A stretch of 47,934 nt of DNA, taken from the IMG/VR virus record IMGVR_UViG_3300032893_000080, positions 1 to 47,934 of that record; one strand, given 5' to 3'. Origin of the DNA: a virus. Below are positions 1-47,934 of the stretch, piece after piece (the first letter of the stretch is position 1; each line of letters opens with the position of its first letter). A program made the position numbers and the translations under genes. The notes beneath the pieces are model-generated. The model saw only the letters and a list, made by a program, of their open reading frames with translations, was not told where the DNA came from and did no database searches.

Positions 1-126
1 TACGCAGCGAGCAGCAATACCGGTGCGGTTGCTGGACCGAAAGCAGTAATGCCGAACCAGCGAAGCCCGCGAGCCAAACGGGATCGTTTGTCGGTATCGA
101 ATAACCGTCACGGACACAACCCATGA
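1..126 (+). CDS. 3' end of the Cys-containing early protein at 41119 (partial)
   Basis: This is codons 61-101 plus the TGA stop of the same protein encoded complete at 41119-41424. It is in frame from base 1, so in the circular reading the gene would run 41119-41298 and then 1-126. The ATGA overlap with the next gene (start at 123) shows translational coupling. No function is recognised. Confidence 0.75.
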   Translation, partial: YAASSNTGAVAGPKAVMPNQRSPRAKRDRLSVSNNRHGHNP

Positions 127-127
127 G
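1..127. repeat. 127-bp exact direct repeat, copy 1
   Basis: Bases 1-127 are identical to 41299-41425; the match starts at the first base of the window and breaks at base 128 (A here, C at 41426). A repeat that begins exactly at a contig edge and has a length equal to a common maximal assembly k-mer (127) is typical of a de Bruijn graph overlap at a branch. It implies that 41298 joins to 1 in a circular genome. Confidence 0.95.
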
Positions 128-602
128 ATGGACTGTTTCTCATCGCTTCGATGCTGACGTGTTGCCGCTGGCTGACCGGCACTACAACCGCCGCAAGGTA
201 GGCTCGCCGCAATTCGTGCCGCCAGGGCGCTGCTTGGTATTCAAAACGGTCGATCTGAAGGCAGTCTGGACTACCTCATGGCCATTCGCGCGATATGTGC
301 GGCATGCGTGGCCCGGAGCCTGGGTCAACAGTCTTTTCCGCACAGAGGGCGCGGGACTTGCTTCAGAGCTGATTAGGGAGGCCGTGGCGGCGACTAGAGC
401 CTGCTGGCCTGCCGTACCAGACCTCGGCATGGTGTCCTTCGTAGACGCAGCCAAAACCCGCAGGAAGCGCGATCCGGGCCGGTGCTACCGAAAGGCCGGT
501 TTCCGCCATGTGGGATTCACGAAAGGCGGCCTATGGGTGTATCAGATGCTCCCGGCAGAAATGCCAGCAGCTCAGCAACCATTGCTCGAGATGGCGGCAT
601 AA
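123..602 (+). CDS. Putative GNAT-fold DNA-modification protein, Mom-like
   Basis: 159 aa. The start is the ATG overlapping the preceding TGA. The N-terminus has a D-x-HYNRRK motif (residues 18-25). The middle carries an aromatic-rich stretch and the segment 'EGAGLASELIREAVAATR'. The C-terminal half has 'GMVSFVDAAKTRRKRDP' followed by 'GRCYRKAGFRHVGFTKGG', the order expected of a GNAT acyl-CoA fold. From memory this resembles Mu Mom and related phage proteins that acylate adenine to evade restriction; I could not search. It occupies the position held by a cytosine methyltransferase in the alternative cassette at 41.4 kb, which supports an antirestriction role. Another GNAT acyltransferase activity is possible. 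Confidence 0.5.
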   Translation: MRWTVSHRFDADVLPLADRHYNRRKVGSPQFVPPGRCLVFKTVDLKAVWTTSWPFARYVRHAWPGAWVNSLFRTEGAGLASELIREAVAATRACWPAVPDLGMVSFVDAAKTRRKRDPGRCYRKAGFRHVGFTKGGLWVYQMLPAEMPAAQQPLLEMAA

Positions 603-611
603 GGTGCGGAC

Positions 612-1007
612 ATGACAAATGAGCAACTACAGGCGATTCGGGATCGCTGGGCCGTCAATGACCAAAGCTACGCCCATGGCGATATCACTTCCTTACTTGC
701 AGAAATCGAGCGCCTGACCGCCGAGCGGGACCAGTGGAAGCTCGGCAGCGCCATAGTCAACGAGCGGCTGCTGGCGGAGATCGAGAGGCTGCGAGCGACG
801 CTGGATAAGATTTCCAGAACCTATTGCGGAGACCCCGGCAACGAGTGTCCGATTCTCAAGCAGTTCTGCGCCCACCTTGCGAGCGAAGCCCTGCGACTCT
901 CCTACGAACCGTCACCGATTCATCCTGACCCCACTGGCAAGACGCGGGAGCCGCCGCACTGCCCCACGTGCGATTGCCAAACTGATTCAGCCGCAGTGAA
1001 ATCGTGA
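612..1007 (+). CDS. Coiled-coil hypothetical protein with Cys-rich tail (copy A)
   Basis: 131 aa. Residues 25-65 form a heptad-like helix (LLAEIERLTAERDQWKLGS...), and the C-terminus has a HCPTCDC zinc-ribbon-like motif. It is homologous to 42444-42887: the coiled-coil segment and the last ~30 residues are nearly identical at DNA level, while the middle and N-terminus differ. The start ATG is preceded by 'AAGGTGCGGAC'. The function is unknown; it marks a mosaic joint between cassettes A and B. Confidence 0.75.
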   Translation: MTNEQLQAIRDRWAVNDQSYAHGDITSLLAEIERLTAERDQWKLGSAIVNERLLAEIERLRATLDKISRTYCGDPGNECPILKQFCAHLASEALRLSYEPSPIHPDPTGKTREPPHCPTCDCQTDSAAVKS

Positions 1008-1252
1008 GCGCGCCCCCCATCAAGTCCCTGCGGCGCCGCATCTCCAGCGTACGGGTATCCTCGAACGCTGAGTACATGCGCGTGAAGGTCTACTGGCAGC
1101 CCGGATGGGCCTTTGACCCGGAGGGTGATGGGAAGCGCTATGCGGGTCTCTTCACGCGGATGGCCACCGCGTCCCTGCTCGAAAGTCTGCTGAACGCCCA
1201 GTTGCGAGCGGTCCCTAATGGCTATGCGGGAATACCCGCACAGAGAACCTGA
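1004..1252 (+). CDS. Hypothetical early protein
   Basis: 82 aa from a GTG start overlapping the preceding stop (GTGA). It is basic at the N-terminus (KSLRRRISSVRVSS), with no recognised domain. Its 3' end ('QRT' stop) and the following intergenic bases match those after the unrelated gene ending at 43166, a shared boundary sequence. Confidence 0.6.
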   Translation: MSAPPIKSLRRRISSVRVSSNAEYMRVKVYWQPGWAFDPEGDGKRYAGLFTRMATASLLESLLNAQLRAVPNGYAGIPAQRT

Positions 1253-1261
1253 ACGAGTCAC

Positions 1262-1525
1262 ATGGCAGATAAATGGATTCCGCTCGACGAGCTGATCGAG
1301 GAGTTCGAGGCCGATCCGCAGATGCGCAAGCTGATGCAGGAAGCCAGACGGGAACTAGCCACCAACATCAAGCCATTGCTCAGCCGGCCGCAGTACAAGC
1401 GGCTCATACGCGGAGAAGGGCCGGAATTGGCGACGGTGAGCGAGCGCATCCGCCGGTCGCTGAAGGCTCTCATGGCGCGCCAGTGGCGTTTCCTCAGAAG
1501 TCGCGGAGTGCGTCGATCTCTATAG
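1262..1525 (+). CDS. Hypothetical acidic/basic helical protein, last rightward gene of cassette A
   Basis: 87 aa, rich in charged helices (DELIEEFEADPQMRKLMQEA). The stop TAG lies inside the palindrome CTATAG, which also provides the stop of the convergent Rz gene (1520-2002), so the two genes overlap tail to tail by 6 nt. The C-terminal 'GVRR' coding bases match the 3' end of the gene at 43177-43605. This suggests the present end was made by a deletion that fused the gene to the Rz end. Confidence 0.6.
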   Translation: MADKWIPLDELIEEFEADPQMRKLMQEARRELATNIKPLLSRPQYKRLIRGEGPELATVSERIRRSLKALMARQWRFLRSRGVRRSL

Positions 1526-2002
1526 CTGTGGCTTCAGTTCCGCGATGAGGGCATTGAGCTGGTTGACGCATCTTTCGTAGCCGTCGGCGGCAGCGACAAG
1601 ATCTCCCGCAAGCGAATCAGAGGCTCCAGGGTTTGAGGTTCCAGAAGCTCCGGGCTGATCTGGGGTTTCTGGCACGGAATGAGTACTGGAGGCGGGGCAG
1701 GTCTGACGGGTGAGCAAGCGGTGAGCCAGAGCCAGATTGGCATCCCGAGCAGCCACCACATTCGCGTTCTCATGTTGCAGGTTCTCCACGATCTGGGCAT
1801 TGGTTCGGGCCGTCGTTTGAGCCGCTACCAGCTGGGCCTGTAAGGCGGTTCGGATCGCCGTTTCCGCATTCGCTCGGTCCGTGGCATCCGAGGCGATTCG
1901 GGCTTGCAGGATCCCAGAATCCCTCCAGGAGGCCACTTTCCACCCTGCTCCAAAGAGCAGCAGGGCAGCCAGTCCGTAGGCTGCCAGCCTCAAATAGATC
2001 AC
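1520..2002 (-). CDS. Rz: Inner-membrane spanin subunit (Rz-like), cassette A
   Basis: 160 aa. The GTG start overlaps the upstream stop (GTGA). It has one N-terminal membrane segment (residues ~5-22, LAAYGLAALLLFGAGWKVAS), then a long Ala/Gln-rich coiled coil (30-95) and a Pro/Ser linker, ending in 'NALIAELKPQL'. This is the topology of Rz i-spanins, which link the inner membrane to an Rz1 lipoprotein to disrupt the outer membrane at lysis. A lipoprotein reading frame is nested inside it. The last ~12 residues are shared with the cassette B Rz at 44513-45040. Confidence 0.85.
   Translation of the reverse strand: MIYLRLAAYGLAALLLFGAGWKVASWRDSGILQARIASDATDRANAETAIRTALQAQLVAAQTTARTNAQIVENLQHENANVVAARDANLALAHRLLTRQTCPASSTHSVPETPDQPGASGTSNPGASDSLAGDLVAAADGYERCVNQLNALIAELKPQL
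1534..1773 (-). CDS. Rz1: Outer-membrane spanin lipoprotein (Rz1-like), nested in Rz
   Basis: 79 aa in a different frame within Rz. The sequence is a short basic n-region (MRTR), a hydrophobic core and lipobox LTAC with Cys20, then a Pro-rich mature part (SPVRPAPPP...). This is the classic embedded Rz1 arrangement. The start at 1773 is chosen because it gives a normal lipoprotein signal; an in-frame ATG at 1800 would add nine residues without signal character. Confidence 0.8.
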   Translation of the reverse strand: MRTRMWWLLGMPIWLWLTACSPVRPAPPPVLIPCQKPQISPELLEPQTLEPLIRLREILSLPPTATKDASTSSMPSSRN

Positions 2003-2190
2003 AACCAGCCTTTCACCTTGGCCACAATCACCGCAGCCCAGGTCACCCCATGTAACCAGTTCCCTTTGATCCAGGCCCAGGCTTTGGAAGCATCGGTTTT
2101 GGCTTTCCCCTCCAGGACCGCTATACGGGCCTCCAGGGAGGTCACACTGAGGGATGGGGTAGAAGGTGAGGGGGTAGTGGGATCGGCCAT
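1999..2190 (-). CDS. Small membrane-associated lysis-region protein
   Basis: 63 aa. It has a Pro/Ser/Thr N-terminus, a short coiled coil (SLEARIAVLEGKAK) and a C-terminal hydrophobic/aromatic segment (WAWIKGNWLHGVTWAAVIVAKVKGWL). It lies immediately before Rz with a 4-nt overlap, and the ATG is preceded by AGGAG. It may be a holin partner or antiholin; there is no family I can name. Confidence 0.6.
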   Translation of the reverse strand: MADPTTPSPSTPSLSVTSLEARIAVLEGKAKTDASKAWAWIKGNWLHGVTWAAVIVAKVKGWL

Positions 2191-2199
2191 AGCGGGCTC

Positions 2200-2367
2200 C
2201 TATTTCGTCTGACGAGGGGCTGGGCGATGAGACGGATCTCGAGGGGCGGTCACTGAGAAAGCGCGCCAGTGTTCTGGCGTGGGGTTTCGAATGCCCGCTC
2301 GATAGACCAGATGGTATTCACGATGTTGCGCCGCTCTGATTTGGGCCAGAGATTCGTTGCCTAGCAA
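2200..2367 (-). CDS. Possible small protein with a TTG start
   Basis: A 55-codon open frame fills the gap between the genes at 2318 and 1999, overlapping the former. Its product (…SLAQIRAAQHREYHLVYR…) reads like a protein, but no ATG or GTG is available. The TTG at 2367 has no convincing Shine-Dalgarno. It could also be reached by a +1 shift from the holin gene near the CTTTTTGG run. Tentative. Confidence 0.3.
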   Translation of the reverse strand: MLGNESLAQIRAAQHREYHLVYRAGIRNPTPEHWRAFSVTAPRDPSHRPAPRQTK

Positions 2368-2569
2368 ACCAAAAAGTCATCACAGTGCCAACATTCGCGG
2401 TCAATACGCCCAGCATGACTTGCAAAGCATCATGATGCTCTCCCGGGACCTTCACATGGCCATAGAGAAACTGGCTCAGCACGAAGAAGTAGCCCCCGAC
2501 GAACAAAAGCGATAACACCGCCTGGAAGTAAGCGGTCGCCCGATGAGTCAGAAGCTTCCAGGAGTTCAC
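2318..2569 (-). CDS. Putative holin, two membrane segments (cassette A)
   Basis: 83 aa with a GTG start overlapping the upstream stop (GTGA), preceded by a strong CAGGAG. There are two hydrophobic segments (about 14-36 and 49-67) separated by a short polar loop (HVKVPGEHHDA), and the tail is polar. Size, topology and position between lysozyme and spanins fit a class II holin that releases or activates the endolysin; no specific family is recognised. Confidence 0.55.
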   Translation of the reverse strand: MNSWKLLTHRATAYFQAVLSLLFVGGYFFVLSQFLYGHVKVPGEHHDALQVMLGVLTANVGTVMTFWFARQRISGPNQSGATS

Positions 2570-2748
2570 TCCTGAGGTTCCTTGCCGGCGAGCATCTCCC
2601 GGAACTCCTGGATCCCTCTGGAGAGGTATCGGTACTGGGGATCCGCTCCCTCAGGACCGTTCAATCGACGTAACCACGCCTGCCACATCCTGCGGGTGAA
2701 GGGGGTCCGATTACTTCCCCCAGGTTTCAAGGCACGGCCGTTCCTCAT
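2566..2748 (-). CDS. Small basic hypothetical protein between lysozyme and holin
   Basis: 60 aa (MRNGRALKPGGSNRTPFTRR…), with the start at 2748 chosen because it gives an ATGA overlap with the lysozyme stop. It is soluble and rich in Arg and Trp, with no domain recognised. Longer upstream extensions would simply overlap the lysozyme gene. Confidence 0.55.
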   Translation of the reverse strand: MRNGRALKPGGSNRTPFTRRMWQAWLRRLNGPEGADPQYRYLSRGIQEFREMLAGKEPQE

Positions 2749-3152
2749 ACCTGCCCCGTGAGGAGGATCTGGGCTAGCCCCTGATACCGCGGAGCAATCC
2801 TGGGGTCCTGGACCTGACACTCCTGAGAAGCGGTAGTCCAGTCCTGGGCTCCCAACGCGGCGATCATCTTGGGGAAGTGCAATAAGCCCCCTAATCCCTC
2901 GTTGAAGGCAATATCGAGGCAAACGGATTGGCGGGGGGGATCAAGACTCGCATACCATGAATACTTCTGGAGCTGGGTATCCAATTCCGTGAGCTGGGCT
3001 CCCAAGAGGGCTCCCGCGGCAGAACGGGTGATCCCGGCATCCACATTGAAGCCATAGCCAATCGTGAGATGGCCATGGGTATCCCGGTAAGCCGTCCCCC
3101 GGAAACCTTCTTCCTGTTCCAGTCGGGGCAAAGCCAGATCCACGGCGCTCAT
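2745..3152 (-). CDS. GH24 endolysin (T4-type lysozyme), cassette A
   Basis: 135 aa. The N-terminal catalytic core shows Glu15, Asp24 and Thr30 with the exact E-x8-D-x5-T spacing of GH24 lysozymes ('EEGFRGTAYRD' then 'LTIGYG'), followed by the helical 'FNEGLGGL' region. It hydrolyses peptidoglycan at lysis. There is no signal sequence or membrane anchor, so release needs a holin. Its ATGA overlaps the upstream gene. It is only distantly similar to the 158-aa GH24 enzyme of cassette B. Confidence 0.9.
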   Translation of the reverse strand: MSAVDLALPRLEQEEGFRGTAYRDTHGHLTIGYGFNVDAGITRSAAGALLGAQLTELDTQLQKYSWYASLDPPRQSVCLDIAFNEGLGGLLHFPKMIAALGAQDWTTASQECQVQDPRIAPRYQGLAQILLTGQV

Positions 3153-3415
3153 CTGCGGCGTTTCTCCTCGAGCATGTGAATGCGTAGTTCCTGCTCGTTC
3201 ACCAGTCCTCCGATCTCATGCAGTCGTCCCCGGATACCACTTTCGTGGTTGCCGATATCCTCCTTGATCCGACTGATATCAGAGGCCATTCCCGCCAAAG
3301 TCTCCCCTACCCTGCGACATTCCACCACGTGTGTCCAGAGGGCCTTGGCGATGAATCCCACCACGGCGATCTGGACCGTGACGAGAATCCCCAAAGCCCA
3401 TAGCAGTTGCTCCAT
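3149..3415 (-). CDS. Membrane protein with periplasmic or cytoplasmic coiled coil
   Basis: 88 aa. One N-terminal membrane segment (about 4-28, LLWALGILVTVQIAVVGFIA) is followed by a charged heptad region (SDISRIKEDIGNHESGIRGR…MLEEKRRR). It sits next to the endolysin. Small single-span proteins here can be pinholins or antiholins, but no assignment is possible. Confidence 0.6.
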   Translation of the reverse strand: MEQLLWALGILVTVQIAVVGFIAKALWTHVVECRRVGETLAGMASDISRIKEDIGNHESGIRGRLHEIGGLVNEQELRIHMLEEKRRR

Positions 3416-3418
3416 CCA

Positions 3419-3616
3419 TCAGTTATCGAGGATGTCCGAAGCGCATCGGAGTACGAACTCCTGCATATCCCGTGTGACCGCCTGCTCATTGGCCTTGTAG
3501 AGCGCGTAGATCGAGTTGAAGTGCTGAATCCGGAAAGGCGCGACCCGTGAGAGATTGTCTTTGACTTTCTCGATAAGGTCATCGCCGCCAATGATGATCG
3601 TTCCTCCTCCGCCCAT
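3419..3616 (-). CDS. Small hypothetical protein with Gly-rich N-terminus
   Basis: 65 aa starting MGGGGTIIIGGDDL. The start at 3616 is preferred over the upstream in-frame ATG at 3631 because AGGAG lies six bases before it. The rest is helical (IEKVKDNLSRVAPFRIQHFNSIYALY). Function unknown. Confidence 0.6.
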   Translation of the reverse strand: MGGGGTIIIGGDDLIEKVKDNLSRVAPFRIQHFNSIYALYKANEQAVTRDMQEFVLRCASDILDN

Positions 3617-3618
3617 GA

Positions 3619-3921
3619 CTATCTCCTGCAATTCTTTGGCCCGAAGGCCGTGATGAGTTTCTGGTCCACTTCAACCTCTGACCTCAGATCCGCGAACTCA
3701 TGGGTCTTGAACCAGTCCAGATTGTACTGCTGCAAGCGCTGTTCACGTTGCGCAGCCTGGTAAGCCAGGATCAACCAGACGTTGATCGCAATCGATAGCC
3801 CCAGAAGGACAGTGGTTAACCATCCCTTGACCCGCTCTCCATGAATGGTGGCCTGAGCGATATTTGCTCCCCCTTCCGCTCTCAGGGATTGATCCGGGCT
3901 ATGCTCGGGATGGATGCTCAC
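3619..3921 (-). CDS. Single-span membrane protein
   Basis: 100 aa with a membrane segment at about 34-54 (GWLTTVLLGLSIAINVWLILAY), followed by a charged helix. The start overlaps the upstream stop (ATGA). It belongs to the lysis-proximal group of membrane proteins; function unknown. Confidence 0.6.
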   Translation of the reverse strand: MSIHPEHSPDQSLRAEGGANIAQATIHGERVKGWLTTVLLGLSIAINVWLILAYQAAQREQRLQQYNLDWFKTHEFADLRSEVEVDQKLITAFGPKNCRR

Positions 3922-4217
3922 TCCGACCCCCCTCTGTAACGGGGTTCCACGAGTTTCTTCAGGTCCGTCACCTCTGCGGTGAGATCCACGACCCGCTGCT
4001 GGAGCGCGGAGAGCTGATTCGACAGCGCCCAGCCCCCGATGATGAAAGCGGTGAGGAGAACCGCCCCGATGCCGGCGAACCAGGTCCGGGTATCCTTCCC
4101 GTCCTCGTGATAGGTGATCGAAGCTCGGGCTGCGGATTCGGCGATCAGTCGGGCAACGCGGGTTAATTCCTCGTCTCCGAGATTGATGTCGGGATCAATC
4201 CGTTGCTCCCTGGCCAT
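3918..4217 (-). CDS. Single-span membrane protein with C-terminal coiled coil
   Basis: 100 codons. A soluble helical N-terminus is followed by a membrane segment (about 47-68, WFAGIGAVLLTAFIIGGWAL) and a heptad stretch (LSALQQRVVDLTAEVTDLKKLV). It lies directly after the tailspike. Cassette B has a similarly organised protein at 46058-46414. Confidence 0.6.
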   Translation of the reverse strand: MAREQRIDPDINLGDEELTRVARLIAESAARASITYHEDGKDTRTWFAGIGAVLLTAFIIGGWALSNQLSALQQRVVDLTAEVTDLKKLVEPRYRGGSE

Positions 4218-4220
4218 GGC

Positions 4221-5915
4221 TTAATTCGGAACGTCCACGCCAGTCTGGCCGAGCTGGATCAAATGCACCGTATCCCACAGGAACCCGACAGTGCGGCTGA
4301 ACCCATTGGCCGGATTGGTCCAGGCGGACATCTTGTACATTGATCCCCACGTGATGGTCCCCATCGCACCTCCCGAGGCGTTCACGATCTCGACATAGAC
4401 CGGAGGCCCTACGGTGAGATTCGTCGGGTTGGCGATGGTCATGGCATTCCCATCGGTCACCACGATCCGGATGATGCGCCCCAGATGCATGTTGGGCGTC
4501 ATGCTGGCCGCGTAGGTCAGCGTATTGAGGATCGCTCCCCCGGAGTCCGCCCAGAGATTCACCGCCAGCGCCCGGTTCGGTACCGTGGCGTTATCGGTCA
4601 CCGTCCCGTAGCCGCCCTCATAGACATTCCCGGTGCTGCCGGAGTCAAAGGACAGCGTGGCACCGTTCTCGGCATTCGGTCCGATGTGGTTCCCGGTGCT
4701 GTTGGTCTGAAAGATGAGACCACCTCCAGATCCCCCGTTGCTGCAGCCCATGACGAGGGAGTTGTTGAGATTGTTGAACTGGAACTTGGAATTCTCGTGA
4801 TAGCAGCCAAGAACGAGTGCTCCTTCGACGTTGGAGGAAGCGCCTCCCAGTTGCAAGCCGATCTCGTTGTTGGTGCCGGTTTCGCCGGAGAAATTCCCCC
4901 CGATGACCCGGAAGTTGTAGATCTGGGAGGCATCGACCTTCAGCCCTCTGGAGTTCGCCTTGTAGTTGGTCGAGGCCAGGGCATCGAAGTCATAGACCGT
5001 AATGTCATTGACGAAATTGCCGGTGAAATAAGCACCTGAATCCCGATCGGCATTGTTCACCGTGATGGATACGGGGAGCACAGGCGGATTGTCGGGCCAG
5101 CTCTTGCAGTCCCGGATCACCACACTGTTGGTGTCTGCCCCATAGAGTCCAACACCCGGCATCATGAAGATCAGCCGCTCGAAGCGAGAGCGGATCGATT
5201 CCGTTCCGCCACTGCTGTTCAGGCGAATCCCGTGGTTCGGATTCGTGCTGTTACCACAGATCACGAGATCATGGACCCACTCCCCGTTCTTGCCGGAGAA
5301 GTCAAACGTCGGACTGTTAGCTGCAGCCCCGTTGATGATCTGCGCCCACCCTCCTTCCGCTCCGATATCGATCGGCAGCATGGCCGTGGTCGAGGAACCA
5401 AACGTGGGAGGTGTGACGATGAGATAGGCGGTATGGGACAGAAACCGAACCGGAGCGCCACCGGCCAGCATCTGGGTGACCGCACTTTGGAGCGGGGCGG
5501 ACATATCCGTCGTCCCCGGACTCGTGTTCGTGCCATACCGGTCCGGAATGCCGGGCTTGTAGATGAAATTGACCGCAGTCACTCCAGCAGCGGTCTCGAT
5601 CGCGGTTTGGGGGTACAGATAGCCGGCGAGCAGACTCTGGCTCAGAACGAGATAGGGCGCGTCGTAGTAGTCCGCATCCCACAACGTCGTGGTTCCGGTA
5701 GAGTCCTTCAGCACGAAGTGGTAGGACCCGGAATCCAATCTCACCGTGGCAAGCCCTGTGGAGTCCAGAATCACTGGATTTGCGTTAACAATAGTCCCTG
5801 CAGGATCGGAGAAGGTTTGCTTAGGGGTCGTCGATCCGGCTATATAGGTGAAGAGCTGTCCCCCGGGGGCGGCAGGCCAGTAGAACACCGGGACTGACAG
5901 GAACGGAGTACTCAT
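4221..5915 (-). CDS. Tailspike / receptor-binding protein, beta-helix type (version A)
   Basis: 564 aa. The N-terminal ~100 residues (FLSVPVFYWPAAPGGQLFTY…DADYYDAPYL) look like a particle-binding domain seen in podovirus tail proteins. The remainder is rich in short G/N/S/V strands with many 'NxxxxxG' turns, as in right-handed parallel beta-helix spikes that bind or cleave surface polysaccharide. The ATG lies in CATATG at 5913-5918. A different beta-helix protein occupies the same place in cassette B (46411-47934). No catalytic residues can be assigned. Confidence 0.75.
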   Translation of the reverse strand: MSTPFLSVPVFYWPAAPGGQLFTYIAGSTTPKQTFSDPAGTIVNANPVILDSTGLATVRLDSGSYHFVLKDSTGTTTLWDADYYDAPYLVLSQSLLAGYLYPQTAIETAAGVTAVNFIYKPGIPDRYGTNTSPGTTDMSAPLQSAVTQMLAGGAPVRFLSHTAYLIVTPPTFGSSTTAMLPIDIGAEGGWAQIINGAAANSPTFDFSGKNGEWVHDLVICGNSTNPNHGIRLNSSGGTESIRSRFERLIFMMPGVGLYGADTNSVVIRDCKSWPDNPPVLPVSITVNNADRDSGAYFTGNFVNDITVYDFDALASTNYKANSRGLKVDASQIYNFRVIGGNFSGETGTNNEIGLQLGGASSNVEGALVLGCYHENSKFQFNNLNNSLVMGCSNGGSGGGLIFQTNSTGNHIGPNAENGATLSFDSGSTGNVYEGGYGTVTDNATVPNRALAVNLWADSGGAILNTLTYAASMTPNMHLGRIIRIVVTDGNAMTIANPTNLTVGPPVYVEIVNASGGAMGTITWGSMYKMSAWTNPANGFSRTVGFLWDTVHLIQLGQTGVDVPN

Positions 5916-6068
5916 ATGGATCTCACCCAGGCGTTGGGGATAGCGGTGGTTTCAGGACTCTCCCCGCTCATCAGTAAGTACCTCATGGACCCCATGGTCC
6001 GGATGATGGATCGGTGCCTACCCCAAGGCATCGTGAAGCGCATCCTACTCTTCAAAATAGGTCGATAG
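5916..6068 (+). CDS. Possible small plus-strand protein between tailspike and ejection genes
   Basis: 50 codons starting MDLTQALGIAVVSGLSPLIS and ending ILLFKIGR. GGAG at 5905-5908 lies seven bases before the ATG. It fills exactly the gap between two minus-strand late genes, and its ATG shares the CATATG with the tailspike start. The composition (hydrophobic N-terminal half, basic end) is protein-like, and the opposite strand offers nothing better. It is antisense to its operon, so it would need its own promoter, which I do not see. Confidence 0.4.
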   Translation: MDLTQALGIAVVSGLSPLISKYLMDPMVRMMDRCLPQGIVKRILLFKIGR

Positions 6069-7469
6069 GGAGACCGGAACCCCTGCGGTCGCCAGAGCCG
6101 GTAACCCCGTTTGAATGGCCGGCGCAAAAGGGGCTCCGGCTCGAGAAACGCTTCCTCCAATCACTCCCACGACCGGATTGTTGACCGCGTGGTAAGCGGC
6201 CCACTTGAAGGGTTGCAGAATAGGAGGAGGAGGTCGGGATCCTAACCCTGAAGACTGTCCGAAACGGGCCGCTTGATAGAGATCAGACGTATTGCCCCCC
6301 CTCAAATACCCAGGCTTGTCGTACCGTTGCAGATAGTTCCCCAGGTTCCTCAGGTTCACATCCCCGGTAGAGGAATTGAGGATGGTGGGACGGGAAGTCA
6401 GGGTGGAGAAAGCCCGATACTGTGGTAAAGCGGCCTGATAGGTGGCCTTGAGTTCGGGATCGGTAATGCTCTGCCCGATCAGCTCATCCACATGGTTCTT
6501 CAAGGAGAACAAGGCTTGACCTAACTGCCGATCCCCCATCCGGGAGGACATCTGGCCTGAGGCTTCCTTGCCTAAGTTGGACGAGATCGACCCCAACTGT
6601 TCGGCATTCAAGGTTCCTTCCCGGAGTCCCGCCAACAGGTTCCCGACTTCCGGTTGGCTCTCGAAAGCAGCTTTGGAGGATTGGTTCAATCCATTCGCCG
6701 CCTCCGCAATGGCTTGCGCGGTAGGTCGTTCCAGACTGACCTCCACATCAGGATTCCTCGCCGCCTGGAAGATCTGCCCGAACCGTTCATTGGCAGCTGC
6801 GATTGCGGCCTGATCCAATCGAGGGGCATCGGAACCCACCGCTTGAGCGGCCGCCGCATTACCGGTTCTCTGATTCCATCCGAGGAAAGGTTGTGCTGCC
6901 CGATTGGTCAGCCAGTTCGAGATCGCATCGCCTGCGGCTTTACTGGCTACCCCTATTCCCGCCCCCACTCCGGTATTGAGGAGACGGGATTCATCCTGGG
7001 TCACCGGAGTCAATGCTCCTAATCCCCCTCCCATGAGTGCAGCCCCGGCATACGTATTCGCTCCCGGAATGGCGGCCAGAGGTAATGCTCCGGCAAGCTG
7101 TCCGACCTTGCCTCCCCAAGTCCCCTGTAAGGGCGCATCCAAGGCCCGTTTATCCACCGCCTGCTGGTAGAGCGGATTGCCCGTGGCCTGACCATAGATC
7201 TGCCGAGCTCCCAGATACGTATCGGTATAGAGCTTGCCGATCCCGAGAACCGCATTCTTGAGGAAGGAGTTGCCGGCCACAGGACTGTAAGCGGCTTGTG
7301 CTTCGGGGGAGTCTGAAGGGACTTGTCCCTGATTCGTGACATCGAAACTCTGTCCCGATCCATAACGGGGACCGTTCAACTGCGCCAGTAATGCAGGATC
7401 GGTAACCTCCCCATTCAACTGGGCGAGCAATGCAGGATCGGTGACCTCAGTCGGCATACCACTTCCCAT
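6045..7469 (-). CDS. Ejection (DNA-injection) protein, third of three
   Basis: 474 aa. The N-terminus carries a perfect 13-residue tandem repeat (EVTDPALLAQLNG twice). A Gly/Ala-rich hydrophobic region follows (LAGALPLAAIPGANTYAGAALMGGGLGALTP), then helices. Size, Ala/Gly richness and position after two other internal-type proteins and before the tailspike match P22 gp16/gp20-like ejected proteins that form a conduit through the envelope. The start may instead be the ATG at 7457 (MPTEVTD). It overlaps the end of the upstream gene by about 23 nt. Confidence 0.65.
   Translation of the reverse strand: MGSGMPTEVTDPALLAQLNGEVTDPALLAQLNGPRYGSGQSFDVTNQGQVPSDSPEAQAAYSPVAGNSFLKNAVLGIGKLYTDTYLGARQIYGQATGNPLYQQAVDKRALDAPLQGTWGGKVGQLAGALPLAAIPGANTYAGAALMGGGLGALTPVTQDESRLLNTGVGAGIGVASKAAGDAISNWLTNRAAQPFLGWNQRTGNAAAAQAVGSDAPRLDQAAIAAANERFGQIFQAARNPDVEVSLERPTAQAIAEAANGLNQSSKAAFESQPEVGNLLAGLREGTLNAEQLGSISSNLGKEASGQMSSRMGDRQLGQALFSLKNHVDELIGQSITDPELKATYQAALPQYRAFSTLTSRPTILNSSTGDVNLRNLGNYLQRYDKPGYLRGGNTSDLYQAARFGQSSGLGSRPPPPILQPFKWAAYHAVNNPVVGVIGGSVSRAGAPFAPAIQTGLPALATAGVPVSLSTYFEE
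7371..7448 (-). repeat. 39-bp in-frame tandem duplication in the ejection gene
   Basis: Two adjacent 39-nt units each encode EVTDPALLAQLNG near the start of the gene at 6045-7469. They differ at only a few bases, pointing to a recent duplication. Confidence 0.85.
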
Positions 7470-8964
7470 TACGTTGGGTATAGGTCTTGCCGTTGATGGT
7501 TCGAGTTACGCCAGCCTGATTCTGGGCGTTCTGAAGATCAGAGGCCAATGTGCTCTTGTACTGGGGCAGCTGAGCGGCGGAGCCGGCCTGAGTGAGAAGA
7601 CCGGTATAGAACCCCTGACGGTTCTCCTGGACCTGTTTGAGCGCGGTTTTATTCCTCACATCCACCGGCAGCAAGCTCTCCACGTTCTGGCGGATCTGCG
7701 CGGTGGTGAGTCGAGCTCCGGATTGATCATGTCCTGCGGCTTGAAGCATCGGCATCAGACCTGCGATGTAGGTCTGCTCCTTCGGGGTCATGCCATGCAC
7801 CAGCATCTCCTGACTCAGGAGTTGTCGCAGGACCCCACTGTCCTCGGACGTGGCAGCATTGATGACCAGAGCACGAGTCTTGGGGCTCAAGTTAAAGCCC
7901 TGATCTTCCAGCTTCTGCATGGTGTTCATGCCGGAGCGCATTTCAGAAGCAAACATCGCTGCTTTGAATTCGGGATCCGTGGGCGCTTTCATGCCCGCAT
8001 TGAACCCCCCGACGGTTCCGGTTCCTACAGGTTGTCCCGAAGCCGGATTCACCCCTCCCATTCCAAACCCGCTGGTCTGTACGGGAACCTTGGTCGTGGT
8101 ATTGGTGGCGGGATCGTACTTGTCCACCAGGGTATACCCCGGAATCTGGCGTTCGATCAGATCGCCTTCCTTCTTGCCGGTCACCTCATTGATCTGCCCC
8201 ACTTCTCCTTGACCCAGATTCACATTGCGCAACTGCTGAGGAACCGCTACCGAGAGCCCCAAAGGAGCCCCCCGTTTGTTGTACTCCATCGCGGCTACCA
8301 CAGGGATCTTGCTCTTATCCCAGGGATCCACTCCGTACTGTTGAGCAAGAGAAGGCCATGCCGACATCAGCTGAGGGTTCTTCGCCAACGCCGCCCCCGC
8401 TTCATCCGGGGAGAGTTGGGCGAAGGACTTGAACATCGGCATCGGATTATTGGCAGAAGGAATCTCCGTCATGAGCTTTGCTTTCTCGATCGCTGCATTG
8501 CGGGCATCGGTCTGCAGCTTCAACGCCTCGGCTGTCGCAGTATTGGGGTCCTTGCCGCTCATGATGGCGCTCATCTGCCCGAACGCGGCATTGGTGGCCA
8601 CTCTGCGGGGGTCGAGCAAAGGTCCCAAAGGATCGTTCACGTCGTATTGAGGACCTGACTGAGGACCAGAACCTGAAACGGCTCCCTGTGGGCCGTTCTG
8701 AATGCCTCCCGTCGGAGCCCCTGAATTCTGGGCTCCTTGTCCTGCATCCGCTAGTTGCTGGGCATACCCGAACAGCATCTTCTGCTGCTGCAGGGCCATT
8801 CTGAGCTGTTCGAGCTTCAAACCCCCCGCTTCCAGTTCCTGCTGGCCCTGAGCGATGTTCTGCTGACCCTGAGTGGCAGCCAAAGCTCCTGCTTGCCCAC
8901 GCAGATAGCTTCCCAAGAGATCGGGCTGCTGAATCTGCAATGCGGCAGGGTAGAAGTCAGCCAT
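7447..8964 (-). CDS. Ejection (DNA-injection) protein, second of three
   Basis: 505 aa, Gln/Ala-rich. The N-terminus is 'MADFYPAALQIQQPDLLGSY' followed by long Gln-rich helices (GQQNIAQGQQELEAGGLKLE); the C-terminus ends 'TYTQRNGKWYAD'. This N-terminal pattern is common in podovirus internal proteins analogous to P22 gp20. It starts directly after the stop of the 8965-9705 gene. Function inferred from composition and position. Confidence 0.65.
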   Translation of the reverse strand: MADFYPAALQIQQPDLLGSYLRGQAGALAATQGQQNIAQGQQELEAGGLKLEQLRMALQQQKMLFGYAQQLADAGQGAQNSGAPTGGIQNGPQGAVSGSGPQSGPQYDVNDPLGPLLDPRRVATNAAFGQMSAIMSGKDPNTATAEALKLQTDARNAAIEKAKLMTEIPSANNPMPMFKSFAQLSPDEAGAALAKNPQLMSAWPSLAQQYGVDPWDKSKIPVVAAMEYNKRGAPLGLSVAVPQQLRNVNLGQGEVGQINEVTGKKEGDLIERQIPGYTLVDKYDPATNTTTKVPVQTSGFGMGGVNPASGQPVGTGTVGGFNAGMKAPTDPEFKAAMFASEMRSGMNTMQKLEDQGFNLSPKTRALVINAATSEDSGVLRQLLSQEMLVHGMTPKEQTYIAGLMPMLQAAGHDQSGARLTTAQIRQNVESLLPVDVRNKTALKQVQENRQGFYTGLLTQAGSAAQLPQYKSTLASDLQNAQNQAGVTRTINGKTYTQRNGKWYAD

Positions 8965-9705
8965 TTAGGGTCCGATCGGTGCTACCGGAGGGAGATTCTG
9001 CTGCAGGTATTGATCGGCCTGTCCTCCCCAGTAGGGAGCAGCCCCCTGAAGCTCATTCTGGGCTTGAAGGGTCTGCAGCTGATTCATGGTGTTGTACTGG
9101 CCATAGATCCCGGTCAGTCCTGAGAGTCCCGCCCCAATCGCATTGGCCTGTCCGGCATACCCTGAGGCCTGGGCGTTCCCCGAGTAGATCTGATTGCCTC
9201 CGATCTGGTTCGCGGCATTCATCCCCGCATAGCCGGTTTGAGCGTTCGACTGGATTCCTTCCCCTGCCAGACTCTGTAATCCCCCGACATACTGCTGGGC
9301 ATAGTTCTGCGCCAACCCTTGACCGTACTGGGTCAGGGCTTTCCCTGCCGCCCCGGATTGCAGCAACCCCTGAGCAGCCAAATTGCGATCCACCGCTTGG
9401 GTGCCTTGGTTCATCTGGAACTGATAGCCCGGCAGGTTCTGTAGGATAGAATTGAAGTTCGGGGCCTTGGAGTTAGTGCCATTGACCCCTCCTAAACCAT
9501 AGAACTGCGACAGCGCATTGACCGCTTGTCCTCCAGCGGCTCTCCATGGGGCTTGATCCGCCCGGGTCTGGTTATACATCTGGAGCTGGGTTGCATTGGC
9601 ATTGGCAGCAGCTTGGGATTGGGCGTTAGCCGCATCCCCTGCAGCACCCGCTTGGATCACGGAGCCGGCTAGAGCCGCCCCTCCCACAGCAGCGACTACG
9701 CACAT
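8965..9705 (-). CDS. Ejection (DNA-transfer) protein, first of three, gp7-like
   Basis: 246 aa. A hydrophobic small-residue N-terminus (VVAAVGGAALAGSVIQAGAAGDAANAQ) is followed by Gln/Asn/Gly/Ala-rich helices with repeated 'QYAQQYVGGLQ'-type segments. It resembles P22 gp7-type DNA-transfer proteins carried in the head and ejected into the envelope. The start overlaps the end of the GNAT gene by 10 nt. Confidence 0.65.
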   Translation of the reverse strand: MCVVAAVGGAALAGSVIQAGAAGDAANAQSQAAANANATQLQMYNQTRADQAPWRAAGGQAVNALSQFYGLGGVNGTNSKAPNFNSILQNLPGYQFQMNQGTQAVDRNLAAQGLLQSGAAGKALTQYGQGLAQNYAQQYVGGLQSLAGEGIQSNAQTGYAGMNAANQIGGNQIYSGNAQASGYAGQANAIGAGLSGLTGIYGQYNTMNQLQTLQAQNELQGAAPYWGGQADQYLQQNLPPVAPIGP

Positions 9706-10169
9706 AACTTCTCCATCACGATGTCATCCCCCACGTAACCGAAGCTCTTCAGGAGCGCATATAACGGGCTGTCCTGGGTTGCAGGCCATCCCAGTGCTAT
9801 CGCACCGCCCTCTTTCAGTTCCCGCTCGATAGCTCTCAAGAGAGCCGCTCCATGGCCTCTATAAGCGGGTTCGAGGTAGATCGAATCCCCGTACCCACAC
9901 AGGATCGAACGGTGATGGGCACTGCGATTGAGGTACCCCATGGCATACCCCACCAAAACTCCTTCCTCCCGAGCGGTGATGATGACCAGAACTCCCGCTG
10001 TGGCCAGCGTGCGGTAGCACTCCACATCTGGCTCGATCTGGAAGTCCCGCCGGCCGAAGTACGCACAGCGTTCCCCTTTGAGAGCGGTGTTCTCCTCCCA
10101 GGATCGTTGGGCGAGCGGCAGAACTTCCTTCAGGAGCTCATCGGAAAAGGGTTCTCTCACGATCTTCAT
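9696..10169 (-). CDS. GNAT-family N-acetyltransferase
   Basis: 157 aa from the ATG at 10169, which gives an ATGA overlap with the upstream stop. The acetyl-CoA motif A is clear: 'IYLEPAYRGHGAALLRAIE' (R-G-H-G-A). A preceding beta-strand pair 'VLVGYAMGYL' and a C-terminal 'YALLKSFGYVGDDIVMEK' complete the fold. The substrate is unknown. It sits inside the virion ejection block, an unusual place for an enzyme; it may modify a virion or host protein. Confidence 0.8.
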   Translation of the reverse strand: MKIVREPFSDELLKEVLPLAQRSWEENTALKGERCAYFGRRDFQIEPDVECYRTLATAGVLVIITAREEGVLVGYAMGYLNRSAHHRSILCGYGDSIYLEPAYRGHGAALLRAIERELKEGGAIALGWPATQDSPLYALLKSFGYVGDDIVMEKLCA

Positions 10170-10504
10170 GTCTGTCGGATTCCGGAGACATTGAGCGAGA
10201 CGGAAGAGGCCGCGGAGGCAAAGCACTGCAGAGTATCCCCGGCGTTCAACACACACCCGGAGAGTTCAGGCGAAACATAAGCCGTGTGAGCCGCGATGGA
10301 GAAGGTATCCAAGACCTTCCCGGCATCGGTCACACTGCCCCCATTAGGGATGATGTAAGCGGTGACCGTGATGGCTCCAGAGGTGGTATTCACGAAGACG
10401 GCGTGACGGATGATGACCTGGGAGTTCGCCCCACAGGTGTACTGAGCCGCTACCGAGTTGGGCAGCTGGACGGCTTGAACGAGAGTGATACCGCTGAGAC
10501 TCAT
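10166..10504 (-). CDS. Putative virion protein, beta-rich
   Basis: 112 aa (MSLSGITLVQAVQLPNSVAAQYTC…). The composition is beta-strand and small-residue rich, as in phage head or tail decoration proteins. The start at 10504 overlaps the preceding stop (ATGA); a slightly longer N-terminus from 10513 is possible. The specific role is unknown. Confidence 0.6.
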   Translation of the reverse strand: MSLSGITLVQAVQLPNSVAAQYTCGANSQVIIRHAVFVNTTSGAITVTAYIIPNGGSVTDAGKVLDTFSIAAHTAYVSPELSGCVLNAGDTLQCFASAASSVSLNVSGIRQT

Positions 10505-10770
10505 GGCCACCACGCCAGCAGGCTGACATCCGGGATCCGGGGAGGATCGGAGGGCTCAAAGAGAGAGACCCCCGATTTGGGAGCCAGCGCGAGCGATTCC
10601 GCAGCGGTGATGGCGCTCAAGGCATCCAACTGCACGTCCTCCGTCCCACTGGTGGATCCCCCCACGGCTTGGGCCAATTGCACCAGGAACTTATACCATT
10701 CCCGGCTCATCTGCATGGTCCGGGCATCGATGATGGGCAGTTCATAACGGGGAGGGATCAAGGTGCTCAT
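10501..10770 (-). CDS. Small hypothetical protein downstream of gp10-like gene
   Basis: 89 aa. The N-terminal segment 'IDARTMQMSREWYKFLVQLAQAV' is reminiscent of the short head-binding or tail-needle-proximal peptides found in podovirus tail operons. It overlaps both neighbours by four bases (ATGA). Virion assignment is by context only. Confidence 0.55.
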   Translation of the reverse strand: MSTLIPPRYELPIIDARTMQMSREWYKFLVQLAQAVGGSTSGTEDVQLDALSAITAAESLALAPKSGVSLFEPSDPPRIPDVSLLAWWP

Positions 10771-12200
10771 CTAGCCAACTCCGTGCCCCGGACATTCGCT
10801 CCCACCCAGGACACCTTGGATCGGGTGGTGGTGGCGACTCTCAGAACCAGATCCCGTCCTGAACCAGCCCGTCGCCATCTCGCCCGGGTCTTTCTCTGCC
10901 CGATATTCCCCAGAGTTTGGTAGCGCTCGAACCCCCACTGACGACCGGCGTCCTTGCTCACTTTGAGCCAGACTTTCGGAGTTTCCGATTCTCCTTCTCC
11001 CGCTAACGCCACCAGTTCGATCTCATCCAGGCGGATCTTCTTGTGCTCCTCGGACTCGATTTCCCAAGCCCTTTCGCGGTAAATGACCTGCCCATCATCA
11101 TCGGTGAGGTCCAGACTCATCCGATACAGCTTCCCGTTCTGCCAGTCCCCCACGACATGATCCCCATAGAACTGCGCATAGCAGTTCCCCCGGTGACGGT
11201 GTAGTACTCCGAACTCATCCATCCAGTAGCGTTGATGCCACATCGCCATCTGCGCCAGGGAAGAAGCGGACACGTCATACACCCAGGTTTCATCTCCGGA
11301 AGGAGAGCTCAGCACGTAGAAGGTATGTCCTTCCTCCTGGTAGGCATAGGCAAAAGCATCGGTGGGATCAGGCCACTGGGCAATCGCATGTTCCACCGCG
11401 AGGGTGGAGACACGAACTGGGATATAGGCATTCGCTCGATACACAATCCCCCGACCGTTCTTGTCTCGTCCCAGCCACATCACGGAGTTGTCGATCTTGA
11501 CCGCGGAACGGGGCGCACAAATGCCCTGCTCGATGAACCCTCCCGGAGCTCGTTCGAAGGGGAAGAATGCCGCGCCGGTATCCGACCAGATCTCGATCGT
11601 TTCGGTTCCAAAGAGCCATGCTTCACGATGATCGGTGAGCAAAGACACCGTGTCATCGGGAGCCCCTTCGGCCGTGGCGATATCCAGAGGGTCAAGGGTG
11701 GCCACATCCCCCAGATTCGTCAGTCCGAACTGCCCTCCGGATTCTTCCGTGAAGAGGACGTAATTATCCTCCCCTCCCAGAATCGCCCCGCCCGGCGCTC
11801 CAGCAACGGGAGCCAGCACCCCGGAGACTGCATCGACATAGTGCCATCCGGAGGGATGAGCAATGGCGACTTGAGTGCCATTATCCGCCAGGGAGACATG
11901 GCCTGAGGAGTTCGGCAGTACTCCCAGAATCTGAGGACTATAGTGCTGATCGAACCGGTAGACGGTATTGCCGATCACGCCATAGAGCCAGAATCCCCCC
12001 AGAGACAGATTGCGGGTCACCCACAGTCCCCGCACCTCTCCCTCCCCTTGGAAGAGGTTCTCCAGGCCTGGAGTCCCGTAGAACCCCCCGATCCCGGATC
12101 CCGTGGTTTCATTGAACTCAGGATAGATATTGATCGCCGTTTGGGAGGCCAGAATCGGAGAGCGGGAGGCGTAGGCTTGTCCGAGGAAGTTCGTTTTCAC
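10767..12200 (-). CDS. P22 gp10-like packaged-DNA stabilisation / tail hub protein
   Basis: 477 aa, close to the usual size of the family (~470). The N-terminus 'FLGQAYASRSPILASQTAIN' followed by 'NIYPEFNE' and 'FYGTPGLENLF' is the signature I associate with phage stabilisation proteins. These extend the portal-adaptor tube and hold DNA in the head. Alternating beta repeats fill the rest (propeller-like). It overlaps the gp4-like adaptor gene by four bases, the same order as in P22 (gp4, gp10). Confidence 0.8.
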   Translation of the reverse strand: MKTNFLGQAYASRSPILASQTAINIYPEFNETTGSGIGGFYGTPGLENLFQGEGEVRGLWVTRNLSLGGFWLYGVIGNTVYRFDQHYSPQILGVLPNSSGHVSLADNGTQVAIAHPSGWHYVDAVSGVLAPVAGAPGGAILGGEDNYVLFTEESGGQFGLTNLGDVATLDPLDIATAEGAPDDTVSLLTDHREAWLFGTETIEIWSDTGAAFFPFERAPGGFIEQGICAPRSAVKIDNSVMWLGRDKNGRGIVYRANAYIPVRVSTLAVEHAIAQWPDPTDAFAYAYQEEGHTFYVLSSPSGDETWVYDVSASSLAQMAMWHQRYWMDEFGVLHRHRGNCYAQFYGDHVVGDWQNGKLYRMSLDLTDDDGQVIYRERAWEIESEEHKKIRLDEIELVALAGEGESETPKVWLKVSKDAGRQWGFERYQTLGNIGQRKTRARWRRAGSGRDLVLRVATTTRSKVSWVGANVRGTELAR

Positions 12201-12826
12201 GCCACCCTCGTGGAGAGCTTGCTCCCTCGGGTGATCCGGCGTCTTTCCTGCTCATTCGCCGCGGCCACCAATCCCGTGTACTTCTGCTCCCAGATCGGTA
12301 ACCGATCCATCTCTCCTAAGAAAGGACCACTCTCGGCCAAAGCGGCGTAGAGGAAGACATCCGGATGCCGGGTGAACAAAGCATTCAATCCAGAAGACAG
12401 ATCCGGAAAGCGCTTGTAGTACTGTCCGGTAACCGTAGTTCCATCGGGTTGAGAGGGGAAGAAGAGGAGGTTATCCCCCTGAAAGGTGTACCGGATCGGG
12501 TTGCTCGCGACATAGGTGGTCTGCTGCAACTGGATCTGATTGGTCACCGCTTCCCAAGGGGCATAGGTCGCCACCACTTTGTTCGCCAGATACGGAGCGC
12601 CACGAAGCTCGAGGAAATCAGTCGGTAGAGGCGCCAGGTTTCCCGTCGTCGTGACCGATAACGGCACATCCTGCGTACTGGATCTCAATTCCCGGTAGAT
12701 CCGCGTTTCCCCCGCTCCGATGATCAAATCCAGTACTGAAACCGACAGATCCGACTGGCTGATATCATCCCCGTCCAGCATGACGTGGAGCGCATTGCGG
12801 AAATCACTATAGCTAGCGAAGTTCAC
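12197..12826 (-). CDS. Head-tail adaptor protein, P22 gp4-like
   Basis: 209 aa. The helical start 'SYSDFRNALHVMLDGDDISQSDLSVSVLDLIIGAGETRIYRELR' is typical of phage adaptor proteins that dock on the portal ring, followed by beta-rich '…LPTDFLELR' and 'YYKRFPDLSSG'. Adjacency to the gp10-like gene supports this. It overlaps the upstream glycosyltransferase gene by 14 bases. Confidence 0.75.
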   Translation of the reverse strand: MNFASYSDFRNALHVMLDGDDISQSDLSVSVLDLIIGAGETRIYRELRSSTQDVPLSVTTTGNLAPLPTDFLELRGAPYLANKVVATYAPWEAVTNQIQLQQTTYVASNPIRYTFQGDNLLFFPSQPDGTTVTGQYYKRFPDLSSGLNALFTRHPDVFLYAALAESGPFLGEMDRLPIWEQKYTGLVAAANEQERRRITRGSKLSTRVA

Positions 12827-13523
12827 CGATGCGCTCCTCGGCCCGCTGGACCATCACGGAAGGGGTTTCTCCCGCACATCTCAATGCTCGAAGGAGCGCG
12901 GTATGCCAGGTCCACGATCCACTGTCATCCGCGTAGTGACGGATCCCCGGAATCCCTAAAGTGAAGTGCGACAGGGCAGGAGAGGCGGGAGGATATTCCC
13001 CCACCAGATGGTTCCAGTCCTCAGGCAGAGCCCCGATGTCCTTGTCCTGCAACCACTGGAAGCGATGCAGGAAGGAGGGACTCGCTTCATTCACGTACTC
13101 CGGCATCAATACGCGATTGGCGAAGTGAGCACAGTTCCACAGCACCACGGAAGACCAGTTCTTCCTCGGGTAGGTCCGGTTCTCACTCTCCATCGTGGAC
13201 CCCAGATACTTCTTCGGATGGCGGGTTTGATAGTCATGTTGGACTACCGCAACCGCTTTGTTGTAGTAGGTATCGGTCCAGCGGAAGAGCTCGGCAATAT
13301 CCACGTTCACCGTCATATCCCCATCCAGGAACAGCGCCCAGCCGGTGAAGTCGCACAGATAGGGAACGAGATATCGGGCATAGGTGAAGGCATTCGTCCC
13401 ATCCCGAGGATCACCTCTCACCGCCTGGAAGGAGACGTTCCCCGACGTGCTGGCCAGGATGCTCTGACAGCACACATGGAAAGCGACCGCTTCCCGAGGG
13501 TCATAGCCTATGAAGATGCGCAT
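12813..13523 (-). CDS. Glycosyltransferase with DxD motif
   Basis: 236 aa. The Rossmann-like start 'MRIFIGYDPREAVAFHVCCQ' and the nucleotide-sugar motif 'ALFLDGDMTV' (Asp67-Gly-Asp69) place it among GT-A fold enzymes of the GT8-like group. It probably transfers a sugar from an NDP donor; the acceptor could be a virion protein, DNA or host surface glycan. It is the last of three sugar- or methyl-transfer genes lying between the capsid and adaptor genes, overlapping its upstream neighbour by 16 bases. Confidence 0.75.
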   Translation of the reverse strand: MRIFIGYDPREAVAFHVCCQSILASTSGNVSFQAVRGDPRDGTNAFTYARYLVPYLCDFTGWALFLDGDMTVNVDIAELFRWTDTYYNKAVAVVQHDYQTRHPKKYLGSTMESENRTYPRKNWSSVVLWNCAHFANRVLMPEYVNEASPSFLHRFQWLQDKDIGALPEDWNHLVGEYPPASPALSHFTLGIPGIRHYADDSGSWTWHTALLRALRCAGETPSVMVQRAEERIGELR

Positions 13524-14101
13524 AACCCTCCTTGGGGAGATTCGATCTGCGCCCGAGCGAGTCCAATCACGATGAACCCCTGTTCATGCGTGGCTTGAAT
13601 GGTCTGTAGGTCCCACCGATCCCAGAACTGAGGGACCCACCAGGACATCGGTTGCTGGATCAGATGGGCGTTCCTCCCGTCCGAGAGCGTCTTGACTGCA
13701 GGTCCGGTGTGGACGCTGAGGAAAATAACCCCTTCGGTCAGTCGCTGAAGATCATTCAGAACCGAGTCCAAGTAGTCCGGTTCGATATGTTCGAGCACAT
13801 CGATGCACGCGACCATCTGAGCCGGTAGTGGGGCTTTGGAGTATCTCGGCACCCCAGGGTCATAGGCCTGGTAGGTCAGCTTCTGCTTGATCTTGAGGTG
13901 CTTGGCGAGATTGGTCTGTGCTCCACAACCATAGTCAAGCAGGTGCGTGATACCCATTCGCTCGATGATCTGGCTGACCATCGGGGCGTACTGGATGGAG
14001 GCGGTGCCGTAGTGACCGGTGCTGTGCAGTCTCTCCTGCTCCTTCAAGTAAGCCGGAGAGATCAGCGCGGACTCGTTCGATCTCGGTAGTCCATTGTCCA
14101 T
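13508..14101 (-). CDS. Class I SAM-dependent methyltransferase
   Basis: 197 aa. SAM-binding motif I is 'HLLDYGCGAQT' (Asp56), and the post-motif 'ACIDVLEHIEPDY' (Asp101-x-x-Glu-His) is typical of small-molecule or sugar methyltransferases. A C-terminal 'HEQGFIVIGLARAQ' strand completes the fold. The substrate is not evident; a glycan made by the flanking glycosyltransferases is a reasonable guess. The first 167 coding bases overlap the 3' end of the upstream TPR-glycosyltransferase gene in another frame. Confidence 0.75.
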   Translation of the reverse strand: MDNGLPRSNESALISPAYLKEQERLHSTGHYGTASIQYAPMVSQIIERMGITHLLDYGCGAQTNLAKHLKIKQKLTYQAYDPGVPRYSKAPLPAQMVACIDVLEHIEPDYLDSVLNDLQRLTEGVIFLSVHTGPAVKTLSDGRNAHLIQQPMSWWVPQFWDRWDLQTIQATHEQGFIVIGLARAQIESPQGGLCASS

Positions 14102-15455
14102 GGATACTCTGCCTCACGACTTTGAGCGATGAATACCAAGGGATACGATCGCCTTCCTCCCCATACCGCCAGGTGGTGGCCATGGGAAGCAGCACAAAGA
14201 CCGGAACCCCTAATGCGCCTGCGGTATGCGCTACGGCGGTTTGGATGCAGACCACCGCATCCAAGGAGGCGATCAGAGCGGCGGTATCGTCGTAGTCCGG
14301 GGTCAAGGTTGCCCAGGGATACTGGACGAGATCGACCGAGGCTCCACGTGAAACCATCTCATCCTTGAAACAATCGATCTGCTCCCTGGCATCCTTGTAC
14401 TGCAGGCTCACCCAGTGAACATCCAGAGTCAGAAGAGGAGCAAGCTCCTCGAGCGTGAGCTGTCGGTTGCGGGAATTGGTCTTGGGGATCCCTCCGGTCC
14501 AGGCGATCCCGATACAGGGCTTGCGCTTCTGGGCGAACAGCGCTTTCCATTGTTTGACTCGATCCGGACAGGGAACGAGATAGGGAGTCCCGGGAAAGGA
14601 TTCGGGAGTGGTTCGGAAGAACTCCCCCAGTTGTCCCAAGGGCAGAGAAGCATCGATCTGCCAGTCTTCCTTGTCCCAATGACCTCCGGTCGCTCTGCGA
14701 CTGCCATACACCTTGGCTTTGGGGAAAGATCGTTGGAATAACCCCGCCAGTCGGGCATCGCAATCCAGGATCAGCTTCTGGCAATGATCGATGGCATCGG
14801 GAAGCACGGAGGCAAAACTGATCTCATCTCCCAACCCTTGATCGGAATAGATCGCGACTGTCTTTCCGTAAGTCCCATCCCATTCCGGTTCATCCCGATA
14901 CTGGACCTTGGGTCTCCAATCCGATCCGATGGTCTGGTGATAGCCTTTCCAGCCTTCTTTCCAGTTGCCGGAAGCCAGCTGGCAGAACCCGAGGTTCGCC
15001 TGGGCCTTCGCGTAGCTGGGATCCACCTCAAGCAGCTTACGGATGACCCGTTCGGATTCCCGGAATCGACCGTTGTCCAGATACAACGCCGAGAGGTTCA
15101 GCCACAGGATCTTCTGCCGGTCTTCCCTCCGACAGACCTCCAAGGCTTTGAGATAACAGCGCTCCGCTTCCTCAACCAGCCACATCTGGGAAGCCGCATG
15201 ACCCAGATTGGTCCAGCAGGCATCATCCTCGGGGGCCAATTGAGTCGCCGTTCTCGCGAAGTGGTAGGCCTGCACCGGAGCGAAGAACTTCATCATGATG
15301 TGGCTGGCCGTGACCAATGCCCTCACATCCAGGGGATCATGAATCAGGAGTTCGCCTGCGACTTTCCAGGCTTCCTCGTTCTTGCCCTGTCGAGCTAGAT
15401 CCGCGGCTAACTGATGCGGTTCAGGTGAAGAAGATTTTCTCACGTCCCCCCTCAT
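13935..15455 (-). CDS. TPR protein fused to a GT9/heptosyltransferase-like domain
   Basis: 506 aa. Residues ~10-180 contain tetratricopeptide-like helix pairs (WTNLGHAASQMWLVEEAERCYLKAL; AKAQANLGFCQLASGNWKEG). Residues ~200-480 read as a GT-B fold: 'VAIYSDQGLGDEISFASVLPD', 'PCIGIAWTGG' and 'VVCIQTAVAHTAGALGVPVFVLLP', the nucleotide-sugar site of GT9 enzymes. This fusion is known in bacterial protein glycosylation. The last ~55 codons overlap the methyltransferase start. It is the first gene of the cassette and starts within the upstream ORF (35-nt overlap). Confidence 0.8.
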   Translation of the reverse strand: MRGDVRKSSSPEPHQLAADLARQGKNEEAWKVAGELLIHDPLDVRALVTASHIMMKFFAPVQAYHFARTATQLAPEDDACWTNLGHAASQMWLVEEAERCYLKALEVCRREDRQKILWLNLSALYLDNGRFRESERVIRKLLEVDPSYAKAQANLGFCQLASGNWKEGWKGYHQTIGSDWRPKVQYRDEPEWDGTYGKTVAIYSDQGLGDEISFASVLPDAIDHCQKLILDCDARLAGLFQRSFPKAKVYGSRRATGGHWDKEDWQIDASLPLGQLGEFFRTTPESFPGTPYLVPCPDRVKQWKALFAQKRKPCIGIAWTGGIPKTNSRNRQLTLEELAPLLTLDVHWVSLQYKDAREQIDCFKDEMVSRGASVDLVQYPWATLTPDYDDTAALIASLDAVVCIQTAVAHTAGALGVPVFVLLPMATTWRYGEEGDRIPWYSSLKVVRQSIHGQWTTEIERVRADLSGLLEGAGETAQHRSLRHRLHPVRPDGQPDHRANGYHAPA

Positions 15456-15771
15456 TTCCCGTGGTGGTTCTCAAGTGGGGATAGTGGGTGTTGATCTCTT
15501 GGAAAACCCTTGCGCTATCGTTCTGATCGAAGACGTTGATGCCCTTGGCCCGCATCTGCACGATCACAATGGGGGGTAAACAGGCGTAGTGCCACCAGCC
15601 CGCTTTGATCCCCCCTCGATTCAATCCGACTTCTGATGCTTTCCCCCGGGCTCGCTTCAGATACGGTTCCACATCACAGGTTCGGTGAAGGGTGTACTCC
15701 TGGGTGCGTTCACACCAGGTGAAGTCCGTCCGGATCCCGGAAATCGGATCGATCTCGAAGAAGTCCGACAT
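15421..15771 (-). CDS. Hypothetical protein immediately downstream of the capsid gene
   Basis: 116 aa. No domain is recognised; it contains 'FTWCERTQEYTLHRTCDVEPYL' and ends 'GGREKIFFT'. Its Shine-Dalgarno (AAGGAG, 15803-15798) overlaps the capsid stop and lies 26 bases from the ATG. A stable hairpin at 15776-15797 fills that spacer. Confidence 0.65.
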   Translation of the reverse strand: MSDFFEIDPISGIRTDFTWCERTQEYTLHRTCDVEPYLKRARGKASEVGLNRGGIKAGWWHYACLPPIVIVQMRAKGINVFDQNDSARVFQEINTHYPHLRTTTGNEGGREKIFFT

Positions 15772-15775
15772 AGTT

Positions 15776-15797
15776 AAGGGGGCGTTGCCGCCCCCTT
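15776..15797 (-). promoter_or_regulatory. Intercistronic hairpin with GNRA loop after the capsid gene
   Basis: A perfect 9-bp stem (AAGGGGGCG / CGCCCCCTT) encloses a GCAA loop when read on the minus-strand transcript. No U-tract follows, so it is not a standard terminator. It occupies nearly all the spacer between AAGGAG and the ATG at 15771. Folding would therefore bring them close, or the hairpin could limit expression after the abundant capsid message. Confidence 0.7.
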
Positions 15798-15801
15798 CTC
15801 C

Positions 15802-16821
15802 TTAAAGGCCTACGACCTTGCCTGAGGCCTGGTAGTTGCGAGCGGTGAGGGTCGCTTCCGTGATGATCTGGTACTTCACCCCATCCCCTGTACGGGCGAG
15901 TTCCCGCGCCATCGGACGTCGCAGGAAGGCGATCGCCCAGTAGTTCGGGTCCAGACACAGAACGACCGCCGTTCTCATGTAGCGGTGCAGGACGATGGTA
16001 TGACGTCCGTAATCGGAGACGTAGACGTTCGCCGCTCCAATGATCGGGGACTGAGTGGAGGCATCCACATCCACGAAGCGGGTCGCAATCGAGGTGAACC
16101 CATCGATGATGGCCTTCTGCTTGGCGGAAGTCAGCACGATGGACGGATTCCCGCCATTGCTCCAGGCCCCTGCCAAGGCCATGTTCAACGCGGTGGAGGT
16201 CAAGGTCCCCGCCGTGCCATCGGTGGGAGCGGTTCCCGGAACCCCTGAAGAGGCGCTGGGAGTGGTCGAGGCGGAAGACGCGGATGCGGTCACCACGCTT
16301 GAGGACTGGGTCGTCGCTGTCGAAGTCCCAATCAGTGAGTTCGCGTAGTAACCGGCGATCCAGGTTTCCATGCCGGCCATGGAGCGACCGGTGGTCGAAC
16401 CGCCTGCCGTAGCGGGTTGGTTCGTGGTGATGGCGAGTTCCAGATCGCGCTTCAATTCGCGCATCTTGACCATCGCACCGCGCGCGACTTCCGAACCGCG
16501 ACCGGCTTTCTTCACGGCTTCCGCCGTATCGGAGACGAGGAACGTCTTCGACATGATCTGCAGGTAGTTGCCGAACCGACTCGGAGAAGTCAGGGAGGTG
16601 AAGGTCGCATCATCGCCTTCCACCCCGATATTGGTGGCGGGAGCGGCCAACTGCTGCGAGAGCCATTCGTGGGTGGTTGCTGTGGCGTCAATTTTGTCGA
16701 GATTGCTGACGGCCCACGTATCTTCGGGAAACAGATCCCAGATCACATCTTCCAGGTCCTCACGGATACCACCTCCCGAGGAGATGCCATACGTGAGGGT
16801 TGTACCGGTGAGAACGGTCAT
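15802..16821 (-). CDS. Major capsid protein, SU10/DUF5309-type
   Basis: 339 aa. The N-terminus (TGTTLTYGISSGGGIREDLEDVIWDLFPEDTW) and 'TATTHEWLSQQL' are the pattern I recognise from SU10-type capsid proteins. The E-loop and P-domain region follows, with 'SPSRFGNYLQIMSKTFLVSDT' and 'YVSDYGRHTIVLHRYMRT'. An unusual Ser/Thr/Ala-rich insert lies at about residues 165-200. It forms the HK97-fold shell. It starts right after the scaffold stop. Confidence 0.85.
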   Translation of the reverse strand: MTVLTGTTLTYGISSGGGIREDLEDVIWDLFPEDTWAVSNLDKIDATATTHEWLSQQLAAPATNIGVEGDDATFTSLTSPSRFGNYLQIMSKTFLVSDTAEAVKKAGRGSEVARGAMVKMRELKRDLELAITTNQPATAGGSTTGRSMAGMETWIAGYYANSLIGTSTATTQSSSVVTASASSASTTPSASSGVPGTAPTDGTAGTLTSTALNMALAGAWSNGGNPSIVLTSAKQKAIIDGFTSIATRFVDVDASTQSPIIGAANVYVSDYGRHTIVLHRYMRTAVVLCLDPNYWAIAFLRRPMARELARTGDGVKYQIITEATLTARNYQASGKVVGL

Positions 16822-17703
16822 TTACTGCCCCTTGGCGAAAACCCCCGCAAGTCGCTGCTCAATCACCCGAGCCTTGGCGGCGGAATTATCTCCCGCAGCC
16901 TTCATCGCCTTGTGGAAGTTGAGTTTATCGGCGGTCTTGGCGGGTAAGCGTTCGCCGGCAGCGCCAGGGCGAAGGACCCGTTCGGTCTTGCCGTCCACCT
17001 TTTGGGTTCCGGCTTTGACCTGCTCGAACTGCAGGGCTTTCCACAGGATCTTGTAGGAACGCGGGTCGAGCAGGACGTTGTCGAGTTCGGCTTCCGTGAG
17101 ACCTTCCGCCACGCCGAAGGTCCGGATGGCTTTTTCGGTGTCCTCATTAAAGCCCGAGATCGATTTGGACGCCAACTCGCGCGATTTACCCCGTAACTCC
17201 TGGATGCGCGCCTGCATCTGCTCCTTGAACTGTGCGCGTTTCTGACCCAAGGAGTCAAGTAAGGTCTGTTTCTGCTCGCGAATGGAGTCGATCTCCAGCC
17301 GATGTCGCAGCATCTGCTCCACGGGCATGTTCGCCATGTCCACCTTGCCCATCTGCGCGAGATACGCATCAATCACATGCAGTTGCTGACTTTCCTGAGC
17401 CGTGGACTCCATGAAGGCTTTTTCCAAAGCCGCGGCATTCGTGCGTTCCAAGGCCGTCTCGTAGAGCTTTCTTTGGGAGGCCAATTCCTGGGTCTTGCGG
17501 GTATAGTCATCCGTCCGCAGAACCGCTTCCTTCAACCCCTTGGGGACCTTCAGGGTCTGGCCTTCCCAGTCGAGGTCCTCCAGTCCATCACTGACCGGTT
17601 CAGGTTCAGCCGATTCAGCGGCCGGTAAGCCGGCCAGCTTGGAGAGGATGCGATCCTCGACCGATTCCCCCGCTTCATTGGCCTGAGTTTCGCTCTCGTT
17701 CAT
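16822..17703 (-). CDS. Scaffolding protein
   Basis: 293 aa, acidic and strongly helical. The first ~45 residues are disordered (EAGESVEDRILSKLAGLPAA…), then 'DYTRKTQELASQRKLYETALE' and long coiled-coil helices, ending with a basic tail (AKARVIEQRLAGVFAKGQ). Gene order portal-small gene-scaffold-capsid is standard. It directs capsid assembly and leaves the procapsid. Confidence 0.75.
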   Translation of the reverse strand: MNESETQANEAGESVEDRILSKLAGLPAAESAEPEPVSDGLEDLDWEGQTLKVPKGLKEAVLRTDDYTRKTQELASQRKLYETALERTNAAALEKAFMESTAQESQQLHVIDAYLAQMGKVDMANMPVEQMLRHRLEIDSIREQKQTLLDSLGQKRAQFKEQMQARIQELRGKSRELASKSISGFNEDTEKAIRTFGVAEGLTEAELDNVLLDPRSYKILWKALQFEQVKAGTQKVDGKTERVLRPGAAGERLPAKTADKLNFHKAMKAAGDNSAAKARVIEQRLAGVFAKGQ

Positions 17704-17978
17704 CGAAAGATCCCCCGTAATGGGTTGTCACGGCGTTTCCGGGCTTCTTCGAGCCGGAACGCCTCCAGTTTGCCGCTGTTCAGCATGGTTTCGAGATTGA
17801 TCCTCACCCCTTTGAGCATCTTCAGACACTTCCGGTAGTCCTCCGCTTTCGCGGATTCCTCGACCGAGAGGGCTTCCAGGGATTCGATCAGTCTCATGCG
17901 GGTCATGTCCCAGGCTTCCTGGTAGATGGGATCCTCCAGGATCGCTTTGGCCCTTTGGGCGCGTTCAATGGCGTTCAT
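17700..17978 (-). CDS. Small helical protein between portal and scaffold
   Basis: 92 aa, almost entirely helical and charged (ERAQRAKAILEDPIYQEAWDMTRMRLIESLEAL). It overlaps both the portal and scaffold genes by four bases (ATGA). Similar short proteins occupy this spot in many podoviruses; the role is unknown, possibly assembly. Confidence 0.65.
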   Translation of the reverse strand: MNAIERAQRAKAILEDPIYQEAWDMTRMRLIESLEALSVEESAKAEDYRKCLKMLKGVRINLETMLNSGKLEAFRLEEARKRRDNPLRGIFR

Positions 17979-20362
17979 TGCAGTCCGATGATCCTGCCGG
18001 TGGGATCCTTCAACGCCATGTGAGAAGCCAGGATCTCCCCACTCTCGGGATGGACCAGATCCACTCCTTCCACTTCCCCTTTGCCGTTCTTCCTGATGAC
18101 CTTTCTAGCGGTAGCCAGTTTCCCGGTATGTTGCACGGCATCAAAGACCTTGTTGAGCGTGTTATGCAGATGTTCGGTACTCACCGATTGCTGAACGATG
18201 GCCTCGTGAGCGCCATTCACTGCACTTTGGGTCTGACTGGCAACCCCGGAGAGCTTGCTGTCCAGGCCTTGCAGAATGGCGGCATGAGAGGCCTTCAGAC
18301 CTTCTATGGCCACCGTATGACCGTGATCGATCTGCTTGTGGATGATCTCGATCCCTGCGGAAGAATCGATCTTGTAGCGCTCCAAAGCGGCAGCCCGTTC
18401 GGACTCGATCTCCTGCTGCAGCAGTTCCGCAGCCGTAATGCGTTCCTTGCTCTGGTTGTCCATCTGCGCTTTGAGGAGTTCGGGAGGAGGCGGCGGAGGG
18501 GCTTTGGGTGGCATCTTGATCGGATCGGTCCAGAATCTTTCCGGCGACATGAAGTCCACCGCCTTGGTCAGTTCCATTAAGGTGGTGTAGTAGTTCTCCG
18601 GGGTGACCACAGGAATCCCCATCTGCAAGGCTTCGGACTGCTTCTGCAGGATCGCCATCAAGCGACCGATCTGCGCATCCTTGTTGCCCGCGGCAAAAGC
18701 CACCGCAATCTTGAAACTGGTGCGTTTCTGCCAGGAACCGGGATCAATCTCCACCCATTTGCCGGCGATCTGGATCGATTCTCTCTTGTGCCCCATCTTC
18801 AGCACTTGTTCGTGCACGATGGCAAAGAGATCCTCGATGGCAAAGGCGAGGATTCGGGCGATCTGCACTACTCTCTCAGCAGCCATGGAGGAGAGCTGGT
18901 TGACGGTACCGGGTTGGATGTTATTCAGGTTCGCCGAATCCACCCCCGCAAAGCCGTTGTTCACCCCCGTACGGTTCTGCGCCACCTCTGACATGTACTG
19001 CAAACCCGCAACGGCTTGAGGAAAGACGAATTCGGTGGTCATCTCCCGGATCTGAGTGACATCCGTCGCCCGGATCAATCCACCCGGTCTTGAGATCAGC
19101 GCATCATCCAGATTGACGGCGGTTTCATTGAGGACCTTCTGGGGGTTGTTCGACAGATACAGGTTGTCGAGCCCCTGTCTCAAGATCGCCGTCTTGATCC
19201 GCTGGATATCACTCACCATGTCCGCCACCGCAATCCCTAAGTGACGGTGCGGCAAGGGACAAGCCACTCCAGAAGCGATGGGAATCCGACTGACTTCCTC
19301 CATGGACAGGATCCGTCTGCCGACCCGAAGGCATTGGAGTAATTCCGCGATCCCATCTCCGTCGTAATCGACCCGGATCCAGATCATCCGGGCTTTGACC
19401 CGGCGCATCGAAGGATCGGCGGGTTTGTAGCGTTCCAGTCTCCTTTCCCCATACTGGTCCCGGGCGTAATCCTCCTGGGTATAGAGCTCCGGATCATCCG
19501 CGATATCCGTGGGGATATCCCATCCTTGTTCCCGGAGCTCCGTCAGAGTCGTTTCCTCCCAGTACTCGAAGTAGTTACACCGTTCATCGATCCGCCACGA
19601 AAACGCTCTCTGATCGACCTTGACCCTTTCCGGAGGAAGGACCCGGATGCACAGATCCTTCATGGAAGAACCCCGACGAATGGAGACGTCGTAGAGCATC
19701 GTCGGAACGGTCATGGGCTGACCATTGGCATCGAGAACCGGTTGGCCATCGGGACCTAAAACTGGATCCGGAGGTAGATCAGGGGCGGGATAGCTTCGAG
19801 AGGCAATCAACTGAACATTGGGATCCTGAATGAGATAGGCCACGCCCATCTTGGTCTGCCCCTCGTAATGCTCGACCTCCACGGTTCTCTTGCGATCCCG
19901 GTAGACCAGGAAGTACGCATTCTTGGTGAGTAGCGCATCGGTCGCCCATTCCAGGAACAGATCGAACCAGGGATGCTTGGTGGTGACCAGCCAGTTCAGA
20001 TACGCCGCTTCCTGCTTGGCAGGTTCCACATCCATCTCGTTCAACGGGGTCAGACTGACTACATCCTCGCCATTCGCGAAAATGCGACACAAGGACGGAA
20101 GGATCCATTGGATGGTCTCGAAGACCGATCGATCGATGACGTTGCTCTGCCCTTCCGGGGCAGGATCGATGTTTTTCCCCAAGTATAGGTCAATGTTCAG
20201 CGCTCTTTCGGCGGAGAGTTGAGCGGTCAGGTTGGAGAGATTACTTCCATAGGATCTTGAATCGGCGTCGTCCATCGCCGCAATGAGCGCGGTCTCATCC
20301 ATCGGTCCGGTGGAGAACCGAGGAACATCCGAGGCAGAGGGTGCGCTGTCAGAGGACTGCAT
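17975..20362 (-). CDS. Portal protein, P22-like
   Basis: 795 aa, near the size of P22 gp1 (725). Recognisable segments include 'EYWEETTLTELREQGWDIP', 'GVACPLPHRHLGIAVADMV', 'SDIQRIKTAILRQGLDNLYL' and 'AQNRTGVNNGFAGVD', followed by a long C-terminal helical barrel-like region. The dodecameric ring forms the DNA gate and packaging-motor docking site. The start is six bases past the upstream gene region; an in-frame ATG opens 'MQSSDSAPSASDV'. Confidence 0.9.
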   Translation of the reverse strand: MQSSDSAPSASDVPRFSTGPMDETALIAAMDDADSRSYGSNLSNLTAQLSAERALNIDLYLGKNIDPAPEGQSNVIDRSVFETIQWILPSLCRIFANGEDVVSLTPLNEMDVEPAKQEAAYLNWLVTTKHPWFDLFLEWATDALLTKNAYFLVYRDRKRTVEVEHYEGQTKMGVAYLIQDPNVQLIASRSYPAPDLPPDPVLGPDGQPVLDANGQPMTVPTMLYDVSIRRGSSMKDLCIRVLPPERVKVDQRAFSWRIDERCNYFEYWEETTLTELREQGWDIPTDIADDPELYTQEDYARDQYGERRLERYKPADPSMRRVKARMIWIRVDYDGDGIAELLQCLRVGRRILSMEEVSRIPIASGVACPLPHRHLGIAVADMVSDIQRIKTAILRQGLDNLYLSNNPQKVLNETAVNLDDALISRPGGLIRATDVTQIREMTTEFVFPQAVAGLQYMSEVAQNRTGVNNGFAGVDSANLNNIQPGTVNQLSSMAAERVVQIARILAFAIEDLFAIVHEQVLKMGHKRESIQIAGKWVEIDPGSWQKRTSFKIAVAFAAGNKDAQIGRLMAILQKQSEALQMGIPVVTPENYYTTLMELTKAVDFMSPERFWTDPIKMPPKAPPPPPPELLKAQMDNQSKERITAAELLQQEIESERAAALERYKIDSSAGIEIIHKQIDHGHTVAIEGLKASHAAILQGLDSKLSGVASQTQSAVNGAHEAIVQQSVSTEHLHNTLNKVFDAVQHTGKLATARKVIRKNGKGEVEGVDLVHPESGEILASHMALKDPTGRIIGLQ

Positions 20363-20365
20363 GGA

Positions 20366-20656
20366 TCAGCCGGAATGGATCACGAACTGATTACCGCAAG
20401 GGCAATGACACCAGGTCTCATAGTGGGCGTGAGAAACTTTGAAGGTCTCGCCCTCGCACTTCCCGCAACGGATCGGCCACTTCTCGGTGCCTTCGCCAAC
20501 GGGATAGTAATAAGGGCCTCCCCCTGAAATAGAGTCGAATGCATATCCCTGCGCCTTCAGCTCAGGCTCAGGCCCGCTGAACAGGATGTCGCCACCTTCT
20601 TCGATTACCGAGACATGAGCGCCTAGCGCCTCCGCCTTCCAATCATGCCTGCTCAT
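20366..20656 (-). CDS. Small protein with C-terminal zinc ribbon
   Basis: 96 aa. The C-terminal third has two Cys pairs: 'IRCGKCEGETF' and 'WCHCPCGNQF'. The N-terminal part is globular (WKAEALGAHVSVIEEGGDILF…YYYPVGEG). It lies between terminase and portal, overlaps the AT-hook gene, and may bind DNA or terminase; function unknown. Confidence 0.6.
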   Translation of the reverse strand: MSRHDWKAEALGAHVSVIEEGGDILFSGPEPELKAQGYAFDSISGGGPYYYPVGEGTEKWPIRCGKCEGETFKVSHAHYETWCHCPCGNQFVIHSG

Positions 20657-20825
20657 GGTGGTTCACCTTTGGCGGTCTGCCGCGACGTTTCGGCGGATTC
20701 TGCCCTACTGGCTCGACGACTTTGCTGGAATCTTGCGCAGAATCGATGAGAAGCAACACTTTCTGCTCCAGTTCGACCGTCCTACGCTCCAACTCCTTCA
20801 GTCGGACCAGGAAATCAGCACTCAT
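20643..20825 (-). CDS. Small coiled-coil protein with AT-hook-like motif
   Basis: 60 aa. A leucine heptad helix (LVRLKELERRTVELEQKVLLLI) is followed by 'PPKRRGRPPKVNHHEQA', which contains the RGRP core of an AT-hook minor-groove binder. It overlaps the terminase gene by four bases. A DNA-packaging accessory or transcription role is plausible. Confidence 0.6.
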   Translation of the reverse strand: MSADFLVRLKELERRTVELEQKVLLLIDSAQDSSKVVEPVGQNPPKRRGRPPKVNHHEQA

Positions 20826-22102
20826 GCGTAGGCCCTCTTGGGATATTGGATCGGTTCCCGCTTCCTGTCCTGTCCCACCCTACGAACGGTCAATGCCATA
20901 TAGCGAAAAGCATCTGCGGCATGGCTCGCCCAATCATGGACTGGAGTGGGTTTCAGTTCCCCCATCCGGGCATTGTAGTCCCAACGATAGCTTTGCAGGG
21001 CCTCTAATCCGGGCTGGCAGCGATGACGGTCGAAGTAACAGCGTGGAAAGAGCTGCCGGGCCGCATTGATCCCTTCCTCCAGCGAGAGTTTCGGCACGAT
21101 CTGCACCTTGAATCCGAGTCCCCGGATGACCTCGGCAAAGCTATGTCCCGTCACGACTTGCTTGTTTTCCGCGTCATGGGGCAGCCAGCAGGTATCGTAG
21201 CGGTAGTCCTTGGCTTGCAGGTGAGAGGCATAGTGCGCGGCGGGCTCCTGTTGAGCTTCATAGAAGTCGATGAGATGCACCTTCCCATCGATCAGCTGGT
21301 AGAACCAGATCGCGGTCGCATCCCCATAGCCGATATCCCATGCAGTATGAACCAGTGCACTGCCCTCATACGGTAACGTGGCAATGCGGGGTTGGGCCGT
21401 CAGCAATTCCTTGGCGTAAACCGCGCCGATCACCGCGGCATCGAAGCTGCACTCGTACTCCTGGGCATACTGGTTCTCCGTCATGGTCTTTCTGGCATCC
21501 AGAAGTTCCTTCTCCGGCAAAAGACCCGTTTCACTGGCCCTCAAGGTCAGGTGATACCAATCCGGATCGGTCAAAGCACGATCATAGATCTCGTAGAACG
21601 CATTCCTTCCCCGAGGGGTGCCAATGAAGACCGCCCATCCCTTGCGGTCTGAGAGGGCGGGACGGATCACCTCTCCCCATAGACTGGGGCGCATATCGGC
21701 GTACTCATCCATCACCACACCATCCAAATACATGCCTCTTAGCGCATTGGGATTATCCGCTCCGAACAGTCTGACCGCTGAGCCATTGAAGAGGCGCACC
21801 ATGAGATCGGATTCCCGGAAGTCCTGGGCAGGATCTTTCACCACGGCCTGGGCGTAGTACTTCAGGTATTCCCAAGCGACTGTCTTGGCCTGTTCCCGAA
21901 ATGGGGCGATATAGGCATAGCGGGCATCTTTCTTCGACGTCGCCAAAGCGCGGGTCAGTAGCTCCATGATGCACGCCACGGTCTTCCCGGCTCTGCGATG
22001 CGCAACAATGATCGACCAGCGTTCCTGGCGGTGATGGAACGGGATGAATTGAGGTCGGGGGACGTAGTCTACTGATCGAGCGGTGTTTTCGGCAGCGGCC
22101 AT
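20822..22102 (-). CDS. Terminase large subunit
   Basis: 426 aa. Walker A is 'HRRAGKT' (35-41) and Walker B 'YLDGVVMDEYADM' with Asp132-Glu133. The nuclease domain has 'WDIGYGD' (Asp256, Asp261) and 'HLIDFYEAQ', then C-terminal 'HAADAFRYMAL'. It is the ATP-driven packaging motor and headful or site-specific nuclease. It overlaps the small-terminase gene by 34 nt. Confidence 0.93.
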   Translation of the reverse strand: MAAAENTARSVDYVPRPQFIPFHHRQERWSIIVAHRRAGKTVACIMELLTRALATSKKDARYAYIAPFREQAKTVAWEYLKYYAQAVVKDPAQDFRESDLMVRLFNGSAVRLFGADNPNALRGMYLDGVVMDEYADMRPSLWGEVIRPALSDRKGWAVFIGTPRGRNAFYEIYDRALTDPDWYHLTLRASETGLLPEKELLDARKTMTENQYAQEYECSFDAAVIGAVYAKELLTAQPRIATLPYEGSALVHTAWDIGYGDATAIWFYQLIDGKVHLIDFYEAQQEPAAHYASHLQAKDYRYDTCWLPHDAENKQVVTGHSFAEVIRGLGFKVQIVPKLSLEEGINAARQLFPRCYFDRHRCQPGLEALQSYRWDYNARMGELKPTPVHDWASHAADAFRYMALTVRRVGQDRKREPIQYPKRAYA

Positions 22103-22314
22103 GACAGCTGTACCGGACCGCCATCAGGTCCAACATGTTGAATCTGTGACAATTTCGCAACAGACCTATCCAGTAAGGCTTCAGCGGCTTTGATCTGCGT
22201 GGAGGTCATTTCCAGATCCCCCATGGCATGGCGCTGCAGACGGTCGATCAGCACGCCGGCTTGGATCTTTTGCCTGCTGAGTTCGGCGTGATGAGGGTTG
22301 AGGCGTCGCGCCAT
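22069..22314 (-). CDS. Terminase small subunit (putative)
   Basis: 81 aa. The sequence 'LSRQKIQAGVLIDRLQRHAMGDLEMTSTQIKAAEALLDRSVAKLSQIQ' is the helix-turn-helix and oligomerisation pattern I associate with short phage small terminases. Position directly before and overlapping the large subunit agrees. It recognises the packaging site. Confidence 0.75.
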   Translation of the reverse strand: MARRLNPHHAELSRQKIQAGVLIDRLQRHAMGDLEMTSTQIKAAEALLDRSVAKLSQIQHVGPDGGPVQLSWPLPKTPLDQ

Positions 22315-22572
22315 TCAATCCCCGGGGAATCCATCCGCTACACTGAATGGCTTGGCCTTGACCGTATGGCCCGCATTCTCAGGAGGGGTATATCCCACAC
22401 CAGATTGGGTCGGGAACGGCATGGGTTTGGGATTCCAGTCCGGAGATCCTCCGGGAGGCTGGGAGAGCATGGGATCAGTTCCGGGTTTACGTCCCTGATT
22501 CTCTCCATTGAAGTGGGCGGTGACCGCTGCGGTACCGGCGGCATGCTTGGAATGTTCGATGAACTCCGACAT
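22315..22572 (-). CDS. Small Pro/Gly-rich hypothetical protein
   Basis: 85 aa. An N-terminal helix 'MSEFIEHSKHAAGTAAVTAHF' precedes a disordered Pro/Gly/Asn region. It is adjacent to small terminase. It may be a minor virion or packaging accessory; unknown. Confidence 0.55.
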   Translation of the reverse strand: MSEFIEHSKHAAGTAAVTAHFNGENQGRKPGTDPMLSQPPGGSPDWNPKPMPFPTQSGVGYTPPENAGHTVKAKPFSVADGFPGD

Positions 22573-22574
22573 GG

Positions 22575-22775
22575 CTACTTCCCCAGTTTCCGGTTGGCTT
22601 TGCCGATGATGTGCTCTTCCACCGCTTTGCTGATGTGCCCGGCATGATACTGCTGGACGGCGCGGGCTTTGGCGTTGGCCGCGTGAGAACGATCCGGGAT
22701 CGGATAGGACCGCTTCGGGCCGGCAAACTGGCTGGTGGGGATAGCCTTGCGGGCTCGTGCGGTCAACTTCGCCAT
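22575..22775 (-). CDS. Small basic phage protein (MAKLTARARKAI family)
   Basis: 66 aa: 'MAKLTARARKAIPTSQFAGP', 'YPIPDRSHAANAKARA' and a C-terminal 'KANRKLGK'. This pattern recurs in phage structural operons and in prophages, function unknown to me. It lies between a fibrous virion gene and the terminase block. Confidence 0.65.
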   Translation of the reverse strand: MAKLTARARKAIPTSQFAGPKRSYPIPDRSHAANAKARAVQQYHAGHISKAVEEHIIGKANRKLGK

Positions 22776-22782
22776 ATGCGCC

Positions 22783-24432
22783 TCATAACAGCAGCATCAG
22801 GATGTCTTCATCCTCGACTTTACGCCGATCCAGCTCAAAAAGCAGCCCAATCTCCGCATCCAGGGTGGCTCGACGGTAGGTTTTGGCGATCTCCCGTTTG
22901 GCTTCCGTGATATGAGGTCGCAAGTCCCGGGAACTCGCACTGATCCTCACTGGGGGAAGTTCAATGGGTTTGGCCTGGGCAATCGCGACATCCCGAGCCC
23001 GTTCGGCCAATCGTTGGGCACTGATCTGCGCTTGAGCGAGGAAAGCTCTCGCGGCTTGCAGACTGCGGAACTCGAAGACCTGCCCATCGATCGTGACGCG
23101 ATAGATATCCCGATAGCGCCTTCGTCCAGCGGGGACTTCGGTGGGAAGAACCGGAGCCGAAGCCCCCAGTACATCCGGAGCCCATCCGGTCAGTTGCAAT
23201 TGGCCCGCAGGAACATCGATCAGGACGTTCTGGGTCAATCCGATGGTGGGGGCGAGCCCATTCAGGACCAGCGTCGCTAAAGGAACGGAGATCAGCTGGT
23301 TGTTGCTGACCTGAACACTCGGGACCTGCCCTGTGAGACTTAAGGCCCCCGCAGGGACTGCAATCGCGGTGTTCGACCCCGTGCTCACCGTGGGCGCAAA
23401 GCCGGTGAGACTCAATGCGCCTGCGGGAACGGCGACCGACTGATTGCCGGAGATGGCGACCGTCGGCGCGAAGGCGCTGAGGGCCAGACTGCCGGCCGGG
23501 ACCGACACACTCTGGTTCGCGGTCGTCGCGACCGTGGGGACCTGAGCGGTCAGCGAGAGAGAACCCGCTGGCACGGCAACCTGCTGGTTCGCAGACACCG
23601 CAATCGTAGGAACTTGGCCTGTCAGAGCCAGAGAGCCAGCAGGCACTGCAACCGTCTGGTTGTTGCTCGCCGTGACGGTCGGGACTTGCCCGGTAAGGCT
23701 TAACGATCCTGCCGGTACTGAGACAGTCTGGTTCGCACTCGCCGTGACCGTGGGGACCTGTCCCGAGAGGGTGAGGCTTCCCGCAGGCACTGAAATCGTG
23801 ACATTGGAGCTCGCCGGCGCGAGTGCAAAGCCAATGATCGCGGTCTGGTGACTCCCAGACGCATACTGAAACGCGACGTTGGTGGACCCCGTACTGGCCC
23901 AGGTCGCATCCTCGAGCCGATAGCCGTTGATCGAGGCAATCGAGCCGTTCGCCCGAGTCGTGAACGTGAACGGTGACGTACCGACCGTACAGGCCGCAGT
24001 AGCCACGAGGTCAATCGCGACCCCGATGATGATCGAGTTCGCCGTCGTCGTTGTGAAGCTGTTGCTGGTACCGTTGTTCGCGGTCGAGGTGACGGACGCC
24101 GCATGCTGATTGATCGCGGCGTGGGAATTATCGACATCCCCATAACCGGTGTACCAGAAGGCCAATACACCTGAGATCGTATCCCCGGTACATCCCGGAG
24201 TGATCGTGTGGGTCCCGGAATTCGCGTTCGTCAGGATCAGCAGCTGGGTGTTGGTGTCGCCGGAGACACCAACTGGAGATCCCCGGGCGCTGTAGGACCC
24301 TTGACTATCCGATGCGGAGAACGCCGTCGCAGACCCGTTGACCGTCGTCGGGAAGACGCAGATCGTGGCCCCGGCGGTAACGCCGGAGAGGGTAACGCTG
24401 GTGGTGCCAGTGGCCGAGCCGCCGAAGGCCAT
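22783..24432 (-). CDS. Putative virion surface protein with nine 24-residue repeats
   Basis: 549 aa. Residues 1-205 look like a jelly-roll or lectin-like domain (VTAGATICVFPTT…AFWYTGYG…NSIIIGVAIDL). Residues 210-425 are nine tandem units of consensus N-Q-x-V-x-V-P-A-G-S-L-x-L-T-G-Q-V-P-T-V. The C-terminal ~120 residues are helical and basic (VTIDGQVFEFRSLQAARAFLAQAQ…). It is probably a capsid decoration or fibre protein that displays repeats; the repeat resembles no enzyme. Confidence 0.6.
   Translation of the reverse strand: MAFGGSATGTTSVTLSGVTAGATICVFPTTVNGSATAFSASDSQGSYSARGSPVGVSGDTNTQLLILTNANSGTHTITPGCTGDTISGVLAFWYTGYGDVDNSHAAINQHAASVTSTANNGTSNSFTTTTANSIIIGVAIDLVATAACTVGTSPFTFTTRANGSIASINGYRLEDATWASTGSTNVAFQYASGSHQTAIIGFALAPASSNVTISVPAGSLTLSGQVPTVTASANQTVSVPAGSLSLTGQVPTVTASNNQTVAVPAGSLALTGQVPTIAVSANQQVAVPAGSLSLTAQVPTVATTANQSVSVPAGSLALSAFAPTVAISGNQSVAVPAGALSLTGFAPTVSTGSNTAIAVPAGALSLTGQVPSVQVSNNQLISVPLATLVLNGLAPTIGLTQNVLIDVPAGQLQLTGWAPDVLGASAPVLPTEVPAGRRRYRDIYRVTIDGQVFEFRSLQAARAFLAQAQISAQRLAERARDVAIAQAKPIELPPVRISASSRDLRPHITEAKREIAKTYRRATLDAEIGLLFELDRRKVEDEDILMLLL
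23158..23805 (-). repeat. Nine 72-bp coding repeats
   Basis: Tandem units of 24 codons with a core encoding VPAGSLSLTGQVPTV in the gene at 22783-24432. Central units are nearly identical, outer units are diverged, which indicates growth by internal duplication. Confidence 0.85.
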
Positions 24433-24463
24433 GGCTTATCTCACGTGAGAGTAAAGATACCGT

Positions 24464-25006
24464 TCAATGCGACGAGCAGGTGCAGGTAGGACAATGTTTC
24501 TGCTCCTCGATCCTTTGCCCGGGCGGTTGTTGAATGGCCCACAGCTCGAGGTTCTCCAGCCTGTTGTCATCACGGATGCCGTTCTTGTGATGGACCTGCT
24601 CGGTGGGCAACAAGTAACGACCGAGATGCTTCTCCATCACGAGCCTGTGCTCCAGTACATATTTGCGCTGACCGGATATCGACGGATGCGTGGGATTCCA
24701 AATCTTGATATAGCCACCTTTCCCAACTATCCGGCCGCCTTTCCAACGCCGAGAATTGCTCGCTCTCCATCGATCTGGATTAGCCTTGCTGAAGGCAATA
24801 AATCCACACCGTTTCGAACAATATCGCACCTCTCCTGTTTTAATTTTCCCCCGATACGCCGGAACAAACATCTCCTTGCATGTACCGCATTCAACCGGAA
24901 TAACTCTCAACCTATATTGAGGCATTTTCGCGATCGGCTTATGCCACCATTGGCCGCTCTCATCGCACTCATATTTGGCTGCATTCCCACTCAGTTTCAT
25001 CATCAC
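24464..25006 (-). CDS. HNH homing endonuclease, stand-alone
   Basis: About 178-180 aa depending on start (GTG 25006, ATG 25003 or ATG 25000). A zinc-ribbon-like N-terminus (VECGTCKEMF…YCSKRCGF) precedes the catalytic 'VLEHRLVMEKHLGRYLLPTEQVHHKNGIRDDNRLENLELW' typical of HNH_3 homing nucleases; a short Cys-containing tail follows. The gene is visibly AT-richer than its neighbours and interrupts the run of virion genes. Just after its stop lies a short echo of the 3' end of the upstream gene. Confidence 0.85.
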   Translation of the reverse strand: MMMKLSGNAAKYECDESGQWWHKPIAKMPQYRLRVIPVECGTCKEMFVPAYRGKIKTGEVRYCSKRCGFIAFSKANPDRWRASNSRRWKGGRIVGKGGYIKIWNPTHPSISGQRKYVLEHRLVMEKHLGRYLLPTEQVHHKNGIRDDNRLENLELWAIQQPPGQRIEEQKHCPTCTCSSH

Positions 25007-25012
25007 ATTATA
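25007..25012 (-). promoter_or_regulatory. Extended -10 promoter candidate for the HNH gene
   Basis: On the minus strand TGT-TATAAT forms a consensus extended -10. No good -35 is present at 16-18 bases. Transcription would start near 25000, where an in-frame ATG lies, so the message would be leaderless. It sits beside the inverted repeat 25011-25029. Confidence 0.45.
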
Positions 25013-25029
25013 ACACTGACATAGTGTTA
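25011..25029. repeat. 7-bp perfect inverted repeat upstream of HNH gene
   Basis: TAACACT-GACAT-AGTGTTA lies between the stop of the 25034-25471 gene and the HNH start. It may be an operator over the -10, a weak hairpin after the upstream gene, or part of the insertion joint. Confidence 0.6.
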
Positions 25030-25033
25030 GAAC

Positions 25034-25471
25034 TCAAGATAATGTAAAGATGCCCGATGCGTTCCACTGCAAAGTAAGCGTGTTCCCCGACGTCGCCGTC
25101 ACATCCGCAGGGGTCGTATCGAGCAAGACGCTCGCAATGAGCGGGTCGACCTGCGAATTGATGGTGCCCACCACACGAATGACGGCCCTCCTTGCGACAA
25201 TCGAGCCGCCGGAAGCCGTCCAGACCAAATCCGCTGCATCGAAGGTCGCCGTCCCTGATGTTTGTCCCCAGGTGATACTGGAGAGTGCCTGGCCTCCGTT
25301 GGTGTAGCCGTTCGCGGTGGACAGCTCGTTGGTGAGGTCGGCATAGACGCTGTGCGTCGCCGCGAAGGTGTAGCTGGAACTGTGGAGTGTGACTTTGACG
25401 GTGGCGGTCCGCAGCACCGCTTCGTCTACGGCCGCTTTCCAGTTGTTGTAGAAGGAAATCGAGGCGGTCAT
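25034..25471 (-). CDS. Putative virion protein, beta-rich
   Basis: 145 aa (MTASISFYNNWKAAVDEAVL…). Beta-rich with small residues, typical of phage head or fibre accessory proteins. Its C-terminus 'ASGIFTLS' is echoed (GIFTLT) beyond the HNH gene at 24441-24461, so the homing element appears to have entered at the 3' end. Role unknown. Confidence 0.6.
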   Translation of the reverse strand: MTASISFYNNWKAAVDEAVLRTATVKVTLHSSSYTFAATHSVYADLTNELSTANGYTNGGQALSSITWGQTSGTATFDAADLVWTASGGSIVARRAVIRVVGTINSQVDPLIASVLLDTTPADVTATSGNTLTLQWNASGIFTLS

Positions 25472-26571
25472 GTGAAACGTCCTCCGGAGCTTCCGGAAAT
25501 ATTACCGCCCACTCCCGTAGCAAAGGTAATCCCCAAGGTGAGGGTCACGGCAATCAGAGCATACAGGGGAACCAACGGCGCGGGAGTGGTTCCAATCACC
25601 ACGGCAGAGGCAGGAGGAGAATTGGCGGAAATGTCGGTCAACCCCACCGCAGTCAATTCCGTCACCGCTTCCGCATAGGACAATCCGATGACATTCGGCA
25701 TCAGTAGTCCCGACACAGTAAGAACGACAGTAGTCTGGGACCCCAACGGATCTCCCGCGTTCGGAGATTGTCCGGTCACTTGTCCCAGAGGTGACACACC
25801 GGAAGCATCCACCGCAAGCATAAAGGGTTGGGAGATTCCCTGGAGAGTCGCTACTGCATCCGTATAGGCCTGCCCCACAAAGTTGGGAGTGGTGGTGGAG
25901 GCAAAGGTGGTATAGCCGATGGAAAGAGTGGCCGAGGAACCTGCGGAATCCGTGCCGGTCAAGGCAATCGTTCCGGCTCCCGCTCCAGAAGGGGCCCCCT
26001 GCACCTGTTGAACCGTTCTTTGGTTCGGTTGCCCGGAATTATAGGTCGCTGAAGCGACCGAAAGTCCTGTGGGAAGACCCCCCGTCCACACCAACGTATC
26101 CCCTTGGGGAGAGGACATGTAGTCATCCAGAATGACGGGAGTAATCGCCGCATTCTGCGTCCAGGATTGGGCCGGGACGATGGACGGGATGGGAGGTTGG
26201 TCGTTGATGTAGTAGGTGGAATACGTGGCCGAGCCATCAATGGGAATCCACTGACTGCCATCATATTCCCGGTACTGGAAACTCTGCCGGCCATTGGTTG
26301 AAGCCAGGACGAACGGAACCCCATCCCCCCCGATATCCAGATCTACTACACTGGGGGTCAGGGTTGCAGAGACTTCCGCCACATTCCCTGCGGTCGAAAG
26401 CGCATCGAAAATGGAATCGGCAGCCCAGGGTCCTGAAGAAGCAGTAATGTACTGATAGCCGGCTTGAGGGGTTCCGGGAGGATACGGAAACCCCAGATAC
26501 CCCCGGGTGATGACCGCTGCAATGGAAGCAGACGGTCCATAGCCCCGACAGATGACGTTCGCAATAGCCAA
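25468..26571 (-). CDS. Virion-type protein with Ig-like and PASTA-like domains
   Basis: 367 aa. The middle has a Ca-dependent or putative Ig-like domain (PVILDDYMSSPQGDTLVWTGGLPTGLSVAS…GTIALTGTDSAGSSATLSI). Two PASTA-like units follow: 'TPNFVGQAYTDAVATLQG' and 'MPNVIGLSYAEAVTELTAVG'. PASTA units bind peptidoglycan stem peptides or serve as spacers. It overlaps the next gene by four bases. A role in cell-wall contact or as decoration is inferred. Confidence 0.65.
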   Translation of the reverse strand: MAIANVICRGYGPSASIAAVITRGYLGFPYPPGTPQAGYQYITASSGPWAADSIFDALSTAGNVAEVSATLTPSVVDLDIGGDGVPFVLASTNGRQSFQYREYDGSQWIPIDGSATYSTYYINDQPPIPSIVPAQSWTQNAAITPVILDDYMSSPQGDTLVWTGGLPTGLSVASATYNSGQPNQRTVQQVQGAPSGAGAGTIALTGTDSAGSSATLSIGYTTFASTTTPNFVGQAYTDAVATLQGISQPFMLAVDASGVSPLGQVTGQSPNAGDPLGSQTTVVLTVSGLLMPNVIGLSYAEAVTELTAVGLTDISANSPPASAVVIGTTPAPLVPLYALIAVTLTLGITFATGVGGNISGSSGGRFT

Positions 26572-26572
26572 A

Positions 26573-27169
26573 TCAAGACGCCCTGGTAATTGCGCTCGGC
26601 GTAGTCGAGCTGTTTAAGGTGAAGGTTTCTGCCGTGGTCGATCCATCCACCTTCTTGACCGTGAGGGTGGTTCCGGAGATCGAGGACTCGTTCAATGCCT
26701 GCAAAATCCCACACACGGCTTGCGTCAGGGTGGGAACTGCGTGCAATGAAGCGTACGACTCGGTCAACTGTCTTTGCAGGATGGAATCGATCGCCGCATT
26801 GACTACGGTGGAGACATTGGCGTCGTTCTCGAGATCAATCTCGAGGTTACACGGTTGCATCCCGGAAAAACCCTGGAGAGTAACGACCGCAGAACGACCG
26901 GATGCAATCACGGTGTTCGGGATGTCGAGGCGATAGATGCCTGGCATGTGGGTGGAATCCAGTTCCACAAACCCTCCGGAACTGTAGGCTCCCGTGGTGG
27001 TTTGGGTGGCCAAGGTAATGGCGGCGGATGCCGAACCCGGACGGCTCCAGTAAGCCGTCAAGCCGGAGGAGTTGTAGACCAGCCCGGTTTGGGCAGCTCC
27101 CGCGGTGGTTTGCAGGAAGACGAATACCGAGAGACTGGTAGTCCCTGCGGCAACGGATAACTTGGCCAT
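26573..27169 (-). CDS. Putative fibre or decoration protein
   Basis: 198 aa. A beta-sandwich-like N-terminal half (SLSVFVFLQTTAGAAQTGLVYNSSGLTAYW…FVELDSTHMPGIYRLDIP) of the kind used in phage baseplate or fibre proteins is followed by a helix and a C-terminal beta segment (GTTLTVKKVDGSTTAETFTLNSS) common in trimeric phage proteins. It shares one base with the next gene's start. The exact role is unknown. Confidence 0.6.
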   Translation of the reverse strand: MAKLSVAAGTTSLSVFVFLQTTAGAAQTGLVYNSSGLTAYWSRPGSASAAITLATQTTTGAYSSGGFVELDSTHMPGIYRLDIPNTVIASGRSAVVTLQGFSGMQPCNLEIDLENDANVSTVVNAAIDSILQRQLTESYASLHAVPTLTQAVCGILQALNESSISGTTLTVKKVDGSTTAETFTLNSSTTPSAITRAS

Positions 27170-27885
27170 TAGAATCCTCCCGTCATATCGATCATGCCGC
27201 CCCGGAAACCGGACGGTAGTAAGAGATTGGAACCCCCGGTTCCTGCGATGAGGGCAACTACAATGCCCTCATAGTTCTGAGCCACACTTTCCGAGGAAGA
27301 TGTCGTGGCGCCCGTAGTCGGAACTGCTGTGGCAGCACCCTGCAACCATCCTTCAATCGAAAGCCCCACCACGTTACCGGCTCTGACCAAGCTCACCAAA
27401 TGGGTGAAGTTGGTCGGCGGCGTAATCGTGGCCCCATCGCGGGCCGAAGTCTTTACGAAACACCCCACCCGTAACACATATCGCCCCGAGCCTGTGGGTG
27501 TTACGGAAGCCCCAGTCTGGCTGATCGCGCTCGTACTGGTAGATTGCCGATCGGAGGAAACGTCTACGATCCCGCTTATGGAAGCGGGGCCTCCTGGGAT
27601 CGATAGCATGACCGCAGCTGCGCCGTGGTTAGGCCAACTGAATGTAGGCAAGGTATCAGAGCTGGACAACGCAGCCCGCGCACAGATGATGACCTGCTTG
27701 GCACTGGCATTCGGGGAAATGATGCTATACCCCGATGGAGCAGAATGAGTATCTGATCCGATGAACTCACCCGATACTCCGATTAGCGTATCCCCTGCCG
27801 AATATCCGCTGAGTGTTGGAGAAAGCGTAGCGCCAGCACTGTCGTTGTAAACCGGTGTCCCGATATTGATCGTGCCCCAACCCAT
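27169..27885 (-). CDS. Putative lectin-like virion protein
   Basis: 238 aa, all-beta, Ser/Gly/Thr-rich. Its layout (INIGTPVYNDSAGATLSPTLSGYSAGDTLIGV…VAQNYEGIVVALIAGTGG) parallels the first domain of the 22783-24432 protein. It is likely a surface decoration or adhesion protein. Confidence 0.55.
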   Translation of the reverse strand: MGWGTINIGTPVYNDSAGATLSPTLSGYSAGDTLIGVSGEFIGSDTHSAPSGYSIISPNASAKQVIICARAALSSSDTLPTFSWPNHGAAAVMLSIPGGPASISGIVDVSSDRQSTSTSAISQTGASVTPTGSGRYVLRVGCFVKTSARDGATITPPTNFTHLVSLVRAGNVVGLSIEGWLQGAATAVPTTGATTSSSESVAQNYEGIVVALIAGTGGSNLLLPSGFRGGMIDMTGGF

Positions 27886-27899
27886 TTAACTCCCTCGCA

Positions 27900-30365
27900 T
27901 CATTGGTAGGTGGCCGGTTGGGTATTCGCCAGATTAGTAACGGCGATATAGGTCAGGAGATTCGGGGTCACATTGGGAGGCGTCGTCTGAGTACGATTGC
28001 TATTGGGACCTGAGAAATTGTTGTCCACCCATCGGATTCGAGTCGCCATCTGAAGATCAGCATGCGCCACGATATCACTTAACTGACCGGAACCAATGGT
28101 CGCAGGTAAAGTGAACGTGCCGGAAACCCCGAGATCCTCCCATTCCACCGTGGCGATCCATCTCATCCTCCCCCGGTAATCGATCCAGTTCGCCACTCCC
28201 GTATCCGGGTTGATTCCCCGAAATGCTTGATCGGCGGTAATGACCCGGGGATGGGTTCCGGTCTCATTGCAGGTATCCGGTCCTCCAATAGAAGCCTTGT
28301 TGGCGAAGGCATCCGCGAGAATCGCCGGATAATTCTGGCTGTTCTGAATGAAGTTGAGCCACAACTGCAAATCCGTATCTGGAGAAGCCGCGGAAACCCG
28401 GGCTACATACCCATTGGGCCCGATGAAGGTGCTCATCATCGCCGCATCGGAATATCCGGCTACTGGATGAGGGGCGGTCTCATCGATCCACGACATGATC
28501 TCTACCGTGGGATTGGCATCCAAGTTTCCACCGGAAGGAGACATGTACCAGACCGCCATGGCCACCAGACGGTCCATGACGGCTTGATTCCACAAAATGG
28601 GAACCACTCCGATATTGATCCCCGAGGCGTAACAGTTGACCCATTGGTCCCCGAACAACCCTTGAGCGGCATTGGTCGGACCGTAAGCAGCTCCTGCAAG
28701 ATAAGCGGGGGTGAAACTATCGACGTGTTTGGCCGGGAGGCTGTTGGAAGAACCGCCGTAAAACGTGTAGTTGTGGAAAGCGAACTTGAACCCTGCGGTG
28801 GTGCAGGCGTTGATCAGCTGCAAGAGTCCCGTGAGTCCGGATTTGCCAGTGGAATCCCACGACCCATCGTATTGAGCTCGTCCCCCCACCAACTGGGGGT
28901 TCTCCATCGTGGCCCAGTTCTTCCAGACTTCGATCCCCACGATATTGGAGTTGGGAATCGCTCCCAGAACCGCAATCCGGGTCAACTGCGCGGCGAAGGT
29001 GGTATTGGGATCGAGGATGATCCAATTCCCCGGGGTATGTTTCTTCAGCCCCGAGGAAGCAGGAGTCGCGCTGACGGTGGAAGAAATCCCTCCGGTATTT
29101 CCGGTTCCGTCCTGACCGTAGAAGCGGAAGAACTCGATCACCCCAGGAGATAAGGGGACTTGAAGCGTCCACTGTCCAAGGATATTGATCGAGAATTCCT
29201 TGATCGCCGTATTGACTGTCGTCCCTGTAGTCGCAGTACTCGCATAGCCCAAAGCGTAGGTGCTCTGGCTCATGGATACGCTTGCTGAACCAATCGTCAC
29301 CCAACTACCAGCCCAATACGAACCCGTATAGGTATCGCCCTGCTTCTCGATCCGCATCAGAAGATCCGAACTCGCATTCGGATCGGCGATCGTGGCGAAC
29401 TGCATCGACCCACCGGGAACTCTCCAGGCGAAGGTCAGTCCACTGGACCCGCTGGGACGTCTTGAAACCCGGGCATAAGCGGAACCTGCAGAGGTATCCC
29501 CCCGGACCATGAGTCCGGATTCCGCAAAAGTCGCGGTGGAGGAGAACGTTCCTACGGTTGCGATCAGCTCATAGTCCCCCTGCATTTGAGCGCCGTAGGT
29601 CAGTACGGCATCACTGGAAGCTCCGAACAACCCTCCATTGACCGTGAAGTCCACCTCATGACCGGTCTGACTTGCGGAATTGGAGCCTGCGGGGGAACCG
29701 ATCGTGAAAGAGGACAGGGGAGGGGAAGCCCCAGGATTCGGAGGAACAATCGTCCCTGCGGTACTCCAGGTGGTTTGATCGGTAGAGGATTGGACAATCA
29801 CCCGAGCCAGACCCGATGCCAGAATTCCCGGAGCCGTAGGATCGGAGGGGTAATCCCCGGAAAGCGTCGCCGTCGATCCCAGTACCGTAACCGTCAGGCC
29901 CTCTCCTACGGTGGGACCTGCGGTATCCGTGGGTTGAACAACGGTTCTCTGGAAGATGTTCGACAGATGCAGTTCAGTTCCCTTGCTGACCTGCATCTGA
30001 AGGAAAACCGAACCGGCAATCGTGACCCCCGAGAGAACGGTTTGCACTCCCGGAGCCGGACGTTCAAAAGCGGGGAGAAAATTCTGGGTCAGTTGGGGAG
30101 TGAAGGTATGTCCTGCGGCAGTCAGTCCTACTGCTGCCAAAGTCCCTGAGATCGGCACGAAGTTGACCGTGTAACCCGATCCTGAGATGTAGCCGGCAAA
30201 ATCCTCCGTGTAGGTTTGCCCTGCGGTGATGGTGACGATATCGGGGATGGGACTTAAGGAGATCGTGGAGCCTGCCACGATGCCATCGGGATAGTGGGCG
30301 TCCAGAAAGCCCGTATCCTGGCGGGGGACGAGAACGACCTGCCGGACCGCAGCCCGGGACATCAA
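27900..30365 (-). CDS. Large virion protein with ConA-like and glycosidase-like domains
   Basis: 821 aa. Residues ~240-390 read as a laminin-G/concanavalin-like sandwich (FAESGLMVRGDTSAGSAYARVSRRPSG…GDTYTGSYWAGSWVTIGSAS). Residues ~450-740 look like a TIM-barrel hydrolase: 'NIVGIEVWKNWATMENP', 'INACTTAGFKFAFHNYTF', 'VPILWNQAVMDRLVAMAVW' and 'VEIMSWIDETAPHPVAGYSD'. Acidic residues in the last segment are candidates for catalysis, but I cannot assign a GH family. It may depolymerise host polysaccharide. It is the first and largest of the pre-terminase virion genes. Confidence 0.55.
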   Translation of the reverse strand: MMSRAAVRQVVLVPRQDTGFLDAHYPDGIVAGSTISLSPIPDIVTITAGQTYTEDFAGYISGSGYTVNFVPISGTLAAVGLTAAGHTFTPQLTQNFLPAFERPAPGVQTVLSGVTIAGSVFLQMQVSKGTELHLSNIFQRTVVQPTDTAGPTVGEGLTVTVLGSTATLSGDYPSDPTAPGILASGLARVIVQSSTDQTTWSTAGTIVPPNPGASPPLSSFTIGSPAGSNSASQTGHEVDFTVNGGLFGASSDAVLTYGAQMQGDYELIATVGTFSSTATFAESGLMVRGDTSAGSAYARVSRRPSGSSGLTFAWRVPGGSMQFATIADPNASSDLLMRIEKQGDTYTGSYWAGSWVTIGSASVSMSQSTYALGYASTATTGTTVNTAIKEFSINILGQWTLQVPLSPGVIEFFRFYGQDGTGNTGGISSTVSATPASSGLKKHTPGNWIILDPNTTFAAQLTRIAVLGAIPNSNIVGIEVWKNWATMENPQLVGGRAQYDGSWDSTGKSGLTGLLQLINACTTAGFKFAFHNYTFYGGSSNSLPAKHVDSFTPAYLAGAAYGPTNAAQGLFGDQWVNCYASGINIGVVPILWNQAVMDRLVAMAVWYMSPSGGNLDANPTVEIMSWIDETAPHPVAGYSDAAMMSTFIGPNGYVARVSAASPDTDLQLWLNFIQNSQNYPAILADAFANKASIGGPDTCNETGTHPRVITADQAFRGINPDTGVANWIDYRGRMRWIATVEWEDLGVSGTFTLPATIGSGQLSDIVAHADLQMATRIRWVDNNFSGPNSNRTQTTPPNVTPNLLTYIAVTNLANTQPATYQ

Positions 30366-30392
30366 TGCGGCATCAAGACCATGCCTTTGAGA

Positions 30393-30656
30393 CTAGCATT
30401 CTAGACCTACAGCCGCTAGCGCCTCTTCTGGAGTCTGGACCACCACCACACCCCAGAGGGTGAAACGTTCGAGCTGCTCTTTCGTGCGGGGTTTCGAGCC
30501 CTTCGTTCGACCACAGTCCAGTAGATACAACCGATTGCGACTGCGGACCAGAAGGTCACCAGGAATATCGCACCGATGCACAAGGCAGCCGGCAGCAGTA
30601 AGAGCGTCCACAATGCTTTTCTGACTGAGATCGGTACGATAACGCAGGCGGTGCAT
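30393..30656 (-). CDS. Small nuclease-fold-like hypothetical protein
   Basis: 87 aa from the ATG at 30656. The pattern 'SQKSIVDALTAAGCLVHRCDIPGDLLVRSRNRLYLLDCGRTKGSKPRTKEQ' follows the strand order of VRR-NUC/restriction-like folds (…pDl.v…), but the catalytic E-x-K is replaced by Asp-Cys-Gly. It may be an inactive relative or a different fold. Start chosen for position next to the upstream stop. Confidence 0.5.
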   Translation of the reverse strand: MHRLRYRTDLSQKSIVDALTAAGCLVHRCDIPGDLLVRSRNRLYLLDCGRTKGSKPRTKEQLERFTLWGVVVVQTPEEALAAVGLEC

Positions 30657-30657
30657 G

Positions 30658-31002
30658 TCATCGTGCCTCCTCGCAGATCCGTTTGGCCTCTTCCGCACTC
30701 CCACAGACCCCCAGTCTCTGGGATCCCTTCCAAGCTCCATACCGCCAGAGGTTCCCCACGAGGTTCTTCGTGATCCGGAATTCTCCCGACTCGAGGTACG
30801 GATGGCCCGTCTGATCCTTCCTCGGAGCCCATGAGAGCGGTTTCCTGGGGATTTCTCCCCCTCCCCCTCCCCCTACCAAGGGGGGAGGAGAAGTCGGTCC
30901 TATGGGCCCCTCAGACGGTCGTAGGGCCGTTCTCTGGGCCAAGCAGCGGAACATGTCCTCTGTCGTCCGGATCTGGGGTTCCCGGGCACCGAAGGCTTTC
31001 AT
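30658..31002 (-). CDS. Hypothetical protein with palindromic-repeat insertion
   Basis: 114 aa. The C-terminal half 'HPYLESGEFRITKNLVGNLWRYGAWKGSQRLGVCGSAEEAKRICEEA' looks globular and conserved in style. The central 'PTSPPPLVGGGGGGEIPR' is encoded by a C/G-rich palindrome (30859-30890) of the sort found as mobile palindromes in bacterial genes. Function unknown. Confidence 0.5.
   Translation of the reverse strand: MKAFGAREPQIRTTEDMFRCLAQRTALRPSEGPIGPTSPPPLVGGGGGGEIPRKPLSWAPRKDQTGHPYLESGEFRITKNLVGNLWRYGAWKGSQRLGVCGSAEEAKRICEEAR
30859..30890. repeat. G/C-run palindrome inside a coding region
   Basis: Three C5 runs are followed by ACCA and a G6-AGGAG run. The minus-strand transcript can form a GC-only hairpin or a G-rich quadruplex-like structure. 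The sequence style resembles REP-type palindromes inserted in frame. Confidence 0.55.
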
Positions 31003-31184
31003 GGCTGCCTCAGCTGAAGCTCAAACTCGCGTTCCTGCCGTTGACGCTGCATTTCCGCAACCCATTGCGCCTGTTGATACGCCAACCATTGGCCTTCGAG
31101 CATGGCCAGCTGAGTCTGGAACGTCATTTCGACCTGGACCCAGCAGGATCGGGCGATGACTTCCTCGATCGTCATGGCTTTCAT
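30999..31184 (-). CDS. Small Gln-rich helical protein
   Basis: 61 aa starting MKAMTIEEVIARSC, with the start at 31184 giving a TGATG overlap with the upstream stop. It is followed by a long Gln/Arg/Glu helix (QWLAYQQAQWVAEMQRQRQEREFELQLRQP). Function unknown. Confidence 0.55.
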   Translation of the reverse strand: MKAMTIEEVIARSCWVQVEMTFQTQLAMLEGQWLAYQQAQWVAEMQRQRQEREFELQLRQP

Positions 31185-31534
31185 CAGACCCAAGCCATTA
31201 TCTTGCACCGAGGGCACTGCACGGTGAGGAGATTGGCTGTGTCGCCAATCATACGCTTCTCAGCTTCAGCGATAGCTTCAGCAAGATCCATATGGCATTT
31301 ATCGCAGCGATGCACCGAATTTGATGCGATGGTCGCCACGGGCTGCCCATCCTGCCGAACCTCGTCCCATCCACCAACCGGGAAAATACGAACCGCATTC
31401 CAAGTGGGTGGCTGATACGACAAGACCAGCGAATCACTGAATACGAGATCCCCTCGATCAGTGATATGGCATTTGTCAGCCACCACTTCGACGATGAACC
31501 CCAGTTCACCCAACCGATACACGACCCATTTCAT
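31184..31534 (-). CDS. Zinc-ribbon hypothetical protein
   Basis: 116 aa. A C-terminal pair of Cys motifs ('HRCDKCHMDLAEA' and 'VQCPRCKIMAWV') frames a helix, consistent with one zinc ribbon. The N-terminus is beta-rich (MKWVVYRLGELGFIVEVVAD). AAGGA precedes the start. Function unknown. Confidence 0.6.
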   Translation of the reverse strand: MKWVVYRLGELGFIVEVVADKCHITDRGDLVFSDSLVLSYQPPTWNAVRIFPVGGWDEVRQDGQPVATIASNSVHRCDKCHMDLAEAIAEAEKRMIGDTANLLTVQCPRCKIMAWV

Positions 31535-31600
31535 TGTCTTGTCATCCTTTAGGTGTCAAACTTGCGGGCGTGAACACCATGAACGCCCTGCTGCAACTGC

Positions 31601-31885
31601 TCATTCGGTACCCGGAGGCTTTCCATGAGTCTCAGGTCCCCTGTTGCCTGCGGGGAGTGTGGGAGCAGGCATTACGGGATCGAGCAGCCTGATCCCCCGG
31701 GCGATACCGGGAGCGATCTCGATATACCCCTTCCTCACCAGTTGCTGGAGCCGCTCGGTAATGGCGGTTCCCGTCACCCCCATCGCCTGAGCCATCTCCA
31801 CTCTGGAGGGCGCATACCCACAGACCTTCTGGTGGGACTTCAGGAAGTGCAGGAGACGACGTTGGGGTTGGGTGGGGGGCTTCAC
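31601..31885 (-). CDS. LexA-like winged-helix DNA-binding protein
   Basis: 94 aa. Residues 3-65 follow the LexA DNA-binding domain closely: 'PTQPQRRLLHFLKSHQKVCGYAPSRVEMAQAMGVTG…LQQLVRKGYIEIAPGIARGIRLL'. The peptidase domain of LexA is absent; a Pro-rich tail ends the protein. It probably represses or activates phage or host promoters without RecA-dependent cleavage. It overlaps the HNH gene by four bases. Confidence 0.8.
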   Translation of the reverse strand: MKPPTQPQRRLLHFLKSHQKVCGYAPSRVEMAQAMGVTGTAITERLQQLVRKGYIEIAPGIARGIRLLDPVMPAPTLPAGNRGPETHGKPPGTE

Positions 31886-32310
31886 GATATAAGCCTTTGA
31901 AATTCCGCAAGAGGCTTATCTCTTTTGCGCGAGTTGCAGGTCTTGCAACAGACACAGAGATTACCGAAAGAAGAATCCCCGCCGGCGACCAGCGGAATGA
32001 TGTGGTCAATCGTAACGTTGCCCGGGTCAATCGAACTTTTACAGTAGCGACATTCAAATCCGTCGCGAGCCACCACCTGCAAAAGGACCGATTTTTTGAC
32101 GGCTTTGGCGATTTTCCTTCGTAAAGTGGGAGGAGGAACACCCCACGCCAGACCCTCCGATTCCGCAATCTTTGCGAGGGTGTGGATGACGTATCCCCCA
32201 AAGCCGTCGCCCCAATGCCATAATGGCCGAGCGCATTCGATGAGCTCTCGGGCTAGGAGTTCGAATCTTTCCCGAGTCCGTCGCTCTGCGTCTATCTCAG
32301 CCTGCATCAT
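31882..32310 (-). CDS. HNH endonuclease
   Basis: 142 aa. The C-terminal domain shows 'RDGFECRYCKSSIDPGNVTIDHIIPLVAGGDSSFGNLCVCCKTCNSRKRDKPLAEF', with the two CxxC zinc pairs and DHI-N-x-C/N order of HNH nucleases. The N-terminal 85 residues are helical. It is the first gene of the leftward operon, with GTAGGAG before the ATG. It could be a packaging-linked or homing nuclease. Confidence 0.85.
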   Translation of the reverse strand: MMQAEIDAERRTRERFELLARELIECARPLWHWGDGFGGYVIHTLAKIAESEGLAWGVPPPTLRRKIAKAVKKSVLLQVVARDGFECRYCKSSIDPGNVTIDHIIPLVAGGDSSFGNLCVCCKTCNSRKRDKPLAEFQRLIS

Positions 32311-32598
32311 GTTCTCCTACCTATGCCCCGTGCTTCGCACGTCTGCCTGTGCTTGAGCGGATGATGCTTCGCTGGTGAGTTCCGCGCAGTCGTAGCCTAA
32401 GCGACTGACTACGCAGACGATGCCCCGCCGGAGCCGTCCCGCTGTGAGCTACCTTCCGGTGGTTCTCACCGTTGTCGTTTCGCGGCTTCTCACTCGCCTA
32501 CCGCGTCTGCTATTCGACACGCCCCCGCTAGCAGAACCCAGCACGCACCCGCGGCGGATTTCACGGCCTGATGCGCGAGGTGAAGCTTGCACAGGGAT
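32311..32598. other. Intergenic region between early and late transcription units (left part)
   Basis: About 290 GC-rich bases without a convincing gene. Short open frames on both strands have no Shine-Dalgarno or protein-like composition. No good sigma70 promoter for the leftward operon is visible here; the 32310 start has its ribosome site (GTAGGAG) at the left edge. Confidence 0.6.
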
Positions 32599-32627
32599 TT
32601 GAAGTACAGAGCGAATGCCTGTACACT
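32599..32627 (+). promoter_or_regulatory. Sigma70-like promoter with overlapping palindromic operator
   Basis: -35 TTGAAG (32599-32604), 17-bp spacer, -10 TACACT (32622-32627). The spacer and box edges carry the perfect inverted repeat GTACAG-N9-CTGTAC (32604-32624). This suggests a repressor site. It points to the short transcript ending at the terminator 32683-32707. Confidence 0.55.
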
Positions 32628-32633
32628 ATTCCT

Positions 32634-32707
32634 GTGTAGCTTCGACACCTGCACAATAATCGTCTCCCTGACGAGCGTCAAGGCCCCAACTCCGGTTGGG
32701 GCTTTTT
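32634..32707 (+). ncRNA. Candidate small RNA (~74 nt)
   Basis: The interval from the predicted start of the promoter at 32599-32627 to the end of a strong intrinsic terminator contains no open frame of note. It can form three successive hairpins: GTGT/ACAC near the 5' end, TCGTC-TCCCT-GACGA (32660-32674), and the terminator stem. The compact promoter-structure-terminator layout beside the repressor gene is typical of phage regulatory RNAs. Confidence 0.4.
32683..32707 (+). terminator. Rho-independent terminator
   Basis: Stem GCCCCAAC / GTTGGGGC (8 bp) with a TCCG loop, followed by TTTTT on the plus strand. On the minus strand no U-run follows, so it acts rightwards and ends the short transcript rather than the repressor gene. 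Confidence 0.85.
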
Positions 32708-32719
32708 CGCATCTGGAGT

Positions 32720-32917
32720 TCATACTCCATTGACCTGTCGGTAGCTCACCCGCCGTTCCAGCCCCAGAAGGTCCATGACCTCCTTGCCGGGATTCTCATG
32801 CCGGCCCTGCTTCAGCCGGCACAGATACCCCGGATCGATCCCCGTGGCCCGGGCGGCCGCCCGCAGCCCGTGGTGCTCTTTGATCAGTGCCGCAACGGCG
32901 CGTTGTATGCGTGTCAT
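32720..32917 (-). CDS. Cro/CI-like helix-turn-helix regulator
   Basis: 65 aa. 'HHGLRAAARATGIDPGYLCRLKQGRHENPGKEVMDLLGLERRVSYRQV' fits a small HTH_3 repressor with the recognition helix DPGYLCRLKQG. It is transcribed divergently from the early operon; AAGGAG lies just before the ATG. It likely binds the operator(s) in 32931-32972 to control the early promoter and itself. There is no dimerisation domain beyond the short tail, so it is Cro-sized. Confidence 0.8.
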   Translation of the reverse strand: MTRIQRAVAALIKEHHGLRAAARATGIDPGYLCRLKQGRHENPGKEVMDLLGLERRVSYRQVNGV

Positions 32918-32948
32918 GGTGCTCCTTCTATCACATGTGGATTATTTG

Positions 32949-32964
32949 GTCAACGGGTGTTGAC
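32949..32964. promoter_or_regulatory. Palindromic operator overlapping the early -35
   Basis: Perfect inverted repeat GTCAAC-GGGT-GTTGAC. Its right arm contains most of the -35 of the early promoter. Direct repeats GTGGATT flank it at 32937-32943 and 32966-32972. The adjacent HTH regulator is the natural candidate to bind. Confidence 0.55.
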
Positions 32965-32988
32965 AGTGGATTCAACGAGGCGTATAAC
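32960..32988 (+). promoter_or_regulatory. Strong early sigma70 promoter
   Basis: -35 TTGACA (consensus, 32960-32965), 17-bp spacer, -10 TATAAC (32983-32988). Transcription should begin at about 32994-32997. The first gene's ATG is at 32997 and lacks a Shine-Dalgarno, so the message would be leaderless or nearly so. Confidence 0.8.
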
Positions 32989-32996
32989 AGCATCCC

Positions 32997-33200
32997 ATGA
33001 ACACCTCATCCAAGATCCTCCCCCTGCGCAGGAACGGTCCGACCCGACTGCTGCTCGATATCATCGCGGACCAGGATCAGTTGATCGACAAGCTGACCCG
33101 ATCGCTCCTCGCCCGCTGCTGTGATTGCAGTGCAACCACGAATACCGAGCCGAATGCCCATTCGCAGAAATGTCGGTTCCGTAAAGCCCTGAAGGAATGA
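32997..33200 (+). CDS. First early protein, small with Cys cluster
   Basis: 67 aa. An N-terminal helix (RLLLDIIADQDQLIDKLTRSLLARCCDCS) is followed by a Cys/His-containing tail (HSQKCRFRKALKE). There is no ribosome-binding site; translation from a leaderless message is likely given the promoter spacing. Function unknown. Confidence 0.65.
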   Translation: MNTSSKILPLRRNGPTRLLLDIIADQDQLIDKLTRSLLARCCDCSATTNTEPNAHSQKCRFRKALKE

Positions 33201-33203
33201 ATC

Positions 33204-34079
33204 ATGATTGAAATCAACGAAACCATCGCCCGCAAAGTGCTGGACGTGGTGGATGCCGGTCTGGTTCACGGACTGGGGGAACCCAAGCCCGGACAGATGT
33301 GCGTGGAGGCCGCTGTCAACTTCGCGATGGGCCTGCCGCACGGGGATGAGCCGGCTTGTGTGGCGCCGGCACTGCGACGGCTGAAAATCCGGCTGAACGA
33401 TTCCAGGTGGTCCTCGAATCAGGCGCGTGCCAAGGGACTGCGCCGACTGGCGCTCGCGCAGTTGGGTTCGGCCGGGGTGCTGGATGAGAAGACGTTCGCC
33501 AAGCGTGTTGTAAGACTCGCGATCCAGACTTCGGTTCCCCAAGCCCTGCGAGCGGCTGCCGGTATCTGCCGCGATGAGCCGAAGAAAGCAGCCATGCTCA
33601 AAGCTGCGGAAGCCTGCGAGAAAGACCCCACGCGCGAGAATGCCGCGCAGGCGCGAGCCTCCGCCTACGCCGCCGACGCCGCCTACGCCGCCGCCGCCGC
33701 CTACGCCTACGCCGCCAACGCCGCCTACGCCGCCTACGCCGCCGCCTACGCCGCCGCAGCCGACGCCGCCGCCGCAGCCGACGCCGCCGCCGCCGCCGCC
33801 GCAGCCGACGCCGCCGCCTACGCCGCCGCCTACGCCGCCTACGCCGCCTACGCCGCCGCCTACGCCGCCGCAGCCGACGCCGCCGCCGCAGCCGACGCCG
33901 CCGCCGCAGCCGACGCCGCCGCCGCAGCCGACGCCGCCGCCGCAGCCGACGCCGCCTACGCCGCCTACGCCGCCGCTCGCGACCAGTCGCTCTTGGCTTT
34001 TGCGGAAGGCGTCGTCCAGATCCTGATCGAGATGAAAGCGCCCGGTTGTCAGTGGCTCTTTCTGACGGAGGCCGCATGA
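33204..34079 (+). CDS. Early protein with Ala/Tyr/Asp repeat domain
   Basis: 291 aa. Residues 1-150 are globular and helical (VLDVVDAGLVHGLGEPKPGQMCVEAAVNFAMGLPHGDEP…). Residues 151-258 are a low-complexity Ala-rich tract built from AAY, AAD and AAAY units, predicted as one long helix or helical solenoid. The final 33 residues (LLAFAEGVVQILIEMKAPGCQWL) look globular again. I recall similar proteins in other phages without known function. Confidence 0.75.
   Translation: MIEINETIARKVLDVVDAGLVHGLGEPKPGQMCVEAAVNFAMGLPHGDEPACVAPALRRLKIRLNDSRWSSNQARAKGLRRLALAQLGSAGVLDEKTFAKRVVRLAIQTSVPQALRAAAGICRDEPKKAAMLKAAEACEKDPTRENAAQARASAYAADAAYAAAAAYAYAANAAYAAYAAAYAAAADAAAAADAAAAAAAADAAAYAAAYAAYAAYAAAYAAAADAAAAADAAAAADAAAAADAAAAADAAYAAYAAARDQSLLAFAEGVVQILIEMKAPGCQWLFLTEAA
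33654..33977 (+). repeat. GCC-rich microsatellite coding repeat
   Basis: Imperfect repeats of GCCGCC with interspersed TAC, GAC and GCA encode the Ala/Tyr/Asp tract. All frames on both strands remain open here, which creates spurious ORFs. It is prone to length change by slippage. Confidence 0.85.
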
Positions 34080-34192
34080 ACGGGGAGGACTTCGCTTACT
34101 TCCGCTGGCACTGCTTCCGCTTCCCCGGTGGAGGGGATTGTACTGGCCACTGGGCCCACAATATGTGCCATCACTACTGGAGAAACCGATGA
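34076..34192 (+). CDS. 38-residue Cys/His/Trp-rich peptide
   Basis: The start overlaps the preceding stop (ATGA) and the stop overlaps the next start. The sequence includes 'FRWHCFRFPGGGDCTGHW' and 'HNMCHHYWRNR', with three Cys and five His that could bind zinc. The double coupling supports translation. Confidence 0.5.
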   Translation: MNGEDFAYFRWHCFRFPGGGDCTGHWAHNMCHHYWRNR

Positions 34193-34380
34193 TCCGAGCA
34201 GAATTGATGGATCTGGATCTCGTGCAGATGCTGGAACGGGATGATCTGAATCCGGAGGAGAACCGATGGGTCCGAACCCAAGCTGCCCAGATGATCCGGG
34301 ATGCCCGATTGGTGGCGGATCGATTGGAAACGACTGTCCTTCAGCTGCAGAGCATCCAGCTGTGCATGCCACAGGCGTAG
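34189..34380 (+). CDS. Small acidic helical protein
   Basis: 63 aa (MIRAELMDLDLVQMLERDDLNPEENRW…). Start chosen for the ATGA overlap with the preceding 38-residue ORF. It is helical throughout; function unknown. Confidence 0.55.
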   Translation: MIRAELMDLDLVQMLERDDLNPEENRWVRTQAAQMIRDARLVADRLETTVLQLQSIQLCMPQA

Positions 34381-34508
34381 AACCGTTCAGCCGGGAGTGG
34401 TACGCCCGGATGCATCTGGCCCAAGCCACTTTGGCCCGACTGATCCGTAATGCCGAGCGGATGCAATGGCCGTATCGCCATTACGCAGGAGAGGAACCGT
34501 GCGACTGA
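34362..34508 (+). CDS. Small helical protein, uncertain start
   Basis: Up to 48 aa from a GTG at 34362, or 32 aa from the ATG at 34410. The core 'FSREWYARMHLAQATLARLIRNAERMQWPYRHY' is helical and aromatic. Weak ribosome sites leave the start open. Confidence 0.45.
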   Translation: MHATGVEPFSREWYARMHLAQATLARLIRNAERMQWPYRHYAGEEPCD

Positions 34509-34609
34509 TCGATCTGATCCGCAAACCCGTGAAGGTGAGGTTGAGACCCACTTTCGATCTTCGGATCCGGTACTGCCGCTGTCGAAGATGCCGCAAGGTG
34601 ATCCCATGA
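34499..34609 (+). CDS. 36-residue Cys/Arg-rich peptide
   Basis: GTG start preceded by GGAGAGGA. The product is basic with 'IRYCRCRRCRKVIP' at the C-terminus, a possible half zinc ribbon. The stop overlaps the next start (ATGA). Confidence 0.5.
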   Translation: MRLIDLIRKPVKVRLRPTFDLRIRYCRCRRCRKVIP

Positions 34610-34794
34610 TCCCGGTGCAGGATTTCCGCTTCAAGGCCCTGATGAGACTGCTCTTCAAGGGTCCTGAGCCTGAGTTCAAACCGCTACCGGACCGCCACGA
34701 TGCCTTCTGCAACTGTCCGGTGTGCCTGGATCTCGCCGCGGCGATGGATCGGTATCTGTCCCAGAAACGCAGTGATGAACAGAACGGATTTTAG
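34606..34794 (+). CDS. Small protein with CxC/CxxC motif
   Basis: 62 aa (MIPVQDFRFKALMRLLFKGPEPEFK…HDAFCNCPVCLDLAAAMDRYL). It may pair its Cys cluster with that of the 36-residue peptide encoded just upstream. The function is unknown. Confidence 0.55.
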   Translation: MIPVQDFRFKALMRLLFKGPEPEFKPLPDRHDAFCNCPVCLDLAAAMDRYLSQKRSDEQNGF

Positions 34795-34803
34795 GAGAGT
34801 GTG

Positions 34804-35244
34804 ATGCCCACCGGAGTCGTTCAGGAAATCGGGACTACCCAGAAAGGCGCTCCCTTTGCCGTGGTGGACGGGACGCGTTACTACGCAGGTCGGTGTGATA
34901 TCACCGGGATGTCCCCGGGGATGCGGATCGAGTACGTCTCCTCCCCCTTCGGTTCCGCCGGAAGGGATGGCAAACACCCTCAAGGGTTGCAGAAGTGGCG
35001 TCCCATAGTGGATGCCCAGGGGAAAGTGGAGACCGCAAGCACCATTACCGAGGCGGATATCCTCAGAAGCGTCAGTAACGTCGTAGGAAGCGCCTGCGCG
35101 GCAGGAAGCATCAAGGCCCCAGGGGAACTGGCCCTGTGGTTCCGCGCCGCCTACAGGGGCTTTACGGGCCTCCAGGAGGATGATGGACCTGATCCGATGG
35201 AGGATCAGGGAGAGGAAGATCTGGACGATAAAATCCCATTTTGA
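34804..35244 (+). CDS. SSB-like protein with acidic C-terminal tip
   Basis: 146 aa. AGGAG lies six bases before the ATG at 34804, favouring it over the adjacent GTG. The N-terminal ~55 residues form short beta strands (GVVQEIGTTQKGAPFAVVDGTRYYAGRC…GMRIEYVSSP), compatible with an OB fold. The C-terminus 'EDLDDKIPF' is the acidic, Ile-Pro-Phe tip that SSB proteins use to recruit partners. It is the only replication- or recombination-linked candidate apart from the Ref-like nuclease two genes on. Confidence 0.6.
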   Translation: MPTGVVQEIGTTQKGAPFAVVDGTRYYAGRCDITGMSPGMRIEYVSSPFGSAGRDGKHPQGLQKWRPIVDAQGKVETASTITEADILRSVSNVVGSACAAGSIKAPGELALWFRAAYRGFTGLQEDDGPDPMEDQGEEDLDDKIPF

Positions 35245-35570
35245 TGGACCTCGTGACGGAAAAACAGGTGGACCAGGCTCTGCACTTCCTGGCGGAGAGC
35301 GATGCGGAAGTGGCTAACGCCAGGGTCATGGTCATGCGCAGTGAATATATGGCGGATGTTGCGGAGGCTCTGGCCTACAAGATCGGTTCAGGTTCGGTGA
35401 GGGATCGGGAGATGGCCGCCAAGGTCTCCCCCGAAGTCCGAAAAGCCATGGAAGCGGTATTCGAAGCGACCGAGGCCTATGAGATGGTCAAAGCCCGACG
35501 GAAAAGAGCGGAACTGACGATCGAGGTCTGGCGAAGCTGGAATGCCAGTAAGCGAGTCGGAAATGTATGA
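35244..35570 (+). CDS. Helical recombination-operon protein
   Basis: 108 aa (MDLVTEKQVDQALHFLAESDAEVANARVMVMRSEYMADVAEALAYK…). All-helical with charged repeats. Overlaps the SSB-like stop (TGATG) and the next start. In other phages proteins of this style sit beside SSB or recombinases; no family can be named with certainty. Confidence 0.6.
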   Translation: MDLVTEKQVDQALHFLAESDAEVANARVMVMRSEYMADVAEALAYKIGSGSVRDREMAAKVSPEVRKAMEAVFEATEAYEMVKARRKRAELTIEVWRSWNASKRVGNV

Positions 35571-35893
35571 CCAAAGCCGAACGTTCTCGCGATACTCGTC
35601 TTCGGGCACTCGGTTGCATCTGTTGCCGGGTAACCTTGGGGATGTTTCATCGGTGCGAGGAAGTCCACCATATCCTCATAGGAGGCCGCAGGGCAGGACA
35701 TGGGTTCACCATCCCCTTATGTCGCGCCCATCACCAGGGACGGCAGGAGAAGGGCTTATGGACCTCCATAGCGCAGGGATCGAAGGCCTTCTCGAGAATC
35801 CACGGTACCGAGTGGGCTCTATGGTTGAAATGCCAACGCCTGCTGGAGTTGGACGAAACCTTACCCGAGTCGAAGATCCTGCCCCGCGTATGA
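35567..35893 (+). CDS. HNH nuclease, Ref-like (RecA-dependent nuclease family)
   Basis: 108 aa. 'LGCICCRVTLGMFHRCEEVHHILIGGRRAGHGFTIPLCRAHHQG' gives the CxC-C, HH-x-G and PLC-x-x-HH order I recall for phage P1 Ref and related HNH proteins. It cleaves DNA in recombination intermediates in that family. Position after the SSB-like and helical genes suggests a small recombination module. Overlaps by ATGA on both sides. Confidence 0.7.
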   Translation: MTKAERSRDTRLRALGCICCRVTLGMFHRCEEVHHILIGGRRAGHGFTIPLCRAHHQGRQEKGLWTSIAQGSKAFSRIHGTEWALWLKCQRLLELDETLPESKILPRV

Positions 35894-35982
35894 ACTGGCT
35901 CCGCATCCTTCTCACCTTGCTGTTTTTGGTGGCGCTCATGGGGATAGTGCTGTGGGCTGTGGGGCCGGGGTGGCTGGGATGA
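35890..35982 (+). CDS. 30-residue single-span membrane peptide
   Basis: MNWLRILLTLLFLVALMGIVLW followed by AVGPGWLG. The ATG overlaps the preceding TGA (ATGA). It consists almost wholly of one membrane helix. It may act on the host membrane; too short for family assignment. Confidence 0.5.
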   Translation: MNWLRILLTLLFLVALMGIVLWAVGPGWLG

Positions 35983-36000
35983 ACGACACAGACATGGCCG

Positions 36001-36840
36001 ATGAATAAATCAACGCCCCAAGCCTTCTGGAATCGCGTCCTCACTAGTGGTCAGTGTTGGCTGTGGCGAGGCGCTCATTTCCGAAGTGGCTATGCGCGAG
36101 TGAAATATCACGGTCGAGATACAGTCGCGCATCGAATTGCATGGGAATTGACCCATGGTCCCGTTCCGGCAGGATTAGAGTTGGATCATCTCTGTCGTAA
36201 TCGGGGATGCGTCAATCCAGCCCACTTGGAGCCCGTTTCTCATCGAGAGAACGAAATCCGTGGTCACACGGTCATCCGTGATAACGCTATAAAATCTCAT
36301 TGCAAACGCGGCCACCCACTGAACGGCGACAATCTATTTCTTCGTGGTAGCCGACGCCAATGCAGAATTTGTCATCGCTTAAGAGGCAAGAAATCATCAT
36401 CTACTTCTCGCGGCAAAGCCATGCATGCAGCCAGAGAACGAAAGCGTAAACAACGTCTCAAGGAGAATGCAATGTCGAAATCGAAATTGAACTCTGCGCA
36501 GATTCGTCAAGGCGATGTCTTGTGCGAAGTCATCCCGGAATCCGATATGAACTCGTTCAAGGCCATTGAGCCAAAGGATGGACGAACCGTACTCGCATGG
36601 GGGGAAGTAACGGGCCATTCCCATCGCTTCGAGTTTCAGGCAGGCGCCGATGGCGGTTCGGCTGCGATAGCCTACGCCCATCCCCTCGCACCGGGAGAGC
36701 CCGCTCGCGTGCATTTGCTGGCCCCCATAGCTCTAAAGCATGAAGAGCATCGTGCTCTCCTCATTCCGGCTGGCACGGTACGGATCAGCCGTCCGTATGA
36801 ATATCAGGGAACGGAACTGCCGCGCCAGGTCGCTGACTGA
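36001..36840 (+). CDS. HNH homing endonuclease fused in frame to a phage early protein
   Basis: 279 codons. Residues 1-157 are an HNH_3 nuclease ('CWLWRGAHFRSGYARVKYHG', 'ELDHLCRNRGCVNPAHLEPV', then zinc-ribbon 'HCKRGHPL…CRICHRLRG'). No stop separates it from residue 158, the start of the following gene. The nuclease part is AT-richer than its surroundings, which indicates recent entry. Upstream, a short frame MNDTDMADE (35979-36008) may be a leftover of an interrupted gene. Confidence 0.75.
   Translation: MNKSTPQAFWNRVLTSGQCWLWRGAHFRSGYARVKYHGRDTVAHRIAWELTHGPVPAGLELDHLCRNRGCVNPAHLEPVSHRENEIRGHTVIRDNAIKSHCKRGHPLNGDNLFLRGSRRQCRICHRLRGKKSSSTSRGKAMHAARERKRKQRLKENAMSKSKLNSAQIRQGDVLCEVIPESDMNSFKAIEPKDGRTVLAWGEVTGHSHRFEFQAGADGGSAAIAYAHPLAPGEPARVHLLAPIALKHEEHRALLIPAGTVRISRPYEYQGTELPRQVAD
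36472..36840 (+). CDS. Early protein with GEVTGHSH motif (internal start of the fused frame)
   Basis: 122 aa from the ATG at 36472, which has its own AAGGAG six bases upstream. 'IRQGDVLCEVIPESD', 'VLAWGEVTGHSHRFE' and 'HEEHRALLIPAGTVRISRPYEYQGTE' form a cupin-like or beta pattern I know from many phages and bacteria, where it precedes a DUF6745-type gene as it does here (36853). The function is unknown. It can be made both free and as the C-terminal part of the nuclease fusion. Confidence 0.7.
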   Translation: MSKSKLNSAQIRQGDVLCEVIPESDMNSFKAIEPKDGRTVLAWGEVTGHSHRFEFQAGADGGSAAIAYAHPLAPGEPARVHLLAPIALKHEEHRALLIPAGTVRISRPYEYQGTELPRQVAD

Positions 36841-36852
36841 AAGGAGATCCCC

Positions 36853-38223
36853 ATGGCGATGCGAATCGATGTGCTCACCGATGCCCAGCGGGCCCAGATG
36901 GATCGCTGGGCAGACAAGTGGATAGAAATCGGGCTGAGGACCGGCCCTGCTAACCGCCCCGAGTTCGAGGCCGCAGCCAAGAAGTGCTATGAATTTGCCG
37001 GCATCCCGTGGCCGAACAATGTCGTGTGGGTTACTTCCCCCCTCGTCATGGCCTTGGCTGCGCCCACGGCAGCGCTCCTGATTCAACTTCATCGAAAGAA
37101 GAAGTTGGGCAAAAAGGCGGTTGGCGACGCGGTTCGCGGCGCGGTTGGCGACGCGGTTGGCGACGCGGTTCGCGGCGCGGTTCGCGACGCGGTTGACGGC
37201 GCGGTTGACGGCGCGGTTGGCGACGCGGTTGGCGACGCGGTTCGCGACGCGGTTGACGGCGCGGTTGACGGCGCGGTTGGCGACGCGGTTGGCGACGCGG
37301 TTCGCGACGCGGTTGACGGCGCGGTTGGCGACGCGGTTCGCGACGCGGTTCGCGGCGCGGTTCGCGACGCGGTTGACGGCGCGGTTGACGGCGCGGTTGA
37401 CGGCGCGGTTCGCGACGCGGTTGACGGCGCGGTTCTGGAAGCCATCAGAAAGGGCTGGAGCCACTATTTCGGCGGTCAGTTCTGGGTGAGCGGCTGGTAT
37501 TGGGGTGGGGCCTTCACGTCCTTTTTCCGCGAAGTGTGCGATCTGGAATTAAAGGGCGATCTGTGGGATCGGGGGAAAGCCTATGAGGCCACGATGCAGT
37601 CCGCCTGCTGGTGGTACCCGCATCGGGACTTCATCATGGTGGTTGAGAGGCCGCTCGCGATCCATCGGGAGCTGGTATCGCAAGATCGCCCGAGAGGCTG
37701 GGGCTCACACCGCCTGCATAACCCGACTGGCCCCGCCGTGGTATGGCCGGATGGGTGGGGTGTCTATGCGGTCCATGGCGCCCGAATTCCGGCCTGGATT
37801 ATCAATCACCCTGAGCGGATCACAGTCAAGGATATCGAGGGGGAAGCGAACGCCGAAGTCAGGCGAATCATGCTGGATCGCTATGGCTGGGCGAAGTACA
37901 TGCGGGACTCCGGCGCCCGGGTGATCGATGAACTCGATGACCAGCACCCCATGATGGGGCTGAGGGGAGCTAAGCTGCTGAGAAAGGATCTGCCGGATGA
38001 GCCTGAACCGCTGATCTATTTGGATATGGTGAACAGCTCGCCGGAGCCGGATGGGAGCTTTAAACACTACTTGGAGCGGATTGATCCCAAAGCCTATGGC
38101 GGCGCGGCCAGCCGCCTCTGCCACGCGGCGATGGCCTCCCGGTGGCGCTATCGGGATGATGCCGGGGCGCTCCAGATGACCTTTGCCGACTACAAAGACT
38201 ATCGGCCGGCAGCTGAGTCATGA
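36853..38223 (+). CDS. DUF6745-type protein with 26 four-residue repeats
   Basis: 456 aa. AAGGAG precedes the ATG. The C-terminal domain has the family segments 'HYFGGQFWVSGWYWGGAFTSFF', 'ACWWYPHRDFIMVVERPLAIHRE', 'GPAVVWPDGWGVYAVHGARIP' and 'NAEVRRIMLDRYGWAKY'. Residues 91-194 are 26 tandem units of the form x-x-A-V (GDAV, RDAV, RGAV, DGAV). The family is widespread and uncharacterised; the repeat tract is likely an extended helical or beta-solenoid spacer. Starts 12 bases after the GEVTGHSH gene, a conserved pairing as I remember it. Confidence 0.75.
   Translation: MAMRIDVLTDAQRAQMDRWADKWIEIGLRTGPANRPEFEAAAKKCYEFAGIPWPNNVVWVTSPLVMALAAPTAALLIQLHRKKKLGKKAVGDAVRGAVGDAVGDAVRGAVRDAVDGAVDGAVGDAVGDAVRDAVDGAVDGAVGDAVGDAVRDAVDGAVGDAVRDAVRGAVRDAVDGAVDGAVDGAVRDAVDGAVLEAIRKGWSHYFGGQFWVSGWYWGGAFTSFFREVCDLELKGDLWDRGKAYEATMQSACWWYPHRDFIMVVERPLAIHRELVSQDRPRGWGSHRLHNPTGPAVVWPDGWGVYAVHGARIPAWIINHPERITVKDIEGEANAEVRRIMLDRYGWAKYMRDSGARVIDELDDQHPMMGLRGAKLLRKDLPDEPEPLIYLDMVNSSPEPDGSFKHYLERIDPKAYGGAASRLCHAAMASRWRYRDDAGALQMTFADYKDYRPAAES
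37123..37434 (+). repeat. 26 tandem 12-bp coding repeats
   Basis: Units of the form (G/C)(G/A)CG(G/A)CGCGGTT with two variable bases encode the x-x-A-V tetrapeptides. Complementary and shifted frames also stay open, which generates spurious ORFs on both strands. Slippage should change copy number in frame. Confidence 0.9.
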
Positions 38224-38516
38224 GTGACTCTCCCACCACTGATGAGCGCTGCAACTGGGTCGAGGACAGTGACGGCAACTGGGCAACAGCCTGCGCGAAC
38301 GTCTTCATTCTCGGCCCTGCTGAGCCGCCGGAAGCTCACGGCATGAAATTCTGCTGCTACTGCGGCAAGCAGCTCCGGAGCTTCAGCTACAAGGAGCCGG
38401 AAGACGAGGACGACATCGACGACTACATCGCCTCGCATGAAGCGGCCGATTTTGATCCCTACGAGGCGGCTGGCGAAAGCCCATTCAGCTTACCAGGCGG
38501 AGGGCGGAGTCTATGA
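38220..38516 (+). CDS. Acidic protein with CCYCGK zinc motif
   Basis: 98 aa. 'DSDGNWATACANVFIL…MKFCCYCGKQL' resembles the short zinc-binding domain common in phage early proteins, followed by a strongly acidic tail (EPEDEDDIDDYI). It overlaps both neighbours by ATGA. The first bases (ATGAGTGACTC-CCCAC) recur at the start of the 39150 gene. Confidence 0.6.
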   Translation: MSDSPTTDERCNWVEDSDGNWATACANVFILGPAEPPEAHGMKFCCYCGKQLRSFSYKEPEDEDDIDDYIASHEAADFDPYEAAGESPFSLPGGGRSL

Positions 38517-38707
38517 CTGACACGCCCACTGCAGATGAGCTGACGCGGGTCGAGAAGCTGACATATGACTTGCTCTACCAAAGCAGCGACCACTTCCGCG
38601 AATTCGTCGATCAGCGACGCATTTACGGCTACTCGAAGCGGCTGATCTGGGATACCTATTCGGAGATGATGGATGGAAACGACGACTATTGCCAAGCGCG
38701 CTTTTGA
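38513..38707 (+). CDS. Small hypothetical early protein
   Basis: 64 aa (MTDTPTADELTRVEKLTYDLLYQSSDHFREF…). Helical, no domain recognised. Its stop lies 35 bases inside the next gene. Confidence 0.55.
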   Translation: MTDTPTADELTRVEKLTYDLLYQSSDHFREFVDQRRIYGYSKRLIWDTYSEMMDGNDDYCQARF

Positions 38708-38918
38708 CCACTACGTCGCGCTCAACGAGCTGGCGGCTATGGTCGCATTGGGGCATGGGCGCATTGTCTGCACGGGGGATCTGACGGAGCTGCAGATTGC
38801 TGAGGCCCGCGTGGAGAAACGGATATATGTCGATCCTGACGGCATAGGCTACGTCCTGCTGCCCTGGTCGCTCAGCACTGCGAAGGACAAAGCTCGCGAA
38901 CGGGAACTGCCTCGATGA
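38673..38918 (+). CDS. Small hypothetical early protein
   Basis: 81 aa (METTTIAKRAFDHYVALNELAAMVALGHGRIVC…). GGAG lies close to the ATG. It overlaps the previous gene by 35 nt and the next by ATGA. Function unknown. Confidence 0.55.
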   Translation: METTTIAKRAFDHYVALNELAAMVALGHGRIVCTGDLTELQIAEARVEKRIYVDPDGIGYVLLPWSLSTAKDKARERELPR

Positions 38919-39157
38919 GCAAACCAGACACGCAGTCATCGGATGGGAAAGTCACCAGCCTGGTTGACCGGCTTCAGAAGGCACGGCAGGGGGAAGGCGA
39001 AGTAACGTTTGTGCTTTGCCCATGTAACGAGAGCGAGCCCGAACCGATGATCCCTATTGTGCTCCATGACGCTACAGGGCCGTTGATCATCGCCTTGATG
39101 TGCCCGACCTGCGAGGCAGAGCAGCCCATCCTGAATGGGAGACTCGTCAATGAGTGA
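38915..39157 (+). CDS. Small zinc-motif protein
   Basis: 80 aa. Two Cys pairs ('VLCPCNES' and 'LMCPTCEAE') bracket a beta segment (MIPIVLHDATGPLIIA), suggesting one zinc site. Overlaps the next start. Function unknown. Confidence 0.55.
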   Translation: MSKPDTQSSDGKVTSLVDRLQKARQGEGEVTFVLCPCNESEPEPMIPIVLHDATGPLIIALMCPTCEAEQPILNGRLVNE

Positions 39158-39557
39158 CTCGCCCACCTCAAATCCGAACTACGAACGCCTGCAGCTCATT
39201 CGCCGCACCGTCATGGATCTGGAGCGCACTGGGCACAAATGCGATTGGGGTACGGAGGCGGACATCAAATGGTTGCTCGGCGAGGTAGACCGGCTGCGCG
39301 ACACAGTTCGCAAGGTCCATATCCACACCGGACTGCCACCACATCCGACACATGAGTTGCTATTCGATTTGATGTTGAGCATCGGCCGAATCACCGCCAC
39401 GGCCATGGATGGAGCACCGGACGAGACGACTGCGCAGCCTTTCACACCCTACCGCTCATTGGACTACCTGAAGACTCCAGAGGATCTGGAGGCGTATGTT
39501 CAGGAGCGTATACGGCTAGCGACCGCAGAGAACGGGACTCCGGGACAATCCGTATGA
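39150..39557 (+). CDS. Hypothetical early protein
   Basis: 135 aa starting MSDSPTSNPNYERLQLIRRT; the start at 39150 overlaps the preceding stop. A helical N-terminus (WLLGEVDRLRDTVRKVH) is followed by a less structured region. Its first 19 bases nearly match those of the 38220 gene. Confidence 0.55.
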   Translation: MSDSPTSNPNYERLQLIRRTVMDLERTGHKCDWGTEADIKWLLGEVDRLRDTVRKVHIHTGLPPHPTHELLFDLMLSIGRITATAMDGAPDETTAQPFTPYRSLDYLKTPEDLEAYVQERIRLATAENGTPGQSV

Positions 39558-39781
39558 CGCTCTATCGCTGGACCTGGTCGCGCCCCGTCGAAGGCTCCCC
39601 GCCCATCAAGATGCTGGAGGCGGTCGAGCCGGAATCTCCGCTCCCTATCCCCACTGACGGTCTTTTCGGGGGCGCTTGGGTGAATGAGCCGGAGGTGTAC
39701 GACATCATCCCGAGACCGCCGAACGGCTGGTGTGGGATTCCGCCCTGCCTGCCGAAAGACTGGGCCTTGAGTACAGAGTGA
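39554..39781 (+). CDS. Small Pro/Trp-rich protein
   Basis: 75 aa (MTLYRWTWSRPVEGSPPIKMLE…), with no domain seen. Translation is coupled to the previous gene (ATGA). Confidence 0.5.
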   Translation: MTLYRWTWSRPVEGSPPIKMLEAVEPESPLPIPTDGLFGGAWVNEPEVYDIIPRPPNGWCGIPPCLPKDWALSTE

Positions 39782-39796
39782 GCGAGGATTCGCAAC

Positions 39797-40072
39797 ATGG
39801 CTAACAACGTCCCAAACGCCAATCTCATAACCAGCATCAAGGCCAGCGGCGTTGAGCGCGCCCTATTCGATGCATGTACTGGGCGCCTGTGGAACGCAAA
39901 GACGGCCGTTGAGGGAGCGGGCAAAGATGCCTTCAAGGAGTTTGCAACTGCGGTAGCCGCGGCGCGTAAAGCGCTGGACGAGGCGGAAGCGTTGCATCGA
40001 GAGTGGCAGGCATGCGGCCGCCAGAGGCAAGGGAAGCGACACGCTCAGGGCAAGACTGTGGGGCAGAAATGA
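39797..40072 (+). CDS. Small Ala-rich helical protein
   Basis: 91 aa. Long helix 'DAFKEFATAVAAARKALDEAEALHREW' with a basic tail. GAGCGAGGA lies upstream. Function unknown. Confidence 0.55.
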   Translation: MANNVPNANLITSIKASGVERALFDACTGRLWNAKTAVEGAGKDAFKEFATAVAAARKALDEAEALHREWQACGRQRQGKRHAQGKTVGQK

Positions 40073-40287
40073 GCACGTGCTGGTGCGGCGACGACCACGA
40101 GCCCCACTGCCCGACGTGCGACAAGTGCGGGGCTGGGATCTCGACGGCCTTCATGGCTGTGTACTGCCCCGAGCGCGAGAACTGCGGGTTCTGGCCCGAC
40201 GACAGAGAAAGCCAGGAATTCCTGCGGGCACTCTGGAACGAATCGACAGCCCATACATCCTGTGCGGAGCCTGGAGACACGCCATGA
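40069..40287 (+). CDS. Small zinc-finger protein
   Basis: 72 aa. 'STCWCGDDHEPHCPTCDKCGAGISTAF' followed by 'YCPERENCGFW' gives eight Cys/His pairs, probably one or two zinc sites. Overlaps by ATGA on both sides. Confidence 0.6.
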   Translation: MSTCWCGDDHEPHCPTCDKCGAGISTAFMAVYCPERENCGFWPDDRESQEFLRALWNESTAHTSCAEPGDTP

Positions 40288-40499
40288 AAAGCCCCTTCAG
40301 AGTGAAGAACACGCTGACGCCTGCGCCCGAGCGCAGCGACGAGGAACTTGCGAAAGAGTTACGCGAGACCGTGGAGCGTGCCTGCGAGCTGAAGGATCAG
40401 TTAACGCAGCGCGGCTGGGGCGTATCGATCTTCTTCCGGTGGCATCACGATGAGAAGTCCACGGTCACGGTCGATATCGGACGAAGGCATAACCTATGA
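40284..40499 (+). CDS. Small hypothetical protein
   Basis: 71 aa (MKSPFRVKNTLTPAPERSDEELAKELRETVERACELKDQL…). Central charged helix, then beta strand (VSIFFRWHHDE). Unknown. Confidence 0.5.
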   Translation: MKSPFRVKNTLTPAPERSDEELAKELRETVERACELKDQLTQRGWGVSIFFRWHHDEKSTVTVDIGRRHNL

Positions 40500-40523
40500 A
40501 CGCACACAGCGCAGGAGAAAGTC

Positions 40524-40919
40524 ATGTGCCGCGTTGATGATGGCGATCGAGCCGATCTGTATTCAATCGCCAACCGAATCGCGCGCAAAGAGCATCGATG
40601 CGGGGAATGTCGGCGCACCATTCTGGTTGGCGAGCCCTATGAGCGCCATAGCATGGTTTACGAAGGCACGGCCTCTGACCATATCATTTGCTCGCACTGC
40701 GCCGTGCTGTCGGCTTGGATCGGCGTCCAGTGCGGCGGCACAGTCTGCGGCGAGCTGATCGAAGATATCGAGGAACACGCGCAGGAGTACAACCGCACAG
40801 ACTTGAAAGAGCTTGCGCTTGAGGCTCGCGGCCAGTGGTGCTGGTCCGAAGGTACCCGTATGAACGGTTTTCGCGGCAAGCCAATTCCGGCAATGCCAGC
40901 GCCGATTGAGCCGCTCTAA
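40524..40919 (+). CDS. Early protein with Cys/His zinc-finger motifs
   Basis: 131 aa. 'EHRCGECRRTILVGEPYERHSMVYEG' and 'ICSHCAVLSAW' form a LIM- or RING-like arrangement that I have seen in other phage early proteins; a helix 'ELIEDIEEHAQEYN' follows. AGGAGAAA precedes the ATG. Possibly a host-takeover protein; function unknown. Confidence 0.65.
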   Translation: MCRVDDGDRADLYSIANRIARKEHRCGECRRTILVGEPYERHSMVYEGTASDHIICSHCAVLSAWIGVQCGGTVCGELIEDIEEHAQEYNRTDLKELALEARGQWCWSEGTRMNGFRGKPIPAMPAPIEPL

Positions 40920-40950
40920 CCGTGTGTCCGCAACATCAGGAGAAGCCGTA

Positions 40951-41118
40951 ATGACTGACGATTTTCTCAGAGCAATCGTTCCGGATTGGGACACGCTGAC
41001 TGATGAGGAGAAGGCGCGTTATCGAGGGCAACTCGACGACATGCTGGATGGCCCGTGCAATCCCCTCAAGGGGAAGGCGGCGGATACTGAACCCGCTTCG
41101 CAACATCAGGAACCCTAG
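40951..41118 (+). CDS. Small acidic protein
   Basis: 55 aa (MTDDFLRAIVPDWDTLTDEEKARYRGQLDDML…). AGGAGA precedes the ATG at 40951. The 'DWDTLTDEEKARYR' segment is a short helical motif frequent in small phage proteins. The next gene starts directly at its stop. Confidence 0.55.
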   Translation: MTDDFLRAIVPDWDTLTDEEKARYRGQLDDMLDGPCNPLKGKAADTEPASQHQEP

Positions 41119-41424
41119 GTGCCTTACGAGCGAATCAAGGCAGGAGAGTGGCTACGGCCTCGACGCCGGGGCTACAAGATGGCCTGCTGCGATTGTGGGT
41201 TGGTGCATACGCTGGATTTCCGCGTGCTCGATGGCCGCGCGGAGTTCCGGGCATTCCGGGACAACCGCGCCACGGCTGGCATGCGGAGGGCGTCCCGGTA
41301 CGCAGCGAGCAGCAATACCGGTGCGGTTGCTGGACCGAAAGCAGTAATGCCGAACCAGCGAAGCCCGCGAGCCAAACGGGATCGTTTGTCGGTATCGAAT
41401 AACCGTCACGGACACAACCCATGA
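41119..41424 (+). CDS. Early protein spanning the repeat (full length)
   Basis: 101 aa from GTG. 'YKMACCDCGLVHTLDFRVLDGRAEFRAFRDNRAT' has a CCxC motif and a beta hairpin; the C-terminal 40 residues are basic and disordered and are encoded by the 127-bp repeat. In both versions of the genome this gene is the last common one before the cassettes diverge. Confidence 0.65.
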   Translation: MPYERIKAGEWLRPRRRGYKMACCDCGLVHTLDFRVLDGRAEFRAFRDNRATAGMRRASRYAASSNTGAVAGPKAVMPNQRSPRAKRDRLSVSNNRHGHNP

Positions 41425-41425
41425 G
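41299..41425. repeat. 127-bp exact direct repeat, copy 2
   Basis: Identical to 1-127. Beyond it, the sequence changes from the Mom-like gene (copy 1) to the cytosine methyltransferase gene (copy 2). Confidence 0.95.
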
Positions 41426-41433
41426 CGCGACAA

Positions 41434-42447
41434 GTGAGGGTGCTTGATCTCTTCAGCGGCATCGGCGGCTTCTCCCTCGGACTTGAGCGAGCCGGAATGC
41501 GAACCGTCGCCTTCTGTGAGATCGAGCCATACTGCCGAGCAGTTCTCGCTAGGCATTGGCCAGGAGTCCCCATTTTCGGAGACATCCGCACCCTTACTGC
41601 CGACGCCATCCGCCACGCGCTACGGAAACAATCGAGGCGGCGGGATGGGTCGGACGGGGCCAGTGAGACCGAGTCTCAAGACGTTGACCTCATCTGCGGC
41701 GGATTTCCCTGTCAGGACATCAGCGTCGCCGGAAAGGGTGCTGGTCTTGCAGGCGAGAGAAGCGGCTTATGGGTCGAGTTCGCTCGACTCATTGGCGAGC
41801 TTCGACCCCGCTACGCAGTCGTGGAGAACGTCTCAGCTCTCTGTGCTCGGGGGCTTGGAGCCGTACTCGGAGACCTGGCCACGCTCGGGTATGACGCGGA
41901 ATGGCATTGCATACCAGCTTCCTACGTTGGTGCCCCTCACCGTCGAGACCGAGTCTGGATCGTGGCGTACATCAACGAGCGAGGGGCAGGATGCGGGCGG
42001 TCAGGACCCAAATCGAAGTCTACACACGCAGGTTCGACAGTGGCCGACGCCAACGATCAAAGGGAATCACAACCGCAAGGGACTGTCCTCCAAGAGCGGG
42101 GACGGCCTAGCGACGGCGGTGAATCAGGCGATGTGGCCGACGCCAACAGCTCAGGATGCGGACCAAGCGGGCAGCGCGAAGCGCCCTGCATTGACTCGTG
42201 CGGCGAGATGCGCGACTTCGACCGCCAGGGACTTCAGACATCCTGGGCGCAGTCGTCTGGAAAGGGCTGGGGGCAAGCAGGGCGAGAACCTACCGCGGCA
42301 GGTTGGTGGAGCACTGAACCCGACGTGGGTCGAGTGGCTCATGGGGTTCCCGCTAGGGTGGACCGCCTTAGAGCCCTCGGCAATGCCGTCGTCCCGCAAA
42401 TCCCGGAAATCATCGGGAGAGCCATCATGAGAGTGAACTGCCCATGA
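41434..42447 (+). CDS. dcm: DNA (cytosine-5) methyltransferase
   Basis: 337 aa from GTG. Motif I 'DLFSGIGGFSLGLERAG', motif IV 'GGFPCQDISVAGKGAG' with catalytic Cys93, motif VI 'ENVSAL', motif VIII 'HRRDRVWIVAYI' and motif X region 'VDRLRALGNAVVPQIPEIIG' are all present in order, so the enzyme is likely active. Residues 62-84 and ~185-300 (variable region, with two VADAN motifs) are low-complexity. The frame from 41444 to 42430 is simultaneously open in another phase on the same strand. It replaces the Mom-like gene of version A and probably protects phage DNA from restriction. Confidence 0.92.
   Translation: MRVLDLFSGIGGFSLGLERAGMRTVAFCEIEPYCRAVLARHWPGVPIFGDIRTLTADAIRHALRKQSRRRDGSDGASETESQDVDLICGGFPCQDISVAGKGAGLAGERSGLWVEFARLIGELRPRYAVVENVSALCARGLGAVLGDLATLGYDAEWHCIPASYVGAPHRRDRVWIVAYINERGAGCGRSGPKSKSTHAGSTVADANDQRESQPQGTVLQERGRPSDGGESGDVADANSSGCGPSGQREAPCIDSCGEMRDFDRQGLQTSWAQSSGKGWGQAGREPTAAGWWSTEPDVGRVAHGVPARVDRLRALGNAVVPQIPEIIGRAIMRVNCP
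41444..42430 (+). CDS. Overprinted ORF inside the cytosine methyltransferase gene
   Basis: 328 codons in the +1-shifted phase relative to the methyltransferase, from TTG at 41444. It contains segments that look like a genuine protein: 'LLPTPSATRYGNNRGGGMG', 'FPVRTSASPERV', 'SLASFDPATQSWRTSQL', 'SETWPRSGMTRNGIAYQLPT', 'WPTPTIKGNHNRKGLSSKSG' and 'LNPTWVEWLMGFPLGWTALE'. From memory this is a recurring phage family linked to methyltransferases. No ATG lies near the 5' end and no clear ribosome site is seen. Expression is therefore unproven; function unknown. Confidence 0.5.
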   Translation: MISSAASAASPSDLSEPECEPSPSVRSSHTAEQFSLGIGQESPFSETSAPLLPTPSATRYGNNRGGGMGRTGPVRPSLKTLTSSAADFPVRTSASPERVLVLQAREAAYGSSSLDSLASFDPATQSWRTSQLSVLGGLEPYSETWPRSGMTRNGIAYQLPTLVPLTVETESGSWRTSTSEGQDAGGQDPNRSLHTQVRQWPTPTIKGNHNRKGLSSKSGDGLATAVNQAMWPTPTAQDADQAGSAKRPALTRAARCATSTARDFRHPGRSRLERAGGKQGENLPRQVGGALNPTWVEWLMGFPLGWTALEPSAMPSSRKSRKSSGEPS

Positions 42448-42887
42448 CAAATTTGCGTTGCAGCCACCGTGATCCCGACGGCTCTTGGTCTACTTGGGAG
42501 TTCGATGAGTGTCCGCGCTGCCAGATCGCTCGCCTGACCGCCGAGCGGGACCAGTGGAAGCTCGGCAGCGTCACGGTCAACGAGCGGCTGCTGGACGAGA
42601 TCGAGCGGCTCAAGGACGCATTAGCGTGGATAGCCTCTCGGGAGCCTGAAGCGCGCCGGGCAGTCGATGCGGGCCACCACAACACAACCTTCGCGATTGA
42701 CCTTGCGAGCGCGGCCAGACTCGCTATGGAGGGTCTGTGGCGGCAACCCTGGGGCGGCTGGGCTCCGGAGAGCCCGACCGCCGACGAACCGACTCCGGTT
42801 CATCCTGACCCCACTGGCAAGACACGGGAGCCGCCGCACTGCCCCACGTGCGATTGCCAAACTGATTCAGCCGCAGTGAAATCGTGA
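42444..42887 (+). CDS. Coiled-coil hypothetical protein with Cys-rich tail (copy B)
   Basis: 147 aa. N-terminus 'MTNLRCSHRDPDGSWSTWEFDECPRCQIARL' has a Cys/His cluster absent from copy A (612-1007). The coiled coil 'TAERDQWKLGSVTVNERLLDEIERLK' and the last ~30 residues with HCPTCDC are shared. The start overlaps the methyltransferase stop. Confidence 0.75.
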   Translation: MTNLRCSHRDPDGSWSTWEFDECPRCQIARLTAERDQWKLGSVTVNERLLDEIERLKDALAWIASREPEARRAVDAGHHNTTFAIDLASAARLAMEGLWRQPWGGWAPESPTADEPTPVHPDPTGKTREPPHCPTCDCQTDSAAVKS

Positions 42888-42896
42888 GCGACGCAC

Positions 42897-43166
42897 ATGC
42901 TTATCCCTGATGCCATCAATGGCTGTTTCGAGGCACTCGGCGGGGCGGCGATTTTCGGCCACGTGCGCGCCATCTTGCGCGACAAGGCTGTGAAAGGCTT
43001 CAGCCCGTGGGCCTGCGCCTTCTTCACATCGTGGGGGTACTGGAATCTCTACTACTACCCGCACCTGGATCAGTGGCTCTCGTTTACGGGCGGACTCTTG
43101 ATCGTGACGGGCAATACGCTCTGGGTACTGCTCATCCTGAAATATCGCAACACCCAGAGAACCTGA
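42897..43166 (+). CDS. Small membrane protein
   Basis: 89 aa. Aromatic-rich with one or two membrane segments (WACAFFTSWGYWNLYYYP and LSFTGGLLIVTGNTLWVLLILKY). Similar short proteins occur in phages and prophages. Its 3' end ('QRT') and following bases match those at 1241-1259. Function unknown. Confidence 0.6.
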   Translation: MLIPDAINGCFEALGGAAIFGHVRAILRDKAVKGFSPWACAFFTSWGYWNLYYYPHLDQWLSFTGGLLIVTGNTLWVLLILKYRNTQRT

Positions 43167-43176
43167 GCGAGTCGTT

Positions 43177-43605
43177 ATGAACATGAGCAGTACGCACCGT
43201 GTAACCAGCGAACTCGAATGTCTCCGGGCCGGTGGCCACGTCTGGTTCCAAGCACGCATCGCGCAGTTCAGATATCAGAGTACAGAGCCTGCGCCTTATT
43301 TGCAGCTGAAACGGTGCATCCGTTGCGGGCACCAGGAGATTGAGCAGGTTGAGGAACTCCCAGTTGCTCCGAGTTCTCTGCCCAAACCAAAGGCGCTCCC
43401 GAAAGGCAAATGCCTGCTGTGCGATCAAGGCTATGACGGCATAAACGACAAGCACTGGGTGGGCGGAGAACTGTGGCAGTGCACCGACCCCCCGACAGTG
43501 GAGTGTTACAACGGCTGCGGGCACCGCCAGCATTTCAGCTCCTCCCAAGATCCCTGCGCAAACTGCGGGAAGACTTGGGAGGATAAAGTCGGAGTGCGTC
43601 GATGA
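43177..43605 (+). CDS. Protein with several zinc-binding Cys pairs
   Basis: 142 aa. Cys motifs 'KRCIRCGHQEIEQ', 'GKCLLCDQGYDG', 'VECYNGCGHRQHF' and 'DPCANCGKTW' suggest two zinc ribbons. Last residues 'GVRR' match the end of the version A gene 1262-1525. The stop overlaps the next start. Confidence 0.6.
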   Translation: MNMSSTHRVTSELECLRAGGHVWFQARIAQFRYQSTEPAPYLQLKRCIRCGHQEIEQVEELPVAPSSLPKPKALPKGKCLLCDQGYDGINDKHWVGGELWQCTDPPTVECYNGCGHRQHFSSSQDPCANCGKTWEDKVGVRR

Positions 43606-43739
43606 ACAAGTCGCTTGCCTATTGGTGGAATTACCCGCTCGTGCGTCTGACGGTCAGACGATTGATTTTGCGCGTCTGGCGCGTGCAGATCACGCTACTG
43701 ATCCCGGTTGGTGTTGAGAAGTGGCTCCCACGCCGATGA
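43602..43739 (+). CDS. 45-residue basic membrane-associated peptide
   Basis: MNKSLAYWWNYPLVRLTVRR followed by LILRVWRVQITLLIPVGVEK. Amphipathic and Arg/Trp-rich. Both ends overlap neighbours by ATGA. Unknown role; this and the next three genes are absent from version A. Confidence 0.5.
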   Translation: MNKSLAYWWNYPLVRLTVRRLILRVWRVQITLLIPVGVEKWLPRR

Positions 43740-43981
43740 CCAAACGCAAACTACCGAAGTTCAATCCGGGCCGCGCTCGATGGCTGGACTTTAAGCGGAT
43801 GTTCCCCGAGCCCGAGCTACCGAACTGCTGGGCCGGAGTGCCGAGGTCGGCCTTCGGGATAATCCTCGCCGGGTTGCCGCCCGTGGTGACCTATTGCGAA
43901 TCGACGCAGACCGTCCGAGGTGTCCCCACGCAGCCTGGCGTTTATCACATCGAATACGCGAGGGCACGATGGTCGCGATGA
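43736..43981 (+). CDS. Small hypothetical protein
   Basis: 81 aa from the ATG at 43736 (MTKRKLPKFNPGRARWLDFKRMFPEPELPNCWAGVP…). The 'WAGVPRSAFGI' stretch recurs in style in the next two genes (GFAGVP, GWAGIP). Unknown. Confidence 0.5.
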   Translation: MTKRKLPKFNPGRARWLDFKRMFPEPELPNCWAGVPRSAFGIILAGLPPVVTYCESTQTVRGVPTQPGVYHIEYARARWSR

Positions 43982-44253
43982 ACAAGTCCAATCCCGCCGA
44001 CTTCTTTGGAATCCCTATTCGGGCCGCTACAGAGAATCCCTATGAGGGGTTGGACCCAACGGGGCAAAACGGAGTGCCAGGGTGTGTCATCCCGCTCCAC
44101 AATATACGGATGCGCGAGGACGGCACCTTCATGCGCCACGACAGCGCCCGGATTGCGGCGGCCACGATCCCCAACGGATTCGCGGGTGTGCCGCCGCCCG
44201 ACCCGCTGACGGAAATGTGGCGGCAATTGTTGGACGCCTGGGATAAGGAGTGA
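43978..44253 (+). CDS. Small hypothetical protein
   Basis: 91 aa from the ATG at 43978 (MNKSNPADFFGIPIRAATENPYEGLDPTG…), coupled to the previous stop. It contains 'IPNGFAGVPPPDPLTEMWRQLLDAW'. Unknown. Confidence 0.5.
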   Translation: MNKSNPADFFGIPIRAATENPYEGLDPTGQNGVPGCVIPLHNIRMREDGTFMRHDSARIAAATIPNGFAGVPPPDPLTEMWRQLLDAWDKE

Positions 44254-44260
44254 GGCAGCG

Positions 44261-44512
44261 ATGAGTGAAGTAAACCTACCGCCGCTCTGGCCATTCCTGC
44301 ACGGCATGCGCGAGCCCTACGGCTGGGCTGGTATCCCACCGGCAACGGTGCCGTGTGAGCATCGGGTCCGACACTACGATCACAGCTTTACGGACAGCGA
44401 ATATGCCTACTTCGAAAGCTGCGAAAAGTGCAGGGCGATATTCGAGTATCAGCGCGGATCGCTGGCGGATTGGTGCAAGGGCCCAGTGATGTGGGCGACC
44501 TCGACTACGTAG
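44261..44512 (+). CDS. Small hypothetical protein, last rightward gene of cassette B
   Basis: 83 aa (MSEVNLPPLWPFLHGMREPYGWAGIPPATVPCEH…). A His/Cys cluster (CEHRVRHYDHSF…ESCEKC) may bind zinc. Its stop TAG abuts the convergent Rz stop at 44513. Confidence 0.55.
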   Translation: MSEVNLPPLWPFLHGMREPYGWAGIPPATVPCEHRVRHYDHSFTDSEYAYFESCEKCRAIFEYQRGSLADWCKGPVMWATSTT

Positions 44513-45040
44513 CTATAGCTGGGGCTTCAGTTCTGCGATGAGCGCGTCGAGTCGGTCAGCGTTGCGCTCATCTTCGGCTTTGGTATCGGCACAGAGGCTG
44601 ACGGCCATCTCTTGAGCGCCGCTCGTTCCGCTGGCTGAAGGAGATCCGGAGTCAACTGGGGCTTGGGACAGGGGATGACCTGGGGCAGCGATGGAACTTT
44701 GGGAGGCGCTGTTGAGCAGGCTGCGAATGAAAGCCCGATCAGCATCGTAGTGAGACTGCGCTTCAGCAGCGCGGGTTTTGAGCTCATTCATCACCTGTTC
44801 GTTGTTCGCCGCCAGGGCATGATCTTGGTCGATCTGGGCTTGCAGGGCGTCCCTAGCGGCCTTCTGGGCGGCCGCGGCGGCATCCGCCACCTGAACCTGA
44901 TAGCTCGCAAACGTCGTCTGTAAGTGCGCGTAGGCGATGCTGTCGGCCTTGTGGACGACCCACCCTGTCCCTGCCCCGGCCAGGAGAGCCGGGAGCAGGT
45001 AGGGCCAGAGTCGTCCGAGTAAGGCCAGCAGGACGCTCAC
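44513..45040 (-). CDS. Rz: Inner-membrane spanin subunit (Rz-like), cassette B
   Basis: 175 aa from GTG. N-terminal membrane segment (LALLGRLWPYLLPALLAGAGTGWVV), long Ala/Gln coiled coil, Ser/Pro linker and the same final 'DALIAELKPQL' as the version A Rz. Hosts an embedded Rz1 frame. Overlaps the upstream small membrane gene by four bases. Confidence 0.85.
   Translation of the reverse strand: MSVLLALLGRLWPYLLPALLAGAGTGWVVHKADSIAYAHLQTTFASYQVQVADAAAAAQKAARDALQAQIDQDHALAANNEQVMNELKTRAAEAQSHYDADRAFIRSLLNSASQSSIAAPGHPLSQAPVDSGSPSASGTSGAQEMAVSLCADTKAEDERNADRLDALIAELKPQL
44527..44787 (-). CDS. Rz1: Outer-membrane spanin lipoprotein (Rz1-like), nested in Rz
   Basis: 86 aa. Signal 'MSSKPALLKRSLTTMLIGLS' with lipobox FAAC and Cys24, then a Pro-rich mature part (STAPPKVPSLPQVIPCPKPQL). 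Entirely within Rz in another frame, the same nested architecture as at 1534-1773. Confidence 0.8.
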   Translation of the reverse strand: MSSKPALLKRSLTTMLIGLSFAACSTAPPKVPSLPQVIPCPKPQLTPDLLQPAERAALKRWPSASVPIPKPKMSATLTDSTRSSQN

Positions 45041-45195
45041 ACTTTCGCCTTGATCTCGGCGACCGCTTTCGCGAACTCGGCCTTGATGTCAGCGCCCAAA
45101 GCGGCGAGTTTCGCGGAGTGCGCCATGCTGTAGACCGCGCAGCCTACGATTCCGATGACGACTCCGACGACGACGGAGAACAGTTGAAGTCCCAT
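45037..45195 (-). CDS. 52-residue membrane protein preceding Rz
   Basis: MGLQLFSVVVGVVIGIVGCAV followed by a charged helix ending AVAEIKAKV. GGAGA lies six bases before the ATG, and the stop overlaps the Rz GTG. It is positional counterpart of 1999-2190. It may be a pinholin or antiholin. Confidence 0.65.
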   Translation of the reverse strand: MGLQLFSVVVGVVIGIVGCAVYSMAHSAKLAALGADIKAEFAKAVAEIKAKV

Positions 45196-45204
45196 GTCAG
45201 TCTC

Positions 45205-45387
45205 CTAGATCTGGTTACTGTTGAAGAAGCCGCGCCAGAAGGTGAGCACGGCAGAGGCCCCCAGCCAGTACTTCAGGTGGTGGGGAGGGATGAGATCGGA
45301 TACCCCGGCAACCGCGGCGATCGTGCCCTGCACAAGCCCGATGCCCTTGGTCCCGTGGTTTTTCCACAACAGATAGAGTTTGTTCAT
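45205..45387 (-). CDS. Putative holin (cassette B)
   Basis: 60 aa (MNKLYLLWKNHGTKGIGLVQ…). Two moderately hydrophobic segments (about 17-33 and 40-56) separated by 'DLIPPHH'. The ATG overlaps the lysozyme stop. Counterpart of the 83-aa holin candidate in version A, but unrelated in sequence. Holin role inferred from position and size. Confidence 0.5.
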   Translation of the reverse strand: MNKLYLLWKNHGTKGIGLVQGTIAAVAGVSDLIPPHHLKYWLGASAVLTFWRGFFNSNQI

Positions 45388-45860
45388 GCGAACGCTCCTG
45401 AGGCCAGTTGCTGGGCGACGGCGCGGGCTCGAGCCGGAGTCTCCCGTGCCCAGTCGGAGTTCAGGGCTTGGTTGGCCACTTCCGTCCAATCTCCCCGGGC
45501 GATGGCGGCGAGCATGAGGTGGAAGCCCAAGAGCTTCTGGAAGCCCATCTGGTAGGCCATCTCGATCAGTGCGTTCTGCCGGGCATCGTTCAAGGTCCCC
45601 CACCAGGAAAAGGCTGCTGACAGGTGTGCCTCCACATCCGCGAGTTCCATATCCCGCAGCCAGCTCGCCCCTGCGGTCGTGAGCGCGACGTTGAGCCAGT
45701 GGTTGTCCAGCAGCTTCTTCCACTCAGGTCCCGTGAAGGGATGGGTCTCAAGACATCTCCCGGTACCGATGGTCCACAGGTTCTGCGTGTCCTGATACGG
45801 ATTGGGCTCGAACCCCTCCTGCGCATCGATGGCTTGGGCCAAGCGATCTGGATCACTCAC
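45384..45860 (-). CDS. GH24 endolysin (T4-type lysozyme), cassette B
   Basis: 158 aa from GTG. Catalytic Glu15, Asp24 and Thr30 with E-x8-D-x5-T spacing ('EGFEPNPYQD', 'LWTIGTG'), and later 'FSWWGTLNDARQNALIEMAYQMG' of the family. No signal peptide. Sequence is only distantly like the 135-aa version A enzyme, so the lysis cassettes were exchanged as a block. Confidence 0.9.
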   Translation of the reverse strand: MSDPDRLAQAIDAQEGFEPNPYQDTQNLWTIGTGRCLETHPFTGPEWKKLLDNHWLNVALTTAGASWLRDMELADVEAHLSAAFSWWGTLNDARQNALIEMAYQMGFQKLLGFHLMLAAIARGDWTEVANQALNSDWARETPARARAVAQQLASGAFA

Positions 45861-46044
45861 GACGCACTCCCTTGCGTTCGGCTTCCTTCAGGGCTTCCGC
45901 CACAGCATCGTCCGTATCGGCTTCGGCCCGAAGCTCGGGACGATGTTCGCGTCTCGCCTGTTCGTGTCGCAGCATCGATTTCACCTTGAGCGCTTCCACC
46001 GCGCGGGCGATCCAAGGCAGCCTCACCCGAATCCAGATCCACAT
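45853..46044 (-). CDS. Small basic/acidic helical protein
   Basis: 63 aa. N-terminal amphipathic Trp/Arg segment (MWIWIRVRLPWIARAVEALK) and then a charged helix (EADTDDAVAEALKEAERKG). Overlaps the lysozyme start by eight bases. Unknown. Confidence 0.5.
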   Translation of the reverse strand: MWIWIRVRLPWIARAVEALKVKSMLRHEQARREHRPELRAEADTDDAVAEALKEAERKGVRRE

Positions 46045-46057
46045 CCCACGTCCCTAT

Positions 46058-46414
46058 TCACTTGTGTCTCCCCTTGGCGATGACGATGGAGGCTTCCGTC
46101 GTCACCGTGTTCCACCGACTCTGTTCCTCGGTCTGCTTCTCCCGGATGGTGATAAGGGTGTTGTCAATCGCCTCAAGGTGCCCTTCCTGCCGCTGGATAT
46201 GCTCGTCCTGTGCTTTGACGCTCTGAGTGAGTTCCGTCATTGCCTGCTGCAGGATGCGGAACTGGCTGTAGAACTGACCGCAGACAAAGGCCGCACAGAG
46301 AACTCCCACCACCCGTCCCCAGTACTGCCGCAGGAAGGCGAGTACCAGCATGAGTGCGCCGTGCTGTTCCTCGGCGGCTTTCAAGGTTTGGGTGACGGAG
46401 ACGCCTTCACTCAC
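46058..46414 (-). CDS. Membrane protein with long coiled coil (cassette B)
   Basis: 118 aa from the GTG at 46414, which overlaps the tailspike stop (GTGA). One membrane segment (about 35-55, VVGVLCAAFVCGQFYSQF) is followed by heptad repeats (ILQQAMTELTQSVKAQDEHIQRQEGHLEAI). Counterpart of the version A proteins at 3149-4217. An ATG upstream at 46453 would overlap the tailspike further. Confidence 0.55.
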   Translation of the reverse strand: MSEGVSVTQTLKAAEEQHGALMLVLAFLRQYWGRVVGVLCAAFVCGQFYSQFRILQQAMTELTQSVKAQDEHIQRQEGHLEAIDNTLITIREKQTEEQSRWNTVTTEASIVIAKGRHK

Positions 46415-47934
46415 GATGGCGTAACGGTGGCTGACCCATCGCAGACGACCCACGTCGAAGTCGGAGATGAACCCTGTGCCACCATGATGCGTTTGTTGGA
46501 TGTGTCGTAGACTCTGCGGCCCAGATACTTGAAGGCGGTATTGATGATGGCGGCGGCAGAAGCGATGTCTGACGCGTTATCGAACGCCATCCCATCCAGC
46601 TCCCAGTTGCCACTCAACGTGAAGATACCTTGGGCGCCAGAGATCGTATTGCCCTGACTTCCCGACCCTCCGGTCTGGACGAACGCATTACCACTTGCAA
46701 TCCCGGCGACGAAGGGATTGACGACCCGCACTCCATAGGCATCGGCATTCAACTGGACGGCGACCGTCTGGGTGGTCTCGGACTTCCCGTCATGAGCCGT
46801 GGAGTAGCCGAAACGGACGCCTTCGATCAGCAGGGATTGCGTGGTCGCGACATTGATCGCGTTGCCCACAGATCCTGCGATGAAGCCGTTTTTGATAATC
46901 CCCATCGAGGTTCTGGGGGGGCTGTAGATGGAGATCCCCTGCCCCACCACGAAGCCGATATTGGTGCTGTCCAGCAGCCAGAAGTCCTCCACCGTGAAGT
47001 GGGTCGCTTCCTGGGTGAAATTGAGGTTGTGCTGGAACCCTTGAATGAACACGCTGCGGATCAGGGTATTGCGCGCGGAGGAAGAAATCCCGTAGTTGGC
47101 CGATGACCCCAGCATCGCCACGTTCTCGATGATGGCATCGATCAGATCGACCTGATTCGCCGCCGTGAGTCCATTGGGGTTGTCGTTCGCAGGAGGGTCG
47201 TTCAGGTAGGAGGTCGTGATGGAACTCGCCCCCGTGATGCCGATACCCAGTCCCGTGATGCCGGCTCCCACCACCCCATCCAGATGGATGTTGTGTTTGG
47301 CACCCGTGGCATCCACTCCCGACCAGGGGCGGTAGAACAGCGATTCCCCGGGTCCGAAGAAACAGACCGAGCCGGATGTGTAGACCTTGATGTTGGTGAT
47401 CTTGGCCTGGTACATCCCGTTGCCGGTCATGCCGGTATTGATGGCATTGGTCACTTCGAGATCTGTGACCTCCCATCCATGACCGTGAGAGGTCTGGCGT
47501 TGCCACTCGTTGGTCTCGTTCGTCGCCCAGCCGAACTCGTAATAGATGCCATCGGATAACGAGTTGTTGCAGTTGATGACGACGTTCTCGATCACCACAT
47601 CGCGCAAGCCGCCCAAGGCAAAGAGTCCGCGTGCCTGATTGCCGGTGTCGGTGCCGGAGAGGTAGAGATTACGCAAGATAAGACCGCCCATCGGAGAGGG
47701 CAGCAGGGAGTCATAGATCGGCGGGAACAAGGGATTATCCGTTCCCCGGCCGCCCCACATGATGCAATTGCCCGCGTTCGTGGAACCCGGCGCAAACGTA
47801 TAGGCGGTGTTGATCGTGCCGTTCTGGATCGTGACATTGCGGATGGCGGTGAGGAATCCCGCGCCACTGTCGCCGGTCACCCCCGTCTTGGTGAACGACC
47901 AGGTACAGCCTTGCAGATCGAGCATGCAGCCGTC
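46411..47934 (-). CDS. Tailspike / receptor-binding protein, beta-helix type (version B, 5' end cut)
   Basis: At least 507 codons, open at the window edge, so the N-terminal particle-binding domain is missing. The visible part is a right-handed beta-helix pattern: 'NVTIQNGTINTAYTF', 'LILRNLYLSGTDTGN', 'DVVIENVVINCNNSLSDG', 'VTDLEVTNAINTGMTGNGMYQAKITNIKVY'. These rungs are typical of polysaccharide-binding or depolymerising spikes. It differs from the version A spike, which points to a different receptor. Confidence 0.75.
   Translation of the reverse strand, partial: DGCMLDLQGCTWSFTKTGVTGDSGAGFLTAIRNVTIQNGTINTAYTFAPGSTNAGNCIMWGGRGTDNPLFPPIYDSLLPSPMGGLILRNLYLSGTDTGNQARGLFALGGLRDVVIENVVINCNNSLSDGIYYEFGWATNETNEWQRQTSHGHGWEVTDLEVTNAINTGMTGNGMYQAKITNIKVYTSGSVCFFGPGESLFYRPWSGVDATGAKHNIHLDGVVGAGITGLGIGITGASSITTSYLNDPPANDNPNGLTAANQVDLIDAIIENVAMLGSSANYGISSSARNTLIRSVFIQGFQHNLNFTQEATHFTVEDFWLLDSTNIGFVVGQGISIYSPPRTSMGIIKNGFIAGSVGNAINVATTQSLLIEGVRFGYSTAHDGKSETTQTVAVQLNADAYGVRVVNPFVAGIASGNAFVQTGGSGSQGNTISGAQGIFTLSGNWELDGMAFDNASDIASAAAIINTAFKYLGRRVYDTSNKRIMVAQGSSPTSTWVVCDGSATVTPS

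Follow-up and report, generated by a model that had tools for sequence, protein, structure and literature searches.

Two overlapping phage reading frames that probably encode the two subunits of one C5-cytosine DNA methyltransferase

Results

The locus and its two frames

The window analysed here, a virus record of 47,934 nt, contains two overlapping open reading frames on the same strand, the second in phase +1 relative to the first; we refer to their products as alpha and beta (Table 1). The original prediction had placed the frames at 41434-42447 and at 41444-42430, the latter being read from a TTG over 328 codons, and both were reproduced on the same strand and in phase +1, as were motifs I, IV (PCQ), VI (ENV), VIII and X in the first frame, the translation given for the second and the common DNA that reads VADAN in one frame and WPTPT in the other. 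From stop to stop the second frame spans 41438-42430.

Table 1. Features of the overlapping methyltransferase locus, with positions in the window.
Feature	Position	Strand	Description
Alpha subunit, C5-cytosine methyltransferase catalytic chain	41434..42447	+	337 aa, GTG start; motifs I-VIII and X
Alpha motif I (DLFSGIGGFSLG)	41446..41481	+	Translation; invariant columns
Internal Shine-Dalgarno GAGG	41634..41637	+	7 nt before beta ATG 41645; duplex energy -6.7 kcal/mol
Putative beta subunit	41645..42430	+	261 aa, lying within alpha in the +1 frame; has motif IX and PTP repeats; basis phrog_1008, stop depletion, internal SD and ATG
Alpha motif IV PCQ, catalytic Cys93	41707..41715	+	Invariant P92 C93 Q94
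Beta N-terminal module (FDPATQSWRTSQ...SETWPRSGMTRNGIAYQLPTL)	41801..41929	+	Shares its DNA with alpha motifs VI-VIII (overprinted); BLOSUM Z 42 over synonymous shuffles (+1)
Alpha motif VI ENV	41824..41832	+	Invariant E131 N132 V133
Alpha motif VIII (HRRDRVWIVA)	41938..41967	+	Invariant H169 R171 R173
Beta WPTPT repeat; alpha = VADAN	42041..42055	+	P and T >85% conserved in beta
Beta second WPTPT repeat	42134..42148	+	T 95%, P 98% in beta
Beta motif IX (LNPTWVEWLMGFPLGWT)	42314..42364	+	97-100% conserved at most positions; = motif IX of single-chain relatives
Alpha motif X (ALGNAVVPQIPEIIGRAI)	42373..42426	+	Invariant G316 N317 P321; IX-to-X gap 62 nt

Elsewhere in the window, genes for a portal protein (17975-20362, minus strand; phrog_1216) and a large terminase (20822-22102, minus strand; phrog_2) identify it as a tailed-phage contig. 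An HNH endonuclease gene (36001-36840, plus strand; phrog_826, E 2.4e-49) lies about 4.6 kb upstream of the methyltransferase. At ATGA 42444-42447 the alpha stop codon overlaps the start of the next ORF, which encodes a 147-aa protein with no PHROG match, an arrangement that suggests translational coupling.

Alpha carries the catalytic motifs

Alpha falls in phrog_363 and matches PF00145 with an E value of 8.4e-42, over residues 1-185 of 337 only, which corresponds to motifs I-VIII. The profile of alpha relatives matched M.HhaI across the same motifs only, and other PDB enzymes likewise only through motif VIII. Motif X (ALGNAVVPQ) was found at the C-terminus of alpha, beyond a weakly conserved stretch. 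With respect to PF00145, motifs I, IV, VI and VIII are present and motif X stands in the same chain; alpha nevertheless departs from the usual monomeric form, in which the target recognition domain (TRD) and motif IX belong to that chain too, as here motif IX sits in the +1 frame. No recognisable TRD or motif IX was found in alpha, where the Pfam and PDB profile matches end after motif VIII.

The +1 frame is under coding selection

The relatives found were all distant from the window (63% in beta at best), and dN/dS was therefore replaced by tests that shuffled synonymous codons gene by gene, keeping the alpha protein and its codon usage. Over alpha residues 84-311 of 142 homologues the +1 frame contained 30 stops against 561 expected and was fully open in 126 homologues against 5.9 expected, with the +2 frame neutral (1332 stops against 1331 expected). 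These homologues had been picked with beta as query, which biases the set towards open frames, and a second set picked by alpha alone was therefore used to remove the bias. Frequent second-phase stops in homologues, which the original prediction had named as evidence against itself, were looked for in this set; only 16 were present against 424.5 expected, and the frame was open in 69 of 76 loci against 1.7 expected. Furthermore, the conservation of beta residues far exceeds what alpha would impose in comparison with synonymous shuffles, and mean identity was 0.195 in beta against 0.169 in alpha over the variable/TRD region and 0.764 against 0.745 over the motif IX region. An open frame produced as a by-product of base composition or of alpha conservation might be imagined in a window that is G+C-rich and holds several long unused ORFs, but with alpha protein and codon usage fixed the stops expected from shuffling outnumber those observed about 20-fold, near-neutrality is seen in the +2 frame and in the N-terminal third, and the +1 frame turns neutral where the TRD and motif IX sit in frame 0 (49 stops against 48.6 expected over the TRD of the single-chain relatives described below, which serve as internal control). 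For the family these tests refute such an explanation, and overall it is exceedingly improbable. We regard it as almost certain that the second frame is a gene.

The family is widespread, with at least 594 confirmed beta-related stretches in viral contigs, 231 relatives in bacterial genome contigs and 14 beta-bearing members among 369 sampled genomes of the class of a Methylococcales assembly (G001). Whether relatives also overlap a methyltransferase had been raised as a check, and nearly all of them do so in phase +1, the few exceptions being rearranged or duplicated loci such as L107. In the Roseovarius chromosome OX638333.1, one beta match with identical coordinates recurred at five places (L144-L148), which points to a repeat of either the element or the assembly.

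Beta probably starts at an internal ribosome site

Stops nearly vanish only from alpha residue ~84 onwards, which makes the quoted start at 41444 too early; the first ~67 codons of that frame (41444-41644) contained 187 stops in the homologues against 214 +/- 12 expected, within about 2 SD of neutral, and thus lack clear selection for openness. The overprinting is genuine, whereas its predicted extent of about 1 kb has to be reduced to a constrained part over alpha residues ~84-311, about 0.7-0.8 kb. In the window, the most likely start of beta is ATG 41645, which an internal ribosome site precedes. Of the 142 homologues, 59 have an internal ATG preceded by a strong Shine-Dalgarno sequence, against 7.7 +/- 2.4 after synonymous shuffling, and many Bacillota homologues carry acaaaggagagtttttATG or close variants at one fixed position. 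Both frames are, by these computations, under coding selection, and an internal start signal exists. In Paenibacillus phage Likha, the existing annotation shows gp51 and gp52 nested in this manner. The low-complexity stretches of alpha (residues 62-84 and ~185-300) had been thought to be shaped by the second frame, and such a constraint is supported; residues 62-84, on the other hand, are an insertion specific to the window, which houses the beta ribosome site and start.

Beta modules and a motif IX-like segment

Beta falls in phrog_1008 (E 9.9e-36 for the trimmed protein, over beta 10-246; E 2.8e-36 for the full frame), a family labelled 'DNA methyltransferase' that also includes Likha gp52, Sebastisaurus gp35 and ArV1 67b, which bears out the suggestion that the second frame belongs to a recurring phage family. 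In a Pfam search the second frame had no match. Its terminal segment LNPTWVEWLMGFPLGWT is nearly invariant and resembles motif IX of C5 methyltransferases, the consensus of which is LTPRECxRLQGFPD. Comparison of beta with a few canonical methyltransferases by hhalign was weak (P 0.04), though the top match fell on motif IX, and the beta profile retrieved no methyltransferase from the PDB by sequence, only designed helical repeat proteins that are not meaningful. AlphaFold modelled beta alone at pLDDT 58, a confidence so low that the model was left out of the fold search; this poor prediction is consistent with, although not proof of, folding only with alpha.

Single-chain relatives identify the beta segment

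The decisive evidence for reading beta as the carrier of motif IX is that its PTP-IX segment occurs fused in the catalytic chain of relatives. ShiLan gp70 and at least 16 relatives in viral contigs (L343-L361) have motifs I-VIII, the PTP repeats, motif IX and motif X in one frame. One of these, L345, matches PF00145 from end to end (1-356, E 2.7e-36), is covered by phrog_1008 over residues 218-369 (E 2.9e-57) and has an AlphaFold model that can be superposed on M.HhaI along its whole length (E 2.6e-13), with pLDDT of about 88-97 in the IX-X region and low confidence in the PTP region. In addition, the beta profile matched the single-chain profile (E 4.4e-12), in the comparison of the latter with the M.HhaI sequence LAAAFSEWMMGWP falls on M.HhaI motif IX, and in L189 LNPDWVEWLMGYPISWTDGGSRMQRLMALGNSVVP, motif IX followed by motif X, is read in the alpha frame. 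By these comparisons, beta and the PTP-IX(-X) part of the single-chain enzymes are homologous. The PTP repeats appear to take the place of the target recognition domain, and from this position they may contact DNA. 'Unknown protein', the term used in the original prediction, is accordingly replaced by what is most likely the second subunit of the same methyltransferase, on the strength of fused relatives that carry the corresponding segment. The proposal of an antirestriction partner or modifier was right in linking the two products functionally; the modifier role is not supported, as beta carries the motif IX and, by position, the TRD that alpha lacks.

The single-chain relatives also keep the beta N-terminal module in the +1 frame. 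This module (SETWPRSGMTRNG) stays there even where PTP-IX-X is fused to alpha, so that it may serve a separate function, and this is the observation that speaks for beta being a separate protein, such as an antirestriction factor or regulator, overprinted on a complete monomeric methyltransferase. Alpha, however, has neither motif IX nor any conserved TRD, PTP-IX stands in cis in functional-looking single chains, and among the 80 loci found with alpha a recognisable motif IX lies in the +1 frame at 53 and in alpha at one. We consider a separate protein very unlikely on these grounds, and two chains of one enzyme remain our preferred reading.

Frames switch among relatives

The fetched loci were sorted by the frame of each motif, some of them being counted twice via different queries. 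The arrangement of the window, with motif IX in the +1 frame and motif X in alpha, was found at 222 loci; motifs IX and X were both in alpha, with PTP repeats in the +1 frame, at 34, and both in the +1 frame at 12, to which annotated actinophage pairs such as Sebastisaurus gp34/35 and Andrew gp43/44 are to be added. All motifs shared one frame at 4 loci by strict pattern, and at more by eye. The gap between motifs IX and X had a median of 62 nt in the type of the window and was always 2 mod 3 (219 of 219 counted); where both motifs share a chain, it was a multiple of three, and the medians were 84 and 123 nt. In a tree of motifs I-VIII built by a quick method from 88 rows, 12 rows in which motif IX has shifted to alpha form a clade (support 96) nested inside the type of the window, and the frame of motif IX changes at least 6 times, 2 of these changes being forced by well-supported branches.

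A single long chain could also be produced by ribosomal frameshifting, with motifs I-VIII from alpha, TRD-IX from beta and motif X again from alpha; the order of the modules in the DNA is that of a normal C5 methyltransferase, and related phages have a single-frame version. Nevertheless, two shifts would be needed, the beta N-terminal module overlaps alpha motifs VI-VIII and is selected upstream of any useful shift point, the internal Shine-Dalgarno sequence and ATG are under selection, and the 62-nt gap is below the 84 or 123 nt of the shared-chain cases. Frameshifting is therefore very unlikely, and two separately initiated chains are favoured.

It seems fairly probable that the order of modules (I-VIII, PTP/TRD, IX, X) has stayed fixed while the frame of TRD, IX and X switched in evolution, so that the enzyme would occur either as a single chain or as a heterodimer whose genes are nested or overlap in part, with the beta N-terminal module always overprinted on the catalytic domain and the PTP repeats representing an undescribed kind of target-recognition module. 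What may be new is that the frame switches from one relative to another.

Several loci had unusual structures. Short variants (L191, L193 and L210) have an alpha of 240-250 aa and a minimal +1 segment between motifs VIII and X, with IX-like sequence still visible by eye, e.g. LHPSFGEWMMGFPIGWT in L193. In L107 (1334-2471 and 2263-3235) an intact alpha/beta pair is closely followed downstream by another beta-like frame that has motif IX and PTP repeats and seems to stem from a partial duplication. The alpha frame of L076 (2343-4422) has extra sequence before motif X and runs into ATPase-like sequence, the beta frame of L106 (2014-4237) continues without a stop into the following coding sequence, and in L119 (2178-2868) the N-terminal part of alpha is swapped for unrelated sequence, PAPS-reductase-like by eye, with the C-terminal halves of both frames intact. 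Lastly, in Microcystis phage Mwe-JY08 (L420) the locus is cut off and annotated with only an 86-aa hypothetical protein, the methyltransferase having been missed.

Discussion

Our analysis suggests that both overlapping products most likely belong to one enzyme, and we consider it highly probable that this enzyme is a C5-cytosine DNA methyltransferase encoded as two overlapping chains, whose translation, heterodimeric state, specificity and role we infer. Alpha, read in frame 0, would contribute the AdoMet site and the catalytic motifs I, IV, VI, VIII and X, binding AdoMet and catalysing the transfer. Beta, initiated at the predicted ribosome-binding site inside alpha and read in the +1 frame, would supply motif IX together with the PTP-repeat region, which lies where M.HhaI has its target recognition. 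The two chains would then assemble into the active enzyme, which would most plausibly methylate the phage's own DNA and thereby shield it from host restriction. Guarding phage DNA against host restriction is the usual role of phage methyltransferases of this class.

The known enzyme closest to this pair, compared by layout and not by sequence, is the two-subunit M.EcoHK31I. Its beta subunit is encoded in an alternative frame within alpha, a layout matched by the small chain of the window, which lies in the +1 frame within the large chain. According to PMC3404938, M.EcoHK31I is a two-subunit C5 methyltransferase recognising YGGCCR (Lee, Kam and Shaw 1995, cited therein), with motifs I-VIII and X in the large subunit, motif IX in the small one and the TRD predicted in the large subunit. 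The distribution of motifs is, on that account, the same in the window, where the large chain has I-VIII and X and the second chain IX; in contrast, the conserved repeats of the variable region stand in beta in the window, and the predicted TRD of M.EcoHK31I in the large chain. The window pair is also phage-borne, unlike M.EcoHK31I, and no restriction enzyme was recognised adjoining it. When plasmids were searched for a bacterial relative that is close and accompanied by a restriction enzyme, four weak matches resulted, none of them informative.

M.AquI is an alpha/beta C5 methyltransferase that is split between motifs VIII and IX. The actinophage pairs Sebastisaurus gp34/35, Andrew gp43/44 and ArV1 67a/67b are similar to it in having both IX and X in beta; unlike M.AquI, the window keeps motif X in alpha and has beta fully nested. 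As for the mycobacteriophage single-chain methylases of the ShiLan gp70 type, they share with the window the modules I-VIII, the PTP repeats, LxPxFxEWMMGxPxGWVT (motif IX) and X, but read PTP-IX-X in frame 0, and their +1 frame retains no more than the N-terminal module of beta and part of the PTP repeats. A different out-of-frame arrangement is the ShiLan-domain HNH homing endonuclease inserted in the phage methylase gene gp65 (PMC11855218). Such an insert was considered as cause of the overlap and rejected, as beta matches phrog_1008 and not an HNH family; unlike it, the second frame of the window is part of the methyltransferase itself. The label of phrog_1008, for its part, is silent on a subunit without catalytic motifs and on its usual overprinting. 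In a literature search of partial coverage, no paper was found that describes this phage family as overprinted subunits.

Near-complete overlaps of two conserved proteins on the same strand are, to our knowledge, rare outside small viruses. Because the family is mostly annotated as one gene, beta is often missed and alpha taken for the whole enzyme, although one would expect no activity from alpha when it is cloned by itself. With its nested, split and single-chain versions, the family would offer a test bed for how enzymes move between one and two chains via a change of frame.
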